Below, one piece after another: positions 1 through 64,000 of a DNA stretch of 64,000 bases. Numbering within the stretch: the first letter of the stretch is position 1; the number at the start of each line of letters is the position of its first letter. The notes beneath the pieces were generated by a model. That model was not told the origin of the DNA. It searched no databases and was given only the letters and a program-made list of their open reading frames with translations. Source of the stretch: a virus. The translations under genes were made by a program, and so were the position numbers. The DNA lies in IMG/VR virus record IMGVR_UViG_3300008117_008517, positions 62,001 to 126,000 of that record; one strand, given 5' to 3'.

Positions 1-54
1 TCATTTGTAAATGAAGAAGTCGGTATAAGAAATATTAAGAAGATAATAGGACCT

Positions 55-1845
55 ATGAAAACCGCTGAAATTTATTTCCACAAAGACCTAGATGGTGTGA
101 CGTCAGCACTTGCTATGAAATATTTCTTAGAAACTTACTATCAGGTTAAAATAGTAGATGCCCACCAAATTCAATATGGTGGAATGGAGTTCGCTATTAA
201 AAATCACAAAGAAGGTAATCTTTGCGTGTTAGTTGATTTTGCTCACGGAAAACCAATGTTTCATATACAATCTGACCATCATGATAGTCAAATTGGAGCT
301 GAAGATACAAAGGGAACTTATTTTAAACCAGCTAGGTCAAATGTAGAGATTATATCCTCAGAAATTTCTTACTCAGATGCTTTTACTCCTGGAGATATTG
401 AACTTATTAAAACAGTAGATTCTGCTGATTTTTTCAGACAAGGAATAACTACACAAGATGTTAGAAATTCTATTTTCCAAATAAAAACCGAAGATTCTGG
501 ACAGAAAAATAGATTTATGATGGGATTTGTAGTTAATAGACTTCTTTTAGCCTACAAAAATAAAAGAATCTCTGTTAGAAGTATGGATGGAAAAAGAGAC
601 CACATTAATAAAAACATATTAGAATGCATGGTCTTAGATTGTAATCCTTCACTTATTTCGATGTTCACTAATTTAAAACATTATATAAACACCGCTCGTG
701 TTTCTGATAAGTCTGGTGTGTTAGCAAAACCAGAAGAGTTGACTAAGAATATTGACAACTATATTCAAAAGATGAGAGATTATAGATTTATAGAAGATCC
801 AGATACCGGTGAAGTCACTGAATATGATCCTCAAAGTAGAAAACATCAGTTTTTAATGAGCCAAAAAGGAGCTAAAGTTGGAAAAGGTGTACACTACGAT
901 GATAAAGATAAAATTATAATTCAATATGGTGGTGGGTCGATGATCAAGCCAGGGTCTTATGATAGGTATGTTCCTTTTAATAATTTCCCAGAAGCTAATT
1001 TTATCTGTATGGTTTGGCCACTAGGTCTGATACAAGTTAGTTGTAATCCGTTCAAAGAGAAAAAATTAAAAGATATAGATCTTGGTAAAATTGCAAAAGA
1101 GGTTTTATCTACACACGAACCTGTATTGAGTAAAATTCTTATTTCTCTAGATTGTTTAAAGAAAGAATTTGAAACTTCACAAGATTGGAAGAAAATGCAA
1201 AAAGAAGAAGGTCCGGATTATCAAGGTGTAGGATTTAGATATACAGACCTTTTAGCATTTTATGGTGATAACTCAAAGGGTGGTAATTGTATAGTAGAAA
1301 AGGTAGATAGTTCTTATGAAAAAGTATCAGATGAAAGACTAGTAGATGTTAAAGATTCTATGAATTCAGTTTATGATAAATTATCTCAAGATGATTTTTC
1401 AAATCTGCAAAGCTTTTATATTTCTGTTTTTGACTTGATCAAAAGAAATTCAGGTGGTCACCCATCAATTACTAATCTTCAAGGATGGGGATTTTTAAAA
1501 TACAACAGTGAGGCTATGAAAATAGCTTACGGTGCCGAAAAGTATACTGACGTAATGAAAAAGGTGGCTCGTGAGTTTGTTGATAATTTAAAAGATAAAA
1601 TAGACCTATATGAACAAGGTAAGTCTATTGAATATTCGACAAAGGACATTGAGTTTACAGGTCAAGACATAAATGAAAATTATGAATTTGAGATATTACA
1701 CAGTGATGGTAAAACATCTAAAGTGAGTAAAGATGAATTTGTAAATGCTGGATTTGGCAAAGCAATGAGACCTGAGAGGTTATCTATAGATGATAAAAAT
1801 AAAAAAATTATTGCTAAATTTGAAAGTTTTAAAAATAAAAAGTAA
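55..1845 (+). CDS. DHH-family phosphoesterase (596 aa)
   Basis: Probable metal-dependent phosphoesterase or nuclease of the DHH superfamily (RecJ, NrnA and relatives). Seen: HKDLDG at residues 9-14, a buried aspartate in LVDFAHG near 61, and the signature DHH at 74-76 in SDHHD. A later SGGHPS motif near residue 470 resembles the substrate-binding GGGH of DHHA1 domains. The protein is longer than NrnA-type enzymes (about 320-340 aa), so there is much extra sequence in the middle. The ATG at 55 is preceded by AGGA, one of the few Shine-Dalgarno-like sites in the window. The same frame stays open to base 1, so a longer N-terminus cannot be excluded, although DHH proteins normally begin right at this motif. 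Substrate (nanoRNA, ssDNA or cyclic dinucleotide) is not deducible. Confidence 0.85.
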   Translation: MKTAEIYFHKDLDGVTSALAMKYFLETYYQVKIVDAHQIQYGGMEFAIKNHKEGNLCVLVDFAHGKPMFHIQSDHHDSQIGAEDTKGTYFKPARSNVEIISSEISYSDAFTPGDIELIKTVDSADFFRQGITTQDVRNSIFQIKTEDSGQKNRFMMGFVVNRLLLAYKNKRISVRSMDGKRDHINKNILECMVLDCNPSLISMFTNLKHYINTARVSDKSGVLAKPEELTKNIDNYIQKMRDYRFIEDPDTGEVTEYDPQSRKHQFLMSQKGAKVGKGVHYDDKDKIIIQYGGGSMIKPGSYDRYVPFNNFPEANFICMVWPLGLIQVSCNPFKEKKLKDIDLGKIAKEVLSTHEPVLSKILISLDCLKKEFETSQDWKKMQKEEGPDYQGVGFRYTDLLAFYGDNSKGGNCIVEKVDSSYEKVSDERLVDVKDSMNSVYDKLSQDDFSNLQSFYISVFDLIKRNSGGHPSITNLQGWGFLKYNSEAMKIAYGAEKYTDVMKKVAREFVDNLKDKIDLYEQGKSIEYSTKDIEFTGQDINENYEFEILHSDGKTSKVSKDEFVNAGFGKAMRPERLSIDDKNKKIIAKFESFKNKK

Positions 1846-1868
1846 ATATTTTTCATATATTTGCAATT

Positions 1869-2705
1869 ATGATTATAACTCTCGAAACAATAAAGCATAA
1901 TTTACAAGTTTTAGAAGAAGTAAAAAAGGAATTTCCACTTCTACAAGATTATATAGATGGGAAAGTTTTTCCAGAAACGGTAAACAATATAGGTCTTGAC
2001 CAAATTGTTAGTTTCATAAATTTCATTAAGGAAAATGAAAAAAATGGAATTCAATTAGTCAATGAATCAAAAATTACCTATCGAGAAGTCAAGAAAAAAG
2101 TAGCTGAAATGAGCTACAATCAAAAATCTAAAGGAATCTTCTTAAAGAAAAAAGAAGAAGATTTCATAAAAGTATTTCAAGACCTCAAAGTGAATCGAAG
2201 ATACACAAGATCAAATAATCAGTCTTATTGTCCGGGCTTAGAAAAAACAGAGGCTCTTATACTCAATTATTTTGCTCAGAATTCAATATCAGTAGACTCC
2301 TCATTTTTTAGAAATAGTTTCTATTTTACAAAAATACAAAAACCTCAGTATTTCTCTCGTGAACTTAGAATGACTCGAGATCTTATTGATCAATTTATTA
2401 ATTTTGCAAAAACACAAGACTTTGATTTTAGAAAATGTAATATAAAGTCTTTAATTAGTGAGATTAATAGTAGATTAAGACCTATGATGAAAATTGATTC
2501 TGAATTAATTGTTAGGTCTATACGTGAGCAGAAAAACTTTACTTTAGATAATATTTATAAAGTAATCGAAAGTAGGGTAAATTATTACGGATTCGTAGAA
2601 ATAAAAGTTGAAGATGATAAGGGTGTTATCTCTTATGTACCCTATTCAAATTTTGAAGAAGTATCAAGACAAAGAGATGAACTCTTTAAAGAATTAGGTT
2701 TATAG
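1869..2705 (+). CDS. hypothetical protein (278 aa)
   Basis: I do not recognise this family. The protein is lysine- and glutamate-rich, with predicted helices in the N-terminal half (repeated charged stretches around residues 10-110) and no membrane segment or signal peptide. It follows the DHH gene by 23 bases and is followed by the nucleotidyltransferase gene after one base, so the three are probably co-transcribed. Coding is supported by uninterrupted length, codon use like the neighbours and tight spacing. Confidence 0.75.
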   Translation: MIITLETIKHNLQVLEEVKKEFPLLQDYIDGKVFPETVNNIGLDQIVSFINFIKENEKNGIQLVNESKITYREVKKKVAEMSYNQKSKGIFLKKKEEDFIKVFQDLKVNRRYTRSNNQSYCPGLEKTEALILNYFAQNSISVDSSFFRNSFYFTKIQKPQYFSRELRMTRDLIDQFINFAKTQDFDFRKCNIKSLISEINSRLRPMMKIDSELIVRSIREQKNFTLDNIYKVIESRVNYYGFVEIKVEDDKGVISYVPYSNFEEVSRQRDELFKELGL

Positions 2706-2706
2706 A

Positions 2707-3315
2707 ATGCCAGGAACTACAGAAATATTAGGAGCTCTTAAACTCTATCCATCAAAATTAAAATCAATTTATTGTTTTGGCAGCAGAGTATATGGTACGC
2801 ACAATGAGAAATCAGATTGGGATTACGTCATTATCGCAAACACACCAGACACAAATAAAGAGATAAATTATTGGAGTTTAGTTAGTAAAACAACTCTGAA
2901 TATGCATATTATGACCTCTGATCATTTCTTACAACACCTAAATGAATATCGATCTTTTGCTATTGAGTGTTTTTTCGCACCTCAAGAATTTAGATTATTC
3001 GAGTCTGTTAGATTTAACTGGACACCAAAGAGAAGATCACTTGTTCACTCTTTTACACATATATCAAATATGGCATGGGATTCTAGTATAAAAAAATTTG
3101 AAGAAAACTATTACTCATCAATTAAATGTGTTTTTCACAGTATAAGAGTGCCACTTTTCGCAAAACAAATTCTACAACACGGTACAATAGTTGACTTTAA
3201 AGAAGCGAACTATATCTATGAAAAACTACAATCTAAGAATTGGACTCTTGATGAATTAGATAGTGAGTTTAGTAAAATAAGACAAGAATCTATTGAGAAT
3301 CTTAGAAAACCTTAA
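2707..3315 (+). CDS. nucleotidyltransferase-domain protein (202 aa)
   Basis: Pol-beta-superfamily nucleotidyltransferase. Seen: GSRVYG at residues 25-30 followed by SDWDYVI at 36-42, the G-S-x-x-x-G...S-D-x-D pattern that binds NTP and two metals. The C-terminal half is helical and could be a substrate-binding domain. Members of this superfamily include minimal NTases of toxin-antitoxin pairs and tRNA or antibiotic nucleotidyltransferases; which applies here cannot be told. One base separates it from the preceding gene, consistent with an operon with the DHH phosphoesterase. Its stop codon shares four bases (TTAA) with the stop of the convergent gene at 3312. Confidence 0.75.
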   Translation: MPGTTEILGALKLYPSKLKSIYCFGSRVYGTHNEKSDWDYVIIANTPDTNKEINYWSLVSKTTLNMHIMTSDHFLQHLNEYRSFAIECFFAPQEFRLFESVRFNWTPKRRSLVHSFTHISNMAWDSSIKKFEENYYSSIKCVFHSIRVPLFAKQILQHGTIVDFKEANYIYEKLQSKNWTLDELDSEFSKIRQESIENLRKP

Positions 3316-3881
3316 AAATTCTCTGTTAATTCTTCTACTCTTTTCTTATACTTTTCTGCCATTTTAGAAATCAACTCATGATTATATTCAGTGTCGGCCA
3401 AAAGTGACTCACATGCTTTCAATCTTAAAAATGCATTACCGACAGTGTTTATTTTATCTGCTGACTTTTCAGTTTGTTCAATCAACAAATCAGCATCTTC
3501 ACTATACTTTGAATAAAGAGACTTTACGATCTTTTTATGTCTGTATAAACCCTCTGGTTGAGAATTTATAGACTCAATTTTTTCGTCTAAAACTTTCCAG
3601 TCAGTAATCTTAGATTTAAGTGATTCTAATAATTTTACCTTTTCTTTATTTGACTTTGAATCTAATAGGTCCATAAGTGCCTCGACAAATAACTCTTTAC
3701 CTGCAACTTTCATTGTACCAGCTACATGATATCTAGTAATTGGTCCATACATCTGAACTCTTAAAAGATCATCTAAGAGTGACATAACTTTAGATTTGAA
3801 GATATCACTTTCAGTTATTTTCTTTTCAATTTTTGGCTCTTCTGCCACTTTTTGTCCGGTAATATTTGAGAATTTTTTCAT
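3312..3881 (-). CDS. hypothetical helical protein (189 aa)
   Basis: Unrecognised. Lysine/glutamate-rich, almost wholly helical by inspection, with coiled-coil-like stretches near residues 85-110 and 160-189. No signal peptide or membrane segment. The start is the ATG at 3881, with a TATATA element only five bases upstream (3887-3892), one of the short-spaced cases in this genome. Ends tail to tail with the nucleotidyltransferase gene. Confidence 0.7.
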   Translation of the reverse strand: MKKFSNITGQKVAEEPKIEKKITESDIFKSKVMSLLDDLLRVQMYGPITRYHVAGTMKVAGKELFVEALMDLLDSKSNKEKVKLLESLKSKITDWKVLDEKIESINSQPEGLYRHKKIVKSLYSKYSEDADLLIEQTEKSADKINTVGNAFLRLKACESLLADTEYNHELISKMAEKYKKRVEELTENF

Positions 3882-3886
3882 ACACT

Positions 3887-3892
3887 TATATA
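3887..3892 (-). promoter_or_regulatory. TATATA element, short-spaced
   Basis: Minus-strand ATTAATATATAAG lies five bases in front of the ATG at 3881. It is the recurrent phage promoter-like element of this window. If it is a -10 box the transcript would be nearly leaderless. Confidence 0.4.
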
Positions 3893-3930
3893 TTAATTAG
3901 AAAAGTTCAGTATTCATTGTATACAAAAAA

Positions 3931-3950
3931 AGTCAGATGTTACTCTGACT
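3931..3950 (-). terminator. Rho-independent terminator
   Basis: Seven-base stem AGTCAGA/TCTGACT with a six-base loop. On the minus strand it is followed by a T run (3930 down to 3925). It lies just downstream of the Hc1-like gene (3976-4191) and should end that transcript. Confidence 0.75.
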
Positions 3951-3975
3951 TTTCTAGTTATTTTTTATTCATTAA

Positions 3976-4191
3976 TTAAAGAGTTTGTCTATATGTCTGA
4001 ACATCATCTCTGATTTCTTGAGACTTCTTTTTAATCTCTTGCATAAACTTTCTAACTCTAGTAGCGGCTGTTTTGTTACCTTTTACGAAGAATTTTTCAA
4101 ACTCTTCTTTTAAAAGATACTTTTTGCCGTCAATTTCAACTTCTTCTGTCAATAACTTTAACAGTTGATCATACTTGTCTGTGTACTCCAT
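3976..4191 (-). CDS. Hc1/histone-H1-like DNA-binding protein (71 aa)
   Basis: Small protein resembling the Hc1-type histone-H1-like proteins that are abundant in Bacteroidota. Seen: the block KGNKTAATRVRKFMQEIKKK at residues 37-56, then SQEIRDDVQ. The host proteins have the closely similar pattern KGN-x-A-x-TRVRK-x-MQE-L...QEIR-x-x-VQ. Family members bind DNA nonspecifically and shape the nucleoid. Here the protein may condense phage DNA, displace host nucleoid protein, or silence host genes; this is inference. It is a single-gene unit with its own TATATA element 57 bases upstream (4249-4254) and terminator (3931-3950). Confidence 0.72.
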   Translation of the reverse strand: MEYTDKYDQLLKLLTEEVEIDGKKYLLKEEFEKFFVKGNKTAATRVRKFMQEIKKKSQEIRDDVQTYRQTL

Positions 4192-4248
4192 AGTTTTATT
4201 TTATTTTTTCCTTTAAACCAACCTAACTAAATAGTTGTCGATTTCATG

Positions 4249-4254
4249 TATATA
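4249..4254 (-). promoter_or_regulatory. TATATA element
   Basis: Minus-strand TTTTAATATATAC lies 57 bases in front of the Hc1-like gene, between it and the 105-aa gene. Promoter-like by recurrence in the window. Confidence 0.4.
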
Positions 4255-4272
4255 TTAAAATAAAAAAATCAC

Positions 4273-4590
4273 TTATTGAGTTTTGCCAAAAATTCTCTCC
4301 TTTACAGAGAGTTTTCTAGGTTTTTTCAGTTCAAGTATTTCTGATTCCAACAGTCTTCTTTGATCTTCGGAGCTTTGAACTTTCAAGGTTAAATTATCAA
4401 CAGAAGATTGTAAATTTTTTATTAACGGTTCAGAGTTAGTTTTATATAGTTGATGTTTACCATGAAGAATTTTATAAAAATTTCTGAATTTCATAATCAA
4501 GTATTTATAGTCATCTGGTCTGAAATTCTCAATCAAGTCAGATGTCATTAAAAATTCTAATATTTCCTCATCGGTCAACTCTGATATCAT
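4273..4590 (-). CDS. hypothetical coiled-coil protein (105 aa)
   Basis: Unrecognised. The N-terminus is acidic (LTDEEILEFL), the middle aromatic and basic, and residues 55-90 form a likely coiled coil. The C-terminus ends in a basic tail with KERIFGK. It begins two bases after the AAA ATPase stop, so both are surely translated from one message and may act together. Confidence 0.7.
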   Translation of the reverse strand: MISELTDEEILEFLMTSDLIENFRPDDYKYLIMKFRNFYKILHGKHQLYKTNSEPLIKNLQSSVDNLTLKVQSSEDQRRLLESEILELKKPRKLSVKERIFGKTQ

Positions 4591-4591
4591 A

Positions 4592-5653
4592 TTAAACTAA
4601 TCCAATATTATTTTTTTCAGTATTTAAGTTGTTTTTGAAAACATCAACAAGCCTTGTATTCTTCTTTATCTTTTTATTAAATCCAAGTTCTTTTGAGAGT
4701 TCAGTCGCTACTTCCGAGTCTAGCTCTTCTATATTTATGACATCTACTAAGTTATTAGAGTCTAAAAGACATTCATCAATTTCATCTTCATTATCAACAT
4801 TAAATATTAAGAGAACTTGTAATTCAAGTTGTTCTGAAACTATACTGTCTACTAACTGTAGTATGTTACTACTGAAGTAGTTGTTTTTTCCATAAATTGG
4901 GTTATAAAGAAACTCACAATCATCTACAATTAGAAAACACTTACTATATTTTTTTAAGAAAGACCTAAACTCTGAACTATTTATTGATGAATCTACCATG
5001 TTGGTAGGCACATAGATAACAAGTCTATCAACTTTTGATGAGATATATTTCGATAGATTTGTCTTTCCAACACCTTTATCACCATAAATTATTGATAATC
5101 CTTTGTTAGTATTTTTGATTTCTTTGATTAGTTTCTTAACCTTTTTAATTGACTTGTGATTGTAGAGTGACTCTAGAGAGTATGTTGACTTTTCAAATAG
5201 TAGTGGTGAGAGTTCTAGACTACCACCAACTGATTCCAAGACGTTTATTTTATCTATTGTATCATCTTCATAATCAACAATACAGATTGATAATTCGTTA
5301 ATAATTTTATTTACTGTTTCTTTTTGACTCTCAGATTTGAAGTAAAAACACAAATCGTTTATTAAGAAGTTTTCAGTAAACATATTCATTTTTACAAAAC
5401 TAATGAAAATGAATTCTTCAACTTGAAGTAAGACTCTTTGGTTATGAACATAGTCATCTCCACTTGGGAGTAGCTCGGTCAGAGTGTTATCTTTACCCCA
5501 CTTTTCTTGGATATTTTTAGATACTACCTCTTCAAAATCTTTTCCGATAAATGTGTCATGAATGATTAACCTATTTGGTCTTTCTTTCCATTTATCAAAA
5601 ATTATTAAAAAATCATTATTGGTTGATTCTTCGCTAGTGATATTTATGTTCAT
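4592..5653 (-). CDS. AAA/P-loop ATPase (353 aa)
   Basis: Seen: Walker A GDKGVGKT at residues 191-198 and Walker B CFLIVDDCE at 239-247, with a hydrophobic strand (QVLLIFNVD) near 277-285 that would carry sensor 1. The first 180 residues have no clear motif. The fold fits an AAA-type ATPase without a recognisable partner domain. It is not the T4 clamp loader gp44 by anything I can see, since no SRC arginine finger is visible. Leading gene of a two-gene block with the downstream 105-aa protein. A TATATA element lies 25 bases upstream. Confidence 0.75.
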   Translation of the reverse strand: MNINITSEESTNNDFLIIFDKWKERPNRLIIHDTFIGKDFEEVVSKNIQEKWGKDNTLTELLPSGDDYVHNQRVLLQVEEFIFISFVKMNMFTENFLINDLCFYFKSESQKETVNKIINELSICIVDYEDDTIDKINVLESVGGSLELSPLLFEKSTYSLESLYNHKSIKKVKKLIKEIKNTNKGLSIIYGDKGVGKTNLSKYISSKVDRLVIYVPTNMVDSSINSSEFRSFLKKYSKCFLIVDDCEFLYNPIYGKNNYFSSNILQLVDSIVSEQLELQVLLIFNVDNEDEIDECLLDSNNLVDVINIEELDSEVATELSKELGFNKKIKKNTRLVDVFKNNLNTEKNNIGLV

Positions 5654-5678
5654 TGTCGGTTTTTTACTTTAAAGATTT

Positions 5679-5686
5679 TATATATA
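5679..5686. promoter_or_regulatory. TATATA element between divergent genes
   Basis: TTATATATAATT lies 25 bases before the ATPase gene (minus) and about 20 bases before the small plus-strand gene at 5707, so one near-palindromic element may serve both directions. Confidence 0.4.
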
Positions 5687-5706
5687 ATTAAAATAAGACG
5701 AAGGCC

Positions 5707-5910
5707 TTGAAAAACAAAGGAATTGACTCAATTTTAGTTATCAATAATTTTCTTTCTGTTTGTAAACTGAAGAAGCCTAATTGTCTTTTAACAAGACTTA
5801 CACAGTCATATCTAAAAGTCAAAGTTAATAGACTTCTTCAATCTTATCAAACAGAATCGGTCTTACCAAAAAGAAGAGTTAGATTTTCACTTTTTGGTAT
5901 TGTTTTTTAA
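5707..5910 (+). CDS. small hypothetical protein (67 aa), TTG start
   Basis: Open frame from a TTG, with no ATG available. Basic, no domain recognised; ends in RRVRFSLFGIVF. Support is limited to its position behind a TATATA element and its tail-to-tail fit (four shared bases, TTAA) with the next gene, a pattern repeated at other real convergent pairs here. It could be spurious. Confidence 0.45.
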   Translation: MKNKGIDSILVINNFLSVCKLKKPNCLLTRLTQSYLKVKVNRLLQSYQTESVLPKRRVRFSLFGIVF

Positions 5911-6125
5911 ATCTGTGGTCCAGAAAGATCAATCTGTGGTCCTTCGGTCATCGTTGGATTTACAGGTGGTAAGTTATCGTACAATCCTTTTTGCTTTTCT
6001 TGTTCGATAAGTTTCATAATCATTTCTCTTTGCATTTTTTCATTCTTTCTCTTCATTTCAGCAACTTTCTTGTTACGTGATGCCACTTTCTTTTTGTGGT
6101 CTTTTCTGTTTCTTGACTTTGGCAT
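5907..6125 (-). CDS. small very basic protein (72 aa)
   Basis: Starts MPKSRNRKDHKKK and continues as a highly charged helix to about residue 45, then a proline-rich tail with two PQI repeats (GPQIDLSGPQI). Such small basic proteins occur in many phages but I know no function. Lies immediately downstream of the 1700-aa virion gene (31 bases), so it may be expressed with structural genes. Confidence 0.65.
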   Translation of the reverse strand: MPKSRNRKDHKKKVASRNKKVAEMKRKNEKMQREMIMKLIEQEKQKGLYDNLPPVNPTMTEGPQIDLSGPQI

Positions 6126-6156
6126 AATTTGTATATTTTGAAGTTATATTATTTTT

Positions 6157-9100
6157 TTATTCAAGTGTTTCGAAATTTAAAAAATCAAAATCAAGACCTT
6201 TATTCTGATCTATCAATTTCTGAACTTCGTCTCTATCTAAATCTCTTCTGATTGTACCATCTGGAAGTTTCACTTCATAAATAAAATCATATGAGTCACC
6301 AGTTGGTGCATTAGCTCCTCCAGTGCCTTTTAGTAGATCCTCGGTTGTTGCTGTAGGACTCACTACACTTAGATTACTATCTGAATACAAACCATTTAGT
6401 AGATCTCTTAGATCTTTTGGTTCAACATTTTCAGGTATTTTGTTACATAGTTTAATAAGTGGTGGAGGAATAACTGCGGTTATTCCCAAAATAGACCAAA
6501 TCAACATTATAAATGAATTTATGATTCTTTCAATTAAACAAAGTATTACTGTAAATAGTCTAAATGGTTTAAGACATAGATCTCTATATTGTTTGGCCGT
6601 ATATACTGGTAACTTTACCCAGAATGACACACTCAAAAACTCGTTCAAATCAGCAATTACATAATCATCTGGTATTAGATACTCAGAAGTAAATGGACCG
6701 GTACCTCTTATAGGGTTTTTAACATTTACTGCTATACACCACTCTATTATTTTTTCTGGGTTAAATTTGATGCCCGCAATTTCAAGAAGACCTTTCGGTG
6801 TAAAGAATGTCATGATCCATTTAAAAGATAAAAATTCAGCAATTAATGCCGGGAACTTGACTGGATTTACCAATTTTTTGAAGAAATCCATTATCCACTG
6901 AATTATACTAAATATTACTTTTAATGGAAAAGTAACTAAGCCTAGAATTAATTTTAAAAGTGGCTGAGAAAGTAAGTTGAATTGATTTTTAAGTGCCTTT
7001 ATTTTATCAAGTAGTGATTTCTTTAGAGCACTATTATCATTTTCATCTAGTGAATTATAAGCCTCTTGATATTTTTCTATAGCAAGTTGATAGTTGTCAA
7101 GTGGATTTCTTGCATTTTCATTGAAATCTATTTCAGATCCTTGATTTATAAGTTCATCACCTTCTCTAATTAACTTATCGACTGATTGATTAATGTAGAT
7201 GTATTCATAATCTATACCTTCTATTTTTCTACCAGTAGAATAAGTAATGCTTACTTCTTCATAATATTCTCTTTTTCCATTTTTAGAGACTACTTTATTT
7301 TTGGTAACCTCATCTGGTTTTGTGATATCTAAATACCTCAAAACTTTTTCATCAATTTCAGCTTGATTTTTACCATCTGTTATCTCTTTATCTTGACCTT
7401 CGAGTCCATTTTTGATATTATCTGGATTGTTTTTATCTTGTTGAAATTGTTTGAGTAGAGAATCTAAGTTTCCAGATGGTAAATTTGATGAGAAAATAGG
7501 CCTTATTGGAACACCACCATTGAACGCTTTAGATATATTTAATTCTAGTCCGAATAAAAGACTGAAAAATCCAATCAGACCGGGTCCATCTATTAAGAAC
7601 TTAAATTCAGCTTCTCTATTAACATGAATATAATTTGCTAATTTTGTTCTTTTAACATATTTTTTCATTTCATCAACAAGATCTCTCTTTTCTTTCTGAA
7701 GATCAGTGAAACTTTGATTCGCTTCTTTTTCACCTTTTCTTATCTTGTCTTTTATTTTGTCAACTCTTTGTTTAAAATTAACAATATCGGTCATTATCTT
7801 CGTGACATCTGGATTAAAAATCAGAAGCTTATCTTCAAGTTTTGATTTAATTATTTCAGTAACAAAAGAAGCCGGATTTTTAATCAACTTAATTAACTTA
7901 GTAATAGCTGGAAATAATTTTGCGCCTAAATCTACTATTAATTCAATCATTATTTTTGCAATTCCTAGAGCATCTCTTATTTTATAATATCCGCCTCCGC
8001 CGCCACCTGAACCGCCACCACTACCTTTTGAACCAGCACCTCCAACTCCACCAGTATCAGGACCAGTTTCTATATTTTTATTTTTTCTTATGCCTTCAAT
8101 TATATAATAGACATCAACATCAAGCTCTGTGACCTGTTGTCTTCTTAAATACCCGAAACTCTGTGGATTGTCAGGTTCAACTATTTGAACTCCATTATCA
8201 TCTAAAACCGGAGCACCGTTTGGTTGAGTACAAGGACCACCTTGATAACCACTACCATATCTACCCGAGGACATAGAAACATTAGCAAGTCCTAATTCTT
8301 TTAATCTTTCATTCAATATATTTTGACCACCGTAATCATCAACTAACACAGTTTTATATTTTCTGTCACCATCAAATACTGAAATTTGAAATTTAGTTAA
8401 ATCAACAGTTGTCAAATTTATACCGTAATTGCTAGTCGAAGTACTATCATCGATTCTGTTTATCTCTGAACTTGATAAATTGCCCGTTCTTATTTCAATT
8501 ATGTTAGATTTGAAAAGTGGTGGTAATAATTTTGTATTAAATTGACTATACTGTCCAGTTCCAACAGTTGTGTTTCCACCTAGATTTTCGTTAAAGAAAA
8601 CAATTTTATCAATAAGACCCGAAACCAGTCTTAGTTTCCACTTAATACCACCACCAATATCAAATGTCTCATACGGTCCCTCTTCTTCATTAGTTTGTGT
8701 TGATGGTCTAACACCTCTTGTGTAAGTTTTAATCTGAGTTTTTGCCTGTTCAAATTTTGCAACTGCCTCATCAAGTATAGATATAAATTCAGGTGTATAT
8801 ACCGAGTAGCTAGCTGGTACGAATAAGGTTGAAAAATCAATAGTGTTGATAAGTTCGAGAGATTCTCTCAATAAATTTGGTTCAGAAGCGTATTGAGTGT
8901 AATAATAATAATCCACTTCTTGATATTGTATATCATTATTAGCGATCTCTTCAAGTTTAAACGCCAAATCATAATCGTACTCTACTTTAGATGGGTAATC
9001 GTATGTAATTGATGTATCATCTGCGTATCTAAGAAAAATAATTGATCTAAGTTTTACACCGGTGTTATTTAATTCATCATTTGTAAATAACTTTTCTCTC

Positions 9101-11259
9101 AAATCTGGATAATCATATATTTCTTGAAGTAAAGATCTTGTGCTCCAGTTTTTACCAGGGTATTGTGTCTCTTCGTTATAAAAGTTAGTATCTACAAAAT
9201 ATTCCTCACGGTCTCTGTACTCTTTATTAATAACACTTCTCAAAGAAGGTGGTACAGATGTTTTGTCAAAATATAACTTTAAGTTAAAATCTTCTGTAGA
9301 GTTGGTTTTCTCACCAGTCAAGTTGTCTATTTTTACTTGCCAGTTGTTAAGTTCATAAGATTCGATGTTACTTAATTCCTCAACTACATCTCCTCTTGTT
9401 ATTGTCATCGAAAAATTAGTTCTGACAAACTCACTATTTTGACTTGCCTTCTCAAAGACCAATATTTGCAATTTACTTTTTATAAACTCTTTGATTTCTG
9501 AATTTCTCTTTATAATTTCGTTTGCTCTTGTCTCTCCAGTGCTAGCATCAACTACTTGCTCTGTTCTTTTATAATCGAGCTGTAAAACTGGATCAACTTT
9601 AATTATTTTTAAGTCATAGTCTAACTCTGGATTTATCCAAACTACTTTTCCACTCAGATTAAACCTCATTGGTTTAAATAGTTTTTTTAGACCAAGAGGT
9701 ATAGTTTCTTCAGGTGGATTTGTGTTATAGAATTTACTCCAATCTGCTGAGTCTATATTTTTATAGTAAGCAGTTTGTAATTCTCCAAATCTAGAAAAAT
9801 TTTGAATTTCTTCCACTATCTTGTCATTCGGATATTTTTCTGATAAATAACCTTCAACATCTCTTCTAATTTGAGGCCTCTCGTCGGCTGGTATTTTCTG
9901 AGCCTCTAATTGTTGCTCTGTTATGTAGTCGTAATATCCTCTGTAATCATTTACATCGGTTTGTTGTGTTACAATAATCGGATCGTCTTTTTTAAATTTT
10001 AATACTTGATTTTCTTCTTTATCAAAGTCAATTACATCTCCATATGTTTTTTGTGTCCATCCACCACCTTCTGGCTGATTTGTACTTATAACATCGCTGT
10101 TTGACCATTTTTTCCAAATGTAAACATTCGTTGTGGGTGACTTCCAACCATACGTATTAGGGTAATCTATCGCCTTTCCGAAGAGCCATTTTTCATTTTT
10201 AATCCAAGGAGCTTTTTCAAAAATTGAGTCTTTCAACTCAAGATTCAATCCATTTGGCGATAAACCCCAATATTTTATCTTATCATTTGGGTTTATCTCA
10301 ACACCATTTTTATTATAAATTCCTAATATTATTCTATCCGGTAAATTTTGTAAGCTTTGTTCTTCTTCATCAACAACTGGTGTTGTGACCTCATCTGGGT
10401 CTAAATCACTAGGCAGATCGATATACTGATAATTATAGTTTACTTCTGGTATGAATCTACCAGTAGAATAAATTGTAGAGATAGTAGCGTATACGAAATT
10501 TGGTAGATCACTACCATTTGTATTTCCACTAGCATCACCCGAAGTTTGACTTTGAGTCTTAGGATTAGGTACTTTAGTATATACTCCATTTTTGTCTATA
10601 CTTACACCATTTCCTCTATTCATTTCAGTAGACATTTTATCAAGTCTTCCTAGTAAATCTTTACCATTTTGATAACCAAGTGCTTGTGGTGTACCGTAAG
10701 GTGTCAGTAGTCTAGTAGCTGGTCCATTTCCTTTTGGTTTTCTAGATTTGAAAACAGGGGCAAGTATTGGTTGAGTTGCCGCTCCTACAAGTGGCATTAT
10801 TCTTGCTATGATATCTTCAATTTTTGCTATATTTTTTATAACAAACTGAGCTATCTCAAAATAAGGCTTTTGTGTCTCAAACATAGAAGAAAAGATTGCC
10901 TTTTCTATTGCAAAAAAACCAAGTGCATCATTATACATACCTGTTTTCTCTGCCTCACTACCATAGTTTTTTTCAAATTGTTCTCTAACTTTTGGATCTT
11001 TTATTTTCGCCAAATTCTGAGCCTTTGTGATATTGACCATAGCTGCTGCAATTCCTATCTCAGCCTTTGCGAACTTTTTTATGTATTCAATGTCTGGTAT
11101 AAGCACCGCAGTCACAGAATTTGGATATCCATTCTTTTTAGCTATTGGTCCAATAGTCGGTATGTCGTATAGTCTTGGACCAGGAATACCCAGTGAAACA
11201 TTGTATTTGAGAAAACTGGGTGACGGATAAATTGGAAAAATCGGTAAAACCTGAGGCAT
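6157..11259 (-). CDS. large virion structural protein, probably tail or baseplate (1700 aa)
   Basis: I do not recognise a family, but size, soluble beta-rich composition and proximity to the tail and hub genes (12757-16798) fit a baseplate or tail component. Seen: a proline-rich N-terminus; a short repeat with core YSTGR-x-I...Y-x-YI near residue 260 and again near 1340; a glycine run around 1075-1092, likely a flexible linker; long charged helices near 1130-1200; and two hydrophobic stretches in the last 350 residues (around 1450 and 1590) that may be amphipathic rather than true membrane spans. The start ATG at 11259 has a TATATATA element 23 bases upstream. Opposite-strand open frames inside it have no support. 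Confidence 0.6.
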   Translation of the reverse strand: MPQVLPIFPIYPSPSFLKYNVSLGIPGPRLYDIPTIGPIAKKNGYPNSVTAVLIPDIEYIKKFAKAEIGIAAAMVNITKAQNLAKIKDPKVREQFEKNYGSEAEKTGMYNDALGFFAIEKAIFSSMFETQKPYFEIAQFVIKNIAKIEDIIARIMPLVGAATQPILAPVFKSRKPKGNGPATRLLTPYGTPQALGYQNGKDLLGRLDKMSTEMNRGNGVSIDKNGVYTKVPNPKTQSQTSGDASGNTNGSDLPNFVYATISTIYSTGRFIPEVNYNYQYIDLPSDLDPDEVTTPVVDEEEQSLQNLPDRIILGIYNKNGVEINPNDKIKYWGLSPNGLNLELKDSIFEKAPWIKNEKWLFGKAIDYPNTYGWKSPTTNVYIWKKWSNSDVISTNQPEGGGWTQKTYGDVIDFDKEENQVLKFKKDDPIIVTQQTDVNDYRGYYDYITEQQLEAQKIPADERPQIRRDVEGYLSEKYPNDKIVEEIQNFSRFGELQTAYYKNIDSADWSKFYNTNPPEETIPLGLKKLFKPMRFNLSGKVVWINPELDYDLKIIKVDPVLQLDYKRTEQVVDASTGETRANEIIKRNSEIKEFIKSKLQILVFEKASQNSEFVRTNFSMTITRGDVVEELSNIESYELNNWQVKIDNLTGEKTNSTEDFNLKLYFDKTSVPPSLRSVINKEYRDREEYFVDTNFYNEETQYPGKNWSTRSLLQEIYDYPDLREKLFTNDELNNTGVKLRSIIFLRYADDTSITYDYPSKVEYDYDLAFKLEEIANNDIQYQEVDYYYYTQYASEPNLLRESLELINTIDFSTLFVPASYSVYTPEFISILDEAVAKFEQAKTQIKTYTRGVRPSTQTNEEEGPYETFDIGGGIKWKLRLVSGLIDKIVFFNENLGGNTTVGTGQYSQFNTKLLPPLFKSNIIEIRTGNLSSSEINRIDDSTSTSNYGINLTTVDLTKFQISVFDGDRKYKTVLVDDYGGQNILNERLKELGLANVSMSSGRYGSGYQGGPCTQPNGAPVLDDNGVQIVEPDNPQSFGYLRRQQVTELDVDVYYIIEGIRKNKNIETGPDTGGVGGAGSKGSGGGSGGGGGGYYKIRDALGIAKIMIELIVDLGAKLFPAITKLIKLIKNPASFVTEIIKSKLEDKLLIFNPDVTKIMTDIVNFKQRVDKIKDKIRKGEKEANQSFTDLQKEKRDLVDEMKKYVKRTKLANYIHVNREAEFKFLIDGPGLIGFFSLLFGLELNISKAFNGGVPIRPIFSSNLPSGNLDSLLKQFQQDKNNPDNIKNGLEGQDKEITDGKNQAEIDEKVLRYLDITKPDEVTKNKVVSKNGKREYYEEVSITYSTGRKIEGIDYEYIYINQSVDKLIREGDELINQGSEIDFNENARNPLDNYQLAIEKYQEAYNSLDENDNSALKKSLLDKIKALKNQFNLLSQPLLKLILGLVTFPLKVIFSIIQWIMDFFKKLVNPVKFPALIAEFLSFKWIMTFFTPKGLLEIAGIKFNPEKIIEWCIAVNVKNPIRGTGPFTSEYLIPDDYVIADLNEFLSVSFWVKLPVYTAKQYRDLCLKPFRLFTVILCLIERIINSFIMLIWSILGITAVIPPPLIKLCNKIPENVEPKDLRDLLNGLYSDSNLSVVSPTATTEDLLKGTGGANAPTGDSYDFIYEVKLPDGTIRRDLDRDEVQKLIDQNKGLDFDFLNFETLE

Positions 11260-11282
11260 ACTAAACTAAGTTAAATTTGATT

Positions 11283-11290
11283 TATATATA
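11283..11290 (-). promoter_or_regulatory. TATATATA element
   Basis: Lies 23 bases in front of the 1700-aa virion gene, directly after the stop of the upstream 459-aa gene. Likely late-type promoter by recurrence. Confidence 0.45.
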
Positions 11291-11307
11291 AAAAACTTAG
11301 TTTTTTC

Positions 11308-12687
11308 TCAAATTTCCTCGTCTATCTTTGAAACTAAATAATTAAAGTTTGCCGGTAGATCAAATTTGTACTTAGCATTTAACTTACCTGAGAATTCTCC
11401 TCCTGAAAAACCAATGATAACGTCTAAGTCAGCAAGATGATCTTCGTCAAAAAATATTTTTACTTTGAATTTAAACATATTATTCTCTTCATCTTCTGAC
11501 ACTTGAAACTTAACATGATAATCAAATTGAACATCTAATCTATCATAATTTTTTCTAAAAAAATCTCTATTTGGAACTTGTATGAAATTCTCGCCTTTGC
11601 TAGATAAATAATAAATTGGTCTTTCTAAACAACCCATTTTACTAACAAATGCTTTCACTAATTTCATTTTTACAGTGCCTTCTGCTCTTTTTAAACCGCT
11701 TTCTAATTTTGTAATCTCATCTGATTTGTCTTTTTTAAGTGATGTTGTAAAGAGATGTTCTAAAATTCTAGAGTTTAATACCGTGATTTTGACTTCGTAC
11801 CACTCTTTTTCAACTCTTTCTAGATCCATGAAATATTCTTTTCTATTTTTCCAAATATCATTCATAAGATCTGAAAATTTAAGAATATTTTTTTCAAATT
11901 CTTTAATATACTCACCAAGGTATTTAAATCTAGGATCTCTGTGTCTAATATCGAAATATTCAAAGTATCCAATTGAATCTATTCTTTTAGTATCAATGAA
12001 CTTTTCGATATGAGCTTGTATATTTTTATTTGAGTTTTCATAAATTATTTTTACCCATTCTTGAGTTAGTTTATCCCATTTTCCAATATTATCTTCTTTG
12101 AAAAGATTATCTAAGTCTTCTCCGATCAGGTCTTCAGCAAACGAGTTAAAACTTGCAGATTTTTGTAGAGTAAGATTTTTATTTAAATAGAAAGAATATT
12201 GATCTCCAATTTTAGTTTCAATAACTATATCTTCTCCGTTCTCTTCATCTTTATTTGGACCAATCCAATAAATTTTAGAAATCATTTCTGACTCTAGTTT
12301 TTTCTCAGGTAATAGTTTATCAATAATGTTTCTGGCTAAATTTCTTGATGATATTAATTGATCCCAATCTTTATCTATATTAAATTCAACTTCATCAAAT
12401 AGTCCATTTATTTTTGATACCTCATCATCACTAACACACTTACTGTCTACAAATTTTCCAAGATCAAGTCTGTTTTTTGATAAAAGTAGGTTTTTCAAAT
12501 CTGTCAAAAATACTTGGGAGTTTTCTGAGTATCTCGCTTTCAAACCTCTATCTAAAATATTATCTAAAAACTCGTTATTGAGAAGTGTCATAGAAGTACA
12601 TATTTCTATTATGAGGTTTTTTGGTGTGTAATATGTTTTATTATTCTGTTTCGACTCGAATAAAAATTGACTTTTTATGAATTTCAT
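11308..12687 (-). CDS. hypothetical protein with capsid-targeting-like N-terminus (459 aa)
   Basis: Function not recognised. The N-terminus MKFIKSQFLFES matches the recurring head-targeting-like peptide of this genome, with L-F-E at residues 9-11 as a possible protease site of T4 gp21 type (L/I-x-E). The rest is mixed alpha/beta with several charged helices and a beta-rich C-terminus from about residue 385. No signal peptide or membrane span. If the peptide works as in T4, the protein would be a candidate internal head protein. A TATATA element precedes it by 22 bases. Confidence 0.7.
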   Translation of the reverse strand: MKFIKSQFLFESKQNNKTYYTPKNLIIEICTSMTLLNNEFLDNILDRGLKARYSENSQVFLTDLKNLLLSKNRLDLGKFVDSKCVSDDEVSKINGLFDEVEFNIDKDWDQLISSRNLARNIIDKLLPEKKLESEMISKIYWIGPNKDEENGEDIVIETKIGDQYSFYLNKNLTLQKSASFNSFAEDLIGEDLDNLFKEDNIGKWDKLTQEWVKIIYENSNKNIQAHIEKFIDTKRIDSIGYFEYFDIRHRDPRFKYLGEYIKEFEKNILKFSDLMNDIWKNRKEYFMDLERVEKEWYEVKITVLNSRILEHLFTTSLKKDKSDEITKLESGLKRAEGTVKMKLVKAFVSKMGCLERPIYYLSSKGENFIQVPNRDFFRKNYDRLDVQFDYHVKFQVSEDEENNMFKFKVKIFFDEDHLADLDVIIGFSGGEFSGKLNAKYKFDLPANFNYLVSKIDEEI

Positions 12688-12709
12688 ATTTTTGACGTAA
12701 TCTTTTGTT

Positions 12710-12715
12710 TATATA
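12710..12715. promoter_or_regulatory. TATATA element between divergent genes
   Basis: GTTTATATATTAAT lies 22 bases before the minus-strand 459-aa gene and about 40 bases before the plus-strand tail gene at 12757. Confidence 0.4.
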
Positions 12716-12745
12716 TTAATTTGATAGAGATTAATTAAATAAAAA

Positions 12746-12751
12746 TATATA
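12746..12751 (+). promoter_or_regulatory. TATATA element, short-spaced
   Basis: AAAAATATATATC lies five bases before the ATG at 12757. Short-spaced class of the recurrent element. Confidence 0.35.
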
Positions 12752-12756
12752 TCAAC

Positions 12757-14670
12757 ATGGCAGATAGTTTAAGTAATTTCATCGATCGTGCAGGTGGTGC
12801 ATCTTCTGGAGCAATACAGGGTAAAGTAAACGACCTACTTGGTTTAGCAAAATCAAAAATACCAGGGGCTGATAAACATTCAGGAAACCAAGTTGGACCA
12901 GGTGAAGGTGGCACACAAATACAAAGAACTAATTTCTATACACCATCGACTAATCCTAATGAAAATGGACCCGGTCAGATAAGTCCTATCGGACCTGGAT
13001 TAAAAGATGAAAAAGGAGCCGGATATCCTTGGGGATTCACTCCTATTACCTATTACAGAACTACTAAAGATGGTGTGGCTATTGAAGACCCAAGAGGTGT
13101 TGAAAAAATATCTGGTGTGAACCTTGAACCTGGTTCAAATGTAAAAAATGGTGTTCTTAATCCAAGCACACAGTACTCAAAAACGGAAAAAGCTCGTGAA
13201 AACTTATCCAAGTTTGATGATGGACAGACATTAGATTTTAAATATGGACTAAGTGATTTTGAATACTCATCAAACTGGCCTGGCGACTCACTTCCAGATC
13301 AAGCTAACTTAATACAAGCAAATAATCCTGATGTCTATTTTGATGGTAGTAATCAAAAGAAAAGATCCTGGCAGCCTGGTCATCAAAATCCAGTTCAACC
13401 AGCAGAAGGAACTCCATTTGAAAACGAGGATCCAGTTTACTATGGATTTGAGATGGAAATAGACTCTTTGAATTCACCTTTAATAAATGGACTTGCTAAA
13501 ACATTTCTACAAATTTATGGTTCAAATTATGAGGCACTTGGTTCTAGAATAGAAATATTAGATTCATTTGTCTATGAACTATCTCGTTTCTTTACTTTTA
13601 ATTCTGATATGCCTTTGGAGGGATTAGAAAGTATATTCTCAACAAGAATTCCAAAGAAGCACTATTTGAAAAAAATTGAAGGATTAGACAAACTCATAGA
13701 GGCGAATCCTGTCTCTGGACAAAATGCCTTTGTGAAATATAAAACCGATACAATAAAGCTATCTTTCTACGAAGATACCAATTTAAGTACAGGTACTCTT
13801 GCCTCACTTTATAAACTTCTATATTGGGACAGATTAAATGGAAAAAATATTATACCTGAGAATCTATTAAGATTTGATTGTAGAATAGTTATATCAGAGG
13901 CAAGAAACATAGCTAGAATACGAAGAGCTTTAGGTTCACCTGAACCAAACCTACAAGTTGTTAGAGAAAATGTCTCAAGATACGTTTATAATCTTTATGA
14001 ATGTCAGTTCAATTTTCCAAAATTAACTCACCCTTCAAGTATCGATTTAGGTCAAACACCAGCATATTCTGGAGAATGGGATATTGAAATGTCATTTAAG
14101 TTCTCTGGTATGAAGTTCGAGAGATTTGTTTTTGAAGACGGACGAGCACAAAAAGGAGCATATAAATCACTTAACAATCTATCTAGAGATCCAATGGCAA
14201 TTTCGTCAATTGATGCAACAGAAGCCGATATAAGCGGTGGTGGAATATTGCCAAAAATATCAGATACAACATTTATAATATTAGAAGATATTATTGATGG
14301 TTATAATAATTTTGACTCACCAGATCTAGCGCCCGTAACAGGTCCAAATACACCTATAGACACACTAGGTGAAGCTAAAGATAATGACTTAAAAAGTAGG
14401 TTTAAAGACGCGGTTAAAGTAGCTGGAAAGAATTTATTATCAAATCTGAAGACAGCCGCTCTGAGTGAAGCTCAAAGACAAATAAATAATAAGTTTAGAC
14501 TACTCAATAATACGATAGATAATGTTCGTAACAAATTTGGAGTTGGTCGAATGAGCCCACCAACTAATGTATATGAAGGAGCACAACCAGGTACATTCTT
14601 CTTTGATGTTAAAAATTCTCTAAGGCAGTTTGCGGGTGAGACTCTCACTGGTACGATATTCGGTCAATAA
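12757..14670 (+). CDS. probable tail/baseplate structural protein (637 aa)
   Basis: Family not certain. The first 220 residues are glycine-, proline- and asparagine-rich and look flexible. Residues 225-460 are a compact region with FEMEIDSL, RFDCRIVISEAR and WDIEMSFKFSG strands, reminiscent of tail-tube-like or tube-initiator folds of contractile tails (T4 gp19/gp48/gp54), which is only a suggestion. It lies directly upstream of the gp5-like hub gene and in the same direction, so a role at the tube-baseplate junction is plausible. The region after about 530 is helical. Confidence 0.55.
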   Translation: MADSLSNFIDRAGGASSGAIQGKVNDLLGLAKSKIPGADKHSGNQVGPGEGGTQIQRTNFYTPSTNPNENGPGQISPIGPGLKDEKGAGYPWGFTPITYYRTTKDGVAIEDPRGVEKISGVNLEPGSNVKNGVLNPSTQYSKTEKARENLSKFDDGQTLDFKYGLSDFEYSSNWPGDSLPDQANLIQANNPDVYFDGSNQKKRSWQPGHQNPVQPAEGTPFENEDPVYYGFEMEIDSLNSPLINGLAKTFLQIYGSNYEALGSRIEILDSFVYELSRFFTFNSDMPLEGLESIFSTRIPKKHYLKKIEGLDKLIEANPVSGQNAFVKYKTDTIKLSFYEDTNLSTGTLASLYKLLYWDRLNGKNIIPENLLRFDCRIVISEARNIARIRRALGSPEPNLQVVRENVSRYVYNLYECQFNFPKLTHPSSIDLGQTPAYSGEWDIEMSFKFSGMKFERFVFEDGRAQKGAYKSLNNLSRDPMAISSIDATEADISGGGILPKISDTTFIILEDIIDGYNNFDSPDLAPVTGPNTPIDTLGEAKDNDLKSRFKDAVKVAGKNLLSNLKTAALSEAQRQINNKFRLLNNTIDNVRNKFGVGRMSPPTNVYEGAQPGTFFFDVKNSLRQFAGETLTGTIFGQ

Positions 14671-14694
14671 TTTCTGGGAATTAAGTTTTAACAA

Positions 14695-14701
14695 TATATA
14701 T
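14695..14701 (+). promoter_or_regulatory. TATATAT element, short-spaced
   Basis: ACAATATATATG ends six bases before the ATG at 14708, inside the short gap between the tail gene and the hub gene. It supports 14708 as the start. Confidence 0.4.
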
Positions 14702-14707
14702 GTTAAG

Positions 14708-16798
14708 ATGTTCGTTGATAAAAGTCGCACCTATATTGGTATAGTTGAAAATAATGAGGACCCAAAAAAACTTGGAAGATGCCGAGTTAGAGTCATTGAT
14801 ATCTTTGATGATATTCCAGTCGATGACATACCTTGGGCATCACCATGGAAAGACCTAAATGGAAATGCCTTTAACCTACCAGAAAAAGGAAAAGTTGTAA
14901 CTGTAATTTTTGACTCTGGTAACATCTATAAACCAGAATATATCTACGCGGATCACTTCAATGTAAATTTAGAAAAAAAACTATCAACACTTTCTGGCAC
15001 TAACTATACTTCGATGAAGGCTTTGATATTCGATCACAAAACACAAATTTATGTAAATGATGAAGAGGGTCTCAAATTAGACCATAAATTTAATATGTTG
15101 AATATTACTAAAGACTCAATAGATATAAATTTAAAAGATAACTTCGCTAAGGTAAATATTGGTTCGGCAATTTCTAATCAACAGGCAATTTTAGGAAATC
15201 ATTTTTTAGATTGGTTTGATGAGTTTATTCAAAATTTACTTGGAGCAAATGGTGGTCCATTTCTAGGAAATCTAGGAGCTCCAGTAGTTGCTAATCCTGA
15301 GTTTATCGATGTATGTCAAAAATATATTGCACTCAAAGTTCCAAAGTTTTTGTCTCATCACGTTAATATAGTAGATAATGAGTATGTGGAGAAACTAGAT
15401 AGAGTAAATGATCCAAAACTAGGTGACAACTATAAGTCGACCTCAAAAAATACAACTATGGGTCAAGCTGAGAAAGTGGATTATACTCCGGTTGAAGGTA
15501 ATTCATCTGATACACCTGCTGATATTCAAACACCAAATAGTAGTGGTGATGGTGGTAGTGGTACATCAGATGCTGGTTCTAAAGATCCAGGACCTATCGA
15601 GCCAACTGGTAATCTTGATGTAGACAGAATTATCGAAACTATGCAAAAACTTGGATATACAGTTTTTGAAAGACCATATGAGTGTAATATAGTAGGTATA
15701 AGAATGAGAACAGAAGGAATGAAATATTCTAACGCACATGAAGATCAATTATGGCTTTTCTATAAAGACGAGTCTTATAAATGGCAGGTATATTGGTATA
15801 AGATCAGTACTATGCCTGGTTACTTCAAAGCCAAAGAAGCGTTAGTTTGGAGTGATAAAAAACTGGTGAAGAAATTGAAAACACCTAATTATGCACTTAA
15901 AAAAGGTGAATCTTGGACGGGTAATACCCCAAACGGAGAATCTATAGATTGTAAAGCTACCTCGATATATCAAGGAAGAGGAGGTATGGGAATATTACGG
16001 GAAGCTCAATATTTGAATGTGTACTCTATTGGTGTGCACTCAGGAGCAACAGCCATGGTGACTAAAGGTCGAAAACAAAAAGCTTATAGAGATAAAGAGA
16101 CAGGAGACACAATAAAATACACAAAAGACTGGGATTCGAATAAAGCATATGACGCAGGTATGTACATTCACAAAGGCTACCCAGGTGGTGTAAGTAATTG
16201 GTCTGAAGGTTGTCAGGTTTTCGCCGATGGAAAATCTTTAAATGATTTTTTTGATAAGTGTAGACAACATGAGAAAAGGTATGGTAATAATTTCACCTAT
16301 ACGCTCATAAACAAAAAAGATCTTGTATCTGAGGCAGTCGGTAATTCAGGTGGTAGTCGTCCATTTTCCGGAGCTCCATCGCAAGGTGGAGGATCGTCAC
16401 AAGCAACTAATCAAGTAGCTAGTCCGGAATCTCAGGCATCTTACAATGAGTATCGTAAGATAGTTGAAGAAATAAAAATAATTTACAAACTAGCTGATAA
16501 GACTTATACTGATAATGGTAATCCTCTGTTTGAAGACTTAAAAGGCACGTTTGGTGATGATACCACAAAGGCTAATGAGAGAATTCGTGAGTTACTTGGA
16601 TTAAAAAGTTCAGGATCATTCTGGTATAACAAGCTACCTTTAAATAAACTCATAGCTGATCACGTAGCTCTTTTCCAAAATCAATTATCTCTGCTCGCAA
16701 CATCAACTACTAACAAAAATAACTCATTTGATTTTAATTTACCCGCTGTTCAAGTCGGAGGTCAGTCATTGAAGATTAATATTAATACAGACTTTTAA
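14708..16798 (+). CDS. gp5-like baseplate hub with L,D-transpeptidase-like domain (696 aa)
   Basis: Seen: residues 1-75 carry the pattern of the gp5/VgrG N-terminal OB fold (YIGIVENNEDPKKLGRCRVRV, then DDIPWASPW and a LPEKGKVVTV strand). A low-complexity Ser/Gly linker follows around residues 255-300. Residues 305-540 hold a cell-wall-type domain with an H-x-G...S-x-GC motif: His488 in GMYIHKGYPGG and Cys502 in WSEGCQVF, as in YkuD-type L,D-transpeptidases and related phage hydrolases. Expected role: puncture and local peptidoglycan cutting at the tail tip, where T4 uses a lysozyme. The frame opens upstream inside the previous gene, but the ATG at 14708 fits the family and follows a TATATA element. 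The stop shares four bases with the convergent UvsW gene. Confidence 0.65.
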   Translation: MFVDKSRTYIGIVENNEDPKKLGRCRVRVIDIFDDIPVDDIPWASPWKDLNGNAFNLPEKGKVVTVIFDSGNIYKPEYIYADHFNVNLEKKLSTLSGTNYTSMKALIFDHKTQIYVNDEEGLKLDHKFNMLNITKDSIDINLKDNFAKVNIGSAISNQQAILGNHFLDWFDEFIQNLLGANGGPFLGNLGAPVVANPEFIDVCQKYIALKVPKFLSHHVNIVDNEYVEKLDRVNDPKLGDNYKSTSKNTTMGQAEKVDYTPVEGNSSDTPADIQTPNSSGDGGSGTSDAGSKDPGPIEPTGNLDVDRIIETMQKLGYTVFERPYECNIVGIRMRTEGMKYSNAHEDQLWLFYKDESYKWQVYWYKISTMPGYFKAKEALVWSDKKLVKKLKTPNYALKKGESWTGNTPNGESIDCKATSIYQGRGGMGILREAQYLNVYSIGVHSGATAMVTKGRKQKAYRDKETGDTIKYTKDWDSNKAYDAGMYIHKGYPGGVSNWSEGCQVFADGKSLNDFFDKCRQHEKRYGNNFTYTLINKKDLVSEAVGNSGGSRPFSGAPSQGGGSSQATNQVASPESQASYNEYRKIVEEIKIIYKLADKTYTDNGNPLFEDLKGTFGDDTTKANERIRELLGLKSSGSFWYNKLPLNKLIADHVALFQNQLSLLATSTTNKNNSFDFNLPAVQVGGQSLKININTDF

Positions 16799-18315
16799 AG
16801 ATTTATTTTAGTTATAGTATAGGGATATTTTCTCTTGACATAAAACTTTTCTCTTTCTTTGAAATGTCTATAAAGAATATTCTTCGGATCTTCTAAAGTG
16901 AAAATGGATTGTATTATAATTTGTTCTGATTTAAATGAGTCCGCAAATACAACATTAAATATTGCATTAATAGACACACCTGTTGAGAGTGTACCATAGG
17001 ATGCCACTAATACCTTAGTATTTGACGAGGTTTCCTCCATGAATTTTTTAATCTCTTCTCTTTCCCTATTTCTGACTTCACCATCTATGTAATAAAAGTC
17101 TTTATCAACTGTTTCATTTTTCAACTTATTGAATATTTTTTGACCATATTCTATACTGTGAAAAAGAATTAATGTGTTTTTATCACACTTATCTATAACT
17201 TTTTTAATAAAATTTAATCTTCTATCAGAGTCATGTATAAAACTTTTCTCTAATTCCAAAGCTTCCTTACCCATTCCACCTCTTTTAATTATCTCTAGCC
17301 TTTCTCCATAATCTAAATCTTGATGATTCATCATAACTACTTTTATATTCATAGGAGTTATGATTCCTTTTTCCTTTAACTCATTTGCAGTCACCTCTGT
17401 TATTTTAGGACCAAGGACAGATTGTATAGTAAGTATCTCACAAGATTCATCCGGTGGGAAAGTACCAGATACTCCAAATCTTGAATAGGCATGTCCAAAT
17501 GTTTTACCAAGTATTCCAGTTATAGTTTTAGCTTTTGCTCCGTGTGCTTCATCACAAGCTACAGTATGAAATTGTTGAAAAAAATCTTTTGGCCACTTTT
17601 CTAAAGATTGATATGTACCAATATATATGTTTGCGTTTTCAGTTCCAGAATACTTTCTTGGTCTATCAGACATTACTTCTTCGATTCTAACATCACAACC
17701 TTTTTCATTTACCTCTTTATTTAAAAGTCTATTAACACCAGTATTATATTCAATTATATTATCATAGAATTGAGTAACAAGTGTTATAGATGGTACAATT
17801 AAAAGAAATTTAGCATCTTCTTTTAAATTCTTTAAAGTGTAAAATATAACTATAGATATGATCAATGATTTACCGCCAGAAGTTGCAACTTCGGCCATAC
17901 AATACCTGTTTTTAAGTATTTTATAAGCTGATTCTATCTGGTGGTCATAGGGTATAAACTGAACCCATTCACCTTGTTTGTTTCTCACTTTATGATCTTT
18001 GAAAAACTCTTTACAAAATTCTTGTACTTTTTCTAAAGTAACATCTCTATTAACTGGAAAATCCTCTTTATTTTCAATTACAAACGGAACATCTATTTCT
18101 TTGCAACCTTTATAGCATTCTTTCCATAATCCGAGTGCTATTCTACCGTTTTTGAAATAAGAATTTTGACCATTCCACACTCCCATTTTGAAAGCGGGCA
18201 TAAAGCGATAACCTTTGACATGTCTTGTTAACCAAATATTTATTTGGTGATATTCAATTCTTGTAGCAGCGGATATTACTAGTTCTTCAGACTCTTTTTC
18301 ATACCGAAACTTCAT
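16795..18315 (-). CDS. uvsW: UvsW-like superfamily 2 helicase (506 aa)
   Basis: ATP-dependent helicase/translocase of the T4 UvsW type, which processes replication and recombination intermediates and unwinds R-loops. Seen: an N-terminal domain (1-110) like the DNA-binding domain of UvsW; Q-like IPYDHQ near 121-126; Walker A ATSGGKS at 144-150; DEAH at 255-258; VSGTFPP (motif III) near 281; and LILFHS and ASYGTLSTGVS (motifs IV-V) in the second RecA domain. Length is the same as T4 UvsW (about 500 aa). TATATA lies six bases before the ATG. It ends tail to tail with the hub gene. Confidence 0.9.
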   Translation of the reverse strand: MKFRYEKESEELVISAATRIEYHQINIWLTRHVKGYRFMPAFKMGVWNGQNSYFKNGRIALGLWKECYKGCKEIDVPFVIENKEDFPVNRDVTLEKVQEFCKEFFKDHKVRNKQGEWVQFIPYDHQIESAYKILKNRYCMAEVATSGGKSLIISIVIFYTLKNLKEDAKFLLIVPSITLVTQFYDNIIEYNTGVNRLLNKEVNEKGCDVRIEEVMSDRPRKYSGTENANIYIGTYQSLEKWPKDFFQQFHTVACDEAHGAKAKTITGILGKTFGHAYSRFGVSGTFPPDESCEILTIQSVLGPKITEVTANELKEKGIITPMNIKVVMMNHQDLDYGERLEIIKRGGMGKEALELEKSFIHDSDRRLNFIKKVIDKCDKNTLILFHSIEYGQKIFNKLKNETVDKDFYYIDGEVRNREREEIKKFMEETSSNTKVLVASYGTLSTGVSINAIFNVVFADSFKSEQIIIQSIFTLEDPKNILYRHFKEREKFYVKRKYPYTITKINL

Positions 18316-18321
18316 ACTTAG

Positions 18322-18327
18322 TATATA
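18322..18327 (-). promoter_or_regulatory. TATATA element, short-spaced
   Basis: AGTATATATC lies six bases in front of the UvsW start codon. Confidence 0.35.
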
Positions 18328-18383
18328 TCTATAATTCGTTTAAGTTTTTTTGAGGTTTTTTACAGAGGAGGGAAAAAAAAACT

Positions 18384-18391
18384 TATATATA
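18384..18391 (+). promoter_or_regulatory. TATATATA element
   Basis: ACTTATATATACAAAA lies 18 bases before the ATG at 18410 and supports that start over the in-frame ATG at 18350. Confidence 0.45.
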
Positions 18392-18409
18392 CAAAAAAAA
18401 GTAAATTTT

Positions 18410-18721
18410 ATGAGTTTTTTTAAATTTTTAAGAAATCTTTTTGGTAGTTCAACTGAAACAACTGTAGAATCAACTCCTACTAAAGTAGAAGAGCCAGTTG
18501 TAGAAAAAGTTGTTGTTACAAAAGCGGAACCAGTTCCTACGAAAGTGGTTGAGCCGGTGGCTAAAAAGACTGAAGAGTCAGCGAAAACAGCTAAAGAAAT
18601 AAAAGCTAAGGTTAAAAGACCAGCTAATAATCAAAGGCCAAATAATCCTGGTAACACTTCGTCTAAACCACGACCGAAAAGAAAAAGACCAGCTCCTAAG
18701 AAACCAACACAAGGAGAATAA
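18410..18721 (+). CDS. small protein with basic proline-rich tail (103 aa)
   Basis: Starts MSFFKFLRNLFGS, an amphipathic helix, then a Val/Glu/Pro-rich repetitive middle (repeats of P-T-K-V and E-P-V) and a strongly basic Pro/Lys/Arg tail resembling DNA- or RNA-binding tails. No family recognised. It could be a packaged DNA-associated protein, but this is a guess. The upstream in-frame ATG at 18350 was rejected because the TATATA element lies between the two starts. A clear terminator follows after six bases. Confidence 0.65.
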   Translation: MSFFKFLRNLFGSSTETTVESTPTKVEEPVVEKVVVTKAEPVPTKVVEPVAKKTEESAKTAKEIKAKVKRPANNQRPNNPGNTSSKPRPKRKRPAPKKPTQGE

Positions 18722-18728
18722 AATTAAA

Positions 18729-18750
18729 AACCTCTGAATTCTCAGAGGTT
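18729..18750. terminator. bidirectional Rho-independent terminator
   Basis: Stem AACCTCTGA/TCAGAGGTT with a four-base loop, T run on the plus side and A run on the minus side. Sits between the convergent 103-aa gene and clpP and can serve both. Confidence 0.85.
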
Positions 18751-18777
18751 TTTTTATTTTAAATAAGTACACCTTTT

Positions 18778-19443
18778 CTAAGGTCTCTTAATCAGAATGT
18801 CATCAATCATTCCATATTTTTTAGCCTCAATTGCACTCAACCAGTAATCTCGATCACCATCTTTTTCAACTTTAGAATAAGTTTGACCAGATTTTTCTGA
18901 AATTATTTCATACAATTCCTTTTTCAGAAGATTGATTTCCTTAGCGTCAATTTCAATGTCAGATGCTTGTGAGTATCCACCAAATCCCATCATCGGTTGG
19001 TGTATCATTGTTCTGCTCCGTTTAAGTGCTTTTCTCTTACCTTTGTTTCCACAACAAAGTATAATAGCTGCCATAGAAGCTGCCAAACCGGTATTTATTG
19101 TAACTATTTCTGGCTTGATATACTCCATTATATCAAGTAGTCCTAATCCATCGTAAACTGAACCACCAGGTGAGTTTATATAAATTGTGATATCTTCTTT
19201 TGAATCTAGACTTTCTAAATAGAGCAGATTCGCCTTTATTAATTCACAAATATTAGTTTCAATATCTCCACTTAATATTATTATTCTATCTCTAAGTAGT
19301 CTATTGAAAACGTCATTTGGGAACATAGGACCAACTTCGTCGAAAAATTGATTTGCTCGATTTGCCTGATAATGGCTGATAAACTGTTCAGACACCTTTT
19401 TACTTTTGAGATATTTCTGAAAATCTTGAGATAAATTATTCAT
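18778..19443 (-). CDS. clpP: ClpP-like serine protease (221 aa)
   Basis: Proteolytic subunit of the Clp protease. Seen: oxyanion-loop SPGGSVYDGL at 91-100, nucleophile Ser123 in GLAASMAA, His148 in MIHQP, and Asp199 in DRDYWLSAIEAKKYG, so the triad is complete. Length is close to bacterial ClpP (about 195-210 aa) with a slightly long N-terminus. Known role: a 14-mer barrel fed by ClpA/X unfoldases. No phage ClpX or ClpA is seen in the window, so it would use host unfoldases or act on phage head or scaffold proteins, as ClpP-fold proteases do in some phages. A ClpS-like adaptor is encoded at 61703, which favours the Clp interpretation. Confidence 0.92.
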   Translation of the reverse strand: MNNLSQDFQKYLKSKKVSEQFISHYQANRANQFFDEVGPMFPNDVFNRLLRDRIIILSGDIETNICELIKANLLYLESLDSKEDITIYINSPGGSVYDGLGLLDIMEYIKPEIVTINTGLAASMAAIILCCGNKGKRKALKRSRTMIHQPMMGFGGYSQASDIEIDAKEINLLKKELYEIISEKSGQTYSKVEKDGDRDYWLSAIEAKKYGMIDDILIKRP

Positions 19444-19524
19444 AGTAGTTTATTGACTTTGTAATTTTATATCTTTTGTAGAGTAAGATGTTTATAAGTA
19501 AGTAAAATAAGCTTTAGATTTTAA

Positions 19525-19530
19525 TATATA
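19525..19530 (+). promoter_or_regulatory. TATATA element, short-spaced
   Basis: TTAATATATAAAAAAAA lies seven bases before the ATG at 19538, leading the three-gene block 19538-21705. Confidence 0.4.
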
Positions 19531-19537
19531 AAAAAAA

Positions 19538-19885
19538 ATGTTCAATAAAATGAAAACTACAATTGAAATAAATGGTCATGAAATTGTGATCGAAGAAAAT
19601 GATGGCCTTATTACGGTAAGTGCTCTTAAAGAAGGTGAAGTCATCGAAGAATTTGAATTGACTTCTGAGCCAAAAGGCGAAATGGAAGAAGGCCAAGAAG
19701 AAGATACTATGAAAGATTTCGAAGATTTCGAAGAAGAGGAAGAAGAAAAGGAAGAGTTAGGTGAAATGGGAGAAGAAGAGGAAGAGGATTCTGAAGAGGA
19801 AGAAGAGGAAAAAGAAGAGGAAGAGGAAGAACAAAATGAAAGTAAGCTTGAGTCTTTCCAGTCTTTTTTGAAAAAAAGAAAATAA
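19538..19885 (+). CDS. glutamate-rich acidic protein (115 aa)
   Basis: Residues 1-48 form an ordinary beta-rich segment (TIEINGHEIVIEEND). Residues 49-98 are almost entirely Glu/Asp, and the tail ESFQSFLKKRK is basic. Acidic low-complexity proteins of this kind occur as prohead core or scaffold components (for example the acidic tail of T4 gp67) and as DNA mimics; neither can be decided. It starts the block with the HAD protein and the 231-aa protein (gaps of 3 and -4 bases), both of which carry head-targeting-like N-termini, which makes a head-assembly role attractive. A long serine-rich frame on the opposite strand is only the complement of the GAA/GAG run. Confidence 0.7.
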   Translation: MFNKMKTTIEINGHEIVIEENDGLITVSALKEGEVIEEFELTSEPKGEMEEGQEEDTMKDFEDFEEEEEEKEELGEMGEEEEEDSEEEEEEKEEEEEEQNESKLESFQSFLKKRK

Positions 19886-19888
19886 TAA

Positions 19889-21013
19889 ATGATAAAAAGA
19901 TTTGAATCTTTCATCGAAGAATCTAAAGATAAAAACTATCTTTTATATTATGCCTTCGACTGGGATGATAATATTTTAAATATGCCAACTGTTATTCATC
20001 TTGAAAAAAGAGATGGTGACAACTGGACGCCTGTGGATGTATCAACTGCTGAATTTGCTGAAGTTAGAGGAGACAAGGAAAATTATAGATTACTAAATAA
20101 TAACCCGGATGATGCTTTTTCTAATTTTAGAGATACTGGACCAAAAGGAGGTACTATCTTTTTAGAAGATGTTGAAAAAGCAGTTGATAGTCAAAGATTC
20201 GGTCCAGCATGGGAAGATTTCATTGAGTGTTTATCTAATGGTGCTCTTTTTTCAATAATTACAGCAAGAGGACATGAAGGCAAGACACTTAGAAGCGGTG
20301 TTGAATGGATACTAGATAGTATGCTATCTGAATCTCAACTTTTCAGTCTTTATAATAATCTTATTAGATTTCACTATTTATTTGACGAGTTAGGAGAGGA
20401 TTTCCCAAGACTATTAAAGGGCAAACCATCAGAAAATAGTTTGATTAAGTCTTATTTAGATGCTTGTCATTTTGTCGGTGTTTCTGCTCCTTCAAGAGGT
20501 GGAACACCTGATAATCCAGAAAAAGCAAAAGAGGATGCTCTTTTAGAGTTTATCGATCAGATTGATTCAGATATTGATAAGTTGGAAATGTTAACTGGTG
20601 AAGAATGGGTAGCATCAGTTGGTTTTTCTGATGATGATATTAAAAATGTCAAACACGTTGAAGAGCTTTTTGACAATTTGCACAATGAAAGATTTCAAAA
20701 TATTTACAAAGTCGTTGTTAAAGGAACAAAAGATCCTCTTAACATAACTAAAAAAGTTAAATTTTTCGAAACTGATACTGCTAAAAATGAAGCAACTCAT
20801 TCAACTCAAGCCCCTGGTATGGCAAGCTCAGTAATGTCTTTTACTCAATATAACAATATGGCTTCAAGACTTTTTCCAAGTAACGTAAAAGATAACGATC
20901 CTGTTGCAAACACTCACAGATTGGCAACAGATTATTTAAGTAAACAATCCAAAGAGTGGACAAAGGATTTAAATGTCACACAGAGGAAAAAAAATAAAAA
21001 AAAAGAAAAATGA
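19889..21013 (+). CDS. HAD-like phosphatase with capsid-targeting-like N-terminus (374 aa)
   Basis: Seen: HAD motif I as AFDWDDNIL (Asp24, Asp26), motif II around residue 135 (SIITARGHE) and an acidic GFSDDD near 247 that fits motif IV. So it is likely a magnesium-dependent phosphohydrolase; the substrate is unknown. The first residues, MIKRFESFIEES, match the recurring head-targeting-like peptide, and there is a long C-terminal extension (from about 290) ending in a lysine-rich tail. Overlaps the next gene by four bases (ATGA type), so translation is coupled. Confidence 0.75.
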   Translation: MIKRFESFIEESKDKNYLLYYAFDWDDNILNMPTVIHLEKRDGDNWTPVDVSTAEFAEVRGDKENYRLLNNNPDDAFSNFRDTGPKGGTIFLEDVEKAVDSQRFGPAWEDFIECLSNGALFSIITARGHEGKTLRSGVEWILDSMLSESQLFSLYNNLIRFHYLFDELGEDFPRLLKGKPSENSLIKSYLDACHFVGVSAPSRGGTPDNPEKAKEDALLEFIDQIDSDIDKLEMLTGEEWVASVGFSDDDIKNVKHVEELFDNLHNERFQNIYKVVVKGTKDPLNITKKVKFFETDTAKNEATHSTQAPGMASSVMSFTQYNNMASRLFPSNVKDNDPVANTHRLATDYLSKQSKEWTKDLNVTQRKKNKKKEK

Positions 21014-21705
21014 AATTCTTAAAAACTTTTGAAACACATGAGAGTGGTATGTCAAGAGAAGAGATGTGTGACATGCTTTGTAAATGTGGTTATGCACAAG
21101 AAGAACTTGATGGATGTTCTAATTATGAACTACAAATGATGTGTAAGAATGCACAAGAGGCAGAGAACACGTCTAATGAGACTAATGAATCCAAAGGTGA
21201 AAAATGGATTCAAGATGCGATTAAAAGACCTGGTGCGCTTCGTAAGAAGATGAAAAAAGAAGAAGGTGAGAAAATTACAAAGTCTGAAATTGAGGACGAA
21301 CTTTCTCAATTGAAAAAGAAGGACGAAGATCCTAGTAAGCCAGGAGTTCAAGGACTTAGCAAAAAAGACTTGACAAAATTCAGACAACTAAATTTGGCTA
21401 AGACACTTAAAGGATTAAAAGAGCATCAAGAGCAAGAGAACTACATGTTTTTTGCCAATGTAGAAAACATTTGTAAGTTCTGTCAAGAAATTTTAGCAAT
21501 GGATAAACATGAAGTAGATAAAATTTTATCTGATGGGCACGGATGGGCCACAGACCATATTGCAACATCTAAAGATGATGTTGAAGAAGTGGTAAACTTT
21601 CTAAGAACACATAAAATTGAAAAATCTGAAGATTCAGAAATTCATTCAGCAGATGGTAAACTAGTGAAAAAATTCACAGACTTTCCCGGTTCACACAACC
21701 TTTAA
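21010..21705 (+). CDS. phage protein with WIQ...KRPGAL motif and capsid-targeting-like N-terminus (231 aa)
   Basis: N-terminus MKFLKTFETHES resembles the head-targeting-like peptides. Residues 64-80 hold KWIQDAIKRPGALRKKM followed about 60 residues later by RQLNLAKTLKGLK. This two-part motif is familiar from many large-phage proteins, of unknown function. A cysteine cluster (CDMLCKCGY) sits near residues 18-26 and another (ENICKFCQEI) near 155, so metal binding is possible. Last gene of the block and followed by a strong terminator. Confidence 0.7.
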   Translation: MKFLKTFETHESGMSREEMCDMLCKCGYAQEELDGCSNYELQMMCKNAQEAENTSNETNESKGEKWIQDAIKRPGALRKKMKKEEGEKITKSEIEDELSQLKKKDEDPSKPGVQGLSKKDLTKFRQLNLAKTLKGLKEHQEQENYMFFANVENICKFCQEILAMDKHEVDKILSDGHGWATDHIATSKDDVEEVVNFLRTHKIEKSEDSEIHSADGKLVKKFTDFPGSHNL

Positions 21706-21712
21706 AAATAAA

Positions 21713-21738
21713 AAAACCCACTCAAATGAGTGGGTTTT
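21713..21738. terminator. bidirectional Rho-independent terminator
   Basis: CCCACTC/GAGTGGG stem with AAAT loop, flanked by A6 and T4. Lies between the convergent 231-aa protein gene and the metallophosphoesterase gene. Confidence 0.85.
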
Positions 21739-21742
21739 CAGT

Positions 21743-22507
21743 TTATACATTTTTGAATGTATTGATATCTAAACAAACAAATTCACATTCATTGTGATAG
21801 AATCTATAATTTCTATGAAAGTGGCCATAATAGAAACCTTTTAATTTGTTATTATTCATAATTTCGGTTATCAATTTAGTCATATTTCCTCTTTCATTTC
21901 TTAAATCATCTAAAAGTAAATCATCATTCATAGCATATTTATAAACAAGATTATTAAATGTCAATGGTTCAACAAAATCTGGACTTGTGTGACAAATCAT
22001 TCTATCGATATCTCTCAAACCTTTAACAAGTTCAAAATCAAATTTAACAATTTCATCTTCCCAGTATTTACCACCATACATTTTATTGTAGTTACGATCA
22101 ATACTCACAGCGCCACCAATAAAAAGTATATTCTCAAAATCAATATTTAAAACTGTGTAGTCAGGAATAAAGAAAATATTAGTTAATTGTTCTTTATACT
22201 TGTCATATTTATCACTTTGAAACCATTCTGGATCATCGTGATTCCCCCTGATTATATAAAGATCACTTTCACGACTCTCAAGCTCACTATTAAGTATTAA
22301 GAGTTTTTTTAGTTCAATTTCAGGGTCGTTATATCCAATACCAAAATCTCCTACTTGAATATAAGATACTTGGTTTCTCTCTTTAAAGTCAAAATCATTA
22401 ACTTTCTGAAGATGCCTCAAAATAACACTCCAATCACCGTGAACATCTCCCAGTAGATACTTTTCTTTATATGTTACATAATTTTTCACTAATCTAAATA
22501 TAATCAA
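21743..22507 (-). CDS. calcineurin-like metallophosphoesterase (254 aa)
   Basis: All metal-binding blocks are present: DVHGD at 21-25, VGDFG at 52-56, RGNHDD at 87-92, a later histidine in ICHTSP and GHFH near 231. Members cleave phosphomonoesters or diesters (Ser/Thr phosphatases, Ap4A hydrolases, 2',3'-cyclic phosphodiesterases); the target is unknown. The start is uncertain: TTG at 22507 gives the full frame, and a GTG at 22489 would also keep every motif. Divergent from the repeat-protein gene at 22529, with only 21 bases between, containing a TATATA element. Confidence 0.85.
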   Translation of the reverse strand: MIIFRLVKNYVTYKEKYLLGDVHGDWSVILRHLQKVNDFDFKERNQVSYIQVGDFGIGYNDPEIELKKLLILNSELESRESDLYIIRGNHDDPEWFQSDKYDKYKEQLTNIFFIPDYTVLNIDFENILFIGGAVSIDRNYNKMYGGKYWEDEIVKFDFELVKGLRDIDRMICHTSPDFVEPLTFNNLVYKYAMNDDLLLDDLRNERGNMTKLITEIMNNNKLKGFYYGHFHRNYRFYHNECEFVCLDINTFKNV

Positions 22508-22516
22508 TATTATTAA

Positions 22517-22522
22517 TATATA
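22517..22522 (+). promoter_or_regulatory. TATATA element in a 21-base divergent gap
   Basis: TTAATATATACTTC lies six bases before the ATG at 22529 and nine bases from the minus-strand TTG at 22507. Confidence 0.35.
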
Positions 22523-22528
22523 CTTCAG

Positions 22529-24409
22529 ATGATACAGAGTTTTTTAGAATATATTTTTGAATCCAAAGATATGTCTTCAATTAAATTGTACTATTCAAAA
22601 CAATTTAGAGATATTTTATTGGCAATTGAATCTACATCTAAAGACGGCGAAGTTAGAAGACTCGCCTCTTCAATAAGACATAGTGAAAACTCAACTTCTA
22701 TTTCTTCAGATATTACCTTAATAGATTTAACTGATAAAAATGATATGGTATCGTTTATTCAATATAATCGAATTAAAAGAAAGTGGGATGATAAAAGTAA
22801 AGATTCCATGTTTAGTGATATCTGGAAAGACGATATCGAAGATTGGATTCAAAATATATCACAGAGTGAAACAGACAGTCTTTGGAAAGAACAACGAGGT
22901 GAAGTAAAAATAGGAAAATTCACAAAGAAATTACACAAAGACAACGGTTTAATTATATCTGACTCTATAGTCGAGAAGTTTGTTAATGATTTTAAAGCCA
23001 CTTATGATTTTGATAAAAATCTGGATCAGAAAATGGAATTAGTATCTGGAGAAGGTATAAAAAAATGGTATTTATCAGATAACTATGTCTCAAAAAGTGG
23101 CCAACTTGGAAACTCATGTATGAGATATGAAAAATGTCAAAAATATTTTGACATATATGTAAAAAACTCAGAGGTTTGTAGTTTATTAGTAATGTATTCA
23201 GATTCTACTAAAACTAAAATATCGGGAAGAGCTTTAGTTTGGAAAGATACCAATGGAGACATTGTTCTAGATAGAGTCTATACATCTAAAGACTCTGATG
23301 TTATGGTATTTTTAAAATATGCTGAATCAAAAGGATGGACTCAGGTCTCTTACAAAACTAGAACAATCCAACTAAAGAAAGATCTACTTTATGACTTCTA
23401 TCCTTATATAGATAATTTCTATATTTTTAATCATGAAAAATTCTACTTAACCAATAATGAAAGCAATTGGCCAAGTGAAGGATACTGGAAATTACAAAAT
23501 ACTGATGGAACATATACCTCAGATGAAGGTGTCTGGTCAGAATATCATCAAGAGTATATAGAGAGAGATAGTGCAATTTGGTGTGAAGGAGTGGGTGACT
23601 ATGTGCACAGTGATGAGGCAATATATCTAGAATATAGAGATATGTATGCTAGTCCTGTTGAAAGTACGGTATATTCAAATTGGTCTGATCAAACTTACTA
23701 TTTAGATGACGCCGTTCACTCTGAGGTAATGAACGACTACTTACTCACTGATGAGGTCAAAGTAATTTTTATAAATTACCATGGTGATGAAGACTATATT
23801 CCAAAAGATTTCCCAAAAGAAGCATTAGTTACTGTTGAATATGAAGATGGTAGTAAAGTACAAACTTTAGATAGATTTGTAATTAAGGACCCACTTACAG
23901 GTAAACTTCACTTTAGAGATGAGCAAATTGATGGTGTTAAAATTGATAGAGTCATATTGAATAATCTCAGTAATGTAGATGTTGATATAGATAAGATTAA
24001 AAGTTATTTAATCAATACAGACTTCGTAATAGATGATAAAAAAATAATGTACATCAGATCTTTATATAATGTTTACGCAAAGTTTTCAATAATGAATAAC
24101 GATATTACAAGAGCTGTAATTAAATATCTACTTTTTGCCTATCCAAATAAAGAAAATCAAAGAAATGGTCTTCCGAGACTTAGTGGTATAGGTAGTAAAT
24201 CAGAACAATACTTGAGATTCAAAAATATGATTCTTAATTTTGACACTGAACTTCTTAAAATTTTGACTAATGATAAATCTGAAGTTTTAGAAGGCGGATC
24301 TTATGACTCAGTATTCGCGCTTACCAAGATATCTTACTCATTTGTTTCTGAAGTATTTCAAGATCCGGAAATTTATAAAATGTGGTACAAGTGGAAAATG
24401 AGTAGTTAA
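22529..24409 (+). CDS. repeat protein with cysteine core and capsid-targeting-like N-terminus (626 aa)
   Basis: N-terminus MIQSFLEYIFES carries I-F-E, a possible gp21-type cleavage site. A core of about 90 residues around 190-280 (LGNSCMRYEKCQKYFDIY, then SEVCSLLV and GRALVW, then DRVYTSKDSD) is shared with the paralogue at 36359. Residues 320-415 hold five short repeats of about 17 residues built on V-x-S-E...Y...DEA, a pattern I associate with giant-phage and Bacteroidota phage proteins of unknown role. No known enzyme motif. Possibly an internal head protein delivered with the DNA, by analogy to T4 internal proteins; this is inference. Confidence 0.7.
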   Translation: MIQSFLEYIFESKDMSSIKLYYSKQFRDILLAIESTSKDGEVRRLASSIRHSENSTSISSDITLIDLTDKNDMVSFIQYNRIKRKWDDKSKDSMFSDIWKDDIEDWIQNISQSETDSLWKEQRGEVKIGKFTKKLHKDNGLIISDSIVEKFVNDFKATYDFDKNLDQKMELVSGEGIKKWYLSDNYVSKSGQLGNSCMRYEKCQKYFDIYVKNSEVCSLLVMYSDSTKTKISGRALVWKDTNGDIVLDRVYTSKDSDVMVFLKYAESKGWTQVSYKTRTIQLKKDLLYDFYPYIDNFYIFNHEKFYLTNNESNWPSEGYWKLQNTDGTYTSDEGVWSEYHQEYIERDSAIWCEGVGDYVHSDEAIYLEYRDMYASPVESTVYSNWSDQTYYLDDAVHSEVMNDYLLTDEVKVIFINYHGDEDYIPKDFPKEALVTVEYEDGSKVQTLDRFVIKDPLTGKLHFRDEQIDGVKIDRVILNNLSNVDVDIDKIKSYLINTDFVIDDKKIMYIRSLYNVYAKFSIMNNDITRAVIKYLLFAYPNKENQRNGLPRLSGIGSKSEQYLRFKNMILNFDTELLKILTNDKSEVLEGGSYDSVFALTKISYSFVSEVFQDPEIYKMWYKWKMSS

Positions 24410-24454
24410 ACTTTATCTAAAAACAAATACGATAAAAGATATATCATGTTGTAG

Positions 24455-25642
24455 ATGGATAAAATCTATATCAAATCTTTAATTCAGAATGTTTTAAATA
24501 AAGAATTCTCTAATCCAAATAAGAGGAGAATAGATGAGTATGCTGATAGATTAAACTATTCTTGTCCATACTGCGGTGATTCATCTAAAAGTGTTCATAA
24601 GAAAAGAGGTAATTTATACTTTAATAAACTCTTTTATATCTGTTTTAACTGTGATAAAAAGACTACTTTTGATAAATTCGCAAAAGACTTTAATGAGGTT
24701 TTAGATCCTCAGAAAAAACTTGAAATTATAGAATATCTAGATTCCGTTATTGATTATTCAGACTATGACACTGATTTTGGAGATTTCCAACTCGATGATC
24801 TTTATGATATTAGTCAACTTGAAGAATTATTCAATGTTAAAGATATAACTCCAATATTTGACTTTAAACCAATCGATGAAAGATCAGGAGTTTATAAGTA
24901 TCTACTAGGTAGAGGAATTGTTAAACCACTTCAGAAAGATATTTACCAGGCAAAATTCTCAAAAGGTGATGAAGGATACGAACACGTTATCATACTTTTA
25001 AATAAAAGAGGTGATAAAGTCTTAGGACTACAGGTAAGAAACTTAAAAGAAGGCCGAAGAAGATTCTTTGTAATATACAACTGGGAGTCAATTCATAAGT
25101 GGATTTGGGGAGAAGAAAAAGAAGTAGATATTCAAAAATCAATTATCTATAATAAGTTATCTTATTACTTTAATATTTTAAATATTAATTTTGAAGAAAA
25201 GATAACTATTTTTGAAGGTTATATCGATTCATTATTCTATCCGAATTCTGTTGGTGTTGTTGGGGTTAATACCGATTTAAGGTTTTTAGAAAATAACAAC
25301 TTAGATATTCAATATTTCTTTGATAATGATACGGCAGGTTATAATAAGTCAGAAGAAAAGATAAGGGAAGGTGGTAAAGTTTTTCTATGGAAAAAACTCT
25401 TTGAAGACATTGTTTCAAAGAAAAAGACTGATGATCCTCATAAATTACTTTACAGAATATCTAAAGTAAAGGACTTAAATAAACTTAATGAATTAGTTCC
25501 CTTTGCTTACAAAAAACTCGAACTCGGCAATTTCTTTTCAGAAGATTTATTTGATTTAAAATATCTACCAAAGAATACTATAAGAAAAAAAACCAAACCT
25601 GAAAAAGATTATTTAAGAGAGTTTCGTCAAAATGACTTCTAA
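24455..25642 (+). CDS. DNA primase, T4 gp61/DnaG type (395 aa)
   Basis: Makes RNA primers for lagging-strand synthesis. Seen: an N-terminal zinc ribbon with Cys37-x-x-Cys40 and Cys63-x-x-Cys66 (His48 may also bind); a central catalytic region; and a Toprim fold with the acidic glutamate in ITIFEGYIDS near 250 and the DxD in QYFFDNDTAG near 290. Length is near T4 gp61 (342 aa). No helicase domain is fused, so a separate replicative helicase must exist outside the window. It lies tail to tail with the HNH gene (four shared bases). Confidence 0.88.
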   Translation: MDKIYIKSLIQNVLNKEFSNPNKRRIDEYADRLNYSCPYCGDSSKSVHKKRGNLYFNKLFYICFNCDKKTTFDKFAKDFNEVLDPQKKLEIIEYLDSVIDYSDYDTDFGDFQLDDLYDISQLEELFNVKDITPIFDFKPIDERSGVYKYLLGRGIVKPLQKDIYQAKFSKGDEGYEHVIILLNKRGDKVLGLQVRNLKEGRRRFFVIYNWESIHKWIWGEEKEVDIQKSIIYNKLSYYFNILNINFEEKITIFEGYIDSLFYPNSVGVVGVNTDLRFLENNNLDIQYFFDNDTAGYNKSEEKIREGGKVFLWKKLFEDIVSKKKTDDPHKLLYRISKVKDLNKLNELVPFAYKKLELGNFFSEDLFDLKYLPKNTIRKKTKPEKDYLREFRQNDF

Positions 25643-26103
25643 AAATACTTTGTAGTATTATTTGGATTTTTAATTTTTAAATAGTCGTAAAAGTTTAAAT
25701 TCCCTCTTTCATTGTTACAATCGAAACAACAAACTATTAAATTGACCTGTGAGTTGTTGCCTCCTTCAGAAATGGGTATTATGTGATCTGTAGTTGCATT
25801 TGACTCATTCAATTTACAACCACAATAAATGCATTTTGCCTTTTTATTTTCCTGTAAAAACTCTTTTGCGAAACCACTTGTTCTTCTTTTAACATTCTTG
25901 CCGTTCCACTTTAGGCCAACCACAACAATATTCTCTAGAAACTTATATTTTTTTCTATAGATTTTACAAGGTACATAATTTTTATTAGACCAAATAGCGA
26001 GCTTAACTAATAGACCCCATCTTTTCCACACCTTTTTATCAACTGAAATAAAATGTTGATGCTCTGCTTCTCTTATAAATTTGATAACTTCTACTATATT
26101 CAT
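25639..26103 (-). CDS. HNH endonuclease (154 aa)
   Basis: Seen in the C-terminal half: CIYCG at 91-95, catalytic TTDHIIPISEGG (His107) at 104-115, asparagine in QVNLIVCC near 121, and a second zinc pair closing in CNNERGN. This is a classical zinc-supported HNH fold. The N-terminal 90 residues are basic and may bind DNA. Free-standing HNH genes in T4-like phages are often homing endonucleases that spread between genomes; there is no intron here and the neighbouring primase is intact. A TATATAT element lies 29 bases upstream. Confidence 0.85.
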   Translation of the reverse strand: MNIVEVIKFIREAEHQHFISVDKKVWKRWGLLVKLAIWSNKNYVPCKIYRKKYKFLENIVVVGLKWNGKNVKRRTSGFAKEFLQENKKAKCIYCGCKLNESNATTDHIIPISEGGNNSQVNLIVCCFDCNNERGNLNFYDYLKIKNPNNTTKYF

Positions 26104-26132
26104 AACTAATTAAAGTTATCTCCCTCTCAAGT

Positions 26133-26139
26133 TATATAT
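26133..26139 (-). promoter_or_regulatory. TATATAT element
   Basis: GTTATATATC lies 29 bases in front of the HNH gene. Confidence 0.4.
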
Positions 26140-26148
26140 CTAAAACAA

Positions 26149-26175
26149 GATACCCCCTAAAATTTAGGGGGTATC
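26149..26175 (-). terminator. strong hairpin terminator
   Basis: Thirteen-base stem GATACCCCCTAAA/TTTAGGGGGTATC around a single base. On the minus strand it is followed by TTGTTTTAG. It lies 24 bases past the stop of the secreted beta-propeller-like gene. Confidence 0.8.
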
Positions 26176-26198
26176 CATTTTCTAGCTAAGACAACCGA

Positions 26199-28154
26199 TT
26201 ACTCTTTTATAATCTGCTGTTTTTGAACACCAGTCTCTGTAGTGACAACAATCATATAAACACCAGATGAAAGTTCTGAAAGGTCTAAATTATAATTATT
26301 AGAATTAAATTGATAATTTAAAATTCTTGTTCCAATTGTATTATATACAGATACATCCCTAACATCATTTTTAAAGTTATCTGTAATATAAATTAAACCT
26401 TCACTTGGATTTGGGTAAATTACCAACTCTTGTTCTTCTTTTTCCAAAGATTCTTCAGTCTTATTATTAGGTTGAGAAGATTGAAGACTTCTCAATTCAA
26501 CTTGAGTATACTCTGGTCTATTTCTAACGCTTTCTTTATAGATAATATAAGTAGTAGTTGACTTGTTACCACACTCCGTAACAGTTCTAACTAATTTATA
26601 CCACTTCTGAGTATAGAGTTCGCTATCACTAAAACCATGAGTGTTTTCGGTTCTAATTAAATTCCAGTTGAAAGGAACATCTTCACTTAAATAAAGTTCC
26701 CATTTTTCACATCCTACTGTATTTGTTATGTTCACAGTTGTAAGTGAATATTTATCTTGTGAAGTCTGTTCAATACAATAGTCAAAATTTGGATCAATTG
26801 TATTTTTAAAACCATGAAGTTTTGCCATGAAGTTCTGCTTTCTAAGAATAGTATTAGGAGTCAATTGTATCCAACTTACAAAAGAACCACCAACAAATAT
26901 TTCCCAGTTATCATTGCCATCATCTGTTGCATTAACAGCTAAACTACTACCAGTTCCTTGTCCATAGTTTCCTTCGAATCCATTAACATTAGTGCCTCCA
27001 AGACCTGCTCCAATATTGATAGTTTTAAACTCTTCATTTATCTGACCATCAGTTGTGAAAGCAGTAATCTTTGGAGTCCAAGTTGGTTGATAAACTTGTT
27101 GAGAAGTTGAACTAGCAAAGTTACCAGTTGCAATTAAATTACAATTATAAAAACAAATATCCATAATTCTACCTGGACAACCTGGATTAAAAATAGGATC
27201 CACAGACCAGTTACCACCTAGAATGTTATATCTAACTAAATTTCTAAATCCAGAAACACCAGAGGCGGTGCTAATAGAACCGCTGAAATAAGATACTAAA
27301 TCTCCTTCTATACCATCACATTCAGATCCATTAACAAATATTATATCACTAATTGACATAGAGTTAGATAAATCTGTTATACCTGGAACTGGCTTAATTG
27401 TCATTTGCTCGTCAAGTTTAAAAATACCTACGTAGTTATGACCTCCTAATTCAAAATTAAATGATCCACCACAAACTAATTCTTTTGTACCGGGTATCTT
27501 TGTTATTTTTGAAATAAGACCAGTAGGAGTTGGTAACTGAACAGTCTGTAAAACTTGACCAGTGTTTGGGTCACAACATACAATAGTCTGTGTGTAACTA
27601 CTCGGTGTGCCAGTTTGAAATGAATAGTATAATTTATTGTTTTCAAAGTCGTGATAGATCGCAGAGCAAATACTAATCCAAGAAGTATAAGGACAAACGA
27701 AGTCTGTATCTCTAGTACCATCTGCGTTAACTTTATTTAAAAACCTAACACCCTGATTAACACCCCAGTTGAAACTGTTTCTTCCTGATATAAAAAACTC
27801 ACCAGTTGGCTCACCACTTTCATTCTTCTCAGTCTCCATACAAACTGTCGCAAACTGACCAGGCCAAGTTGCCATTTGATTATTAAAAAAAGATTGATCC
27901 TCATTTCCTGAGAAATCATATTTTCTAATTTTTGGGTAACCAGGTTCTGTCTGGTATGCATAATAAACTGAATTACCAACAACCTCGACCCCTTGTGTCT
28001 TAAAGTTTCCGTTTGTTGAAAATGGAACTCCACCATTATTAGGTAGAAAAGTGGTGTCTATACTACCTGCTAATTGACCAAAAGAGGAAATTCCAAGGCA
28101 AAGAGCTAAAGTCGTCATTACAAGTCGACTTAATTGACACTTAAAATTTTTCAT
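26199..28154 (-). CDS. secreted beta-propeller-like protein with T9SS sorting domain (651 aa)
   Basis: Seen: a Sec signal peptide (residues 1-27; hydrophobic core LVMTTLALCLGISSFG, cleavage likely after GQ or nearby). A long beta-rich body begins with IDTTFLPNNGG and contains repeated GG-F/N-x-N-G units like the DUF5122 beta-propeller repeats. A C-terminal domain (about 577-651) has LVIYPNPSEGLIYI, then SVYNTIGTRIL and LSSGVYMIVVTT, the type A sorting domain of the type IX secretion system. So the product should cross the outer membrane of a Bacteroidota host through the host T9SS. Possible roles are surface masking, superinfection exclusion or adhesion; none is shown by the sequence. Single-gene unit with its own terminator. 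Confidence 0.85.
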   Translation of the reverse strand: MKNFKCQLSRLVMTTLALCLGISSFGQLAGSIDTTFLPNNGGVPFSTNGNFKTQGVEVVGNSVYYAYQTEPGYPKIRKYDFSGNEDQSFFNNQMATWPGQFATVCMETEKNESGEPTGEFFISGRNSFNWGVNQGVRFLNKVNADGTRDTDFVCPYTSWISICSAIYHDFENNKLYYSFQTGTPSSYTQTIVCCDPNTGQVLQTVQLPTPTGLISKITKIPGTKELVCGGSFNFELGGHNYVGIFKLDEQMTIKPVPGITDLSNSMSISDIIFVNGSECDGIEGDLVSYFSGSISTASGVSGFRNLVRYNILGGNWSVDPIFNPGCPGRIMDICFYNCNLIATGNFASSTSQQVYQPTWTPKITAFTTDGQINEEFKTINIGAGLGGTNVNGFEGNYGQGTGSSLAVNATDDGNDNWEIFVGGSFVSWIQLTPNTILRKQNFMAKLHGFKNTIDPNFDYCIEQTSQDKYSLTTVNITNTVGCEKWELYLSEDVPFNWNLIRTENTHGFSDSELYTQKWYKLVRTVTECGNKSTTTYIIYKESVRNRPEYTQVELRSLQSSQPNNKTEESLEKEEQELVIYPNPSEGLIYITDNFKNDVRDVSVYNTIGTRILNYQFNSNNYNLDLSELSSGVYMIVVTTETGVQKQQIIKE

Positions 28155-28215
28155 AACATATTTTTATTTTTTGTAAGCTGGTTCTACGTTTGGTAGAAAT
28201 TTGCTTTTCATAGAT

Positions 28216-28222
28216 TATATAT
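28216..28222 (-). promoter_or_regulatory. TATATAT element with long leader
   Basis: GATTATATATG lies 61 bases before the secreted protein gene, giving it a longer untranslated leader than most genes here. Confidence 0.4.
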
Positions 28223-28299
28223 GTTATTAAAAAAATGAATTATATCTATTTGTCTAAAACCTTTGCAAAATAAGGGTTTCAGAGAAAATAAAAATAAAA

Positions 28300-28320
28300 A
28301 ACTCGCTAAATTAGCGAGTT
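28300..28320 (-). terminator. Rho-independent terminator
   Basis: Ten-base stem AACTCGCTAA/TTAGCGAGTT, flanked by A and T runs. It ends the block of the 126-aa gene on the minus strand. Confidence 0.85.
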
Positions 28321-28347
28321 TTTATAAAATTAAGATAAATTTTTATT

Positions 28348-28728
28348 TTATTCTCCAGTTAAATAGTCAAAAGCGTCTTCTACTGAATCAAACTTCTTAT
28401 TATCAATGTGAAATTTTTCATCTTCTGAATAGAAATTAACTTTCTTTCCATCAAAATTAATTTCGTTATTTGCAACTTCGGTACCTAACTTACTAGCTAA
28501 TTCTTTCATTTTTAAAGTACCATGATAGTGTGAACCTTCTTCCTCTTCTTCCTCTTCAACATTCATACTTACTACTTCTTTAGGTTCTTCTTTTTCGATT
28601 TCTGTGTTTTCAACTTCTGTATTTTCAATCTCTTCTTCTGGCGCGTCTAGAATTTCCTGTGATTCAATTTCATTTGCAAATGGTGTTAACTCTTCATTTA
28701 CAAATTGATTATATTTTTTTAATTTCAT
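28348..28728 (-). CDS. acidic protein with capsid-targeting-like N-terminus (126 aa)
   Basis: MKLKKYNQFVNEE matches the recurring head-targeting-like peptide (V-N-E at residues 10-12). Residues 15-65 are Glu-rich and likely disordered. Residues 68-126 form a small alpha/beta domain with INFDGKKVNFYSEDEKFHID. No family recognised. A TATATA element lies 19 bases upstream and a terminator downstream, so it is a single-gene unit. Confidence 0.7.
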   Translation of the reverse strand: MKLKKYNQFVNEELTPFANEIESQEILDAPEEEIENTEVENTEIEKEEPKEVVSMNVEEEEEEEGSHYHGTLKMKELASKLGTEVANNEINFDGKKVNFYSEDEKFHIDNKKFDSVEDAFDYLTGE

Positions 28729-28747
28729 AGTTAAAAATAATTTTAAG

Positions 28748-28753
28748 TATATA
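28748..28753 (-). promoter_or_regulatory. TATATA element
   Basis: AAGTATATATTAATC lies 19 bases before the 126-aa gene. Confidence 0.4.
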
Positions 28754-29239
28754 TTAATCTATAGATTTATATTTCTCTTCAATTTCTTGGATAATATAGT
28801 CTATAAATCCATCTAGTTCATATTCTAGACCATTACAAAATTCAAATATATCATATCCATCTTTATTGAAGAAGTCCGGCGAAACAGTTCCGTTTTCAAA
28901 CTTGACTATTTTACCCTCTAGTATTCCAACAACTTTCTTACCATTTTCTAGCTCTAAATCTGGAACATAGAAAGTTCCAATAAAATGCTGCTCATCTCCA
29001 TAATCTTCCCATTCTTTAAACTCAAACTTAAAATACCCATTATCATCTTCAAATATTTGTTCAGTTTCAATCTTCCCAATCTCATCATGAACCTGTTTTT
29101 CTGTATTAGTACTCCAAGATTGTAAAAACCTCTTTTCTAAATCGGTTAGCGATCCTTCACCATATTTCAGTATTTTTGCCAAAATATCATTGAGTCTATC
29201 TTGCTCTGAATAGGATTCAAATCTAATTAAATGTTTCAT
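28754..29239 (-). CDS. hypothetical protein with capsid-targeting-like N-terminus (161 aa)
   Basis: Starts MKHLIRFESYSEQD, related to the recurring N-terminal peptide but without a clean L/I-x-E site. Residues 15-45 contain LNDILAKILKYGEGSLTDLE followed by KRFL, resembling the short helix-turn-helix-like segment found at the end of some Bacteroidota rhomboid-type proteins (I-L-x-K-I...G...SLT-x-x-E-x-x-F-L). The remainder is beta-rich and acidic. Function unknown. TATATATA lies five bases upstream. Confidence 0.65.
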   Translation of the reverse strand: MKHLIRFESYSEQDRLNDILAKILKYGEGSLTDLEKRFLQSWSTNTEKQVHDEIGKIETEQIFEDDNGYFKFEFKEWEDYGDEQHFIGTFYVPDLELENGKKVVGILEGKIVKFENGTVSPDFFNKDGYDIFEFCNGLEYELDGFIDYIIQEIEEKYKSID

Positions 29240-29244
29240 AATGT

Positions 29245-29252
29245 TATATATA
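29245..29252 (-). promoter_or_regulatory. TATATATA element, short-spaced
   Basis: GTTATATATAAAAC lies five bases before the ATG at 29239. Confidence 0.35.
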
Positions 29253-29290
29253 AAACTTCTGAACCTGTATTTTACTATACTCTGAAAATA

Positions 29291-29620
29291 TTACCAGATT
29301 TGACTTTTAGAGAATTTATCTTTAATAATATCCACTAAAATCACATTTTGTTCGCCTCTTGATTGATAAATAAGAACATAGTCATTTTCAATATTTTCTA
29401 TTATTTTGTAGAAATCTCTTTCTCCTTTGTCTGAACAAATTTGATCTATCTTTAGATTACGTGAATACCTCAAATACTCCATTTTAATAGACTCGACTAG
29501 AACAACCATATAACCAGAGGTTCCGTCTTTTGGATGATTTAAAATTGACTCTAGATCAAATCCTGACCAAAATTTTACCAAAGTATCAGAGACTTTAAAT
29601 TGTTCCAAAAAAGTCATCAT
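29291..29620 (-). CDS. hypothetical protein (109 aa)
   Basis: Unrecognised. Begins MMTFLEQFKVSD and overlaps the end of the upstream gene by 26 bases. The overlap and equal codon character suggest co-translation. No membrane segment. Confidence 0.6.
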   Translation of the reverse strand: MMTFLEQFKVSDTLVKFWSGFDLESILNHPKDGTSGYMVVLVESIKMEYLRYSRNLKIDQICSDKGERDFYKIIENIENDYVLIYQSRGEQNVILVDIIKDKFSKSQIW

Positions 29621-29831
29621 CCTCTAAAATATCACCTAGTTTTTCGTCTCTAATCTCTTTAACCATAAGATCATCTATTCTCTCTTTAAATTCTAGACTA
29701 TTATTATATCTTTCAGTAAATTCGATAAAACTAGACTCAGACATTTTAAGAAGCCTTTTATGTGACTGAGATACCGATTTTAAATCAATCCAACTCTCAT
29801 AAAATTTATACATCTTATGTTCTTTAAACAT
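29595..29831 (-). CDS. hypothetical protein (78 aa)
   Basis: Unrecognised. A second in-frame ATG at residue 7 would give MYKFYESWIDL, which resembles the recurring N-terminal peptide and may be the true start. Otherwise charged and helical, with an acidic end (LEDDDFFGTI). TATATA sits four bases upstream of the first ATG. Confidence 0.6.
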   Translation of the reverse strand: MFKEHKMYKFYESWIDLKSVSQSHKRLLKMSESSFIEFTERYNNSLEFKERIDDLMVKEIRDEKLGDILEDDDFFGTI

Positions 29832-29835
29832 AAGT

Positions 29836-29841
29836 TATATA
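29836..29841 (-). promoter_or_regulatory. TATATA element, short-spaced
   Basis: AAGTTATATATTAG lies four bases before the ATG at 29831, in the gap after the polymerase gene. Confidence 0.35.
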
Positions 29842-29847
29842 TTAGAG

Positions 29848-31202
29848 TTACTTCATTCCGGAAAATATATCTAAAACCACACTAAGTCTTTTTGTAATCT
29901 CAGGAAGACCAAGTGGATCTATAATAGAATTAATTGGAGATAAAATTGACTTCATAAACTGCTCGTCATAATCAATTTCTGGTGCAAATTCTATAGGATA
30001 GGAACCCCTAATAAAAGCAAACATATCATTTGTCTTTTTATTCTTACAATAATAGTATTTGATCTTAGTTCCTGACTTAATGAATTCGTACTTTGATTGT
30101 AATAACTTATTCTGATTTAAAAGATAGTTATGATAAGCTGCAGATTTAACAGCAAAGTGGGCACCACTAACAAATTCCAATCTATCTTTATCTTCTAAAA
30201 CTTTGGTTTCATAATTAGAACAAGATGACTGCATCGAAATATCATCGATATCTGCAAGTTCAAATTCTTTTCTAAGATTTTTAACTAATTTTAGTAGGTC
30301 TTTGATATTAAAGTCATCTGGATGGGCAAAAAGATATTTTACAATTTCAACAATCTTTTCACGGGCAAATGCCGGTGTAGAAGAACGAACAAGCTCAACA
30401 CCTTTAGGAAAGATATAAGTTAGTCTATCATAAGGAATACCATCTTCATATACAATATGCTGAATATAATCTCCATACCTAAGTGCGTCTATACCATGTA
30501 TGAAATCTAATTCATTATCCCAATTCCACTGTATTTCTATATCCTTAATTAAATCCTGAATATCTTTTGAATTAAATGACCGGTCTTTAACAAAATACCC
30601 ATCGATAATAATTAATTCCGGATTAGTATTAGTTATAAAATCTTTAAAATCATTTACGTTCTTAAAGTGACCAATACAATTACTATTAGTAATTTTAGAT
30701 TCTTGTCTTTTTTCTAGAAATACAAACCTCTGATTTAAAGAATTCATCTTTGACAGTGGAAGATTCCTCCATTCACAATGTTGAATTGCTGGTTCAAAAG
30801 ATACAAATAATGAATCCGTATCTGCATAGATTGATACTTCATCACCGTCTTTTTTGGATAAAGAAGTGACATTCTTCACTCCAAGTTTAGAATGTAGTTC
30901 AAAATCTAGATGCCATTGTTCATACCAATACTTTTCATTTACAGCATTCATAGTTTTAGTCAAGTCTCTGCCTTGCGCTGTTATAGTACCGGCGACGTGT
31001 TGATTAAACAGTATGAAATATTGCGTAGCAAATGCTCCGTAACTTCCATTTAATATTAATTTTAAAGCATTTTCCCCTCTGTCAAAAAACAGAGGGGTTA
31101 TCGAGCCAACTGAAGAGCGTTGTAATAATCAGATTCTCTCTTCAGTTGGTTGGCTTTAATTTTTAGTGACTCGATTTTTTTTAATTTATCTTCTCTCGTC
31201 AT
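29848..31202 (-). CDS. 43: family B DNA polymerase, C-terminal part, frame interrupted by a putative bypass element
   Basis: C-terminal half of a T4 gp43-type replicative polymerase (palm, motifs B and C, thumb). Frame 1 runs from ATG 31202 for 34 codons to TAA 31098 and ends in DYYNALQLAR. Frame 2, open through 29848, continues with LKLILNGSYGAFA (motif B) and YADTDSLF (motif C). Joining Ala33 (GCT 31106-31104) to the codon after GCT 31068-31066 gives YYNALQLA-LKLILNGSYG, the expected polymerase sequence, in a protein of 438 aa. The first ordinary start in frame 2 (TTG 30963) lies behind motif B, and the only nearby ATG reads ATG CTT TAA, so re-initiation would lose the active site. An in-frame TAA directly precedes ATG 31202, and the clamp gene lies upstream, so the exonuclease/N-terminal half must be encoded elsewhere. 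Confidence 0.85.
31066..31106 (-). promoter_or_regulatory. putative translational bypass element (GCT take-off to GCT landing)
   Basis: On the mRNA: GCU (take-off, 31106-31104), CGA, UAA, hairpin, AAAAU, GCU (landing, 31068-31066), then UUA. Thirty-eight nucleotides would be untranslated, landing codon included, which is not a multiple of three. T4 gene 60 has the same plan: matched GGA codons, a stop after take-off, a hairpin in a 50-nt gap. Here one codon (CGA) lies between take-off and stop, which differs from T4. Confidence 0.6.
31074..31097 (-). repeat. hairpin B inside the polymerase insert
   Basis: Perfect eight-base stem CCCCTCTG/CAGAGGGG with loop TTTTTTGA, starting on the base after the UAA. 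No U tract follows (AAAAU does), so it is not a terminator. It makes up most of the insert. Confidence 0.85.
31106..31149 (-). repeat. hairpin A just upstream of the take-off codon
   Basis: Perfect twelve-base inverted repeat CCAACTGAAGAG/CTCTTCAGTTGG with a 20-base loop, wholly inside coding sequence. Its 3' arm ends on the first base of the putative take-off GCU. It could position or stall the ribosome, as the structures around the T4 gene 60 take-off site do. Confidence 0.75.
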
Positions 31203-31287
31203 TTAATTTTTTATATTTTTTTTAAATAATTTCCAAAGAAACTTATTGAAAAGTTATAGTGTTAAAAACAAGTTAGTTTAATAACTT

Positions 31288-32061
31288 TTAATCCTCCACA
31301 CTAAAATCCTGTTCAAATGAAATCATAAGGTGACTCTCTTCGTCTTTCGTTAAAATAAAAGTTTCAAAAACGAAAAAGTGTACATGGTCACCACTATCAT
31401 TGATAGAAGGTAGAAAAGTTTTGTTAAACATTAGATGTCTATCAGTAACATCTACTTTGTCTACTTCAAATTCCCACGTTGATGTTTCAGAAAGAATAAC
31501 CTTTTGACTATCTACGTTAAGATGAACTACTTTACCGTCTGAGTTTATAGAGCAAAGTTTTTTAATATCTTGGAATTCACTACTTTCAACTTTAAAAGAC
31601 CATTTAGACAATTTTGTATCGACTCTTTTAGATAAAACCGCTTTTGTTATATCTCTTATTTCTGAATTTTCACCACCTTGTATTGCAATTTTTAACTTAC
31701 CATTTTTAATTTGTAAAAATCTTGCTAGAGATTGATCATCATCAGTTCTGTAATCAACAGTGACTGCAATTTTTTCAGATTTCTTTATAAATTGTAGATT
31801 CTTAACAAATTTCTTAGACCCTGAAATTATTATATCAATAGTTTCATCAATATCCTCTTTAGTAGTTAAGTATTCGTTGGTATTAATGATGTAGCTTTTA
31901 AAGGCCAGTAGAATAGTTTCACCAACAATAGAATACATTAAAATATTTTCTGAATCTATTTTTAACTTTAAGGTGTCACTTATTTTTGACAAATCTTCGA
32001 GCTTGTGAAGAAAATCTTCAAATTTATCTCCGTTGATCGTGAAGTTAAGTTTCTTTGTCAT
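31288..32061 (-). CDS. 45: DNA polymerase sliding clamp, gp45-like (257 aa)
   Basis: Ring clamp that holds the polymerase on DNA and, in T4, also activates late promoters. Identification rests on context (immediately upstream of the polymerase part, 85 bases), length (T4 gp45 is 228 aa) and the pattern of alternating strands with two similar halves: KLKIDSENILMYSIVGE in the first and VHLNVDSQKVILSETSTW in the second. The end is acidic (FEQDFSVED). No sequence-unique motif exists for this family, so certainty is moderate. A TATATA element lies 25 bases upstream. Confidence 0.7.
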   Translation of the reverse strand: MTKKLNFTINGDKFEDFLHKLEDLSKISDTLKLKIDSENILMYSIVGETILLAFKSYIINTNEYLTTKEDIDETIDIIISGSKKFVKNLQFIKKSEKIAVTVDYRTDDDQSLARFLQIKNGKLKIAIQGGENSEIRDITKAVLSKRVDTKLSKWSFKVESSEFQDIKKLCSINSDGKVVHLNVDSQKVILSETSTWEFEVDKVDVTDRHLMFNKTFLPSINDSGDHVHFFVFETFILTKDEESHLMISFEQDFSVED

Positions 32062-32086
32062 TTTAATTCTGATTTATAATATCTAA

Positions 32087-32092
32087 TATATA
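32087..32092. promoter_or_regulatory. TATATA element between divergent genes
   Basis: CTAATATATACAAT lies 25 bases before the clamp gene (minus) and 21 bases before the plus-strand ATG at 32114. Confidence 0.45.
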
Positions 32093-32113
32093 CAATAAAT
32101 TTTGTTTTGTTTT

Positions 32114-32896
32114 ATGACCGATAATGAAATGACCGGCAAAAGAATTAAAGTTCAAAGTATGAATGATCCTTACGTTAACTTAAAAGAGGACGATTTAGGA
32201 ACAGTTGTTGGAACTGATGAACTTGGAAATTTAATTGTAGATTGGGACAAAGGTATTACTTTAAAAATAACACCAGAGATTGATGAGTTTGAAATAGTTG
32301 AAGAGTCAAGAAAACTACATAAATTTTTTGAGTTCAAAGTAGAAGATAATATTAATGTTGATTTCATTTCTGCTAAAATGTACGAGTTAAGTGATTTAGT
32401 CTCTGAATATTCCGGAATCTCATTTGAGTATCACATACATTCTGAAAAAGAAAATTCAAATGAAATGGGTATTTTAGAAGTTTCATTGAGTTCAACTGAA
32501 ACAGATATTAAAATATCTTGGATTTTAGACTTAGATAAACCTAATTTAAAAGTTGAAGAGTCTACTTCAGATACAACTGAAGAAGTTTATAGTTCACACC
32601 TTGAAAATATTGAAGAGGGATTAGACATTATAGAGCATCATGTTCATAATATTTTTGAGATATCAGAGAGAAAAAAGGCACAAAGATATAAAGGTAGAAA
32701 AATTCCTGGAAAGTATCTCGCTGGTCCTCATCCAAGTAAGATGAAGAAGGAAATAGATAGATTCGTGGGAAAAAAAGAATACAAAAAAGATTGGGATGCC
32801 GACTACAAGTCTGGAAAAGGTGGTGAGGGAGAAAGAGTTAAGACTAAAAAATCTGCGGCTACAAAAGCTTACCAAAAAATGTTTGGTGATAAATAA
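32114..32896 (+). CDS. DUF4314-like protein with basic KKSAATKAY tail (260 aa)
   Basis: Residues 6-60 match the DUF4314 pattern: GKRIKVQSMNDPYVNLKEDD, then LGTVVGTDELGNLIVDWD and ITPEIDEFEIV. That small SH3-like barrel is common in phages, with no known role. A KLHKFFEFKVED segment at about 65-76 recalls the recurring head-targeting peptide but is internal. The last 70 residues are basic and end in RVKTKKSAATKAYQKMFG, a tail I have met on other phage proteins. The ATG at 32114 is preferred over TTG 32102. Leads the block with the ferritin-like gene. Confidence 0.65.
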   Translation: MTDNEMTGKRIKVQSMNDPYVNLKEDDLGTVVGTDELGNLIVDWDKGITLKITPEIDEFEIVEESRKLHKFFEFKVEDNINVDFISAKMYELSDLVSEYSGISFEYHIHSEKENSNEMGILEVSLSSTETDIKISWILDLDKPNLKVEESTSDTTEEVYSSHLENIEEGLDIIEHHVHNIFEISERKKAQRYKGRKIPGKYLAGPHPSKMKKEIDRFVGKKEYKKDWDADYKSGKGGEGERVKTKKSAATKAYQKMFGDK

Positions 32897-32907
32897 AATA
32901 TAATAAT

Positions 32908-33468
32908 ATGGAAATTAAGAAATTTGGAAAACCTGAGAAACCTGTCATCGAAGACAAGGTTGAGAAAAATGGTTCAGTCGTAGTACCAAAAAAACTAAAC
33001 GAACAAACAGTATCTCAATTGACTGACAGACTAAAAGATGAGTACACTGCTCACTTCTATTACAGATCTGCGGCTAACTGGTGTCGTAATATGAATTACA
33101 AAAAAGCTGCTGCGTTTTTTGAAAACGAAGCGAATACTGAGTTAGAACATGCAACTGGATTACAAGAATATATGGATGACTTCAATGTTCAGCCTGAAAT
33201 ACCACAAACTGAGACTGATTTTAAATTCTCTACATTAGTTGATATTATCAACGGTGCATATGATATGGAATTGAATCTATTGAACGCATATAACAAAAGC
33301 TCTTCAGAATTATTCACTAGTGATTTAACAACATTTGATTTTTTACAAAGTTATAGAACAGGTCAAAAAGAAGCTGTTATTGAGTATTCTGACTTACTAA
33401 ATGCATTGGTGTTAGTAGATCACAATGATAAATTCCAAGTTCTTTACTTTGAACAAACTTACTTTTAA
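32908..33468 (+). CDS. ferritin-like protein (186 aa)
   Basis: Four-helix-bundle protein with a di-iron signature: Glu45 in DEYTAHFYYRSAANW, and Glu78-x-x-His81 in NTELEHATGLQEYM, then further glutamates on later helices (DMELNLLNAYNK near 118-130, QKEAVIEYSDLL near 152-164). This fits bacterial ferritin (Ftn) more than Dps. Likely iron storage or ferroxidase activity protecting DNA from oxidative damage. The N-terminal 30 residues are an extra, lysine-rich lead. Eleven bases after the DUF4314-like gene and three before the next gene, so part of a four-gene block. Confidence 0.8.
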   Translation: MEIKKFGKPEKPVIEDKVEKNGSVVVPKKLNEQTVSQLTDRLKDEYTAHFYYRSAANWCRNMNYKKAAAFFENEANTELEHATGLQEYMDDFNVQPEIPQTETDFKFSTLVDIINGAYDMELNLLNAYNKSSSELFTSDLTTFDFLQSYRTGQKEAVIEYSDLLNALVLVDHNDKFQVLYFEQTYF

Positions 33469-33471
33469 ACT

Positions 33472-33864
33472 ATGAAATACCTACTAAACTACGAAGATTT
33501 AATTGAAGATTTCTCTAAATATCTTGAAGAAGAAGATATGAACCTTAAAAATGATTTCAATGAGATAGTTGAAGAACTTGACGAGTACGATGAATTATAT
33601 GACATATCTGAGAGTAACTCAGGTGTGACTGCTTCTCTTAGAAAGAAGTCAAAAGCCTCTGGTATTCCTATGGGAATTTTGAGAAAAGTATTTGCTCGTG
33701 GAATGCAGGCATGGAATGCGGGACACAGACCAGGTGTTGCTCAACATCAATGGGCTTTTGGAAGAGTCAATAGTTTTATAACCGGAGCGGGTGGTGCTAG
33801 AAAATCAGATTCCGATTTGTGGTCAAAGGCTAAAGCCGCTAAAGCTAGAAAAAAGAAAAAATAA
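33472..33864 (+). CDS. small phage protein with RPGVAQHQWAFGRVNSF domain (130 aa)
   Basis: The first 50 residues are acidic and begin MKYLLNYEDLIEDF, a variant of the recurring N-terminal peptide. Residues 58-115 carry the block KVFARGMQAWNAGHRPG, then AQHQWAFGRVNSFI and SDSDLW, which I recognise as a short domain frequent in large phages and of unknown function. The tail is lysine-rich. If the acidic lead were removed by a prohead protease, the product would be a small basic DNA-binding-type protein, similar to T4 internal proteins. Confidence 0.7.
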   Translation: MKYLLNYEDLIEDFSKYLEEEDMNLKNDFNEIVEELDEYDELYDISESNSGVTASLRKKSKASGIPMGILRKVFARGMQAWNAGHRPGVAQHQWAFGRVNSFITGAGGARKSDSDLWSKAKAAKARKKKK

Positions 33865-33866
33865 AT

Positions 33867-34133
33867 ATGAAATACTTAAAAAGATTTAATGAAAATTTAG
33901 ATAATAATTCTGATAAAATCCATATACCTGAAGAGTATTCAGGAGTTAGAATGGAAATTGGAGAATTTGCTTCACCTAATGATATTATTGTTGCTTATAA
34001 TACTACAGTTGAAGAAGGAACACCTCTTGTTAGTTATTCTGATGGTACATTCTATAATGAGGACGATATGGATATTCCAGTTGATGTTGTTCTTGACGAA
34101 TTGAACTATGCAATTACAGGTGGTGAAGAATAA
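33867..34133 (+). CDS. small acidic protein with capsid-targeting-like N-terminus (88 aa)
   Basis: Starts MKYLKRFNENLDNN, a clear member of the recurring N-terminal peptide family. The rest is acidic and beta-rich with no recognised domain. Two bases after the previous gene; ends the block before a bidirectional terminator. Confidence 0.65.
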   Translation: MKYLKRFNENLDNNSDKIHIPEEYSGVRMEIGEFASPNDIIVAYNTTVEEGTPLVSYSDGTFYNEDDMDIPVDVVLDELNYAITGGEE

Positions 34134-34152
34134 TTAAAATTTAAAAATATGT

Positions 34153-34176
34153 AAAAAGACCCCTACGGGTCTTTTT
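34153..34176. terminator. bidirectional Rho-independent terminator
   Basis: AAAAAGACCC/GGGTCTTTTT with loop CTAC, followed by more T. Shared by the plus-strand block ending at 34133 and the minus-strand gene ending at 34177. Confidence 0.9.
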
Positions 34177-34905
34177 TTATCCTAAAAGTTCATCTAATCT
34201 TTCGCCTCTAGAAGGTGTGATTTGAGAAGAAGATGCCAATTCTTGATTTCCGAATTCTATTACTTGTTGATTGAATGATATTATTTTAGATAATCTATAA
34301 AGTAATAATTCATCTTCAATTTTATACCTCTTTTCTAAGCTTTCAAATTGATCAGTATTCCTTCGTAGGTAAAGAATAGAGTCTATGATATAGTCACTTT
34401 TATCCCAATCAAGAGAAACTATCTGACCAGTCGAATACTTCATATTACAGATTTCGTTTCCTTCTTCATCAAACGCCCAGTAATTTGAAATTATTTCAAT
34501 TACATCTTTTAGAGTTTGAACAAAGTGGATACATGGAAGCACCGGAACATAATTAAAGTTGTATTTATAATTAATGTAATCTATTTTTTTTATTTGATGA
34601 ATATTTTTTTCTTGTAGTTGTTTAAGAGTTGAAATCTCTTTGCGAAGATTCATTTCTGACCTTTTACTACAATTTTGATTGCTGTGTTTTACAGTAAATC
34701 CCTCTTCTAGGAAATTATTAAGTAAAATTTCAAATCTGGATTCGTGATTTTTAGCAATAGAAAAAGAGAATCTATAGTTGATTTTCAAGGAACTAGGATT
34801 ATCAATATTGTATAATTGACCTGAAACTAAAGAATTAGAATAGGAAGAGTCTTTTATTTTTTCTTCCCAAAAAAGAATCTCACTTTTAGATAGAAACCTG
34901 CTCAT
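34177..34905 (-). CDS. hypothetical protein (242 aa)
   Basis: Unrecognised. Mixed alpha/beta, with a coiled-coil-like segment near residues 85-105. Overlaps the aminotransferase gene by 20 bases, so the two are co-expressed and may work in the same pathway. No membrane span. Confidence 0.65.
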   Translation of the reverse strand: MSRFLSKSEILFWEEKIKDSSYSNSLVSGQLYNIDNPSSLKINYRFSFSIAKNHESRFEILLNNFLEEGFTVKHSNQNCSKRSEMNLRKEISTLKQLQEKNIHQIKKIDYINYKYNFNYVPVLPCIHFVQTLKDVIEIISNYWAFDEEGNEICNMKYSTGQIVSLDWDKSDYIIDSILYLRRNTDQFESLEKRYKIEDELLLYRLSKIISFNQQVIEFGNQELASSSQITPSRGERLDELLG

Positions 34906-35998
34906 CGACTTTTATTTTATCAAAGTAATTAACAAAAGTTTCGTGTGGTACCGCAACCGAAATTCTTGATAACTCTGGATTTACAGTTCTATTCAAAGAG
35001 AATTTGGTAAGAGGCACCGATGATATCTGATTGACGAGTAAGATGTCAAAGTCAATTTTTATAATTGCAAAGGGACCAGTTGGTGTTGATGGATATTCAT
35101 CAAATAAAAATCCTCTCTCTTTTAAGTAACTAATATTCTTTTTAATACTGTCTTGAGTTTTTAATTTATAATTATCTAATGCCAATTTACCATCATCTGT
35201 TGTAAGTAGTCTAGTTATTATTTGCTGAGGTATTGTTGAAATGGAATTATACTTATATAAAGAACGAATCTTCATTGAGTTATACAATTCTTGATTTTTT
35301 GTTGCGATATATCCGACTCTGAGTCCTGATAAACCCATTGATTTAGAAAAAGATGAAATCACAATTACATTATCGTAAAATAATTCATGAATAGGATCAT
35401 CAATATCATTGAAAAGAAAGTAATATGGTAGGTCTAAAATAACTGTAATATTTTTTTCTTTTGAATAGTCTAAGAATTTTTTTAAGTCATAGAAATATGG
35501 TGACCATCCAGTTGGATTTGACGGAAAACATAACATAACTACTCCTGATGGTCCAAGTATCGGATCCAAAGCTTTGAAGTTGCCAATATTAAAATCATCA
35601 AACTCTTGAATATTTTTATTATGAATTTTAAGAATTTTATTCCAAGATCCCCAGTGATATTTCGGAACCCAGAAGTTTTCTTCTGAAAGTGAATTAATAA
35701 CTAAATCAAGTGTTGCCATTCCACCGGGAACAGTCATTACCCAGTGATCTTTCAAGTGAAATTTATCTTTAATTGCTTCTACTAATTTAGTATCACCATC
35801 ATTACCACCATATTGCTGAACAGATTTTTGATTATAGTCAAAGTCATTCATGAACGAATTTAAATCGATTAAATCTACATCCATTACTCCTCTGTGTAGT
35901 TTCAAGTAAGGTTTTCTAGTTTTCTTTTCTAGATTTTGACATCTTTCACCTATTTCAACAATTGACGAGTAAGTAACTGGGGAATGATTAATTTTCAT
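34886..35998 (-). CDS. PLP-dependent aminotransferase, class I/II (370 aa)
   Basis: Fold-type I PLP enzyme. Seen: NPTG at 161-164, the PLP-ring aspartate in VILDLPYY (Asp189, Tyr192), Schiff-base lysine in SSFSKSMGLSGLRVGY (Lys219), and the phosphate-binding arginine in the same block (Arg227). A C-terminal arginine for the substrate carboxylate is plausible in ELSRISV. Family members transfer amino groups between amino acids and keto acids; the substrate is not deducible. An intact amino-acid-metabolism enzyme is unusual in a phage. It lies in a three-gene minus block (242-aa protein, this gene, 105-aa protein) with overlaps of 20 and 4 bases. Confidence 0.85.
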   Translation of the reverse strand: MKINHSPVTYSSIVEIGERCQNLEKKTRKPYLKLHRGVMDVDLIDLNSFMNDFDYNQKSVQQYGGNDGDTKLVEAIKDKFHLKDHWVMTVPGGMATLDLVINSLSEENFWVPKYHWGSWNKILKIHNKNIQEFDDFNIGNFKALDPILGPSGVVMLCFPSNPTGWSPYFYDLKKFLDYSKEKNITVILDLPYYFLFNDIDDPIHELFYDNVIVISSFSKSMGLSGLRVGYIATKNQELYNSMKIRSLYKYNSISTIPQQIITRLLTTDDGKLALDNYKLKTQDSIKKNISYLKERGFLFDEYPSTPTGPFAIIKIDFDILLVNQISSVPLTKFSLNRTVNPELSRISVAVPHETFVNYFDKIKVDEQVSI

Positions 35999-36312
35999 AA
36001 TACTTCATTTAAAATTTTTCTGAATTCGTTTTCAATTTCACGAATTTTTCTTCTAGTAGACTTTATATCAAATTGCATTCGATAGAAGTTTACCTTATCT
36101 TCATCATCTTCATTGAGCAGAGATACTTTAAATTCAACATTTTTTTCTAACGACGTGATTTTATCTTTTAGAATCTCTTTAGTTAATTTAATGGGTCCTA
36201 ATTCAGAATTTACTATAAATTCTCCTGATTCATCGAACTCTACTTCACTATCTCTAGTAAGTACAGTTTTATCTAAAATAGTTAGATCTTGTGTAAGTTT
36301 ATATTTAGCCAT
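35995..36312 (-). CDS. hypothetical protein (105 aa)
   Basis: Unrecognised. An N-terminal beta-rich part (residues 1-45) is followed by charged helices ending in a coiled coil (RRKIREIENEFRK). Overlaps the aminotransferase start by four bases and leads that block. TATATA lies nine bases upstream. Confidence 0.65.
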   Translation of the reverse strand: MAKYKLTQDLTILDKTVLTRDSEVEFDESGEFIVNSELGPIKLTKEILKDKITSLEKNVEFKVSLLNEDDEDKVNFYRMQFDIKSTRRKIREIENEFRKILNEVL

Positions 36313-36321
36313 AGGATTTAA

Positions 36322-36327
36322 TATATA
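36322..36327 (-). promoter_or_regulatory. TATATA element, short-spaced
   Basis: TTTAATATATAGAATG lies nine bases before the minus-strand ATG at 36312. Confidence 0.35.
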
Positions 36328-36358
36328 GAATGTAGTTGAAAATAACTTTAAAGTTTAA

Positions 36359-37648
36359 ATGATAAAAAAGTATAACGATTTTATTCTTGAATCTAAAATT
36401 CCAAGTCTTATACTTGAAGGTGAATTTTCTGGTTCAATTAATTTCATTGAAAGATTAAGAAAAATATCCAAGACTAGTAAAGTAGCTGGTGAACTTCATA
36501 GACTTTTTGGATTTGAATTAGAGGTGGATAAAGATCTATCACAAAACTATATTGATGTGACTGATAAGGATGACACTGTTACTTTCATTTCCGACCAGAG
36601 AGTTTCGAGACTTCCACTAGATAGTTCACCATATATGTCATCTAGTAGAAGTGAAATAAAAGTCGGAAGATTTGCAAGAGCTATTCTCACTGACCCTGAA
36701 ATAAAAAAACAAATAGGGTTCACTGCGACATTTACAGATAAGGATTTTGAAGATTTTGTAAACTTATATAAGGCTGGTAATACTCAAGTTAAAAACGAGT
36801 TTAAGCTAGTCAATAGTTCTAAAATTTCAAGATATTATTACGAAGATACTTACGCTTATCAAAAAGGCGATCTCGGTAACTCTTGTATGAAATATGAGAG
36901 TTGCCAAGACTATTTCGGAATATATGAAGAAAATAGTGATGTTTGTAGTCTTTTAGTTTATCTTGATTCTGCTGGTTATGTACTTGGAAGAGCACTTGTT
37001 TGGAGTGTTTCAAAATCCCCTTGTAGTGCTAAAAAATTTATGGACAGAATTTATACAGCAAGTGATAGTGATAGATATAAGTTTATAGAGTGGGCAAATG
37101 AAAATGATTGTATGTACAAGTACAAAAATAGTTCTGACGAGACAGAAGGACTTTTTTTTAAATATAAAGGTGAAATTTTTCTTGGTGAGGTAGTTGTAAA
37201 TTTGAAAAAAGTTAATTTTGATGAATATCCATACGTAGATACTTTAAGATATCTAAACAAAAAAGACAAGACTCTTAGTAATGTCGGTTCAAAAAAAGTT
37301 AAAATTCTCAATGATACTGGAGGAGGATGGGATCATTGTTGGCATTGTGATGAATCTGGAGTTGATGAAGGAGAATGTCAGGTATGTGATGGTGGTGGAA
37401 CAGTCAATTGTAAAAAATGCGGAGGTACTGGAACTCATGAGGATAAAAAGTGTAAAAAATGTGATGGTGAGGGATGGAGAGATTGTAAAGAATGTGACGG
37501 TAGTGGTAGTGTAAAGATACCTTGTCCTGAATGCGCTGGATCGTACAGATCATCTCTTGAATCTGGTAGTTTTCCTTCAGAGTTAAAAGATTTAGTTAAA
37601 TCAGAACTAGAGAGAATGAAACTCGAAAACTCTTATCGACCTAAATAG
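36359..37648 (+). CDS. paralogue of the 626-aa repeat protein with DnaJ-type zinc region (429 aa)
   Basis: N-terminus MIKKYNDFILES has an I-L-E site at residues 9-11, typical of the recurring head-targeting-like peptide. Residues 165-245 share the core LGNSCMKYESCQDYFGIYEE, then SDVCSLLV and GRALVW, then DRIYTASDSD, with the protein at 22529. Instead of the repeats of that protein, residues 320-395 hold a cysteine-rich region of CxxCxGxG type: CWHCDESG, CQVCDGGG, CKKCGGTG, CKKCDGEG, CKECDGSG and CPEC. That is the zinc-binding architecture of DnaJ, but no J domain is present. So two paralogues have exchanged C-terminal modules. The 3' end overlaps the convergent gene by 16 bases. Confidence 0.75.
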   Translation: MIKKYNDFILESKIPSLILEGEFSGSINFIERLRKISKTSKVAGELHRLFGFELEVDKDLSQNYIDVTDKDDTVTFISDQRVSRLPLDSSPYMSSSRSEIKVGRFARAILTDPEIKKQIGFTATFTDKDFEDFVNLYKAGNTQVKNEFKLVNSSKISRYYYEDTYAYQKGDLGNSCMKYESCQDYFGIYEENSDVCSLLVYLDSAGYVLGRALVWSVSKSPCSAKKFMDRIYTASDSDRYKFIEWANENDCMYKYKNSSDETEGLFFKYKGEIFLGEVVVNLKKVNFDEYPYVDTLRYLNKKDKTLSNVGSKKVKILNDTGGGWDHCWHCDESGVDEGECQVCDGGGTVNCKKCGGTGTHEDKKCKKCDGEGWRDCKECDGSGSVKIPCPECAGSYRSSLESGSFPSELKDLVKSELERMKLENSYRPK

Positions 37649-38124
37649 TTGAAAAGTTCGATTATATTCTTAATTGTAAACTGTAGACTTTCTAGATTCT
37701 TATTTGTTTGTCTTAAAAACTCAATATAATTTTCAATTAATTCAACATTCCTTTGTTCTTCAGAGACGTGAGCTTCTATTAGAAGAGTTTTCTCTCCCAT
37801 ATTTGTTTTGATTCCAAAAGAAGTAGCATACCACACAAACTTATCTTGTTTGATTCTTTTAAGTTTTACATCTTGCTTGCTTCTTTTATCCAGGAATACA
37901 GATATTTGTTCATTTAAAGATTGTCTGTAAGTAAGACAAAGTGACTGTGTATCAAGAATTTGTTGCGAAGTTTTTGCAGTTATTTCAAACTTTAACACTT
38001 CGAATAGTGGTGTAATTAACTTGGACCACTCTTCTCTTTTAGTATTAAAAAAGTCTTCAAGGCGATCATTAGTATCTTTGAGTCTAGAAATTTTATCTAA
38101 TTCTTCTTGAGAATAAATGTTCAA
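37633..38124 (-). CDS. helical protein, possible UvsY-like recombination mediator (163 aa)
   Basis: Almost entirely helical. Length and layout (two long charged helices, an aromatic KFVWYATSFGIKTN stretch near 100-113, then a final hydrophobic helix IKNIIELFNYLGR) resemble T4 UvsY (137 aa), which loads UvsX onto ssDNA. The resemblance is of pattern only, and the UvsX gene is 6 kb away. Treat as hypothetical unless a profile search agrees. Start is TTG at 38124; no ATG is well placed. Confidence 0.55.
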   Translation of the reverse strand: MNIYSQEELDKISRLKDTNDRLEDFFNTKREEWSKLITPLFEVLKFEITAKTSQQILDTQSLCLTYRQSLNEQISVFLDKRSKQDVKLKRIKQDKFVWYATSFGIKTNMGEKTLLIEAHVSEEQRNVELIENYIEFLRQTNKNLESLQFTIKNIIELFNYLGR

Positions 38125-38175
38125 CTGTTAAAAAATTATTTTTTATTTATAGTAGGAAAAAGACAAGGAGTTAGA

Positions 38176-38181
38176 TATATA
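38176..38181 (+). promoter_or_regulatory. TATATA element
   Basis: TTAGATATATAAG lies 20 bases before the endolysin ATG at 38202. Confidence 0.4.
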
Positions 38182-38201
38182 AGTTAAAATTTAATAATTT
38201 T

Positions 38202-38621
38202 ATGGTTACATCGAGTCAATGTCAGAAAAAATATGGAACACCTTCTAAAGATAATAGTTGTATGACACTTTGGGATGTTCCTTCAGCTTTAGAGATTGGA
38301 GTTATCCCAAAAAAAATCTATATGAATAAAGATATGGTTGATCCCCTTAAAAAGGCTTTCGGTAATCTTATTAGTCGTGGATTTGTTGAAGAATTGAAAA
38401 CTTGGGATGGTTGTTTTAACATAAGAAAGAAAAGAGGTGGTACGACCATGAGCCTACATTCCTGGGCCATTGCAGTAGATGTTAACGCTTTTGAGAATGG
38501 TTTTGGAAAAGAACCAAAATTGAGTTCGGGATTTGTAAAATGTTTTACCGATGCCGGTTTTGATTGGGGAGGTACTTGGAAAAAGAAAGATGGTATGCAC
38601 TTTCAATTATCAAAAATCTAA
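38202..38621 (+). CDS. M15-type peptidase, probable endolysin (139 aa)
   Basis: Peptidoglycan peptidase of the D-Ala-D-Ala carboxypeptidase/endopeptidase family (M15). Seen: LHSWAIAVDVN with zinc ligands His86 and Asp93, and GMHFQ with His133 at the C-terminus, preceded by FDWGGTW. Length matches the single-domain M15C endolysins (about 130-150 aa). No signal peptide, so it would need a holin for release; a holin-like gene is at 44076. The gene ends one base before the convergent PPK2 gene. Confidence 0.85.
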   Translation: MVTSSQCQKKYGTPSKDNSCMTLWDVPSALEIGVIPKKIYMNKDMVDPLKKAFGNLISRGFVEELKTWDGCFNIRKKRGGTTMSLHSWAIAVDVNAFENGFGKEPKLSSGFVKCFTDAGFDWGGTWKKKDGMHFQLSKI

Positions 38622-38622
38622 A

Positions 38623-39774
38623 TTACTTGAGAACATTGACAACTTCAGTGAAGTATTTACACACATCTTCATTTTTTCCATCATAGTCGAATACACTCAA
38701 AACGTATCTCATAGCATTCAATCTGCCTATCTTCTTATCATTTGAGTTTATTATTACCCAAGGAACTCTTGAAGTAGATGTCTTGTTAAACATCTGATTT
38801 TTATATTTAGTGATGATGTCCCACTTATCAATTACCTTAGCGTCATTTGGAGAAAATTTCCAATATTTTAAAGGCGAAGTTTGTCTAAGTTGAAATCTTA
38901 GTTCTTGTTTTTCTCTTGTGATTGAAAACCATAACTTTATTACTGTTACTCCACTTTTATAAAGCTTATCTTCCCAAGAATTAACACCTTCCATAAAATC
39001 CATATATTGCTCTTCTGTGCAATAACCCATAGCTGGTTCAACAACCGCTCTATTGTACCAAGATCTATCGAAAAAAACTATCTCACCAGGTTTTGGCAAA
39101 TATTTTTCATATCTTCCAAACCAGTTTTGTCTTTCTTCGTCTGTTGGTACACCAAGAGCCACAACTCTGTAGTATTTTGGATTTAAATATTCAGTGAATC
39201 TTTTAATTGTAGAACCTTTTCCTGCTGAATCTCTGCCTTCAAACACTATAGCAACTCTCTCTCCACTTTTAACAATCCACTCTTGTAGTTTTAACAATTC
39301 AACTTGAATATCATACTTTTCTTCTTCATATTTTCTTTTTGTTAATATTGAAGATTCTCCTTCTATTTTATCAAATTTATCTTCTTCACTCTCAACTGGC
39401 TGACCTTCTTCGAATCTATTATCTAGACTGTAGTAGTAATCTCTAAACTCTTCTTTTACTTTCCTTTTAGTGTTTCTCTTTTTAAGATCTAAAATTTGTG
39501 ATATTTTTCTTAAAAATGAATCTATGTTAAATTGATCAACAACATCTTTTCCTAATTCGGAATTTAATTGTGACAATATTTGAGAAATGTTTATATTATC
39601 AAATTTTTTATACTCAATTTTATTTGTCTTTATATTATATTCTATATTATCAAGAATAGAAGATCTATACTCATCAAGATTTTTCTTAACTTTATCAATT
39701 AGATTTGAAAACTCTTCTTTAGATAATTTACCTATATTAAGTTCTTCGTTTATAAAATTTATGAATTTCAACAT
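38623..39774 (-). CDS. ppk2: polyphosphate kinase 2 with capsid-targeting-like N-terminus (383 aa)
   Basis: PPK2 family: transfers phosphate between polyphosphate and nucleotides (NDP or NMP to NTP). Seen: Walker A FEGRDSAGKGSTIKRF at 178-193, Walker B FFDRSWYNR at 234-242, and lid-region VVEPAMGYCTEEQ and QRFQLR-like arginines (ELRFQLRQ). The catalytic domain (about 150-383) is complete. A 145-residue N-terminal extension precedes it and starts MLKFINFINEEL, with I-N-E at residues 8-10 as a possible head-protease site. If processed and packaged, the enzyme could be injected to regenerate nucleotides from host polyphosphate early in infection; this is inference. TATATA lies 23 bases upstream. 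Confidence 0.9.
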   Translation of the reverse strand: MLKFINFINEELNIGKLSKEEFSNLIDKVKKNLDEYRSSILDNIEYNIKTNKIEYKKFDNINISQILSQLNSELGKDVVDQFNIDSFLRKISQILDLKKRNTKRKVKEEFRDYYYSLDNRFEEGQPVESEEDKFDKIEGESSILTKRKYEEEKYDIQVELLKLQEWIVKSGERVAIVFEGRDSAGKGSTIKRFTEYLNPKYYRVVALGVPTDEERQNWFGRYEKYLPKPGEIVFFDRSWYNRAVVEPAMGYCTEEQYMDFMEGVNSWEDKLYKSGVTVIKLWFSITREKQELRFQLRQTSPLKYWKFSPNDAKVIDKWDIITKYKNQMFNKTSTSRVPWVIINSNDKKIGRLNAMRYVLSVFDYDGKNEDVCKYFTEVVNVLK

Positions 39775-39797
39775 ATGCTATTTTATTTTAGACAATT

Positions 39798-39803
39798 TAT
39801 ATA
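39798..39803 (-). promoter_or_regulatory. TATATA element
   Basis: AATTTATATATTAAATC lies 23 bases before the PPK2 start. Confidence 0.4.
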
Positions 39804-40709
39804 TTAAATCTTCTTATCAAAAATATACAAGTCATAAATAGCATTTCCTTTTACGGTTTTAATGCTTTTTAAAACTTGACCTGTTGTAGAGTCAAGGACT
39901 TTAAATACTCCTAAGTTAACTCCTTTATCATCTAACACTTTGACAGTATTTCCAGGTTCACCTAACGCTCCTAAAATAGCCAAATATTTATTCCCATAAA
40001 TACTTTTTAAGAAAGATATTCTTACATTTTCAACATTCTTCAAATTGTTTACATAAGCATTATCAAGAGGGCTATTTAAATCCAATTTTGATGATGTGTC
40101 TTTTACTCTTATTGTAACAAACTTTCTCTCATCTTGACTAAGTGTAACTTCTTCTCTATTTTGAATGACGTTTTGTTTAACTAAATTTTGTTGGTTTCTT
40201 CTAATCGCATTAAAATCTGCTTTAACAATTATCCCGCCTCTCATTCCTTTATCATTCATATTATACCCATTAGGTGGAAGTCTATAGAATGAACCAGTAA
40301 ACGTCATAGATAAGATTCTATCACTTCTAAAAAGTCTCCAAATTTTATTTATATGTCTGTTTTTAGATACAGACCACCCATTAAGGTGCCACCCTCTTAA
40401 AAGTGGTTTACCTTTAGAAGAACGTCCGAGTACCATTGGATAAATAACACGTTCATGTCCTGCAAAATGCTTATCTTTCTCACCTTTGTAGTTTATCAAA
40501 AATATCATTCCATATTGAATGGCTTTAATCATTAACTTTTCATCGTACTTTATTGGTTCATTAATTGGTACGTTTTGAAAGTCTTTAATATTTTTGAGTG
40601 AGAAACGAGGAATAAATTCCCTATCTTCTTTTAAATCATTATAGGATTCTTTTACAATAAATTCTACATTTTTAGTATTAAAGTAAGATTTTGATTGTGA
40701 AATATTCAT
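39804..40709 (-). CDS. hypothetical protein with WYL-like beta region (301 aa)
   Basis: Residues 70-150 (INYKGEKDKHFAGHERVIYP, then GRSSKGKPLLRGWHL and IWRLFRSDRIL) resemble the small SH3-like WYL fold that senses nucleotides or ssDNA ends, but the match is by pattern only. The C-terminal third (from about 215) is beta-rich and ends in YDLYIFDKKI. No DNA-binding HTH is visible. TATATATA is four bases before the ATG. Confidence 0.6.
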   Translation of the reverse strand: MNISQSKSYFNTKNVEFIVKESYNDLKEDREFIPRFSLKNIKDFQNVPINEPIKYDEKLMIKAIQYGMIFLINYKGEKDKHFAGHERVIYPMVLGRSSKGKPLLRGWHLNGWSVSKNRHINKIWRLFRSDRILSMTFTGSFYRLPPNGYNMNDKGMRGGIIVKADFNAIRRNQQNLVKQNVIQNREEVTLSQDERKFVTIRVKDTSSKLDLNSPLDNAYVNNLKNVENVRISFLKSIYGNKYLAILGALGEPGNTVKVLDDKGVNLGVFKVLDSTTGQVLKSIKTVKGNAIYDLYIFDKKI

Positions 40710-40713
40710 AGTC

Positions 40714-40721
40714 TATATATA
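40714..40721 (-). promoter_or_regulatory. TATATATA element, short-spaced
   Basis: GTCTATATATAAAAA lies four bases before the ATG at 40709. Confidence 0.35.
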
Positions 40722-40724
40722 AAA

Positions 40725-40757
40725 AAACAAAACCCAACCTAAAGTTGGGTTTTGTTT
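40725..40757 (-). terminator. strong Rho-independent terminator
   Basis: Fourteen-base stem AAACAAAACCCAAC/GTTGGGTTTTGTTT with loop CTAAA. It lies just past the stop of the metalloprotease gene. On the minus strand the T run continues. Confidence 0.88.
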
Positions 40758-40772
40758 CAATATGTTTTATTT

Positions 40773-42692
40773 TTATTCTTTTACAAACTTAATTGTTTTA
40801 AATGATTCTCTATCAAAAACAGAAAGGATGTAGTATCCTTTTTCACAATTTTGTAAGTTCATTTCTACAAAATTTTTCCCAACTTTCGCTTGGAAATTAG
40901 TTTTCTGAACAATCCTGCCAGTAGCATCAGTAATAGTAATGTCATAATATGATTCATTTTTTGATTCGAAGTTTACATTAAGAAGTTCTTTTGCTGGGTT
41001 TGGGAACACAGAAATTGATTCTAATTTTTCTCTATCGATTGATACTATTTCAGAAGTACTTTCCGACTCTCTGAATGTTGCTGAACTTGTCGATGCTAAT
41101 AAATTATAGCAAAGTGTGGAGTTAAAAGCTCCTGCATACCCAAAAACGTATACCTTGTAAGTTCCTACTGGGCCATTATTATAAATGATTAGTTCTGAAG
41201 TTGTGCCACTGTTTAAGGAAGATCCGACTTGAACATTTGAAGGGTTGTAAAGTCTTACATCATAATCAGCTGGTAAATTACTAAGATTTATTTTTACATT
41301 TCTATTTGTTGTCGTTGTGGTGAATTTGAAATAGTCTTTATCAGTGCTGGTTGAAATTCTTGCAGTAATTGTTGTATTTACTGGTATAGTTTTAGCAGTG
41401 TTTAGACTATTATTCGACTCATAAGTATCTGTACAACTAGTTGACTGAGAAAGAGTTGTAAAACTCGATTGAGTTGAGTAATTACTTGTTGTAGTTCCAC
41501 AAACTGACTGAACTTGGAAATTATAAGTTGTGTTAGTGGTGAGACCTGTCAGTGAAACTGAAGTTGAAGTCGTGTTCACAGTAGTCCAAGTACTAGATGT
41601 GGAAAGCTTCCACTGTAGATTATAAGAACTTACTCCCGCAATAGATGACCAAGATATAGTCGCAGTATTAGTTGTTACGATTGATGAAGAAACTCCCGAA
41701 GGAACTGAACAGGTTGTTGTATTCGGAGCAGAACATCCAAGAGATGTCAAAAGAGAAGATCTTGCGCCTCCAGATGTAAAAAGAGCTTGACTTCTTACCG
41801 CCTGACCATTTGAGAACATATACATACATGCGTCATCTGTATAATCCATAAAATTCATTGTCATTTCAACAGGAGATCCAGTACAAGTTGAAAGATGTGG
41901 ATATGTTGGACACCCATAATTTGCAGTATTATGAGTTGGTGTATCAGACACTAAGTCACTTCCACAGTTAGCATCTCCCCATATGTGTCTGAGATTTAAC
42001 CAGTGACCCACTTCGTGTGTTGCTGTTCTTCCAAGTCCAAATGCTCCTCCAGAAGGATTTGAAACACTACCAACACAAGATGAAGTAAGTACAACTCCAT
42101 CAGTTGCAACAGTTCCACCTGGAAATTGAGCGTATCCTAAAACACCACCACTAAGATTACAAACCCAAATGTTTAAATAACTTGAACTAGGCCAAGCATC
42201 AAGACCTCCTTGAGCAAAATACTTAACAGTATTATTAGTTGAAAAGGATGTTGCTGTTGTTTGTCTTCTTTGAATTCCTGTTGTTGGATTTCCATTCGGA
42301 TCTCTTGTCGCGAGACAAAATTGTATATCCATGTTTCCTGTTGGTTGAAAGACAGAAGGAGTACTAGAATTATCACTGTTTAATTTAGAAAAATCTAAAT
42401 TTAATTGACTTAACTGTGAGTTTATTTTAGAGTCACTTATATTTTGTGAAGTAGTATTGTAAACTATGTGAAAAACTACTGGTATTGTTACAATTGCTCT
42501 TGATGAGCCATCATAGTTTCTAATAAAATCATTTGTAAATTGTTCAATCTGTTCTTGATTGATTTGATAGTTTGGATCAATCAATAATTGACTCTGATGA
42601 TATTCATCTTGACCACAAATCCGTTGTGAATATGATTCACTAAATAAAAATAGTGAAACACCTAATAATAGAAAATTAATAAACTTTTTCAT
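40773..42692 (-). CDS. secreted M43 metalloprotease with T9SS sorting domain (639 aa)
   Basis: Pappalysin/cytophagalysin-type zinc protease. Seen: signal peptide MKKFINFLLLGVSLFLFS with cleavage near SYSQ at 20-23; zinc motif HEVGHWLNLRH at 226-236; Met-turn MNFMDYTDD near 279-287; a fibronectin III-like domain about 325-415; a PPC-like beta domain about 420-530; and a T9SS type A sorting domain about 560-639 (SISVFPNPAKELLNV, then GYYILSVFD). So it should be exported and displayed or released by the host type IX system. The ATG at 42692 is chosen because it starts the signal peptide and a TATATAT element lies 15 bases upstream; an in-frame upstream start at 42740 would fall within a terminator stem. 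A whole host-style secreted protease in a phage suggests recent acquisition from Bacteroidota. Confidence 0.92.
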   Translation of the reverse strand: MKKFINFLLLGVSLFLFSESYSQRICGQDEYHQSQLLIDPNYQINQEQIEQFTNDFIRNYDGSSRAIVTIPVVFHIVYNTTSQNISDSKINSQLSQLNLDFSKLNSDNSSTPSVFQPTGNMDIQFCLATRDPNGNPTTGIQRRQTTATSFSTNNTVKYFAQGGLDAWPSSSYLNIWVCNLSGGVLGYAQFPGGTVATDGVVLTSSCVGSVSNPSGGAFGLGRTATHEVGHWLNLRHIWGDANCGSDLVSDTPTHNTANYGCPTYPHLSTCTGSPVEMTMNFMDYTDDACMYMFSNGQAVRSQALFTSGGARSSLLTSLGCSAPNTTTCSVPSGVSSSIVTTNTATISWSSIAGVSSYNLQWKLSTSSTWTTVNTTSTSVSLTGLTTNTTYNFQVQSVCGTTTSNYSTQSSFTTLSQSTSCTDTYESNNSLNTAKTIPVNTTITARISTSTDKDYFKFTTTTTNRNVKINLSNLPADYDVRLYNPSNVQVGSSLNSGTTSELIIYNNGPVGTYKVYVFGYAGAFNSTLCYNLLASTSSATFRESESTSEIVSIDREKLESISVFPNPAKELLNVNFESKNESYYDITITDATGRIVQKTNFQAKVGKNFVEMNLQNCEKGYYILSVFDRESFKTIKFVKE

Positions 42693-42707
42693 CGAATTTT
42701 TTATTTT

Positions 42708-42714
42708 TATATAT
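42708..42714 (-). promoter_or_regulatory. TATATAT element
   Basis: AAAGATATATAAAAA on the minus strand, 15 bases before the metalloprotease ATG and right after the terminator of the lipoprotein gene. Confidence 0.45.
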
Positions 42715-42739
42715 CTTTTTTTGACTCTTTTAAAAAACA

Positions 42740-42769
42740 AAAAAGACCCAAATAAATTTGGGTCTTTTT
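42740..42769 (-). terminator. strong Rho-independent terminator
   Basis: Fourteen-base stem AAAAAGACCCAAAT/ATTTGGGTCTTTTT with an AA loop, downstream of the small lipoprotein gene on the minus strand. Confidence 0.9.
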
Positions 42770-42792
42770 CTTCTTCAATTTTTATTTGTGAA

Positions 42793-42960
42793 TTAGTACT
42801 GCAAACTATCTACTGATACTGTATCTACTTGAGACTCAGTACACAAAGAGTCAGTTGATACTGAAGTAGAGTCTTGTGAAGTAGTACTAGATTCTGAAGT
42901 TCCGCCACCACATGAAACTAAGAAAATTGAAGTAAAAGCGATTAAAAAATATTTATTCAT
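42793..42960 (-). CDS. small lipoprotein (55 aa)
   Basis: Reads from ATG 42960 to TAA 42793. Seen: MNKYFLIAFTSIFLVSCGGG, a short lipoprotein signal with lipobox L-V-S-C (Cys17), then a Ser/Thr/Asp-rich mature part with a second cysteine (SLCTE near 38-42) and no domain. It has its own strong terminator, which supports expression. Small phage lipoproteins can act in superinfection exclusion (for example the T5 Llp lipoprotein) or as outer-membrane spanins; this one is too short and too polar to decide. It neighbours the secreted protease on the same strand. Confidence 0.75.
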   Translation of the reverse strand: MNKYFLIAFTSIFLVSCGGGTSESSTTSQDSTSVSTDSLCTESQVDTVSVDSLQY

Positions 42961-43027
42961 TTGTTTGATTTTAATTACTTATAGTATAGTTTTATAAAGA
43001 CAGAAAGTTTTATGAGTTACAAAAAAT

Positions 43028-43035
43028 TATATATA
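43028..43035 (+). promoter_or_regulatory. TATATATA element, short-spaced
   Basis: AAATTATATATAGACT lies four bases before the ATG at 43040. Confidence 0.4.
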
Positions 43036-43039
43036 GACT

Positions 43040-43732
43040 ATGATAAAAACAAGCGAAGATGCTAATAAATATTACCAACTAGTTAATCAATATATCGATG
43101 AGTATGTTGAAACCTGGAATATTAAACCAACAAATTTAAAATCTTACCTACTTGGAAATAAATCTAATTTACTAAAATTTTTAGAAAGAAGAGGATTGTC
43201 CGAAGTATCAAATATTGAAACTGTATTGTCGGATGTTATTGATGATAGAGTCTCAATGTTTAAAGACTCTGTAATGACTTTTGAAAATTTTAAGTTCCTA
43301 GAATCAAATGAATTTCAAATACTTGATTTAAGAACTAGTTTATTCAAAGGAGTGCAAAAAGCTTCTATAGATCATGAAAAGATATTAGCTGACTTTTTCG
43401 ACGTATCTCTATCACAAATTGATGTTATTAACAGTGATGAGCATACTTTTTCAATTGACAATGATAAAATTTATGTATTTTCTAACTCTGAAAAATTAAT
43501 ATTAGAAGAAAATATATTGATTCATATTTATAATAAACTTAAAGATCAAAAATTAGTTATTAATATTGGAAATCAATTAATTGAAATTTCTTCTGATGTT
43601 TATTTAAAGACATATGAAGATTTCAAAACAAAAATGACTATTAAAGACGAGTTATCAAACTATATCGCAGCATGTCTTGGTGGAGAATTCAAAGAAGACA
43701 ATGCAGGAAATTTGATAATCAATATCATGTAA
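43040..43732 (+). CDS. hypothetical protein (230 aa)
   Basis: Unrecognised. The N-terminal half is helical (residues 5-110), the middle beta-rich (IDNDKIYVFSNSEKLIL near 140-155), and the end is amphipathic (DNAGNLIINIM). No signal or membrane span. First of three plus-strand genes before the UvsX gene. Confidence 0.65.
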   Translation: MIKTSEDANKYYQLVNQYIDEYVETWNIKPTNLKSYLLGNKSNLLKFLERRGLSEVSNIETVLSDVIDDRVSMFKDSVMTFENFKFLESNEFQILDLRTSLFKGVQKASIDHEKILADFFDVSLSQIDVINSDEHTFSIDNDKIYVFSNSEKLILEENILIHIYNKLKDQKLVINIGNQLIEISSDVYLKTYEDFKTKMTIKDELSNYIAACLGGEFKEDNAGNLIINIM

Positions 43733-43765
43733 CATCATGATTCACTAAACTAATATTTCTCGCCT

Positions 43766-44032
43766 ATGAAATACCTTGAATGTTGGAGTGAATGGAATCC
43801 TAAACATTTGTTAATGTCTAAAGAATATGTGGATTCTAATTTAGGACAATTGTTTCGTATGTTCCCTCAAGATTCTGAATTGTCTGATGAGGCTAAGTAT
43901 GATTTTCTTGTCAAATTTTTCTCTGAAGATCCTGATAGAATAAACACTTATAGTGTTTATAGTGTGGGTAAACCTAATCAAATGAGTGTACCTTCTCTTA
44001 TGAATATTGGAGGTGTTGTGAAATACCACTGA
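43766..44032 (+). CDS. hypothetical protein (88 aa)
   Basis: Unrecognised small protein starting MKYLECWSEWNPKHLL. Contains a perfect eight-base inverted repeat at 43941-43959 (TAAACACT/AGTGTTTA) within codons for INTYSVYS; possibly chance. Lies between the 230-aa gene and the holin-like gene on the same strand. Confidence 0.55.
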   Translation: MKYLECWSEWNPKHLLMSKEYVDSNLGQLFRMFPQDSELSDEAKYDFLVKFFSEDPDRINTYSVYSVGKPNQMSVPSLMNIGGVVKYH

Positions 44033-44037
44033 TGATA

Positions 44038-44056
44038 TTATCGAGAATCTCGATAA
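44038..44056 (+). repeat. hairpin upstream of the holin-like gene
   Basis: Nine-base stem TTATCGAGA/TCTCGATAA around one base, ending 19 bases before the ATG at 44076. No T tract follows, so it is more likely a leader structure than a terminator. Confidence 0.5.
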
Positions 44057-44075
44057 ATAAAAAATAAATTGAACT

Positions 44076-44345
44076 ATGGACGTTTTCTCATTTTTTAACA
44101 CCGTACTTGCACTTTCTGCTGCAGTTATTGTTCTTAACGAATATGTTTCACGTTTCACTAAGGCTGATGGCCGTTGGTCTAGACTTCAATCTTGGGTAGT
44201 TGCTATTTTACTTGGTATCTTTGGTACTTGGTTGAATTTAGGCATCTTCGCAGATATGGAATGGAAAGGTGGAATGCTTGTTGGTGTTATTTGTGGTCTA
44301 GTGGCTAATGGTATCTTTGATATCGAAATGGTTAAGAGGAGTTAA
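44076..44345 (+). CDS. holin-like membrane protein (89 aa)
   Basis: Three hydrophobic segments: residues 4-22 (FFNTVLALSAAVIVLNEYV), 40-56 (WVVAILLGIFGTWLNLG) and 66-82 (MLVGVICGLVANGIFDI), with a charged loop between the first two. I recognise the arrangement WV-V-A...LG...LGIF...GL-VANGIFDI from small membrane proteins of Bacteroidota phages and prophages, annotated there as holin-like. Expected role: permeabilise the inner membrane so that the endolysin (38202) reaches the wall. The two genes are separated by 5 kb, as in T4. A hairpin lies in its leader. Confidence 0.6.
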   Translation: MDVFSFFNTVLALSAAVIVLNEYVSRFTKADGRWSRLQSWVVAILLGIFGTWLNLGIFADMEWKGGMLVGVICGLVANGIFDIEMVKRS

Positions 44346-44348
44346 TTT

Positions 44349-45572
44349 TTAGTTGAAGAAATCTCCTGCGTCGAAAGATTCACTGTCCGGTATTTCTTCG
44401 TCAGATTCGACTATTTGGTTGAATTGTTTTTCAACCTGCTCAATCTCTTCTAGAGATTTGAATCTGAAGTAGTCATTTACTATTGGTGCCATTTTTTCTA
44501 ACACTTCTTGAGTGAAGATTTCGGGTGTGAATAACTGTTTAGTAGTAACAGATTTGTCTAGATGATTTATGTACCATCTATTACCGCCTGGTATGAATGT
44601 CATTTCTCCCGTTTTCTTGTCGACTTCCATCTTTCCTTGTGCTATTCCAATTTGTTCGAAATACTCGGCTCTACAGAATGCATCTAGACCAGTATATGGG
44701 TTCATTCCGTTTGCAAAAGAGATATCAAATCTAATTTTTTTCGGTTTAGCTAGTCGGTTTTTTTGTGTTTTGAAGAGAACCGTAATGCCTGATCCACCTA
44801 AGTCCATATCATCTTCTTCTCCTGTTTTCAATTTGGATTTAGTCATAAATCCGATTACTGATGCTGAATATAGAAGTGATAAACCGCCTTTCATGACAGC
44901 TTGTGGAAAAAGGTCCATAGTCAAGTAAGTATGGTTACATACGATCATTGGTATATCTAGATAACCAAGGTCATTATTAATAGATCTAAACATAGAACCG
45001 ATTGCTTTGGCTTTAGTCATGTCTTGTTTTATATCACCTTTCAAAAGATCAGCTTTCTCTTTATTGGATGCCATTTGACCTAATGAGTCTAATACTATCA
45101 TTAATTTTGGCAACTCGAATCCAGCAAGTTTCTGTTCTTTTAATTCATCTATTAGTTGAGTTAGTGTAATGTTTATGTCTTCAACTTTATTAGATCTGAC
45201 TAGTCTGAAATTTTCTAAGTCATTACTTACACCGAATTTGGGAAGATCTTCTAAGTCTACCGCCTGTTCTGTGTCGATGTAAATGACAGAATATCCTGCT
45301 TTCTGAGCGTTTTTAGCACAAGAGTATGCTAAGAATGACTTTCCAGCTCCTGACTCTCCCGCGAATACACTAATTCTGTTTGTTGCTACACCTCCATTTA
45401 ATAGTCGTCCAGACATTGCTGCGTCTACTATATAAACACCTGTCGATATAAATTTCTTTTCTTTTATTTCTTTCTCAACTTGGATTGGAACTGTCTTCGA
45501 AATGTTATCTAAAATAGAACCAATCTTAGAGAACTCAAACTTCTTGACTTCTTTTGCTTGTTGTTTTGCCAT
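44349..45572 (-). CDS. uvsX: UvsX/RecA-like recombinase (407 aa)
   Basis: Strand-exchange protein of the T4 UvsX/RecA family. Seen: Walker A GESGAGKS at 72-79, the catalytic glutamate segment YIDTEQAVD near 96-104, Walker B LMIVLDSLG near 150-158, the loop region around GLSLLYSASVIGFM, and an acidic C-terminal tail (ESDEEIPDSE) typical for the family. Length is the same as T4 UvsX (about 390 aa). It ends three bases from the convergent holin-like gene. Confidence 0.92.
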   Translation of the reverse strand: MAKQQAKEVKKFEFSKIGSILDNISKTVPIQVEKEIKEKKFISTGVYIVDAAMSGRLLNGGVATNRISVFAGESGAGKSFLAYSCAKNAQKAGYSVIYIDTEQAVDLEDLPKFGVSNDLENFRLVRSNKVEDINITLTQLIDELKEQKLAGFELPKLMIVLDSLGQMASNKEKADLLKGDIKQDMTKAKAIGSMFRSINNDLGYLDIPMIVCNHTYLTMDLFPQAVMKGGLSLLYSASVIGFMTKSKLKTGEEDDMDLGGSGITVLFKTQKNRLAKPKKIRFDISFANGMNPYTGLDAFCRAEYFEQIGIAQGKMEVDKKTGEMTFIPGGNRWYINHLDKSVTTKQLFTPEIFTQEVLEKMAPIVNDYFRFKSLEEIEQVEKQFNQIVESDEEIPDSESFDAGDFFN

Positions 45573-45586
45573 GATTAAAATATTTT

Positions 45587-45880
45587 TTATTTATACTTTA
45601 TATCAGTGGACTCACTCAAAGTTACTAGAACTTTGTTTAAATTTTCTAAATTAAATTCTTGTAGTGGACTGCCTCCTTTTTTAAGGTAGTCGTTATAGAG
45701 ATTTAAGTATTCATCATAGGTAACCATTACTCCAAAGATATCTGAGTAAAGAACATCTACTAACCCAACCTTTTTCATAGGAGAATTATCCTGTTCTGGA
45801 TAGTTTGGACCCATATGTTTTCCAACTAGTTCTGTTCCAGAAATAGCTTCAACAAATTTATTATATCTTTTAATTTTCAC
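45587..45880 (-). CDS. small protein with capsid-targeting-like N-terminus (97 aa), GTG start
   Basis: Begins MKIKRYNKFVEAISGTELVG (GTG start at 45880), a good match to the recurring N-terminal peptide and to the T4 form ending E-A. The rest has a conserved-looking GKHMGPNYPEQ stretch but no known domain. Two bases after the preceding gene; 14 bases before UvsX. Confidence 0.65.
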   Translation of the reverse strand: MKIKRYNKFVEAISGTELVGKHMGPNYPEQDNSPMKKVGLVDVLYSDIFGVMVTYDEYLNLYNDYLKKGGSPLQEFNLENLNKVLVTLSESTDIKYK

Positions 45881-45882
45881 TT

Positions 45883-46338
45883 TTATACTTTTAACTTTTC
45901 ATAGAACTCATCAGATGATTCTAGAGAGTATATATCTTTTTTTAAGTTATAAATTATATTGTATAGAAAATTGTCTTTCATTTTAAAAGTAGATCCGTCT
46001 TTTAGATTTATAATTGAAACTTCATCTTCATCTAGGTTTTCTATTTTAACTATTTGCAGTCCTAATTTTCCATCTCTGTCTTTGAGATCACATATAATTT
46101 TCTTTTTGGAGTCTATGAGAGAGTTGATTTTTTCTACTGTCGTTAATCTAGACAGCATTGCAAAGCTTTTTAAATCATCGTCATTAATATCTTTATAAGT
46201 TTCAAGAAAACTCTTCTCTTTGCCATTTAGCCGCACTCTTTTAGTTATCTTATCTAGAATAAGATTTAACTCCATTTCTTTTAAACTTTCTGGAATTCTA
46301 AAATTTTGTAAAATTTTCTTGAATTTCATATCAGGCAT
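45883..46338 (-). CDS. hypothetical protein (151 aa)
   Basis: Unrecognised. Helical first half, then a beta-rich part (GLQIVKIENLDEDEVSIINL) that could be a small beta barrel. First gene of the block leading to UvsX, so expressed with it. TATATA lies 22 bases upstream. Confidence 0.65.
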   Translation of the reverse strand: MPDMKFKKILQNFRIPESLKEMELNLILDKITKRVRLNGKEKSFLETYKDINDDDLKSFAMLSRLTTVEKINSLIDSKKKIICDLKDRDGKLGLQIVKIENLDEDEVSIINLKDGSTFKMKDNFLYNIIYNLKKDIYSLESSDEFYEKLKV

Positions 46339-46360
46339 AGTTTTCAGTGGTTTTCATACT

Positions 46361-46366
46361 TATATA
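46361..46366 (-). promoter_or_regulatory. TATATA element
   Basis: ACTTATATATTAAG lies 22 bases before the ATG at 46338 (minus), leading the block with UvsX. Confidence 0.45.
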
Positions 46367-46387
46367 TTAAGAAATAAACATATTATT

Positions 46388-46395
46388 TATATATA
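46388..46395 (+). promoter_or_regulatory. TATATATA element
   Basis: ATTTATATATACTC lies 22 bases before the ATG of the giant tape-measure-like gene. With the element at 46361 it forms a divergent pair with the same spacing on each side. Confidence 0.5.
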
Positions 46396-46417
46396 CTCTG
46401 TAAATTAAAGTTATTTA

Positions 46418-49400
46418 ATGGATAGAGAGTTAATTGAAGGTTTAAGTAATTTATCTGCTTCTCTTGATAGAATTTATGAGGCATTAACCAGATCTGGTGA
46501 TCCTAAATCTGCTACAGCTGCTGCCTTAAAAATGGGAAATTTTGAGGAACAGATCAAGCAAATTACTATGAGTATAGTTCAGATAAAAGAAGATACTCAG
46601 AAAATCTTAAATCAGCAAGATACTATTCTTAAAATGTTGAGAGAAGGTAAAGATACACCTAATGAAACCAAAATTAAAAAAATCCCTTCTGAACCAACAA
46701 CTCCTAAAATCGGAAGACAGAAATTAGAAGAGAATCAAGAAAATGTAAGAGATACTAAGAGTAAAGACACTACAGACACTTCATTTTCTAAGTTAAAAAA
46801 GTTTTTTACGGAGTTAACAACTACTAAAATTGCGAAAGAAAGACAAGAGAACACTAAAGACTCTTCGATTTCTAAATCGGAAAATATTCAATCCGAATTA
46901 ACAACTACTAAAATTGCAAAGGAAAGACAAGAGGACAACAAAGATTCTTCAATCTCTAAATCAGAAAAGATTCAATCCGAATTAACAACTACCAAAATTG
47001 CAAAAGAAAGACAAGAGGATACAAAGGTTCTAAAACTAGAAAAACAAAGTTCGTCCGAAGGTTTTTTAACTAGATTACATACTATATTAAAAAGAGAAAA
47101 AGAAGAATCAATAGAAGAAAGGAAGAGTAAGGCAGTGACATCTGATCTAACCACTATGAAGATGTCTAAAGATATAGAAAAAGATAAAAGAACAGAATTC
47201 AAAGAAACTCCTGTTAAAACTAAAGGAGAGGTTAGTTTTTGGAATCGACTTTTTCCTAATAAATCAATTAATGAGAAGGTTAAAATTCTTTCTGACTATT
47301 TTACTAAAGGTATTATATCGAAAGATGATAAAAAGGTAAAGAAAACAGACACTGAACTTACGACAGTCAAGATACAAATTGAGAAACAATACGGTGGTAG
47401 GACGACCAAAGAAGATAAAACTGTTAAGGCATTTAGTAAAGAACCAACAACTGTGAAGGTTTCTAGGGATAGAAAAGAAGATAGTAAAGATTCAAAAGAC
47501 TCAAAAATAAAAAAAGTCTCAGAAGAACCGACTACAACAAAAGTAGCAAAAGAGAAAAGAGATGAAAGAAGAGAATCCAAAGAAGAGAAATCAAAAGGTG
47601 GCATGTTTGGAAGCATGGACACTAAGAAAATCAAAGATGGAGTTTCTGCAATTTTACTTATCGCAGTTGGAATTGTAGCAATTGGTCTTGCTCTTAAACT
47701 AGTTGGTAAAGTAGATTTTGTGTCAGTAATGGCAATAGCACTTGCACTTCCATTAATCGCTATAGCATTTGCTAAAATAGCTTCAGTTTTCTCAGGTAAA
47801 GAGGTAACTGATGAGAGAGGTAGAAAGTCTAGAAGCGCAGCAATCGATATTAAACAACTACCCGCTATCATTTTAGGGTTAGTTGGGTTTTCTGCAGCTA
47901 TCACCGCATCGTCATATATCTTGAGTAAAGTAAAACCAATTGGATTAGCACAAGCCGTGACCGCAATTTTGATAGGTGGAGTTTTTTCCGCACTTTCATT
48001 TGGTCTACATAGACTTGTTGGAGCTTTTGGTAAGATGAGTTTATTAGGAGGTGTAAAAGCCGTTTTATTTATGCCAGTAGTTCTGGTTGCGGTATCAACT
48101 GCAATTGCACTATCTTCTTATGTACTTAGCGCTGTCAAACCAATTGGTATTTTTCAGGCAGTCACTGCTATTTTGATTGCTGGTGTATTTTCAGTTCTAG
48201 GATATGGAATTGGAAAATTAATAAGAGCATTTAGAGGTATAGATCCAGTAACTGCATTTATGGCCGCTAAAATGATGCCTATTGTATTACTTGCAGTAAC
48301 TGCGACTATTGCTGCCGCCTCTTACCTACTTTCAGCGGTGAAACCAATAGGATTCTTTCAAGCACTGACCGCAATATTAATTGCTGGTGTATTCACAGTA
48401 TTATCTTTTGGTATAGGTAAAATAATAGGTTCTTTTAGAAGAATAGATCCAGCGACAGCTCTTGCTGCTACGGCCATGATGCCTTTGATATTTATAGCTC
48501 TTTCATTCTCAATCATGATGTCTTCATATTTCTTAGGGAATGTTAAAGTAATTGGGCTATTTCAAGCACTTACTGCTATTGCAATATCTATAGTTTTTGT
48601 AGCACTTTCTTTTGGTCTTGCTAAGATTTTACCGGCATTTAGACGGTTATCACCAGCTGACATAACAAAAGCAGCAATAGGAATGCCTATTATATTCACC
48701 GCACTTTCACTAGCAATAATGGTTTCTTCATACTTTATTTCGGGTGTTAAGCCAATAGGATTTGCTCAGTTTTTAACAGCACTTGGAATTTCTATTTTAT
48801 TTGTAGGGTTTGCATTTGCAACTAAATTTATAGTCAAAGGTCTTAAAGGAGTAACCACTGCTCAAGTAGTTAACGCCATGAAAATGCTACTAATAGTCGC
48901 AACTACAGTAGCGATTGCTAGTTTCATAGTTTCTGTTGCTCCTTCTGTACCATTTATGAAGACGTTACAATTCGGTCTTCTAGGAATAGGACTTGGAGCT
49001 ACAACAGTTGTGATGGCCATTGCAATCAAGACAATTAAAAAAATTGGATTAGGATTAAAAGATATTTTGACTGGTGGTCTGATGATTTTAGCAATAGCAA
49101 CAACTATCGCACTTTCTTCTGTGATTCTTAATATGGGTACTTATGAAAAGTATCCAAGTTGGAAATGGGCACTTGGAGTAGGAGCATCTCTTGTTGGATT
49201 TGGACTAGCGGCTGTAGTTTTGGGTTCTATTGCATCTTCTGGAATTGGAGCTCTTGCAATTCTTGCAGGACTCGCTTCAATTCTTGCAATAGCTGGTACT
49301 ATTGTATTGACAGATAAAATAATTTCAGCAGGTACTTATCAAAAGTATCCAGGTGCAAAATGGATTCTTGGAGTCGGAGCTACTATGGTAGGATTCGGTC

Positions 49401-52400
49401 TCGCTGCAGTTACATTAGGCGGTATAATAGTCGGCACACTTGGATTAGGAGGTCTCGCTATTGCTGCTGGACTAGTCGCAGTTATCGGTATTGCTGAAAC
49501 GATTGTTAAAGTAGATAAGATTATTGCCAAGGGTAATTATACGAAATCTCCTGGTGTGAGATGGATTCTCGGAGTTGGATCCTCGATGGTTGGATTCGGA
49601 CTTGCCGCGGTAACACTAGGTGGAATAATAGTCGGTACTTTAGGTTTAGGAGGATTGGCCATCAAAGCTGGACTTTCTGCAGTTGAATCAATTGCAAAAA
49701 CTATAGTGAAGACTGACAAAATATTAAGTGCTGGTCAATATACAAAGTACCCAGGTGCTGCTTGGGCTTTAACAGTTGGTTCAATTATTACAGCGTTTTC
49801 TACAGCAGTATTATTATTGGGTGCTGTTAGTTCAGGAGGAGGTCTCTTGCAAAAGTTGAGTCTTGGATTAGTAAAAAACCCATTAGAGTCAGGAATACAA
49901 GCAATAAAGAAAATAGCTCAAGCTATAGTAGATGTAGATAAAAAGTTAGCTGAAGGTAGTTATACTAAAGGTCCGAATCCTACTTGGGCAAAAGGCATTT
50001 CCGCATCACTCTCTGCATTTTCACCAATTTACAGAATGTTATTAGCTGAAAAACTTATGAGTTTCATAGGTGGTGTCTCCGCTAAAGACTTTGCGCAAGC
50101 TATAAAAGTAATTTCTGGTGGAATAGTAGATTCCGCAAAACTCTTTGAAAGCGCAAAAGTTGCCTTTAAAAATGGACCACCAGTTACTTGGTCAAAAGGT
50201 GTAAGTGCTTCACTCGGTGCGTTCTCATCAATATACTCACTACTCGTAAAAGATAAAATTATGAGTATTTTTGGATCAGGAATCTCACCGAAAGATTTTT
50301 CTCAAGCTATTAAGACAATTTCTGGTGGAATAGTAGATGCCGCAAAATTATTTGGAAATGCTGCTGTAGCGTTTAAGAACGGGCCACCAGTTGAGTGGGC
50401 TAAGGGTATCAGTAAAGCACTTGGTGCTTTTTCATCTATCTATTCACTTCTAGTTAAGGATAGAATAATGAGTATATTTGGTTCTGGTGTATCACCTAAA
50501 GACTTCTCGCAAGCGATTAAGACAATTTCTGGTGGTATAGTAGATTCTGCAAAGTTATTTGACAAGGCGTCTGTTGCATTCAAGAATGGTCCACCAGTTG
50601 AATGGGCAAATGGAGTTAGTAAATCTTTAGGAGCATTCTCATCTATATACAAATTACTAGCAAGTAATTCTGGTTGGTGGAAAAGTGGTGTCGATCCAAA
50701 AATGTATGCACAAGCTATAGTTACAATTACGAATGGAATTGTGACTGCGGCAAAGGCTTTCGGGTCGGCGTCAGTAGCATTTAAAAATGGTCCACCTGTT
50801 GAGTGGGCTGATGGGGTTGGTAAGTCACTCTCAGCGTTTCAGCCTATTTATGAACTATTATTAAAAAATTCTGGTTGGTGGAAGAGTGGTATAGATCCTA
50901 AAATGTATTCTCAAGCAATTGTGACTATAACTAGTGGTATAGTCACTGCTGCAAAGGCATTTGGTTCCGCATCGGTGGCGTTTAAAAATGGTCCACCGGT
51001 TGAATGGGCCGATGGAGTTGGTAAGTCACTAGCTGCCTTTCAACCTATATATGAGTTATTACTTAAAAATACTGGATGGTGGAAAAGTAATATAGATCCA
51101 AAGAAATATGCACAAGCTATAGTCACTATAACTGGTGGTATAATCACCGCGGCTAAATCATTTAGTCAGGCTTCTGTTGCATTTAAAAATGGACCACCAG
51201 TCCAGTGGGCCGAAGGTGTTGGTAAGGCTCTTTCAGCATTTCAACCGGTATATGAATTACTGGTTAGAAATTCAAGTTGGTGGAAAAGTTCAATAGATCC
51301 TAAGAAATACGCTGAAGCGATAGTAACGATTACTGGTGGAATTGTAACTGCTGGTAAAGCATTCGGAGCAGCGGCTGTTGCATTTAAAAATGGTCCACCA
51401 GTTCAGTGGGCTGAAGGTGTCGGTAAAGCACTTTCAGCGTTTCAACCAGTCTATGAGATGTTGGTAAGAAATGCTAGTTGGTGGAAAAGTTCAATAGATC
51501 CTAAGAAATATTCAGAGGCTATACGAACGATTAGTAGAGGAATTACTGATGCCGCAATAGTGCTGTCTACCGCATCTGTTGCATATAAATTTTATCCAAC
51601 AGAACAGTGGGCTTCTGGTGTAAGTAGAGCACTTACTGCATTTCAACCAATTTATAAGATTTTACAGAAAGATTCTGGATGGCTCAGAAGTGGTATTTCT
51701 CCAAAGATGTATGCCGATGCTATAAAGACAATTACAACTGGTATTCGAGACTCAGCGATGATTTTAGCACAAGCTTCGATTGCCTATAGAATGTTTCCAA
51801 CAGTACAGTGGGCAAACGGTGTAAGTAGAGCTCTTAGTGTGTTCCAACCAATTTATAAAATTTTAGAAAAAGATTCTGGATGGTTGAGGTCTAATATATC
51901 ACCAGAAAAGTACGCTAAAGCAATCAAAACAATAACTACTGGTATTCGAGACTCAGCGATGATCTTGGCTTCAGCTTCTATTGCTTATAGAATGTTCCCA
52001 ACAGTTCAGTGGGCAAACGGTGTGAGTAGAGCTCTTAGTACTTTTCAACCAATATATAAGATTCTACAAAAAGATTCGGGTTGGTTCAGAAGTAACATAT
52101 CTCCAGAGAAATATGCAACAGCTATAAAAACTATTACAACTGGAATAAGAGACTCGGCTGTGATTTTAGCCTCAGCTTCTCTTGCTTATAGAATGTTCCC
52201 AACAACACAGTGGGCAGACGGAGTTAGTAAGGCTTTAAGTACCTTTCATCCAATATACAAGATATTACAAAAAGATTCAGGTTGGTTTAGAAGTAATATA
52301 TCACCTGATAAGTATGCCGCGGCTATTCGTACTATTAGTCAAGGTATAGTTGATTCTGCTTTAATATTAGCAAAAGCAAAGTCCGCTTATAAGTCTTTCC

Positions 52401-55297
52401 CAACCACAGAATGGGCAGATGGTGTTAGTAGAGCACTTTCAGCTTTTCAACCTATTTATACGATACTACAAAAAGATTCAGGATGGTTTAAAAGTGGAGT
52501 TTCAGTTGGTAAGTATAGTGAAGCTATAAAAACACTTAGTATGGGAATCGTAGATTCTGCGAACATACTTAGTAAGGGTTTGTATAAAATTTATCCAACA
52601 GTAAACTGGGTTATGGGAATATCAGGAGCTTTTGCAATGATACCAGCACTGATTAAGAAAGTAAACAACATTGATTTCAAGGGACTTTCTAAAATTTGGA
52701 TGATAAGTGATAGTATTTACAAACTCTCGATTGCATTCAAGGACGCTAAGTTTACAAGTTTTCCGAGTAAAAAATGGACAAGTGCTATTTCATCATCTTT
52801 TACTATGATGATTAATCTTCTAAAGAGTATTGATAAAAGTATATCTATCACTTCACTACTTAGTGGTATTTTGAAGTCTAAATCCTTAGTTAATTACATT
52901 CTAGATTTGGATAAGAAATTTAGCCTCGGTAAATTTAACAAGTTTCCAAACTCAAATTGGGTTAAAGGGTCTACAAAGTCTATTAGTGAATTTGCGAAGT
53001 TACTCAGTGAACTTAATAAGTTGGTCTCTTTAGTAGGATTAAAGACTGGTCAATTCAAAATTTCGAGTATTCTGAAGTCTGTTTTGGATGTTGATAATCA
53101 GATATCTAGAGGTAAATTTAACAGAGTAATAAGTCAGAAATGGTCAAGTTCATTGAGAGTTTCAATACTAGAATTTTCAAACTTGTTTAAAAATGTAGAT
53201 AAATTGATATCAATAATTGACTTAAAACTTGGTCAAACTAAAGTTACTAGTATCATTAAATCTATTCTACAAATCGACCTACAAATTTCTAAAGGCAAAT
53301 TTAATAAATTTATTGATAATAAGTGGATCAAAGGCACAAAATCTTCAATTATAGAGTTCGGTGGATTATTCAAAACTATAGACAAATTAGTTTCAATAAT
53401 TTCCTTAAAAATCGGCCAGACAAAGGTTACAAGTATCATCAAGTCAATACTTCAAATCGATTCACAAGTTTCAAAGGGTAAATTTAATAAATTTATTGAT
53501 AATAAGTGGATTAAAGGCACAAAACAGTCTGTTCTAGAGTTCGGAAAATTGTTTATTGATGTTAATAAGAATTTCTCTGTGACTTCTTTATTACTTGGTT
53601 TTAATAAAGTCAAAATGATTTTTGATAATATTATATGGATTGATAATAAAATATCTAGAGCTAAATTTGAGAAATCACCACCAACAAAATGGCTTACAAA
53701 TACTAGAGATTCAATAGTTTATTACGGTAAATTGGCGATTGATTCTAATAAAATGTTCGGCACAGTGCCTCTAATAGCAGGTATCAAAAAGATTAAAACA
53801 CTAGTAGATACAATTTTGTGGGTCGATAAGACTCTATCAAAGGGTAAATATAATAGAGTTCCAAGTTTAAAATGGCTAAACGAATCTAAAAATGCAATTT
53901 TTACATATGGTAAGATAGCAATCGATTCAAATAAGATCTTCCCTCTGATTTCACTTATAGCTGGTATTAAGAAGGTTAAAATGATATCAGAGGCTATACT
54001 ATGGGTTGATAAAACACTATCTAAGGGAAGTTACACTAAAGTGCCAACGCAGAATTGGTTGACACGTTCAAAAAGCACGATTTTTCAATACGGGAATCTA
54101 GCTATAGAATCAAATAAAAGGTTTGGAACAATTGGATTATTCTTAGGTCTGAAAAAAGTTAGAAATATTGCAGACACTTTAAAATATGTTTCGCTTGTAA
54201 TTAGCGGTGGTAATTATACTAAGTTTCCAAGCTTAGAATGGTCCAAGTCAGTTCCTGCGGCAATATCTGGCTTTATGAATCTACCGTTTAAGGGAATGTT
54301 TGGTCAATTTTTTGAAAGTATTTTCGGGGCTTCAGAAGATAGTAAGAAATCACAATTAGGAAAAATTGTAGATTTGATGTTATATGTTGATAAGAGATTT
54401 CAATCGGGTAACTGGAAAAAGTTCCCAACTGTTGAGTGGGTTAAAGGTACAATTTTAGCTCTTCAGAAATTTAAAGATATAGTTTCTTTACTTAGTTTTG
54501 GTTCACTAAATACTAAGATAATGACTGCATTCGGTGGTAAGAATCCACTTGTAAGCGCAGTTTCTAACATTGAAAAACTGGCACAGTCTTTTGATAAACT
54601 AGGAAATTCTATGAAGAATTTCAGTCAATCAATAAAAACTCTAGATACAGAAAAACTCGCAGCGATTAAGAGTCTTTCTTCAAATGTTATTTTAATGTCA
54701 TTGATGAATCCAGAGCAATTTGACGCGATGTTATCTAAGTTAGAAGAAAGATCTGGAGTTTTTGCTGACCTTATGAAGGATGTGCAAGACAAGAAAGGTA
54801 CTTCTGCTAAAACTACTGGTGCCCCTGGTACAGGTCAGAAAGTTGCAGGTGGTGGCGCAATGACTGATTTCAAGATGGTACCATCATCTACGGGAGCTAG
54901 AATGTCTGGTAAATCAGATGATGCTAAAATGCTTGAGAAACTCGATGCTATGACAAGTCTACTCGCTGATATATCTAGTGTTGTTGGTAGTAAAGGAGCT
55001 TTGAAAACATACCTTGGAAGTCTTAAAGAAGATGTTGATATAGGTGATGGTGGGTTCTCACTTTTTAGTAGATCTGATAAAAGAACCAAAAACATATTGA
55101 AAAAAGTTGGTGTATCACCAGATGGTATAAATATCTACTTATTCTCATATAAGTTTGATCCTACAGTAGTTTACCAAGGTGTAATTGCACAAGAGTTGCT
55201 TGGCACGAGATTTGAAAACTCAGTTGTACTTGATAAGTCTGGGTATTACGCAGTTGACTACTCAAAACTAGATGTTCAGTTTAAAAGAACAAATTGA
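46418..55297 (+). CDS. giant tape-measure-like tail protein with C-terminal S74 chaperone domain (2959 aa)
   Basis: Layout seen: residues 1-400 are charged, with about eight copies of a (E/S)(P/L)TT-x-K(I/V) motif. Residues 404-880 are strongly hydrophobic, with five repeats of about 80 residues around VKPIG-x-x-Q-A-x-TAI. Residues 905-2670 carry 28 copies of a module with core [YF]-x-x-x-P-x-x-x-W-x-x-[GS], spaced 60-105 residues. Residues 2884-2959 match the S74/endosialidase-type intramolecular chaperone (SDKRTKNILKKVG, then IYLFSYKF and YQGVIAQELLG and GYYAVDYSKLD). Hydrophobic segments plus regular repeats fit a tail-length ruler. The S74 domain is otherwise typical of fibres and spikes, so a giant fibre is the alternative. 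If it is a ruler, the usual 0.15 nm per residue predicts a tail of roughly 440 nm. Confidence 0.75.
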   Translation: MDRELIEGLSNLSASLDRIYEALTRSGDPKSATAAALKMGNFEEQIKQITMSIVQIKEDTQKILNQQDTILKMLREGKDTPNETKIKKIPSEPTTPKIGRQKLEENQENVRDTKSKDTTDTSFSKLKKFFTELTTTKIAKERQENTKDSSISKSENIQSELTTTKIAKERQEDNKDSSISKSEKIQSELTTTKIAKERQEDTKVLKLEKQSSSEGFLTRLHTILKREKEESIEERKSKAVTSDLTTMKMSKDIEKDKRTEFKETPVKTKGEVSFWNRLFPNKSINEKVKILSDYFTKGIISKDDKKVKKTDTELTTVKIQIEKQYGGRTTKEDKTVKAFSKEPTTVKVSRDRKEDSKDSKDSKIKKVSEEPTTTKVAKEKRDERRESKEEKSKGGMFGSMDTKKIKDGVSAILLIAVGIVAIGLALKLVGKVDFVSVMAIALALPLIAIAFAKIASVFSGKEVTDERGRKSRSAAIDIKQLPAIILGLVGFSAAITASSYILSKVKPIGLAQAVTAILIGGVFSALSFGLHRLVGAFGKMSLLGGVKAVLFMPVVLVAVSTAIALSSYVLSAVKPIGIFQAVTAILIAGVFSVLGYGIGKLIRAFRGIDPVTAFMAAKMMPIVLLAVTATIAAASYLLSAVKPIGFFQALTAILIAGVFTVLSFGIGKIIGSFRRIDPATALAATAMMPLIFIALSFSIMMSSYFLGNVKVIGLFQALTAIAISIVFVALSFGLAKILPAFRRLSPADITKAAIGMPIIFTALSLAIMVSSYFISGVKPIGFAQFLTALGISILFVGFAFATKFIVKGLKGVTTAQVVNAMKMLLIVATTVAIASFIVSVAPSVPFMKTLQFGLLGIGLGATTVVMAIAIKTIKKIGLGLKDILTGGLMILAIATTIALSSVILNMGTYEKYPSWKWALGVGASLVGFGLAAVVLGSIASSGIGALAILAGLASILAIAGTIVLTDKIISAGTYQKYPGAKWILGVGATMVGFGLAAVTLGGIIVGTLGLGGLAIAAGLVAVIGIAETIVKVDKIIAKGNYTKSPGVRWILGVGSSMVGFGLAAVTLGGIIVGTLGLGGLAIKAGLSAVESIAKTIVKTDKILSAGQYTKYPGAAWALTVGSIITAFSTAVLLLGAVSSGGGLLQKLSLGLVKNPLESGIQAIKKIAQAIVDVDKKLAEGSYTKGPNPTWAKGISASLSAFSPIYRMLLAEKLMSFIGGVSAKDFAQAIKVISGGIVDSAKLFESAKVAFKNGPPVTWSKGVSASLGAFSSIYSLLVKDKIMSIFGSGISPKDFSQAIKTISGGIVDAAKLFGNAAVAFKNGPPVEWAKGISKALGAFSSIYSLLVKDRIMSIFGSGVSPKDFSQAIKTISGGIVDSAKLFDKASVAFKNGPPVEWANGVSKSLGAFSSIYKLLASNSGWWKSGVDPKMYAQAIVTITNGIVTAAKAFGSASVAFKNGPPVEWADGVGKSLSAFQPIYELLLKNSGWWKSGIDPKMYSQAIVTITSGIVTAAKAFGSASVAFKNGPPVEWADGVGKSLAAFQPIYELLLKNTGWWKSNIDPKKYAQAIVTITGGIITAAKSFSQASVAFKNGPPVQWAEGVGKALSAFQPVYELLVRNSSWWKSSIDPKKYAEAIVTITGGIVTAGKAFGAAAVAFKNGPPVQWAEGVGKALSAFQPVYEMLVRNASWWKSSIDPKKYSEAIRTISRGITDAAIVLSTASVAYKFYPTEQWASGVSRALTAFQPIYKILQKDSGWLRSGISPKMYADAIKTITTGIRDSAMILAQASIAYRMFPTVQWANGVSRALSVFQPIYKILEKDSGWLRSNISPEKYAKAIKTITTGIRDSAMILASASIAYRMFPTVQWANGVSRALSTFQPIYKILQKDSGWFRSNISPEKYATAIKTITTGIRDSAVILASASLAYRMFPTTQWADGVSKALSTFHPIYKILQKDSGWFRSNISPDKYAAAIRTISQGIVDSALILAKAKSAYKSFPTTEWADGVSRALSAFQPIYTILQKDSGWFKSGVSVGKYSEAIKTLSMGIVDSANILSKGLYKIYPTVNWVMGISGAFAMIPALIKKVNNIDFKGLSKIWMISDSIYKLSIAFKDAKFTSFPSKKWTSAISSSFTMMINLLKSIDKSISITSLLSGILKSKSLVNYILDLDKKFSLGKFNKFPNSNWVKGSTKSISEFAKLLSELNKLVSLVGLKTGQFKISSILKSVLDVDNQISRGKFNRVISQKWSSSLRVSILEFSNLFKNVDKLISIIDLKLGQTKVTSIIKSILQIDLQISKGKFNKFIDNKWIKGTKSSIIEFGGLFKTIDKLVSIISLKIGQTKVTSIIKSILQIDSQVSKGKFNKFIDNKWIKGTKQSVLEFGKLFIDVNKNFSVTSLLLGFNKVKMIFDNIIWIDNKISRAKFEKSPPTKWLTNTRDSIVYYGKLAIDSNKMFGTVPLIAGIKKIKTLVDTILWVDKTLSKGKYNRVPSLKWLNESKNAIFTYGKIAIDSNKIFPLISLIAGIKKVKMISEAILWVDKTLSKGSYTKVPTQNWLTRSKSTIFQYGNLAIESNKRFGTIGLFLGLKKVRNIADTLKYVSLVISGGNYTKFPSLEWSKSVPAAISGFMNLPFKGMFGQFFESIFGASEDSKKSQLGKIVDLMLYVDKRFQSGNWKKFPTVEWVKGTILALQKFKDIVSLLSFGSLNTKIMTAFGGKNPLVSAVSNIEKLAQSFDKLGNSMKNFSQSIKTLDTEKLAAIKSLSSNVILMSLMNPEQFDAMLSKLEERSGVFADLMKDVQDKKGTSAKTTGAPGTGQKVAGGGAMTDFKMVPSSTGARMSGKSDDAKMLEKLDAMTSLLADISSVVGSKGALKTYLGSLKEDVDIGDGGFSLFSRSDKRTKNILKKVGVSPDGINIYLFSYKFDPTVVYQGVIAQELLGTRFENSVVLDKSGYYAVDYSKLDVQFKRTN
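49138..54480 (+). repeat. 28 tandem protein-coding modules with a P...W core
   Basis: Modules run from GTYEKYPSWKW to GNWKKFPTVEW. Copies 6-12 share VAFKNGPPV[ETQ]W and are near-identical in DNA; copies 13-17 share [YF]P-T-x-x-W-A; copies 18-28 are shorter and diverged. The gradient suggests repeated local duplication, youngest in the centre. Confidence 0.85.
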
Positions 55298-55317
55298 TTA
55301 AATTTAATATAATTGCC

Positions 55318-55746
55318 ATGAATATCTTTCAAAAAATTAAATTGTTTCGAGAGTATAAAAAAGTCATAAGAAATAATGAAGTCACTCTAGAACAAGACTA
55401 CAATATTAGAATAGACAGAGCATCAAGACTTTATACCGTTCTTAATATTCCTCAAGAATTATATGGAGAGCCATATAATCTTAGAACTTCAGACATTGAT
55501 ACAATTTCACAAACATATATTAAAGAATATGTGTCAAGAGTATCTTCTTATCTTAATTCTGTAGGTTTAAACGAGTTGTATGACTTTTATGAAAATGTAA
55601 AAAAGGTTGATAAATACTCATACCTTATAGTTCTTGGATTTAAACCACTAAACTCGGTTAAATATTATAATGTGGTCTATTTTAGACTGTTACCAATTTT
55701 AATTACATCTTCGATTATTACCTTATTATATTTCATTTTCCGATAA
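55318..55746 (+). CDS. small tail-region protein with C-terminal membrane segment (142 aa)
   Basis: ATG at 55318 is preferred to an upstream TTG at 55294 overlapping the giant gene. Seen: a block IRIDRASRLYTVLNIPQEL, then SDIDTISQTYIKEYV and VDKYSYLIVLGFK, which I have the impression is conserved in Bacteroidota phages, and a final hydrophobic helix LLPILITSSIITLLYFIF. Function unknown. First of four small plus-strand genes after the tape-measure-like gene, a place often held by tail chaperones or connectors. Confidence 0.65.
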   Translation: MNIFQKIKLFREYKKVIRNNEVTLEQDYNIRIDRASRLYTVLNIPQELYGEPYNLRTSDIDTISQTYIKEYVSRVSSYLNSVGLNELYDFYENVKKVDKYSYLIVLGFKPLNSVKYYNVVYFRLLPILITSSIITLLYFIFR

Positions 55747-55790
55747 ACAAAGATCATAATATTTATTATAAATAAAAAAAATATTTATTT

Positions 55791-56216
55791 ATGGGTAAAT
55801 TTTACGATGTATCACAAGATACTCAAGATACATTTTACGAAGTTTTCAATAAAAAAACCTTCCCACTCGCTGTTAAGTTTCAGTTCTTAGGTTCTGAATC
55901 ACAGAAAAATCTAATTAAAATATCTAAACTTCCTGACCAATATGGATTTCTTTTAGAAAAAGAACTTCTAGTATTAATCAATGAAGATTTGATGTCTGTA
56001 TTTGATGATGAGTCAATTACAATCCTTATTGAACAGGAAATCGATAAGATTTCTATAGATACACAGTCTGGTAAAATTAAAATGATTAAGCCAGATTTAA
56101 CAACATTTTCATCACTTATCTCAAAGTATGGGGTTGATAAAGTAGCAAAGGCAAATCAAGTCGAAGATCTATATCACCAACAATTAAAAGATGGAAAAGA
56201 AGAATTTATTGCATAA
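55791..56216 (+). CDS. possible degenerate phage metallopeptidase-like protein (141 aa)
   Basis: The segment LLVLINEDLMSVFDDESITI, then LIEQEIDKISID and MIKPDL, has the layout of the small phage zinc metallopeptidase-like proteins (strand, helix with HEL-x-H, then a strand with PD). Here the first metal-binding His is replaced (IEQEIDKI), so it would be catalytically dead. The likeness is by pattern and may be wrong. Three bases before the next gene. Confidence 0.55.
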   Translation: MGKFYDVSQDTQDTFYEVFNKKTFPLAVKFQFLGSESQKNLIKISKLPDQYGFLLEKELLVLINEDLMSVFDDESITILIEQEIDKISIDTQSGKIKMIKPDLTTFSSLISKYGVDKVAKANQVEDLYHQQLKDGKEEFIA

Positions 56217-56219
56217 AAC

Positions 56220-56456
56220 ATGGAAAATCTACAAACAGTATACTACACAGCTCTTAAAAAGAGATACGAGTCTCAAATAGCGGAAGCAGAGGCTAATCTT
56301 ACTCTTTACTTTAGTTCTAAAAATCTAGCTGCTATCGGTGAGCACTCTGACCTACTTACAGAACATGATAGGTGGATAGAACAATTGGCAAATGCTAAAG
56401 ACAAGTTGGAGACACTAGAGAATTTTATCTCTACTGGTCTAACTATAAATGGATAA
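56220..56456 (+). CDS. small helical protein (78 aa)
   Basis: Two amphipathic helices (about residues 8-30 and 45-70) forming a likely antiparallel coiled coil. No family recognised. Tight spacing (3 and 19 bases) places it in the small post-tape-measure block. Confidence 0.6.
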   Translation: MENLQTVYYTALKKRYESQIAEAEANLTLYFSSKNLAAIGEHSDLLTEHDRWIEQLANAKDKLETLENFISTGLTING

Positions 56457-56475
56457 AAAAATAAAATAAGAAAAT

Positions 56476-57123
56476 ATGTCACAAACAAAATTAGAAGTTA
56501 ACACGGTTAAACCAGACTTGTTTTTCACTAAAAAGGAAAACACCTTCAGAATCTTAGATACAGATACTGAATTTACATTGGATTCTTCAATTACCACCCT
56601 AGAAGAGTATATCAAAAACACCAATGGATTTGGTAAGAGTGAAGAACAAAAAGATATGGATTACGCTCACGCTCAATATCTATGGAAAGAGTATCAAACA
56701 GAGTTGAAAAATTGCAAACTAAATTTTCATCTCGATCAAAGTCAATATTCTCTTTTGACCGACCTTTTGATAAAGAAGCTTGAATATGATACAAATACTG
56801 TTTTCATTGCAATCGAATTAGTAGATTTACTCGGATCAATTAAAGGTACTAAATTTCAAGGAGAAGAAGTAAAGTCTTTTAAAGTCACCGCTACAGAAAT
56901 TACTTATATCTATCACCTTATTCAGAATTATAAAGTTAAGGGTCTATCAAAAGAAGCATTCACTTTTGCTGAAATTCTTAGACGGATTGGCGAAATTTCT
57001 AAAGTAGTTAGTTTCTATGATGCGAGAGCAAAGAACTTTACTGAAGAAATCGCTAAATGGGCTCTTAGTTTAGATGCAGATTCGGCGAGTCTAATTTATG
57101 AAGTGCCAGGAAAAACAGAATAG
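56476..57123 (+). CDS. hypothetical protein (215 aa)
   Basis: Unrecognised. Mostly helical with an ordered N-terminal part (FRILDTDTEFTLD). The final gene of the block that follows the tape-measure-like gene, so a tail or assembly role is likely by position. Followed by a long inverted repeat that may end the transcript. Confidence 0.65.
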   Translation: MSQTKLEVNTVKPDLFFTKKENTFRILDTDTEFTLDSSITTLEEYIKNTNGFGKSEEQKDMDYAHAQYLWKEYQTELKNCKLNFHLDQSQYSLLTDLLIKKLEYDTNTVFIAIELVDLLGSIKGTKFQGEEVKSFKVTATEITYIYHLIQNYKVKGLSKEAFTFAEILRRIGEISKVVSFYDARAKNFTEEIAKWALSLDADSASLIYEVPGKTE

Positions 57124-57145
57124 TATTAATTCTATTTTGACCATT

Positions 57146-57201
57146 AGAATCACAAATTTCGATTTTTTAAAAATTCTTTAAAATTCAAAATTTGTGATTC
57201 T
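57146..57201. terminator. inverted repeat, probable bidirectional terminator overlapping a coding end
   Basis: Perfect fourteen-base arms AGAATCACAAATTT (57146-57159) and AAATTTGTGATTCT (57188-57201) with a 28-base loop. On the plus strand TTTATTTTATT follows. The repeat includes the last 17 codons of the minus-strand gene at 57150, so both arms are partly coding. Confidence 0.6.
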
Positions 57202-57353
57202 TTTATTTTATTAGGTAGCTTCTTAAAAGAGACATCTTTAGTCCACTCTTCATCAAAAACCCATTTCATATTTTTTGGCGCCTTCTTTTTAGATCCCCAT
57301 TTTCTTCTCATTGCCCAAATAAATTTGAATTGTTGTTTTGACCTTGATGGCAT
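57150..57353 (-). CDS. small basic protein, MPSRSKQQ family (67 aa)
   Basis: Begins MPSRSKQQFKFIWAMRRKWG, then VSFKKLPNKI. This matches a pattern of small phage proteins beginning MPSKSKKQ...F, with a helical basic first half, of unknown role (DUF3008-like by appearance). It ends in LNFKEFLKNR. The coding end lies within the terminator-like inverted repeat. Five bases after the amidoligase-like gene on the other side of its start. Confidence 0.65.
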   Translation of the reverse strand: MPSRSKQQFKFIWAMRRKWGSKKKAPKNMKWVFDEEWTKDVSFKKLPNKIKESQILNFKEFLKNRNL

Positions 57354-57358
57354 TATTT

Positions 57359-58450
57359 TTACTTATTTTCTAAGAATTTATAAAGCTTCTTTAAATATAT
57401 ATTCCTGTCATATTCAAAATTTGTCATAAGATGAACCACGTAAGTAAAATAGAGAAGCTTATCTATTAGGTTAGTTTTATCCATCTCACCTCCTGGGTAT
57501 CTAAATTCAATATAGTTAAATCTTTTTAGAGGTATTAAATTAACCCCATAGTTTTTATAACCTTTTTCATTTAGAATTCGGATAAGTCTATCATTTAATA
57601 TATTTTCTATATCGGAAATTTTTTCATCTTGCATTAACTTTTTACATTCTTCAATTAGATTCTTTTCTTTAGTTAGTTCGGATATTAAAGAACCGCAAAA
57701 TTTAGAATTTTTTCTCCATTCCATGTTTTTAAATACAAATGGGTCATCACCTGTATCATTTAAAAACAAAAGTCCTTTTATTATATTGTAATTGGTTGAT
57801 TCCTTGAGTCCAATATTAATATGTATTCCAGTATTTTCTGTAAATTTCCAATATTTTTGAATACTATATGAATCATAGAAATCTTGAATGAATCCGATTA
57901 AGTCATCAATTGAGTTGAAATATGTTAGATTTGAAAGTTCAATTCCTCTATTTAAAGTATTATCTAGTTCAAACTTTAATACACTTTTGTATTTTTTATA
58001 AAAATCTTTGAAATTACTTCTGAATTGATTCTCTAAATAATTAAAATCATCAGAGTAGAAATAAGATAAAACTTGTGGCTTTATTAATTGAACTATTAAT
58101 TTATTTTCGCCTTCATAAGATTCCTCTTCTAATATTTCATCTACTAAATATTCATAATCTTCCCATTCGTATTTTATCTCGTTTAGTATTGTCTCTATAA
58201 ATTCTTGGATTTTCTCGGTAATAGTAAATTCATCTATTCTAAGAAGATGTTTTATGACTGAATTTTTTATCTTCAAGACAATCTCATTAACATATTTTTC
58301 ACTATAATCAATATCACCATCTGTTAAGTCTTCTGTCTCTAACTCAATTTCTATTGATGATGTGAAAAGATCTGATATTTCTTTTTTTCTAAATAAGTTC
58401 AGTTTACCACTTTTTACTTCATTTATAAAATCCGTGTATTTGAAAATCAT
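57359..58450 (-). CDS. amidoligase-like protein with capsid-targeting-like N-terminus (363 aa)
   Basis: Seen: SSIEIELETED at 31-41 (E-x-E near the N-terminus), TGIHINIGL near 205-213 and FNYIEFRYPGGE near 320-331. The order G-x-E-x-E, T-G-x-H-x-x, I-E-F-R is that of the COOH-NH2 ligase (amidoligase type 2) family, which forms amide or peptide bonds using ATP. N-terminus MIFKYTDFINEV has I-N-E at residues 9-11, as in the recurring head-targeting-like peptide. Between the motifs lie long acidic helices. The catalytic assignment needs a profile check. Substrate unknown. Confidence 0.55.
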   Translation of the reverse strand: MIFKYTDFINEVKSGKLNLFRKKEISDLFTSSIEIELETEDLTDGDIDYSEKYVNEIVLKIKNSVIKHLLRIDEFTITEKIQEFIETILNEIKYEWEDYEYLVDEILEEESYEGENKLIVQLIKPQVLSYFYSDDFNYLENQFRSNFKDFYKKYKSVLKFELDNTLNRGIELSNLTYFNSIDDLIGFIQDFYDSYSIQKYWKFTENTGIHINIGLKESTNYNIIKGLLFLNDTGDDPFVFKNMEWRKNSKFCGSLISELTKEKNLIEECKKLMQDEKISDIENILNDRLIRILNEKGYKNYGVNLIPLKRFNYIEFRYPGGEMDKTNLIDKLLYFTYVVHLMTNFEYDRNIYLKKLYKFLENK

Positions 58451-58483
58451 ATAATATTTATTATTTTACAAAAGCCATATAAT

Positions 58484-58513
58484 AAAAAAACGAGACTAGT
58501 GCCTCGTTTTTTT
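58484..58513 (-). terminator. Rho-independent terminator
   Basis: AAAAAAACGAG/CTCGTTTTTTT stem with an eight-base loop, downstream of the acidic 178-aa gene on the minus strand. Confidence 0.85.
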
Positions 58514-58531
58514 AATAAAATATTATTCTTA

Positions 58532-59068
58532 TTAAGAAGGTAGTTCCTCAGTACCTTCTTCTTTAGATTCTTCTTCCTTTTCTTCAGTACTTTCTTCCTT
58601 TTCTTCCTCTTTTACTTCTTCGAAGTCATCGGAATTTTCTTCTGCCGGTGTTTCTGTTTCAACTTCAGTCTCAACTTTAACCTCAGGCTCAGCTTCAGCA
58701 ACCGGCTCTTCTGTTGTTTCAGTAGATTCAACTGGTTCTTCCGTTGTTTCAGTTTCAGTTGGTGTAGCAGGTTGAGAGTCATCTTTTCCACCCATAAGAG
58801 CTTCAGCTGGAATTTTATCAACATTCAAGAAGTTCAAGTTTATGTACTTAACAATCTCTTCTGCAATATCAACATCTCCAAAAAACTGACGTAGATTTTT
58901 ACCAGCTGTATCTTTGACTTTCTTTACATAAGAATTTATTAAAGATTGTGGTATATCTACAAACGTTCTTACTTTATAGATATCATTTACTTGTAAAACA
59001 GATTCTTTTATAATTTCAGATTTTTTTCTATCTGTAGTGTATTTTTCAAATTTTCTTAGATGTTTCAT
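58532..59068 (-). CDS. protein with acidic tail and capsid-targeting-like N-terminus (178 aa)
   Basis: Starts MKHLRKFEKYTTDRK, related to the recurring peptide. Residues 20-95 form a compact domain (VNDIYKVRTFVDIPQSLINS). Residues 96-178 are a Glu/Thr/Pro-rich disordered tail, partly repetitive (E-T-T-E-E-P-V). No known family. TATATA 24 bases upstream and a terminator downstream make it a single-gene unit. Confidence 0.7.
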   Translation of the reverse strand: MKHLRKFEKYTTDRKKSEIIKESVLQVNDIYKVRTFVDIPQSLINSYVKKVKDTAGKNLRQFFGDVDIAEEIVKYINLNFLNVDKIPAEALMGGKDDSQPATPTETETTEEPVESTETTEEPVAEAEPEVKVETEVETETPAEENSDDFEEVKEEEKEESTEEKEEESKEEGTEELPS

Positions 59069-59092
59069 CCTTTTGATTAATTTTTTATATAC

Positions 59093-59098
59093 TATATA
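59093..59098 (-). promoter_or_regulatory. TATATA element
   Basis: ACTATATATTAG lies 24 bases before the ATG at 59068. Confidence 0.4.
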
Positions 59099-59110
59099 TT
59101 AGTTTTTTAA

Positions 59111-59608
59111 TTAGCTTTTTATTAAGAATATTGCAGTCACTATAACTACCGCGGTATTAAGACCAACACTCACAAATTTGCCTAATTTTTGTCTAAATAC
59201 TTCTTTTTTCAACTCCTTAATCTCTTCATCTTTTATTTTAATTATATCATCACAGAGATCTCCTCCGCCTTGGCATCTCTCTAAAGCCATTTTCAGATCT
59301 TTGATCTCATCATCTTTAGCCTTTCCCTGTGACTCTAGATCTTTAACCTTGACTTCAAACAAAGCAATTTTTTCACCAAGAGCATTTATTACTTTCACAT
59401 AATTAGCATCAATATTATCACAATCAATTTGAAGCTGCTTAAATAATCCAAGAAGTTCTAAGTCATTGTCAAGTTTTTGAGCTTGTTCGATAGAAATAAC
59501 AATTCCAATTGTGTCACCATTTTCTACTAGGTAGTAAGGCGTATCCTTTGATTGAGAAAATGATATTGTGCTCATAAGAGTTAGTAATAAAATTAGTAAG
59601 TGTTTCAT
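59111..59608 (-). CDS. exported coiled-coil protein with C-terminal membrane anchor (165 aa)
   Basis: Seen: a signal peptide MKHLLILLLTLMSTISFSQ, a short beta segment YYLVENGDTIGIVIS, a coiled coil about residues 65-140, and a hydrophobic C-terminus VGLNTAVVIVTAIFLI. There is no lipobox cysteine. With the next gene it forms an overlapping pair (four bases) of membrane-anchored coiled-coil proteins, which suggests a spanin-like pair, but the topology is not that of a standard outer-membrane spanin. Confidence 0.7.
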   Translation of the reverse strand: MKHLLILLLTLMSTISFSQSKDTPYYLVENGDTIGIVISIEQAQKLDNDLELLGLFKQLQIDCDNIDANYVKVINALGEKIALFEVKVKDLESQGKAKDDEIKDLKMALERCQGGGDLCDDIIKIKDEEIKELKKEVFRQKLGKFVSVGLNTAVVIVTAIFLIKS

Positions 59609-60027
59609 TTTTTCGTTGTTTTTTCTTTTAGAGACTCAATTAATAAATCTCCCTCTCTTTTAATCGGGTTTTTTGTAAGATTTTCTATTTTCTTTTCAGT
59701 CTCTTTCTTTTTGTCCTTTTGTACCTGTAGATCCCCTCTTAGTATCTGAATCTGTATGTCTTTTAAAGCAATAACTTTATTTATAGAATCTATTTTAAAC
59801 TGATATTTAGCTGCTTCGATTGAATCTTGTTTAGCTTCAAGTTTATAAAATTCAACCTCTTGTTTAAGTTGTTCTCTTTTTTCTTCTAATTCCTCCGATC
59901 TTTGTTCTAAGTTTTTTATAAGTCTTTTGTGACCAGAAGAATCATAAAAATAAAAGAAAAGTAGAAATATAGCAATACCAGAAACTACAAGAATTAGCCA
60001 AGTTTTTGGATCAAAATTTATTTTCAT
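59605..60027 (-). CDS. inner-membrane coiled-coil protein, possible i-spanin (140 aa)
   Basis: N-terminal membrane helix WLILVVSGIAIFLLFFYFY at about 10-28, then a long coiled coil (35-120) and a basic tail. This is the layout of Rz-type inner-membrane spanins. Overlaps the exported coiled-coil gene by four bases, as spanin pairs often do. Endolysin and holin-like genes occur elsewhere in the window. The call is by architecture only. Confidence 0.65.
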   Translation of the reverse strand: MKINFDPKTWLILVVSGIAIFLLFFYFYDSSGHKRLIKNLEQRSEELEEKREQLKQEVEFYKLEAKQDSIEAAKYQFKIDSINKVIALKDIQIQILRGDLQVQKDKKKETEKKIENLTKNPIKREGDLLIESLKEKTTKK

Positions 60028-60052
60028 TTCTTTTTATTTATATTTGTATTTG

Positions 60053-60066
60053 TATATAATATATAT
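60053..60066 (-). promoter_or_regulatory. double TATATA element
   Basis: TATATAATATATAT lies 25-39 bases before the ATG at 60027 (minus) and also about 26 bases before the GTG at 60092 (plus). Confidence 0.4.
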
Positions 60067-60091
60067 CTAAAATTAAAACCTTTTAATTTCT

Positions 60092-60574
60092 GTGAAAAAC
60101 CTTTCGATTTTCGATTTTGATAATACTCTTTGTTTCACACCTGAATCAAAAGAAGGTATGGAAATTTATAAAAATAAGACCGGTCAAGAGTGGCCTTATC
60201 CAGGTTGGTGGGGTAGAAAAGAATCACTTGATACTGATATTTTTGATATTCCTCTTAATAAAGTTGTTTATGATAAATATCTATCTTCTAAAGGAGATTA
60301 TTTAGTACTTGCAACTGGTAGACTCTCAAAATTAACAAGTGAAGTATCATCTATACTAGAAAAATATGAACTAAAATTTGATGAAGTTCATTTAAATCCA
60401 GGAATGGATACTTACAAGTTCAAAACGGATTTATTTGAAAAAGTAATTTACAAAATTAGACCAGATAAGGTGGTCATTTATGATGACCGAGATACTCACC
60501 TTATCCGATTCAAAGAGTGGTCTGAAAAGCAACCTTGTTCTATAGAAATCATAGATGTTAAAAAATTAAAATAA
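60092..60574 (+). CDS. HAD protein, Swiss-Army-Knife RNA-repair type (160 aa), GTG start
   Basis: Seen: motif I FDFDNTL (Asp8, Asp10), motif II ATGR near 75-78, a lysine in DLFEKVI-x-K, and motif III/IV YDDRDTH near 127-133. The WPYPGWWG stretch and D-D-R-x-x-H ending are typical for the small HAD domain found in 'Swiss Army Knife' RNA-repair proteins. Probable role: a phosphatase acting on nucleic-acid ends or nucleotides. GTG start, because no ATG precedes motif I. Confidence 0.75.
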   Translation: MKNLSIFDFDNTLCFTPESKEGMEIYKNKTGQEWPYPGWWGRKESLDTDIFDIPLNKVVYDKYLSSKGDYLVLATGRLSKLTSEVSSILEKYELKFDEVHLNPGMDTYKFKTDLFEKVIYKIRPDKVVIYDDRDTHLIRFKEWSEKQPCSIEIIDVKKLK

Positions 60575-60651
60575 AAAGAGTCTAACAAAAGAGACGATTT
60601 ACTTGAAAATTATCAAATAAATTAATCTTAAAAAATAAAATAGATTTTTAA

Positions 60652-60657
60652 TATATA
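60652..60657 (+). promoter_or_regulatory. TATATA element, short-spaced
   Basis: TTAATATATAATTT lies four bases before the ATG at 60662. Confidence 0.4.
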
Positions 60658-60661
60658 ATTT

Positions 60662-61534
60662 ATGAAATATCTTAAACATTTCAATGAAGAGCTAAAACCT
60701 GAAACCTATATAACGGCTGGTAACAGTCTCAAATATTATGGAAAACATACAAAAGGCAATAAGCTAGTTGATTATGGATATGAGAAAGGCCACGGTTTTT
60801 ATAATGCACACATACAATATGTCGGATTATCTCCAGTTTATACTGGTAAAATTACAAATCCAATTTGTAAATTCTATTATGGAACGCCACAATGGGATGG
60901 TCCACAATCCGGTAATTCAAAATTAGTCCACACTAATTTATCAGAAGAACAATTAGTTAGCGATTGGAAAAATGGAAATGGGCCTCTATCATTTACATTA
61001 GAATTTAGATTCACCCCATCAGAAGAATTAAAATCGGATTTAAAAAAATTAAATGATGATGATAGGCTTAAATCCTCAATTAATCATTCGAATAGTTTTC
61101 ACTTATTTACAATGAACGTAAGCTTGAGTGATTGGAATGAAGGATTAAAATACTATAATTATATAGAAGATGATGATGAATTTATTGAACCAGGAGATCC
61201 AAACTATGTAGACTTAATAGATTTATATCAAAATACAAAGTCATTATCAATAAGATTAAGTAGATTAATGGATAAAGGCATTTATGGTATATTCGCTGAT
61301 AGACAATCTGCACTTAAATTTAAAAGAAATTTACCTAGCCTAATAAATCCACACAAAGAAAAGATAATGAATTTATTATCTATTATAGGTGGTGGTGCTG
61401 AAGAATTGGAAGATATTTTTGAATCTTTCGATATAATTAGAATTAACTCTTTATATCAGAGTGAGGATATAAAAGGCGTTAACTTACACAATACTTGGTA
61501 TAAAGGATTTCTTTATATCAGAGTGAGGATATAA
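60662..61534 (+). CDS. hypothetical protein with capsid-targeting-like N-terminus; C-terminus altered by a tandem duplication (290 aa)
   Basis: Starts MKYLKHFNEELKPE, a good member of the recurring N-terminal peptide family. The body (residues 15-270) is unrecognised, with aromatic-rich segments (KFYYGTPQWDGP, LSFTLEFRFTP). The last codons run into the second copy of a 62-bp tandem duplication. Because 62 is not a multiple of three, the present end is YKGFLYIRVRI. Without the duplication the frame would end YKGFI, so the protein is changed only at its tip. Confidence 0.7.
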   Translation: MKYLKHFNEELKPETYITAGNSLKYYGKHTKGNKLVDYGYEKGHGFYNAHIQYVGLSPVYTGKITNPICKFYYGTPQWDGPQSGNSKLVHTNLSEEQLVSDWKNGNGPLSFTLEFRFTPSEELKSDLKKLNDDDRLKSSINHSNSFHLFTMNVSLSDWNEGLKYYNYIEDDDEFIEPGDPNYVDLIDLYQNTKSLSIRLSRLMDKGIYGIFADRQSALKFKRNLPSLINPHKEKIMNLLSIIGGGAEELEDIFESFDIIRINSLYQSEDIKGVNLHNTWYKGFLYIRVRI

Positions 61535-61571
61535 AAGGCGTTAACTTACACAATACTTGGTATAAAGGATT
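61448..61571. repeat. perfect 62-bp tandem duplication
   Basis: Copy 1 at 61448-61509 and copy 2 at 61510-61571 are identical and directly adjacent; the first mismatches lie just outside. It spans the end of the 290-aa gene and shifts its reading frame. Confidence 0.95.
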
Positions 61572-61671
61572 CATATAATATCAACAAACTTATCAAAATC
61601 ATTAATTATTTTCAGGAATTAATTTGAGGTTAAAAAATTAAAATAAATTTTTAAACTTATAAAATTTTAAA

Positions 61672-61677
61672 TATATA
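61672..61677 (+). promoter_or_regulatory. TATATA element
   Basis: TTAAATATATAAAAC lies 25 bases before the clpS-like ATG at 61703. Apart from this the 61572-61702 gap holds only AT-rich sequence. Confidence 0.45.
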
Positions 61678-61702
61678 AAACACCTAAAATCAATAAAAAA
61701 AT

Positions 61703-61984
61703 ATGAGCACAATTACTGAAAAGAAAACAAAATCCAAAGCTGATGAAATTCTTTCTAGACCGTGGAAATTGATACTTTCAAACGATGATTATAATACGTT
61801 TGATTGGGTAATCACTTGTTTGATGAAAGTTTGTGGACACGAATATGAGCAAGCTTCTCAATGTGCGCACATCGTACACTTCAATGGAGAGTGTGATGTT
61901 AAATACGGAGATCTCGAGACAATTTCTACAATGAAAGATAAATTAGTTAATGCTGGTTTGAAAGCCTTGATCGAGGCTAATTAG
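61703..61984 (+). CDS. clpS: ClpS-like adaptor (93 aa)
   Basis: Adaptor that hands N-degron substrates to ClpA in bacteria. Seen: LSNDDYNTFDWVITCLMKVC at 26-45 with the N-degron pocket residues Asn27, Asp28, Asp29 and Thr32; HEYEQASQCAHIVHFNGEC with pocket His59; and a final helix LVNAGLKALIE. Length equals typical ClpS (90-106 aa). The N-terminal 18 residues are the flexible arm that enters ClpA in the host protein. Paired in function with phage ClpP at 18778, it suggests control of host Clp proteolysis. The stop shares four bases with the convergent gene. Confidence 0.88.
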   Translation: MSTITEKKTKSKADEILSRPWKLILSNDDYNTFDWVITCLMKVCGHEYEQASQCAHIVHFNGECDVKYGDLETISTMKDKLVNAGLKALIEAN

Positions 61985-62772
61985 TCTTTTTGATTTCTAA
62001 GATAATTTTTAATATTTTCTAGATCATCTTTAGTCAGATTATCAATCGTATGCTTTATACTAAATTTCAACTCTTCTTCTTTTAACTTGTCTTCTATTTT
62101 AGCTTCTTGTCTCTCTGATTCCGTTAAAGGAGAAACTGATTTTATTAGTTTTCTAATTTCTTTAACACTCGGAGTATTAAAGTCTCCAGATTTTGGAATT
62201 TCTCTAACAACTGGAATTTCTGATTTAAATTCAGAAATCTCTTCCTCAGAAAAGTTTTTGACAATAGATAGAATTCTCCAGTCAAGCTTTTCTTTATTTT
62301 CTCTGATAAAGTCTATAGAAAGATCATTCGCACTAATTAGATTCCAAAGTTTGAATTTTTCTATAATACTTTTATAGATTGAAATGTTAGATATTTTATC
62401 AGAAGAGCTTAAGTATAGAATCATTCTCTCCCAATTAATCCATTCTTCATACTCTTTTATAAAATCTTCCGATAGATTTGAGTATGTCAACATGTTTAAG
62501 TCAGATATATCTTCTAAAGTAAAGTACTCCAAGGTTATGCCAGATTTAATAAAGTCCTCAGAAAGAGATAACATAGTAATTACTATTTCTTTATCTATGC
62601 CTTCAAAATCTTCACTTTCTGGTCCCCATTTTAAAAGAAATGATTCTGGTATTTCATATTCTCTAAGTACCTCTATCGCTCCTTCTTCTTTAATTTTTTC
62701 GAGTAGTTGAAATTCAGTTAGCTCTACTTCAGAGTTTGAAACTTCTTTATTTACAATTTTAACTTTTTTCAT
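61981..62772 (-). CDS. hypothetical protein with LSxDFI repeats (263 aa)
   Basis: Residues 70-200 contain three or four helical repeats with the core LS-x-DFI...L/I-x-W (LSEDFIKSG, LSEDFIKEYEEWINW, LSIDFIRENKEKLDW). Similar short helical repeats are seen in large DNA viruses and large phages, of unknown role. N- and C-termini are charged and helical. Nine bases after the terminase gene on the same strand, so probably co-transcribed with it. Confidence 0.65.
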   Translation of the reverse strand: MKKVKIVNKEVSNSEVELTEFQLLEKIKEEGAIEVLREYEIPESFLLKWGPESEDFEGIDKEIVITMLSLSEDFIKSGITLEYFTLEDISDLNMLTYSNLSEDFIKEYEEWINWERMILYLSSSDKISNISIYKSIIEKFKLWNLISANDLSIDFIRENKEKLDWRILSIVKNFSEEEISEFKSEIPVVREIPKSGDFNTPSVKEIRKLIKSVSPLTESERQEAKIEDKLKEEELKFSIKHTIDNLTKDDLENIKNYLRNQKD

Positions 62773-62781
62773 TTTTAAAAT

Positions 62782-64000
62782 TTATTTTTTGAAAGGATTA
62801 TCCCATTTTCCAAGAGAAATATCATTTTTATATCTATTATTAAATTTAGATTTTCTTCTTATATCTAAAAGCTGTTTATAGTCAACGCCTTCTATAAATT
62901 CATTGTTATTTAATATTTGATCTATAAACAATCTTAGTTGACTATCACTAAGACTATCAATGTAATCTTCTATTATTTGTCTAAACTCATTTTTTTGAAA
63001 AATGGCACACATGTCAATTATTGTCATAACAGTGTCATCATGAGATGATCCATCTGCCGCGTACTTCACATTACCAGCACTTGTTGTATGTTTGATGAAA
63101 GTAGTTATTTCTTGAATATTGATTTCATTTGTAATTATTATAGATTTGTCTTCCATTTTATCTTGATACTCTTTAACAAGTAAATTTTTATTTTCACCGA
63201 CTTTTAATCCTATTTTTTCTTCAATCGCATCAGCTCTATGTTTAAATCTGAAAAATATTGAAGAACCATAGTTATTTCGTCCATCAAATACATTTGGTAA
63301 ATGAGCTAAGAGTTCATTTCCATAGGTATTGATTTCTAAAACTATTTTAACGTTTTCTGGATTGAAGTATTCAAATGCAATCAAATAAAGAAGTTCGGAT
63401 AGCTGTTGAACGGAAATTAAATTACTTCTAAAAATTCCAATCTGTTCAAGTCTTCCGAAATCGACAATAGATTTGTATTTATGCTTTTGTTGTTCAATCA
63501 ATTCACTTGGCTTTATACCAACTTTAAAAATATTCACTACTGTGCTGTCTTGACCTAGACCTTCTGCCACATCCACTGAAATAATAATTTTATAATTTTT
63601 TCTTTGGATTGGTATGTAAATATCTTCATCTTGACACCATTTTAAATCTTGATAAGAAAATTTCAACTTTCCTTCAAACTCATCAATATTTTCCCACTCA
63701 TAAAGTTTTTTACCTCTTGTCATCTCATCAATCAAGGTCTCACTTAATAAGCTTCTTGATGAGTTTATGAACCTAAGATCATATTCTTGATTAAAAGCTT
63801 CTTCACCACCTATATCTTTAATAGTTTCCTTTTTCCAAGTTGTGATGTCTGAAAATTCGAGTAGCCTAATTTCGTTAAATGATTCCGCAAGTAAGTCTTC
63901 CTCTGAACAATCACTGTTGTTCAAGGTCGTTATTACCCATTTTTTTAATTCATCATTATATTTTAAACTATGTTCGTTCTTTGGGTATTGTTGTTTTAAG
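62782..64000 (-). CDS. 17: large terminase subunit, gp17-like, C-terminal nuclease part (5' end beyond window)
   Basis: DNA-packaging motor and headful nuclease. Seen: RNase-H-fold nuclease motifs KIIISVDVAEGLGQDSTVV (first Asp), KIVLEINTYGNELL (Glu) and SSHDDTVM (Asp pair), in the order of T4 gp17. The segment before them (FNQEYDLRFINSSRSLLSE) fits the linker subdomain. The reading frame is open through base 64000 (about 25 further codons before the TTG at 63924), so the ATPase domain lies outside the window and no start is visible. Confidence 0.88.
   Translation of the reverse strand, partial: LKQQYPKNEHSLKYNDELKKWVITTLNNSDCSEEDLLAESFNEIRLLEFSDITTWKKETIKDIGGEEAFNQEYDLRFINSSRSLLSETLIDEMTRGKKLYEWENIDEFEGKLKFSYQDLKWCQDEDIYIPIQRKNYKIIISVDVAEGLGQDSTVVNIFKVGIKPSELIEQQKHKYKSIVDFGRLEQIGIFRSNLISVQQLSELLYLIAFEYFNPENVKIVLEINTYGNELLAHLPNVFDGRNNYGSSIFFRFKHRADAIEEKIGLKVGENKNLLVKEYQDKMEDKSIIITNEINIQEITTFIKHTTSAGNVKYAADGSSHDDTVMTIIDMCAIFQKNEFRQIIEDYIDSLSDSQLRLFIDQILNNNEFIEGVDYKQLLDIRRKSKFNNRYKNDISLGKWDNPFKK

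What the first reader, a model, noticed from the sequence alone, without database searches (positions are those of the whole stretch)
31066..31149. Candidate translational bypass (ribosome hop) in a replicative DNA polymerase
The polymerase frame stops at TAA 31098 exactly before motif B and resumes in another frame. Between two GCT codons (31106-31104 and 31068-31066) lies a hairpin insert. Joining the codons restores the family sequence NALQLA-LKLILNGSYG without gain or loss of a residue. Features shared with T4 gene 60: matched take-off and landing codons, a stop just after take-off, a hairpin in the gap, a gap length (38) that is 2 mod 3, and extra structure upstream (12-base inverted repeat 31106-31149). 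Re-initiation or use of the next start would delete motif B. Known natural bypasses are T4 gene 60 and the yeast mitochondrial byp elements; I know of none in a phage DNA polymerase.
Basis: partly seen in the sequence, partly recalled or inferred. Interest (0 to 1): 0.95.

Follow-up and report, generated by a model that had tools for sequence, protein, structure and literature searches.

The report
Mobile ribosome-hop elements in phage polymerase
A short hairpin inserted in the catalytic motif of a huge phage's DNA polymerase gene breaks the reading frame, and at least 30 distinct related genes carry such inserts, often beside a homing endonuclease, so ribosomes most likely have to jump over them as they do in phage T4 gene 60.

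Summary
In the window, the C-terminal gene of a naturally split family-B DNA polymerase stops at TAA 31100-31098 and resumes out of frame at 31065, one codon before the motif-B lysine. A 38-nt hairpin insert separates two GCT codons. It is not an isolated oddity or an assembly error. Among 51 distinct relatives, 30 carry 36-48-nt inserts at this motif (21 at the window's site or one codon on, 9 inside NGSY|GAF) and 21 carry none. In 27 of 30, a stop lies one or two codons after the take-off codon; a C/G-rich hairpin usually follows 6 nt after take-off. All lengths mod 3 occur. At site 1 the codon before the resume point is synonymous with the take-off codon in 21/21. An upstream helix ending at the take-off codon covaries, and insert-free homologues lack it. 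Downstream coding is under strong purifying selection. Presence is patchy, and a homing-endonuclease-like gene lies directly upstream in 16/30 insert-bearing and 0/21 insert-free loci. This matches the T4 mobA/gene 60 bypass cassette in anatomy. Translational bypass is the best explanation (about 0.65). RNA excision is the main rival, because landing codons at site 2 do not match. No experiment was available.

The parts
29848..31202 (-). C-terminal (43B-like) gene of a naturally split family-B DNA polymerase, interrupted by the insert
   Evidence: the N-terminal half is on a distant gene in relatives
31098..31202 (-). ORF1: 34 codons MTREDKLKKIESLKIKANQLKRESDYYNALQLAR then TAA
31165..31172 (-). 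GAGTCACT: 5' strand of helix S0 in L-type relatives. The GAGTC word is in most site-1 insert-bearing genes and in none of the insert-free ones shown; pairing is weak in the window's own A-type copy
31138..31149 (-). S1 helix, 5' arm CCAACTGAAGAG
   Evidence: covariation
31106..31117 (-). S1 helix, 3' arm CTCTTCAGTTGG, ending in the take-off codon
31104..31106 (-). take-off codon GCT (Ala)
31066..31103 (-). 38-nt insert relative to insert-free homologues (its boundary is ambiguous across the repeated GCT)
31098..31100 (-). in-frame stop TAA, second codon after take-off; a stop lies within two codons in 27 of 30 inserts
31074..31097 (-). S2 hairpin CCCCTCTGTT-TTTT-GACAGAGGGG inside the gap, starting 6 nt after take-off
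31066..31068 (-). landing codon GCT (Ala)
29848..31065 (-). ORF2: resumed frame LKLILNGSYG... (motif B, motif C YADTDSLF) to the stop

Best explanation
The 38 nt is one member of a family of small mobile inserts that home into motif B of the split phage DNA polymerase gene together with, or protected against, an upstream homing endonuclease. They are neutralised by programmed translational bypass. A ribosome translating the short ORF1 stalls at the take-off codon (Ala in the window, Leu in most relatives), in front of a stop and hairpin S2. The peptidyl-tRNA lets go; S1 and S2 refold behind and around it and carry the ribosome forward. The tRNA re-pairs with a synonymous codon just before the motif-B lysine region, and decoding resumes in the polymerase frame. 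Shown by sequence: the insert family, codon-exact placement, S1 covariation, stop placement, selection on ORF2, patchy inheritance, and linkage to the endonuclease gene. Inferred: the hop itself, the role of each helix, and that the endonuclease cuts insert-free motif B.
For: Thirty distinct insert-bearing homologues in three placements, all at codon boundaries, against 21 insert-free ones. Take-off and landing codons are synonymous at site 1: GCT to GCT/GCA 5/5, CTT/CTG to CTA 16/16; CTA is only 5/30 at that codon in genes without the site-1 insert. The one related phage in which tRNAs were abundant has tRNA-Leu(UAG), (UAA) and (CAA) but no tRNA-Leu(GAG), so among its own tRNAs UAG would read both CUU and CUA (the wobble reading is my inference). 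A stop lies one or two codons after take-off in 27/30 against 3.5 in shuffled gaps, using TAA, TAG and TGA. S1 forms 11.3 of 14 pairs with site-1 inserts against 6.2 without, with 5 doubly changed pairs and 0/500 shuffles as high. Downstream dN/dS is 0.03-0.13. In 10 of 30 loci the C frame has a stop in the last codon before the resume point, and there is no consistent start that keeps motif B. An endonuclease-like gene lies upstream in 16/30 against 0/21 (Fisher p 2.8e-5), matching PHROG homing endonucleases, E 3.5e-13. Its anatomy matches T4 gene 60: the C-terminal fragment of a split gene, a gap after 46 codons, a 5' stem-loop, a take-off stem-loop and a stop after take-off (PMC5009743, PMC11194080).
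Against: At site 2 (after NGSY) the triplet before the resume point is not a Tyr codon in 8 of 9 loci (AAC, TAA, CAA, AGC, GAC; only L082 has TAC), and several of those loci instead have an exon-exon helix (GCUCC/GGAGC) flanking the gap, which would suit RNA excision. L067, L044 and L082 lack the early stop. The stop is usually the second codon after take-off, not the first as in gene 60. S0 is only moderately supported (permutation p 0.011) and weak in the window. No KKYK-type nascent-peptide signal was tested. There are no RNA, proteomic or reporter data.
Confidence: 0.65

Rival explanations
1. The inserts are removed at the RNA level: a minimal structured intron of 36-48 nt is cut out and the exons rejoined, by a phage or host endonuclease plus RNA ligase or by an unknown ribozyme.
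For: Helices bring the two ends together (S0/S1 at site 1, exon-exon helix GCUCC/GGAGC in several site-2 loci). Site 2 lacks matched codons. Aeromonas phage 25 pairs a homing endonuclease with a group I intron in its split gene 43 (the split gene and endonuclease are in PMC2988022; the intron is from my knowledge of Petrov et al. 2010).
Against: Far too short for a group I or II intron. No Rfam match reached its family's gathering score. No conserved splice-site motif across the three placements. It does not explain the synonymous codon on both sides at site 1 (21/21), the phase-0 placement at all sites, or the selected in-frame stop.
Confidence: 0.2
2. No joining occurs: ORF1 peptide and ORF2 protein are made separately and assemble with the N-terminal half, a polymerase in three pieces.
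For: The polymerase is already split into two genes, and split gp43 works in Aeromonas phages (PMC2988022).
Against: There is no consistent start: the first in-frame ATG/GTG/TTG usually lies inside or beyond motif B (window: TTG 34 codons on), and 10 loci have a stop in the codon just before the resume point. A separate ORF2 would usually lose the motif-B lysine.
Confidence: 0.07
3. The insert inactivates the gene and the phage lives with a dead or replaced polymerase; the reading is a pseudogene or sequencing error.
For: The window's own copy also lacks 111 bp covering the conserved KKKY region present in its near-identical copy L012.
Against: Thirty distinct inserts from many metagenomes, dN/dS 0.03-0.13 downstream among insert-bearing pairs, one C-part copy per genome searched, no family-A polymerase in seven relatives.
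Confidence: 0.05

Closest known systems
T4 gene 60 translational bypass with the mobA homing endonuclease (PMC5009743, PMC11194080, PMC2988022)
   Same: Short non-coding gap near the 5' end of the C-terminal fragment of a split replication gene; stop after take-off; stem-loops 5' of and around take-off; [quoted passage not shown] homing endonuclease linked to the gene.
   Different: DNA polymerase instead of topoisomerase; insert 36-48 nt instead of 50; stop usually the second codon; strong C/G hairpin 6 nt after take-off; three placements; take-off on Ala, Leu or Tyr codons; many members; site 2 lacks matched codons; endonuclease has DUF7487-type repeats and is divergently oriented.
Bypassing elements (byps) of Magnusiomyces capitatus mitochondria (PMC5009743)
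   Same: Many short inserts neutralised in translation; some lack perfectly matched codons.
   Different: Byps occur at 81 positions in 12 genes; here a scan of six phage genomes found such inserts only at polymerase motif B, with elaborate upstream RNA structure.
Split gene 43 of Aeromonas phages 44RR and 25, with the seg-like endonuclease (PMC2988022)
   Same: Split phage family-B polymerase invaded by a free-standing homing endonuclease near the C-terminal cistron.
   Different: Phage 25 carries a self-splicing group I intron (from memory); here the insert is about 40 nt with no intron architecture.

Membership tests
Programmed translational bypass (T4 gene 60 type) | Two disjoint ORFs needed for one protein, separated by a non-coding gap | tested here: met
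[quoted passage not shown]
   Met in 21/21 site-1 loci including the window (GCT/GCT); met in only 1/9 site-2 loci
Programmed translational bypass (T4 gene 60 type) | Stop codon at the take-off site | tested here: met
   Within two codons in 27/30, at the second codon in the window; not the adjacent codon as in gene 60
Programmed translational bypass (T4 gene 60 type) | Stem-loops 5' of and at the take-off site | tested here: met
   S1 and S2, S1 covarying
Programmed translational bypass (T4 gene 60 type) | Nascent-peptide signal (KKYK-like) | not tested
   ORF1 peptide is lysine-rich, but no signal was tested
Programmed translational bypass (T4 gene 60 type) | mRNA retains the gap and ribosomes make the fused protein | not testable with these tools
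   needs RNA-seq and proteomics
Homing cassette (endonuclease plus protecting insert) | Homing endonuclease gene linked to the insert-bearing site | tested here: met
   16/30 insert-bearing, 0/21 insert-free; absent next to the window's own copy
Homing cassette (endonuclease plus protecting insert) | Patchy spread with co-converted flanks | tested here: met
Homing cassette (endonuclease plus protecting insert) | Endonuclease cuts insert-free but not insert-bearing target | not testable with these tools
   needs a cleavage assay
Group I or II intron | Catalytic core or Rfam match | tested here: not met
   36-48 nt; no family above its gathering score
Family-B DNA polymerase (split) | Conserved polymerase profile; motifs A, B, C | tested here: met
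   PF00136, motif B and C in C part, motif A in distant N part of relatives

The most novel reading that the evidence does not exclude
The inserts are a new class of mobile genetic element of about 40 nt whose removal from the gene product does not depend on codon re-pairing: either structure-directed ribosome landing without a matched codon (site 2), or excision from mRNA of introns far smaller than any group I or II intron.
Probability: 0.25. Interest if true: 0.95.

Novelty: new variant of a known kind. Interest (0 to 1): 0.88.

Why it matters
T4 gene 60 has been almost the only well-studied efficient ribosome bypass in a phage. A family of 30 or more natural inserts in an essential polymerase, with insert-free sister genes as ready controls and three placements with different take-off codons, would turn a single curiosity into a comparative system: which helices, stops and codon pairs are needed could be read from natural variation and tested in reporters. 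It also suggests that homing endonucleases repeatedly recruit bypassable inserts as protection, and that gene callers truncate essential phage genes carrying them.

Tried and rejected
Assembly error: rejected, the identical insert is in an independent record (L012) and relatives carry different ones. Frameshift or stop readthrough: rejected, insert lengths take all values mod 3. Re-initiation: disfavoured. Element spread through other genes: a protein-level scan of six genomes (about 1.85 Mb) found such inserts only at polymerase motif B; the C4/G4 hairpins found elsewhere broke no shared protein. Known RNA family: no match above a gathering score. Relatives in cellular genomes: none confirmed. 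PDB sequence search with the profile: no hit. S1 extension through the take-off codon and spacer: not supported by swapping. S0 in a fixed register: not significant (p 0.10), moderately so in free register (p 0.011). S2 covariation was not counted because the gap aligns poorly.

Full report
What is there. The window lies in a 172,576-bp virus record. On the minus strand, ATG 31202 opens a 34-codon ORF ending at TAA 31100-31098. The homologous reading continues in another frame from 31065 to 29848 as LKLILNGSYG..., with motif B and motif C of a family-B DNA polymerase. Between two GCT codons lies a hairpin; joining the codons gives NALQLA-LKLILNGSYG, the sequence of insert-free relatives. The record holds no polymerase exonuclease domain. 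In relatives the N-terminal half, with motif A DFASLYP, is a separate gene of about 500 aa far away, so the polymerase is naturally split and the insert sits near the start of the C-terminal gene.

A family of inserts. Two scans by protein and three by DNA pattern in viral contigs, plus four huge-phage records, gave relatives. After removing duplicates there are 51 distinct loci, 30 with an insert and 21 without. Three placements occur: A-type (window, L031, L032, L062, L079) after the Ala codon; L-type (16 loci) one codon later, after Leu; site 2 (9 loci) between NGSY and GAF. Inserts are 36-48 nt with every remainder mod 3. In most, the take-off codon is followed by six nucleotides ending in a stop and then a C-rich/G-rich hairpin. 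A stop lies one or two codons after take-off in 27 of 30, against 3.5 on average when each gap is shuffled; L067, L044 and L082 are exceptions, and L050/L051 have the stop one codon earlier.

Codons. Taking the take-off codon from the 5' geometry and the landing codon as the triplet before the resumed homology, site 1 gives GCT/GCT (3), GCT/GCA (2), CTT/CTA (15), CTG/CTA (1). At the Leu position, genes without a site-1 insert use CTA in 5 of 30, L-type genes in 16 of 16. The related 634,780-bp phage LR745206 lists Leu anticodons UAG, UAA and CAA, none GAG; that UAG would then read both CUU and CUA is inference. Site 2 gives TAT or TAC with AAC (3), TAA (2), CAA, AGC, GAC and one TAC, so the rule fails there.

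RNA structure. Folding gives S1, a long helix ending at the take-off codon, and S2 in the gap; in many L-type loci also S0, pairing AGUCAUU-like sequence upstream with AAUGACU-like sequence at the landing site. S1 has 11.3 of 14 pairs in site-1 insert-bearing genes, 6.2 in insert-free and 5.6 in site-2 genes; own arms pair better than swapped arms in all 20,000 permutations, with no such effect in insert-free genes. On a 16-sequence alignment S1 has five pairs changed on both sides, and no shuffle of 500 reaches any of the observed measures. S0 is weaker. Site 2 lacks S1; several members have an exon-exon helix instead.

Selection and function. Downstream of the insert, dN/dS is 0.03 to 0.13 where it could be computed for pairs that both carry inserts. 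Each of six genomes searched has one C-part copy, and no family-A polymerase was found in seven relatives, some of them fragments. In 10 of 30 loci the resumed frame has a stop in the codon just before the resume point, and in the window the first in-frame start lies 34 codons beyond it. The product therefore very probably needs ORF1 and ORF2 joined.

Mobility. On a tree of the downstream protein, insert state needs 16 changes (at least 11 forced by well-supported branches), about as many as with shuffled labels. Near-identical genes differ: L031 (A-type) and L044 (site 2), L028 (none) and L033 (site 2), with the 5' module replaced against a well-conserved downstream. A divergently oriented gene about 100 nt upstream of the start codon matches PF24308 (DUF7487) and PHROG families annotated homing endonuclease. 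It is present in 16 of 30 insert-bearing and 0 of 21 insert-free loci, and its subtypes partly follow the insertion site. The window's copy has no such gene next to it. A scan of six genomes found comparable inserts nowhere else.

How it most likely works. T4 gene 60 is the C-terminal fragment of a topoisomerase gene split by a homing endonuclease; after codon 46 a 50-nt gap is bypassed, with a stop after take-off, stem-loops before and at take-off, and matched GGA codons (PMC5009743, PMC11194080, PMC2988022). The window element has these features in outline. The hop itself is inferred. The rival, excision from RNA, is kept at 0.2 because site 2 lacks matched codons and carries end-joining helices; unmatched codons do occur among mitochondrial bypassing elements (PMC5009743). 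I found no report of this element in the papers searched, but that library is partial.

Limits. No RNA or protein data exist here. Counts of loci are not counts of independent events. The window's copy also lacks 111 bp of conserved polymerase sequence present in L012, so the window's gene as assembled may not be functional even though the family is.

Noticed in passing
window 30461-30465 (minus strand): An in-frame 111-bp stretch of the polymerase gene, including the conserved KKKY region, is missing relative to the otherwise near-identical L012: natural deletion or assembly artefact.
   Followed up: partly
window about 7826-7908: 82 nt present in the window's record are missing from the near-identical record G005, inside a 1700-aa ORF of the window.
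   Followed up: partly
L014, L015, L070-L072 and similar loci, motif C (DTDS): Intein-like insertions at motif C of the same polymerase gene in several relatives, so the gene is a hotspot for selfish elements.
   Followed up: no
window 25639-26103 and hairpin near 26153-26171: An HNH-endonuclease-like ORF about 4 kb downstream of the polymerase gene, with a C5/G5 hairpin just upstream of it.
   Followed up: no
L119-L123 (LR745206): A related huge phage carries a large tRNA array, including predicted tRNAs with odd anticodon loops (gtag, gt).
   Followed up: no
L006 and L008, +1418/+1424 and about -6740/-7184: Genes distantly similar to the endonuclease lie elsewhere in two insert-free loci.
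   Followed up: no
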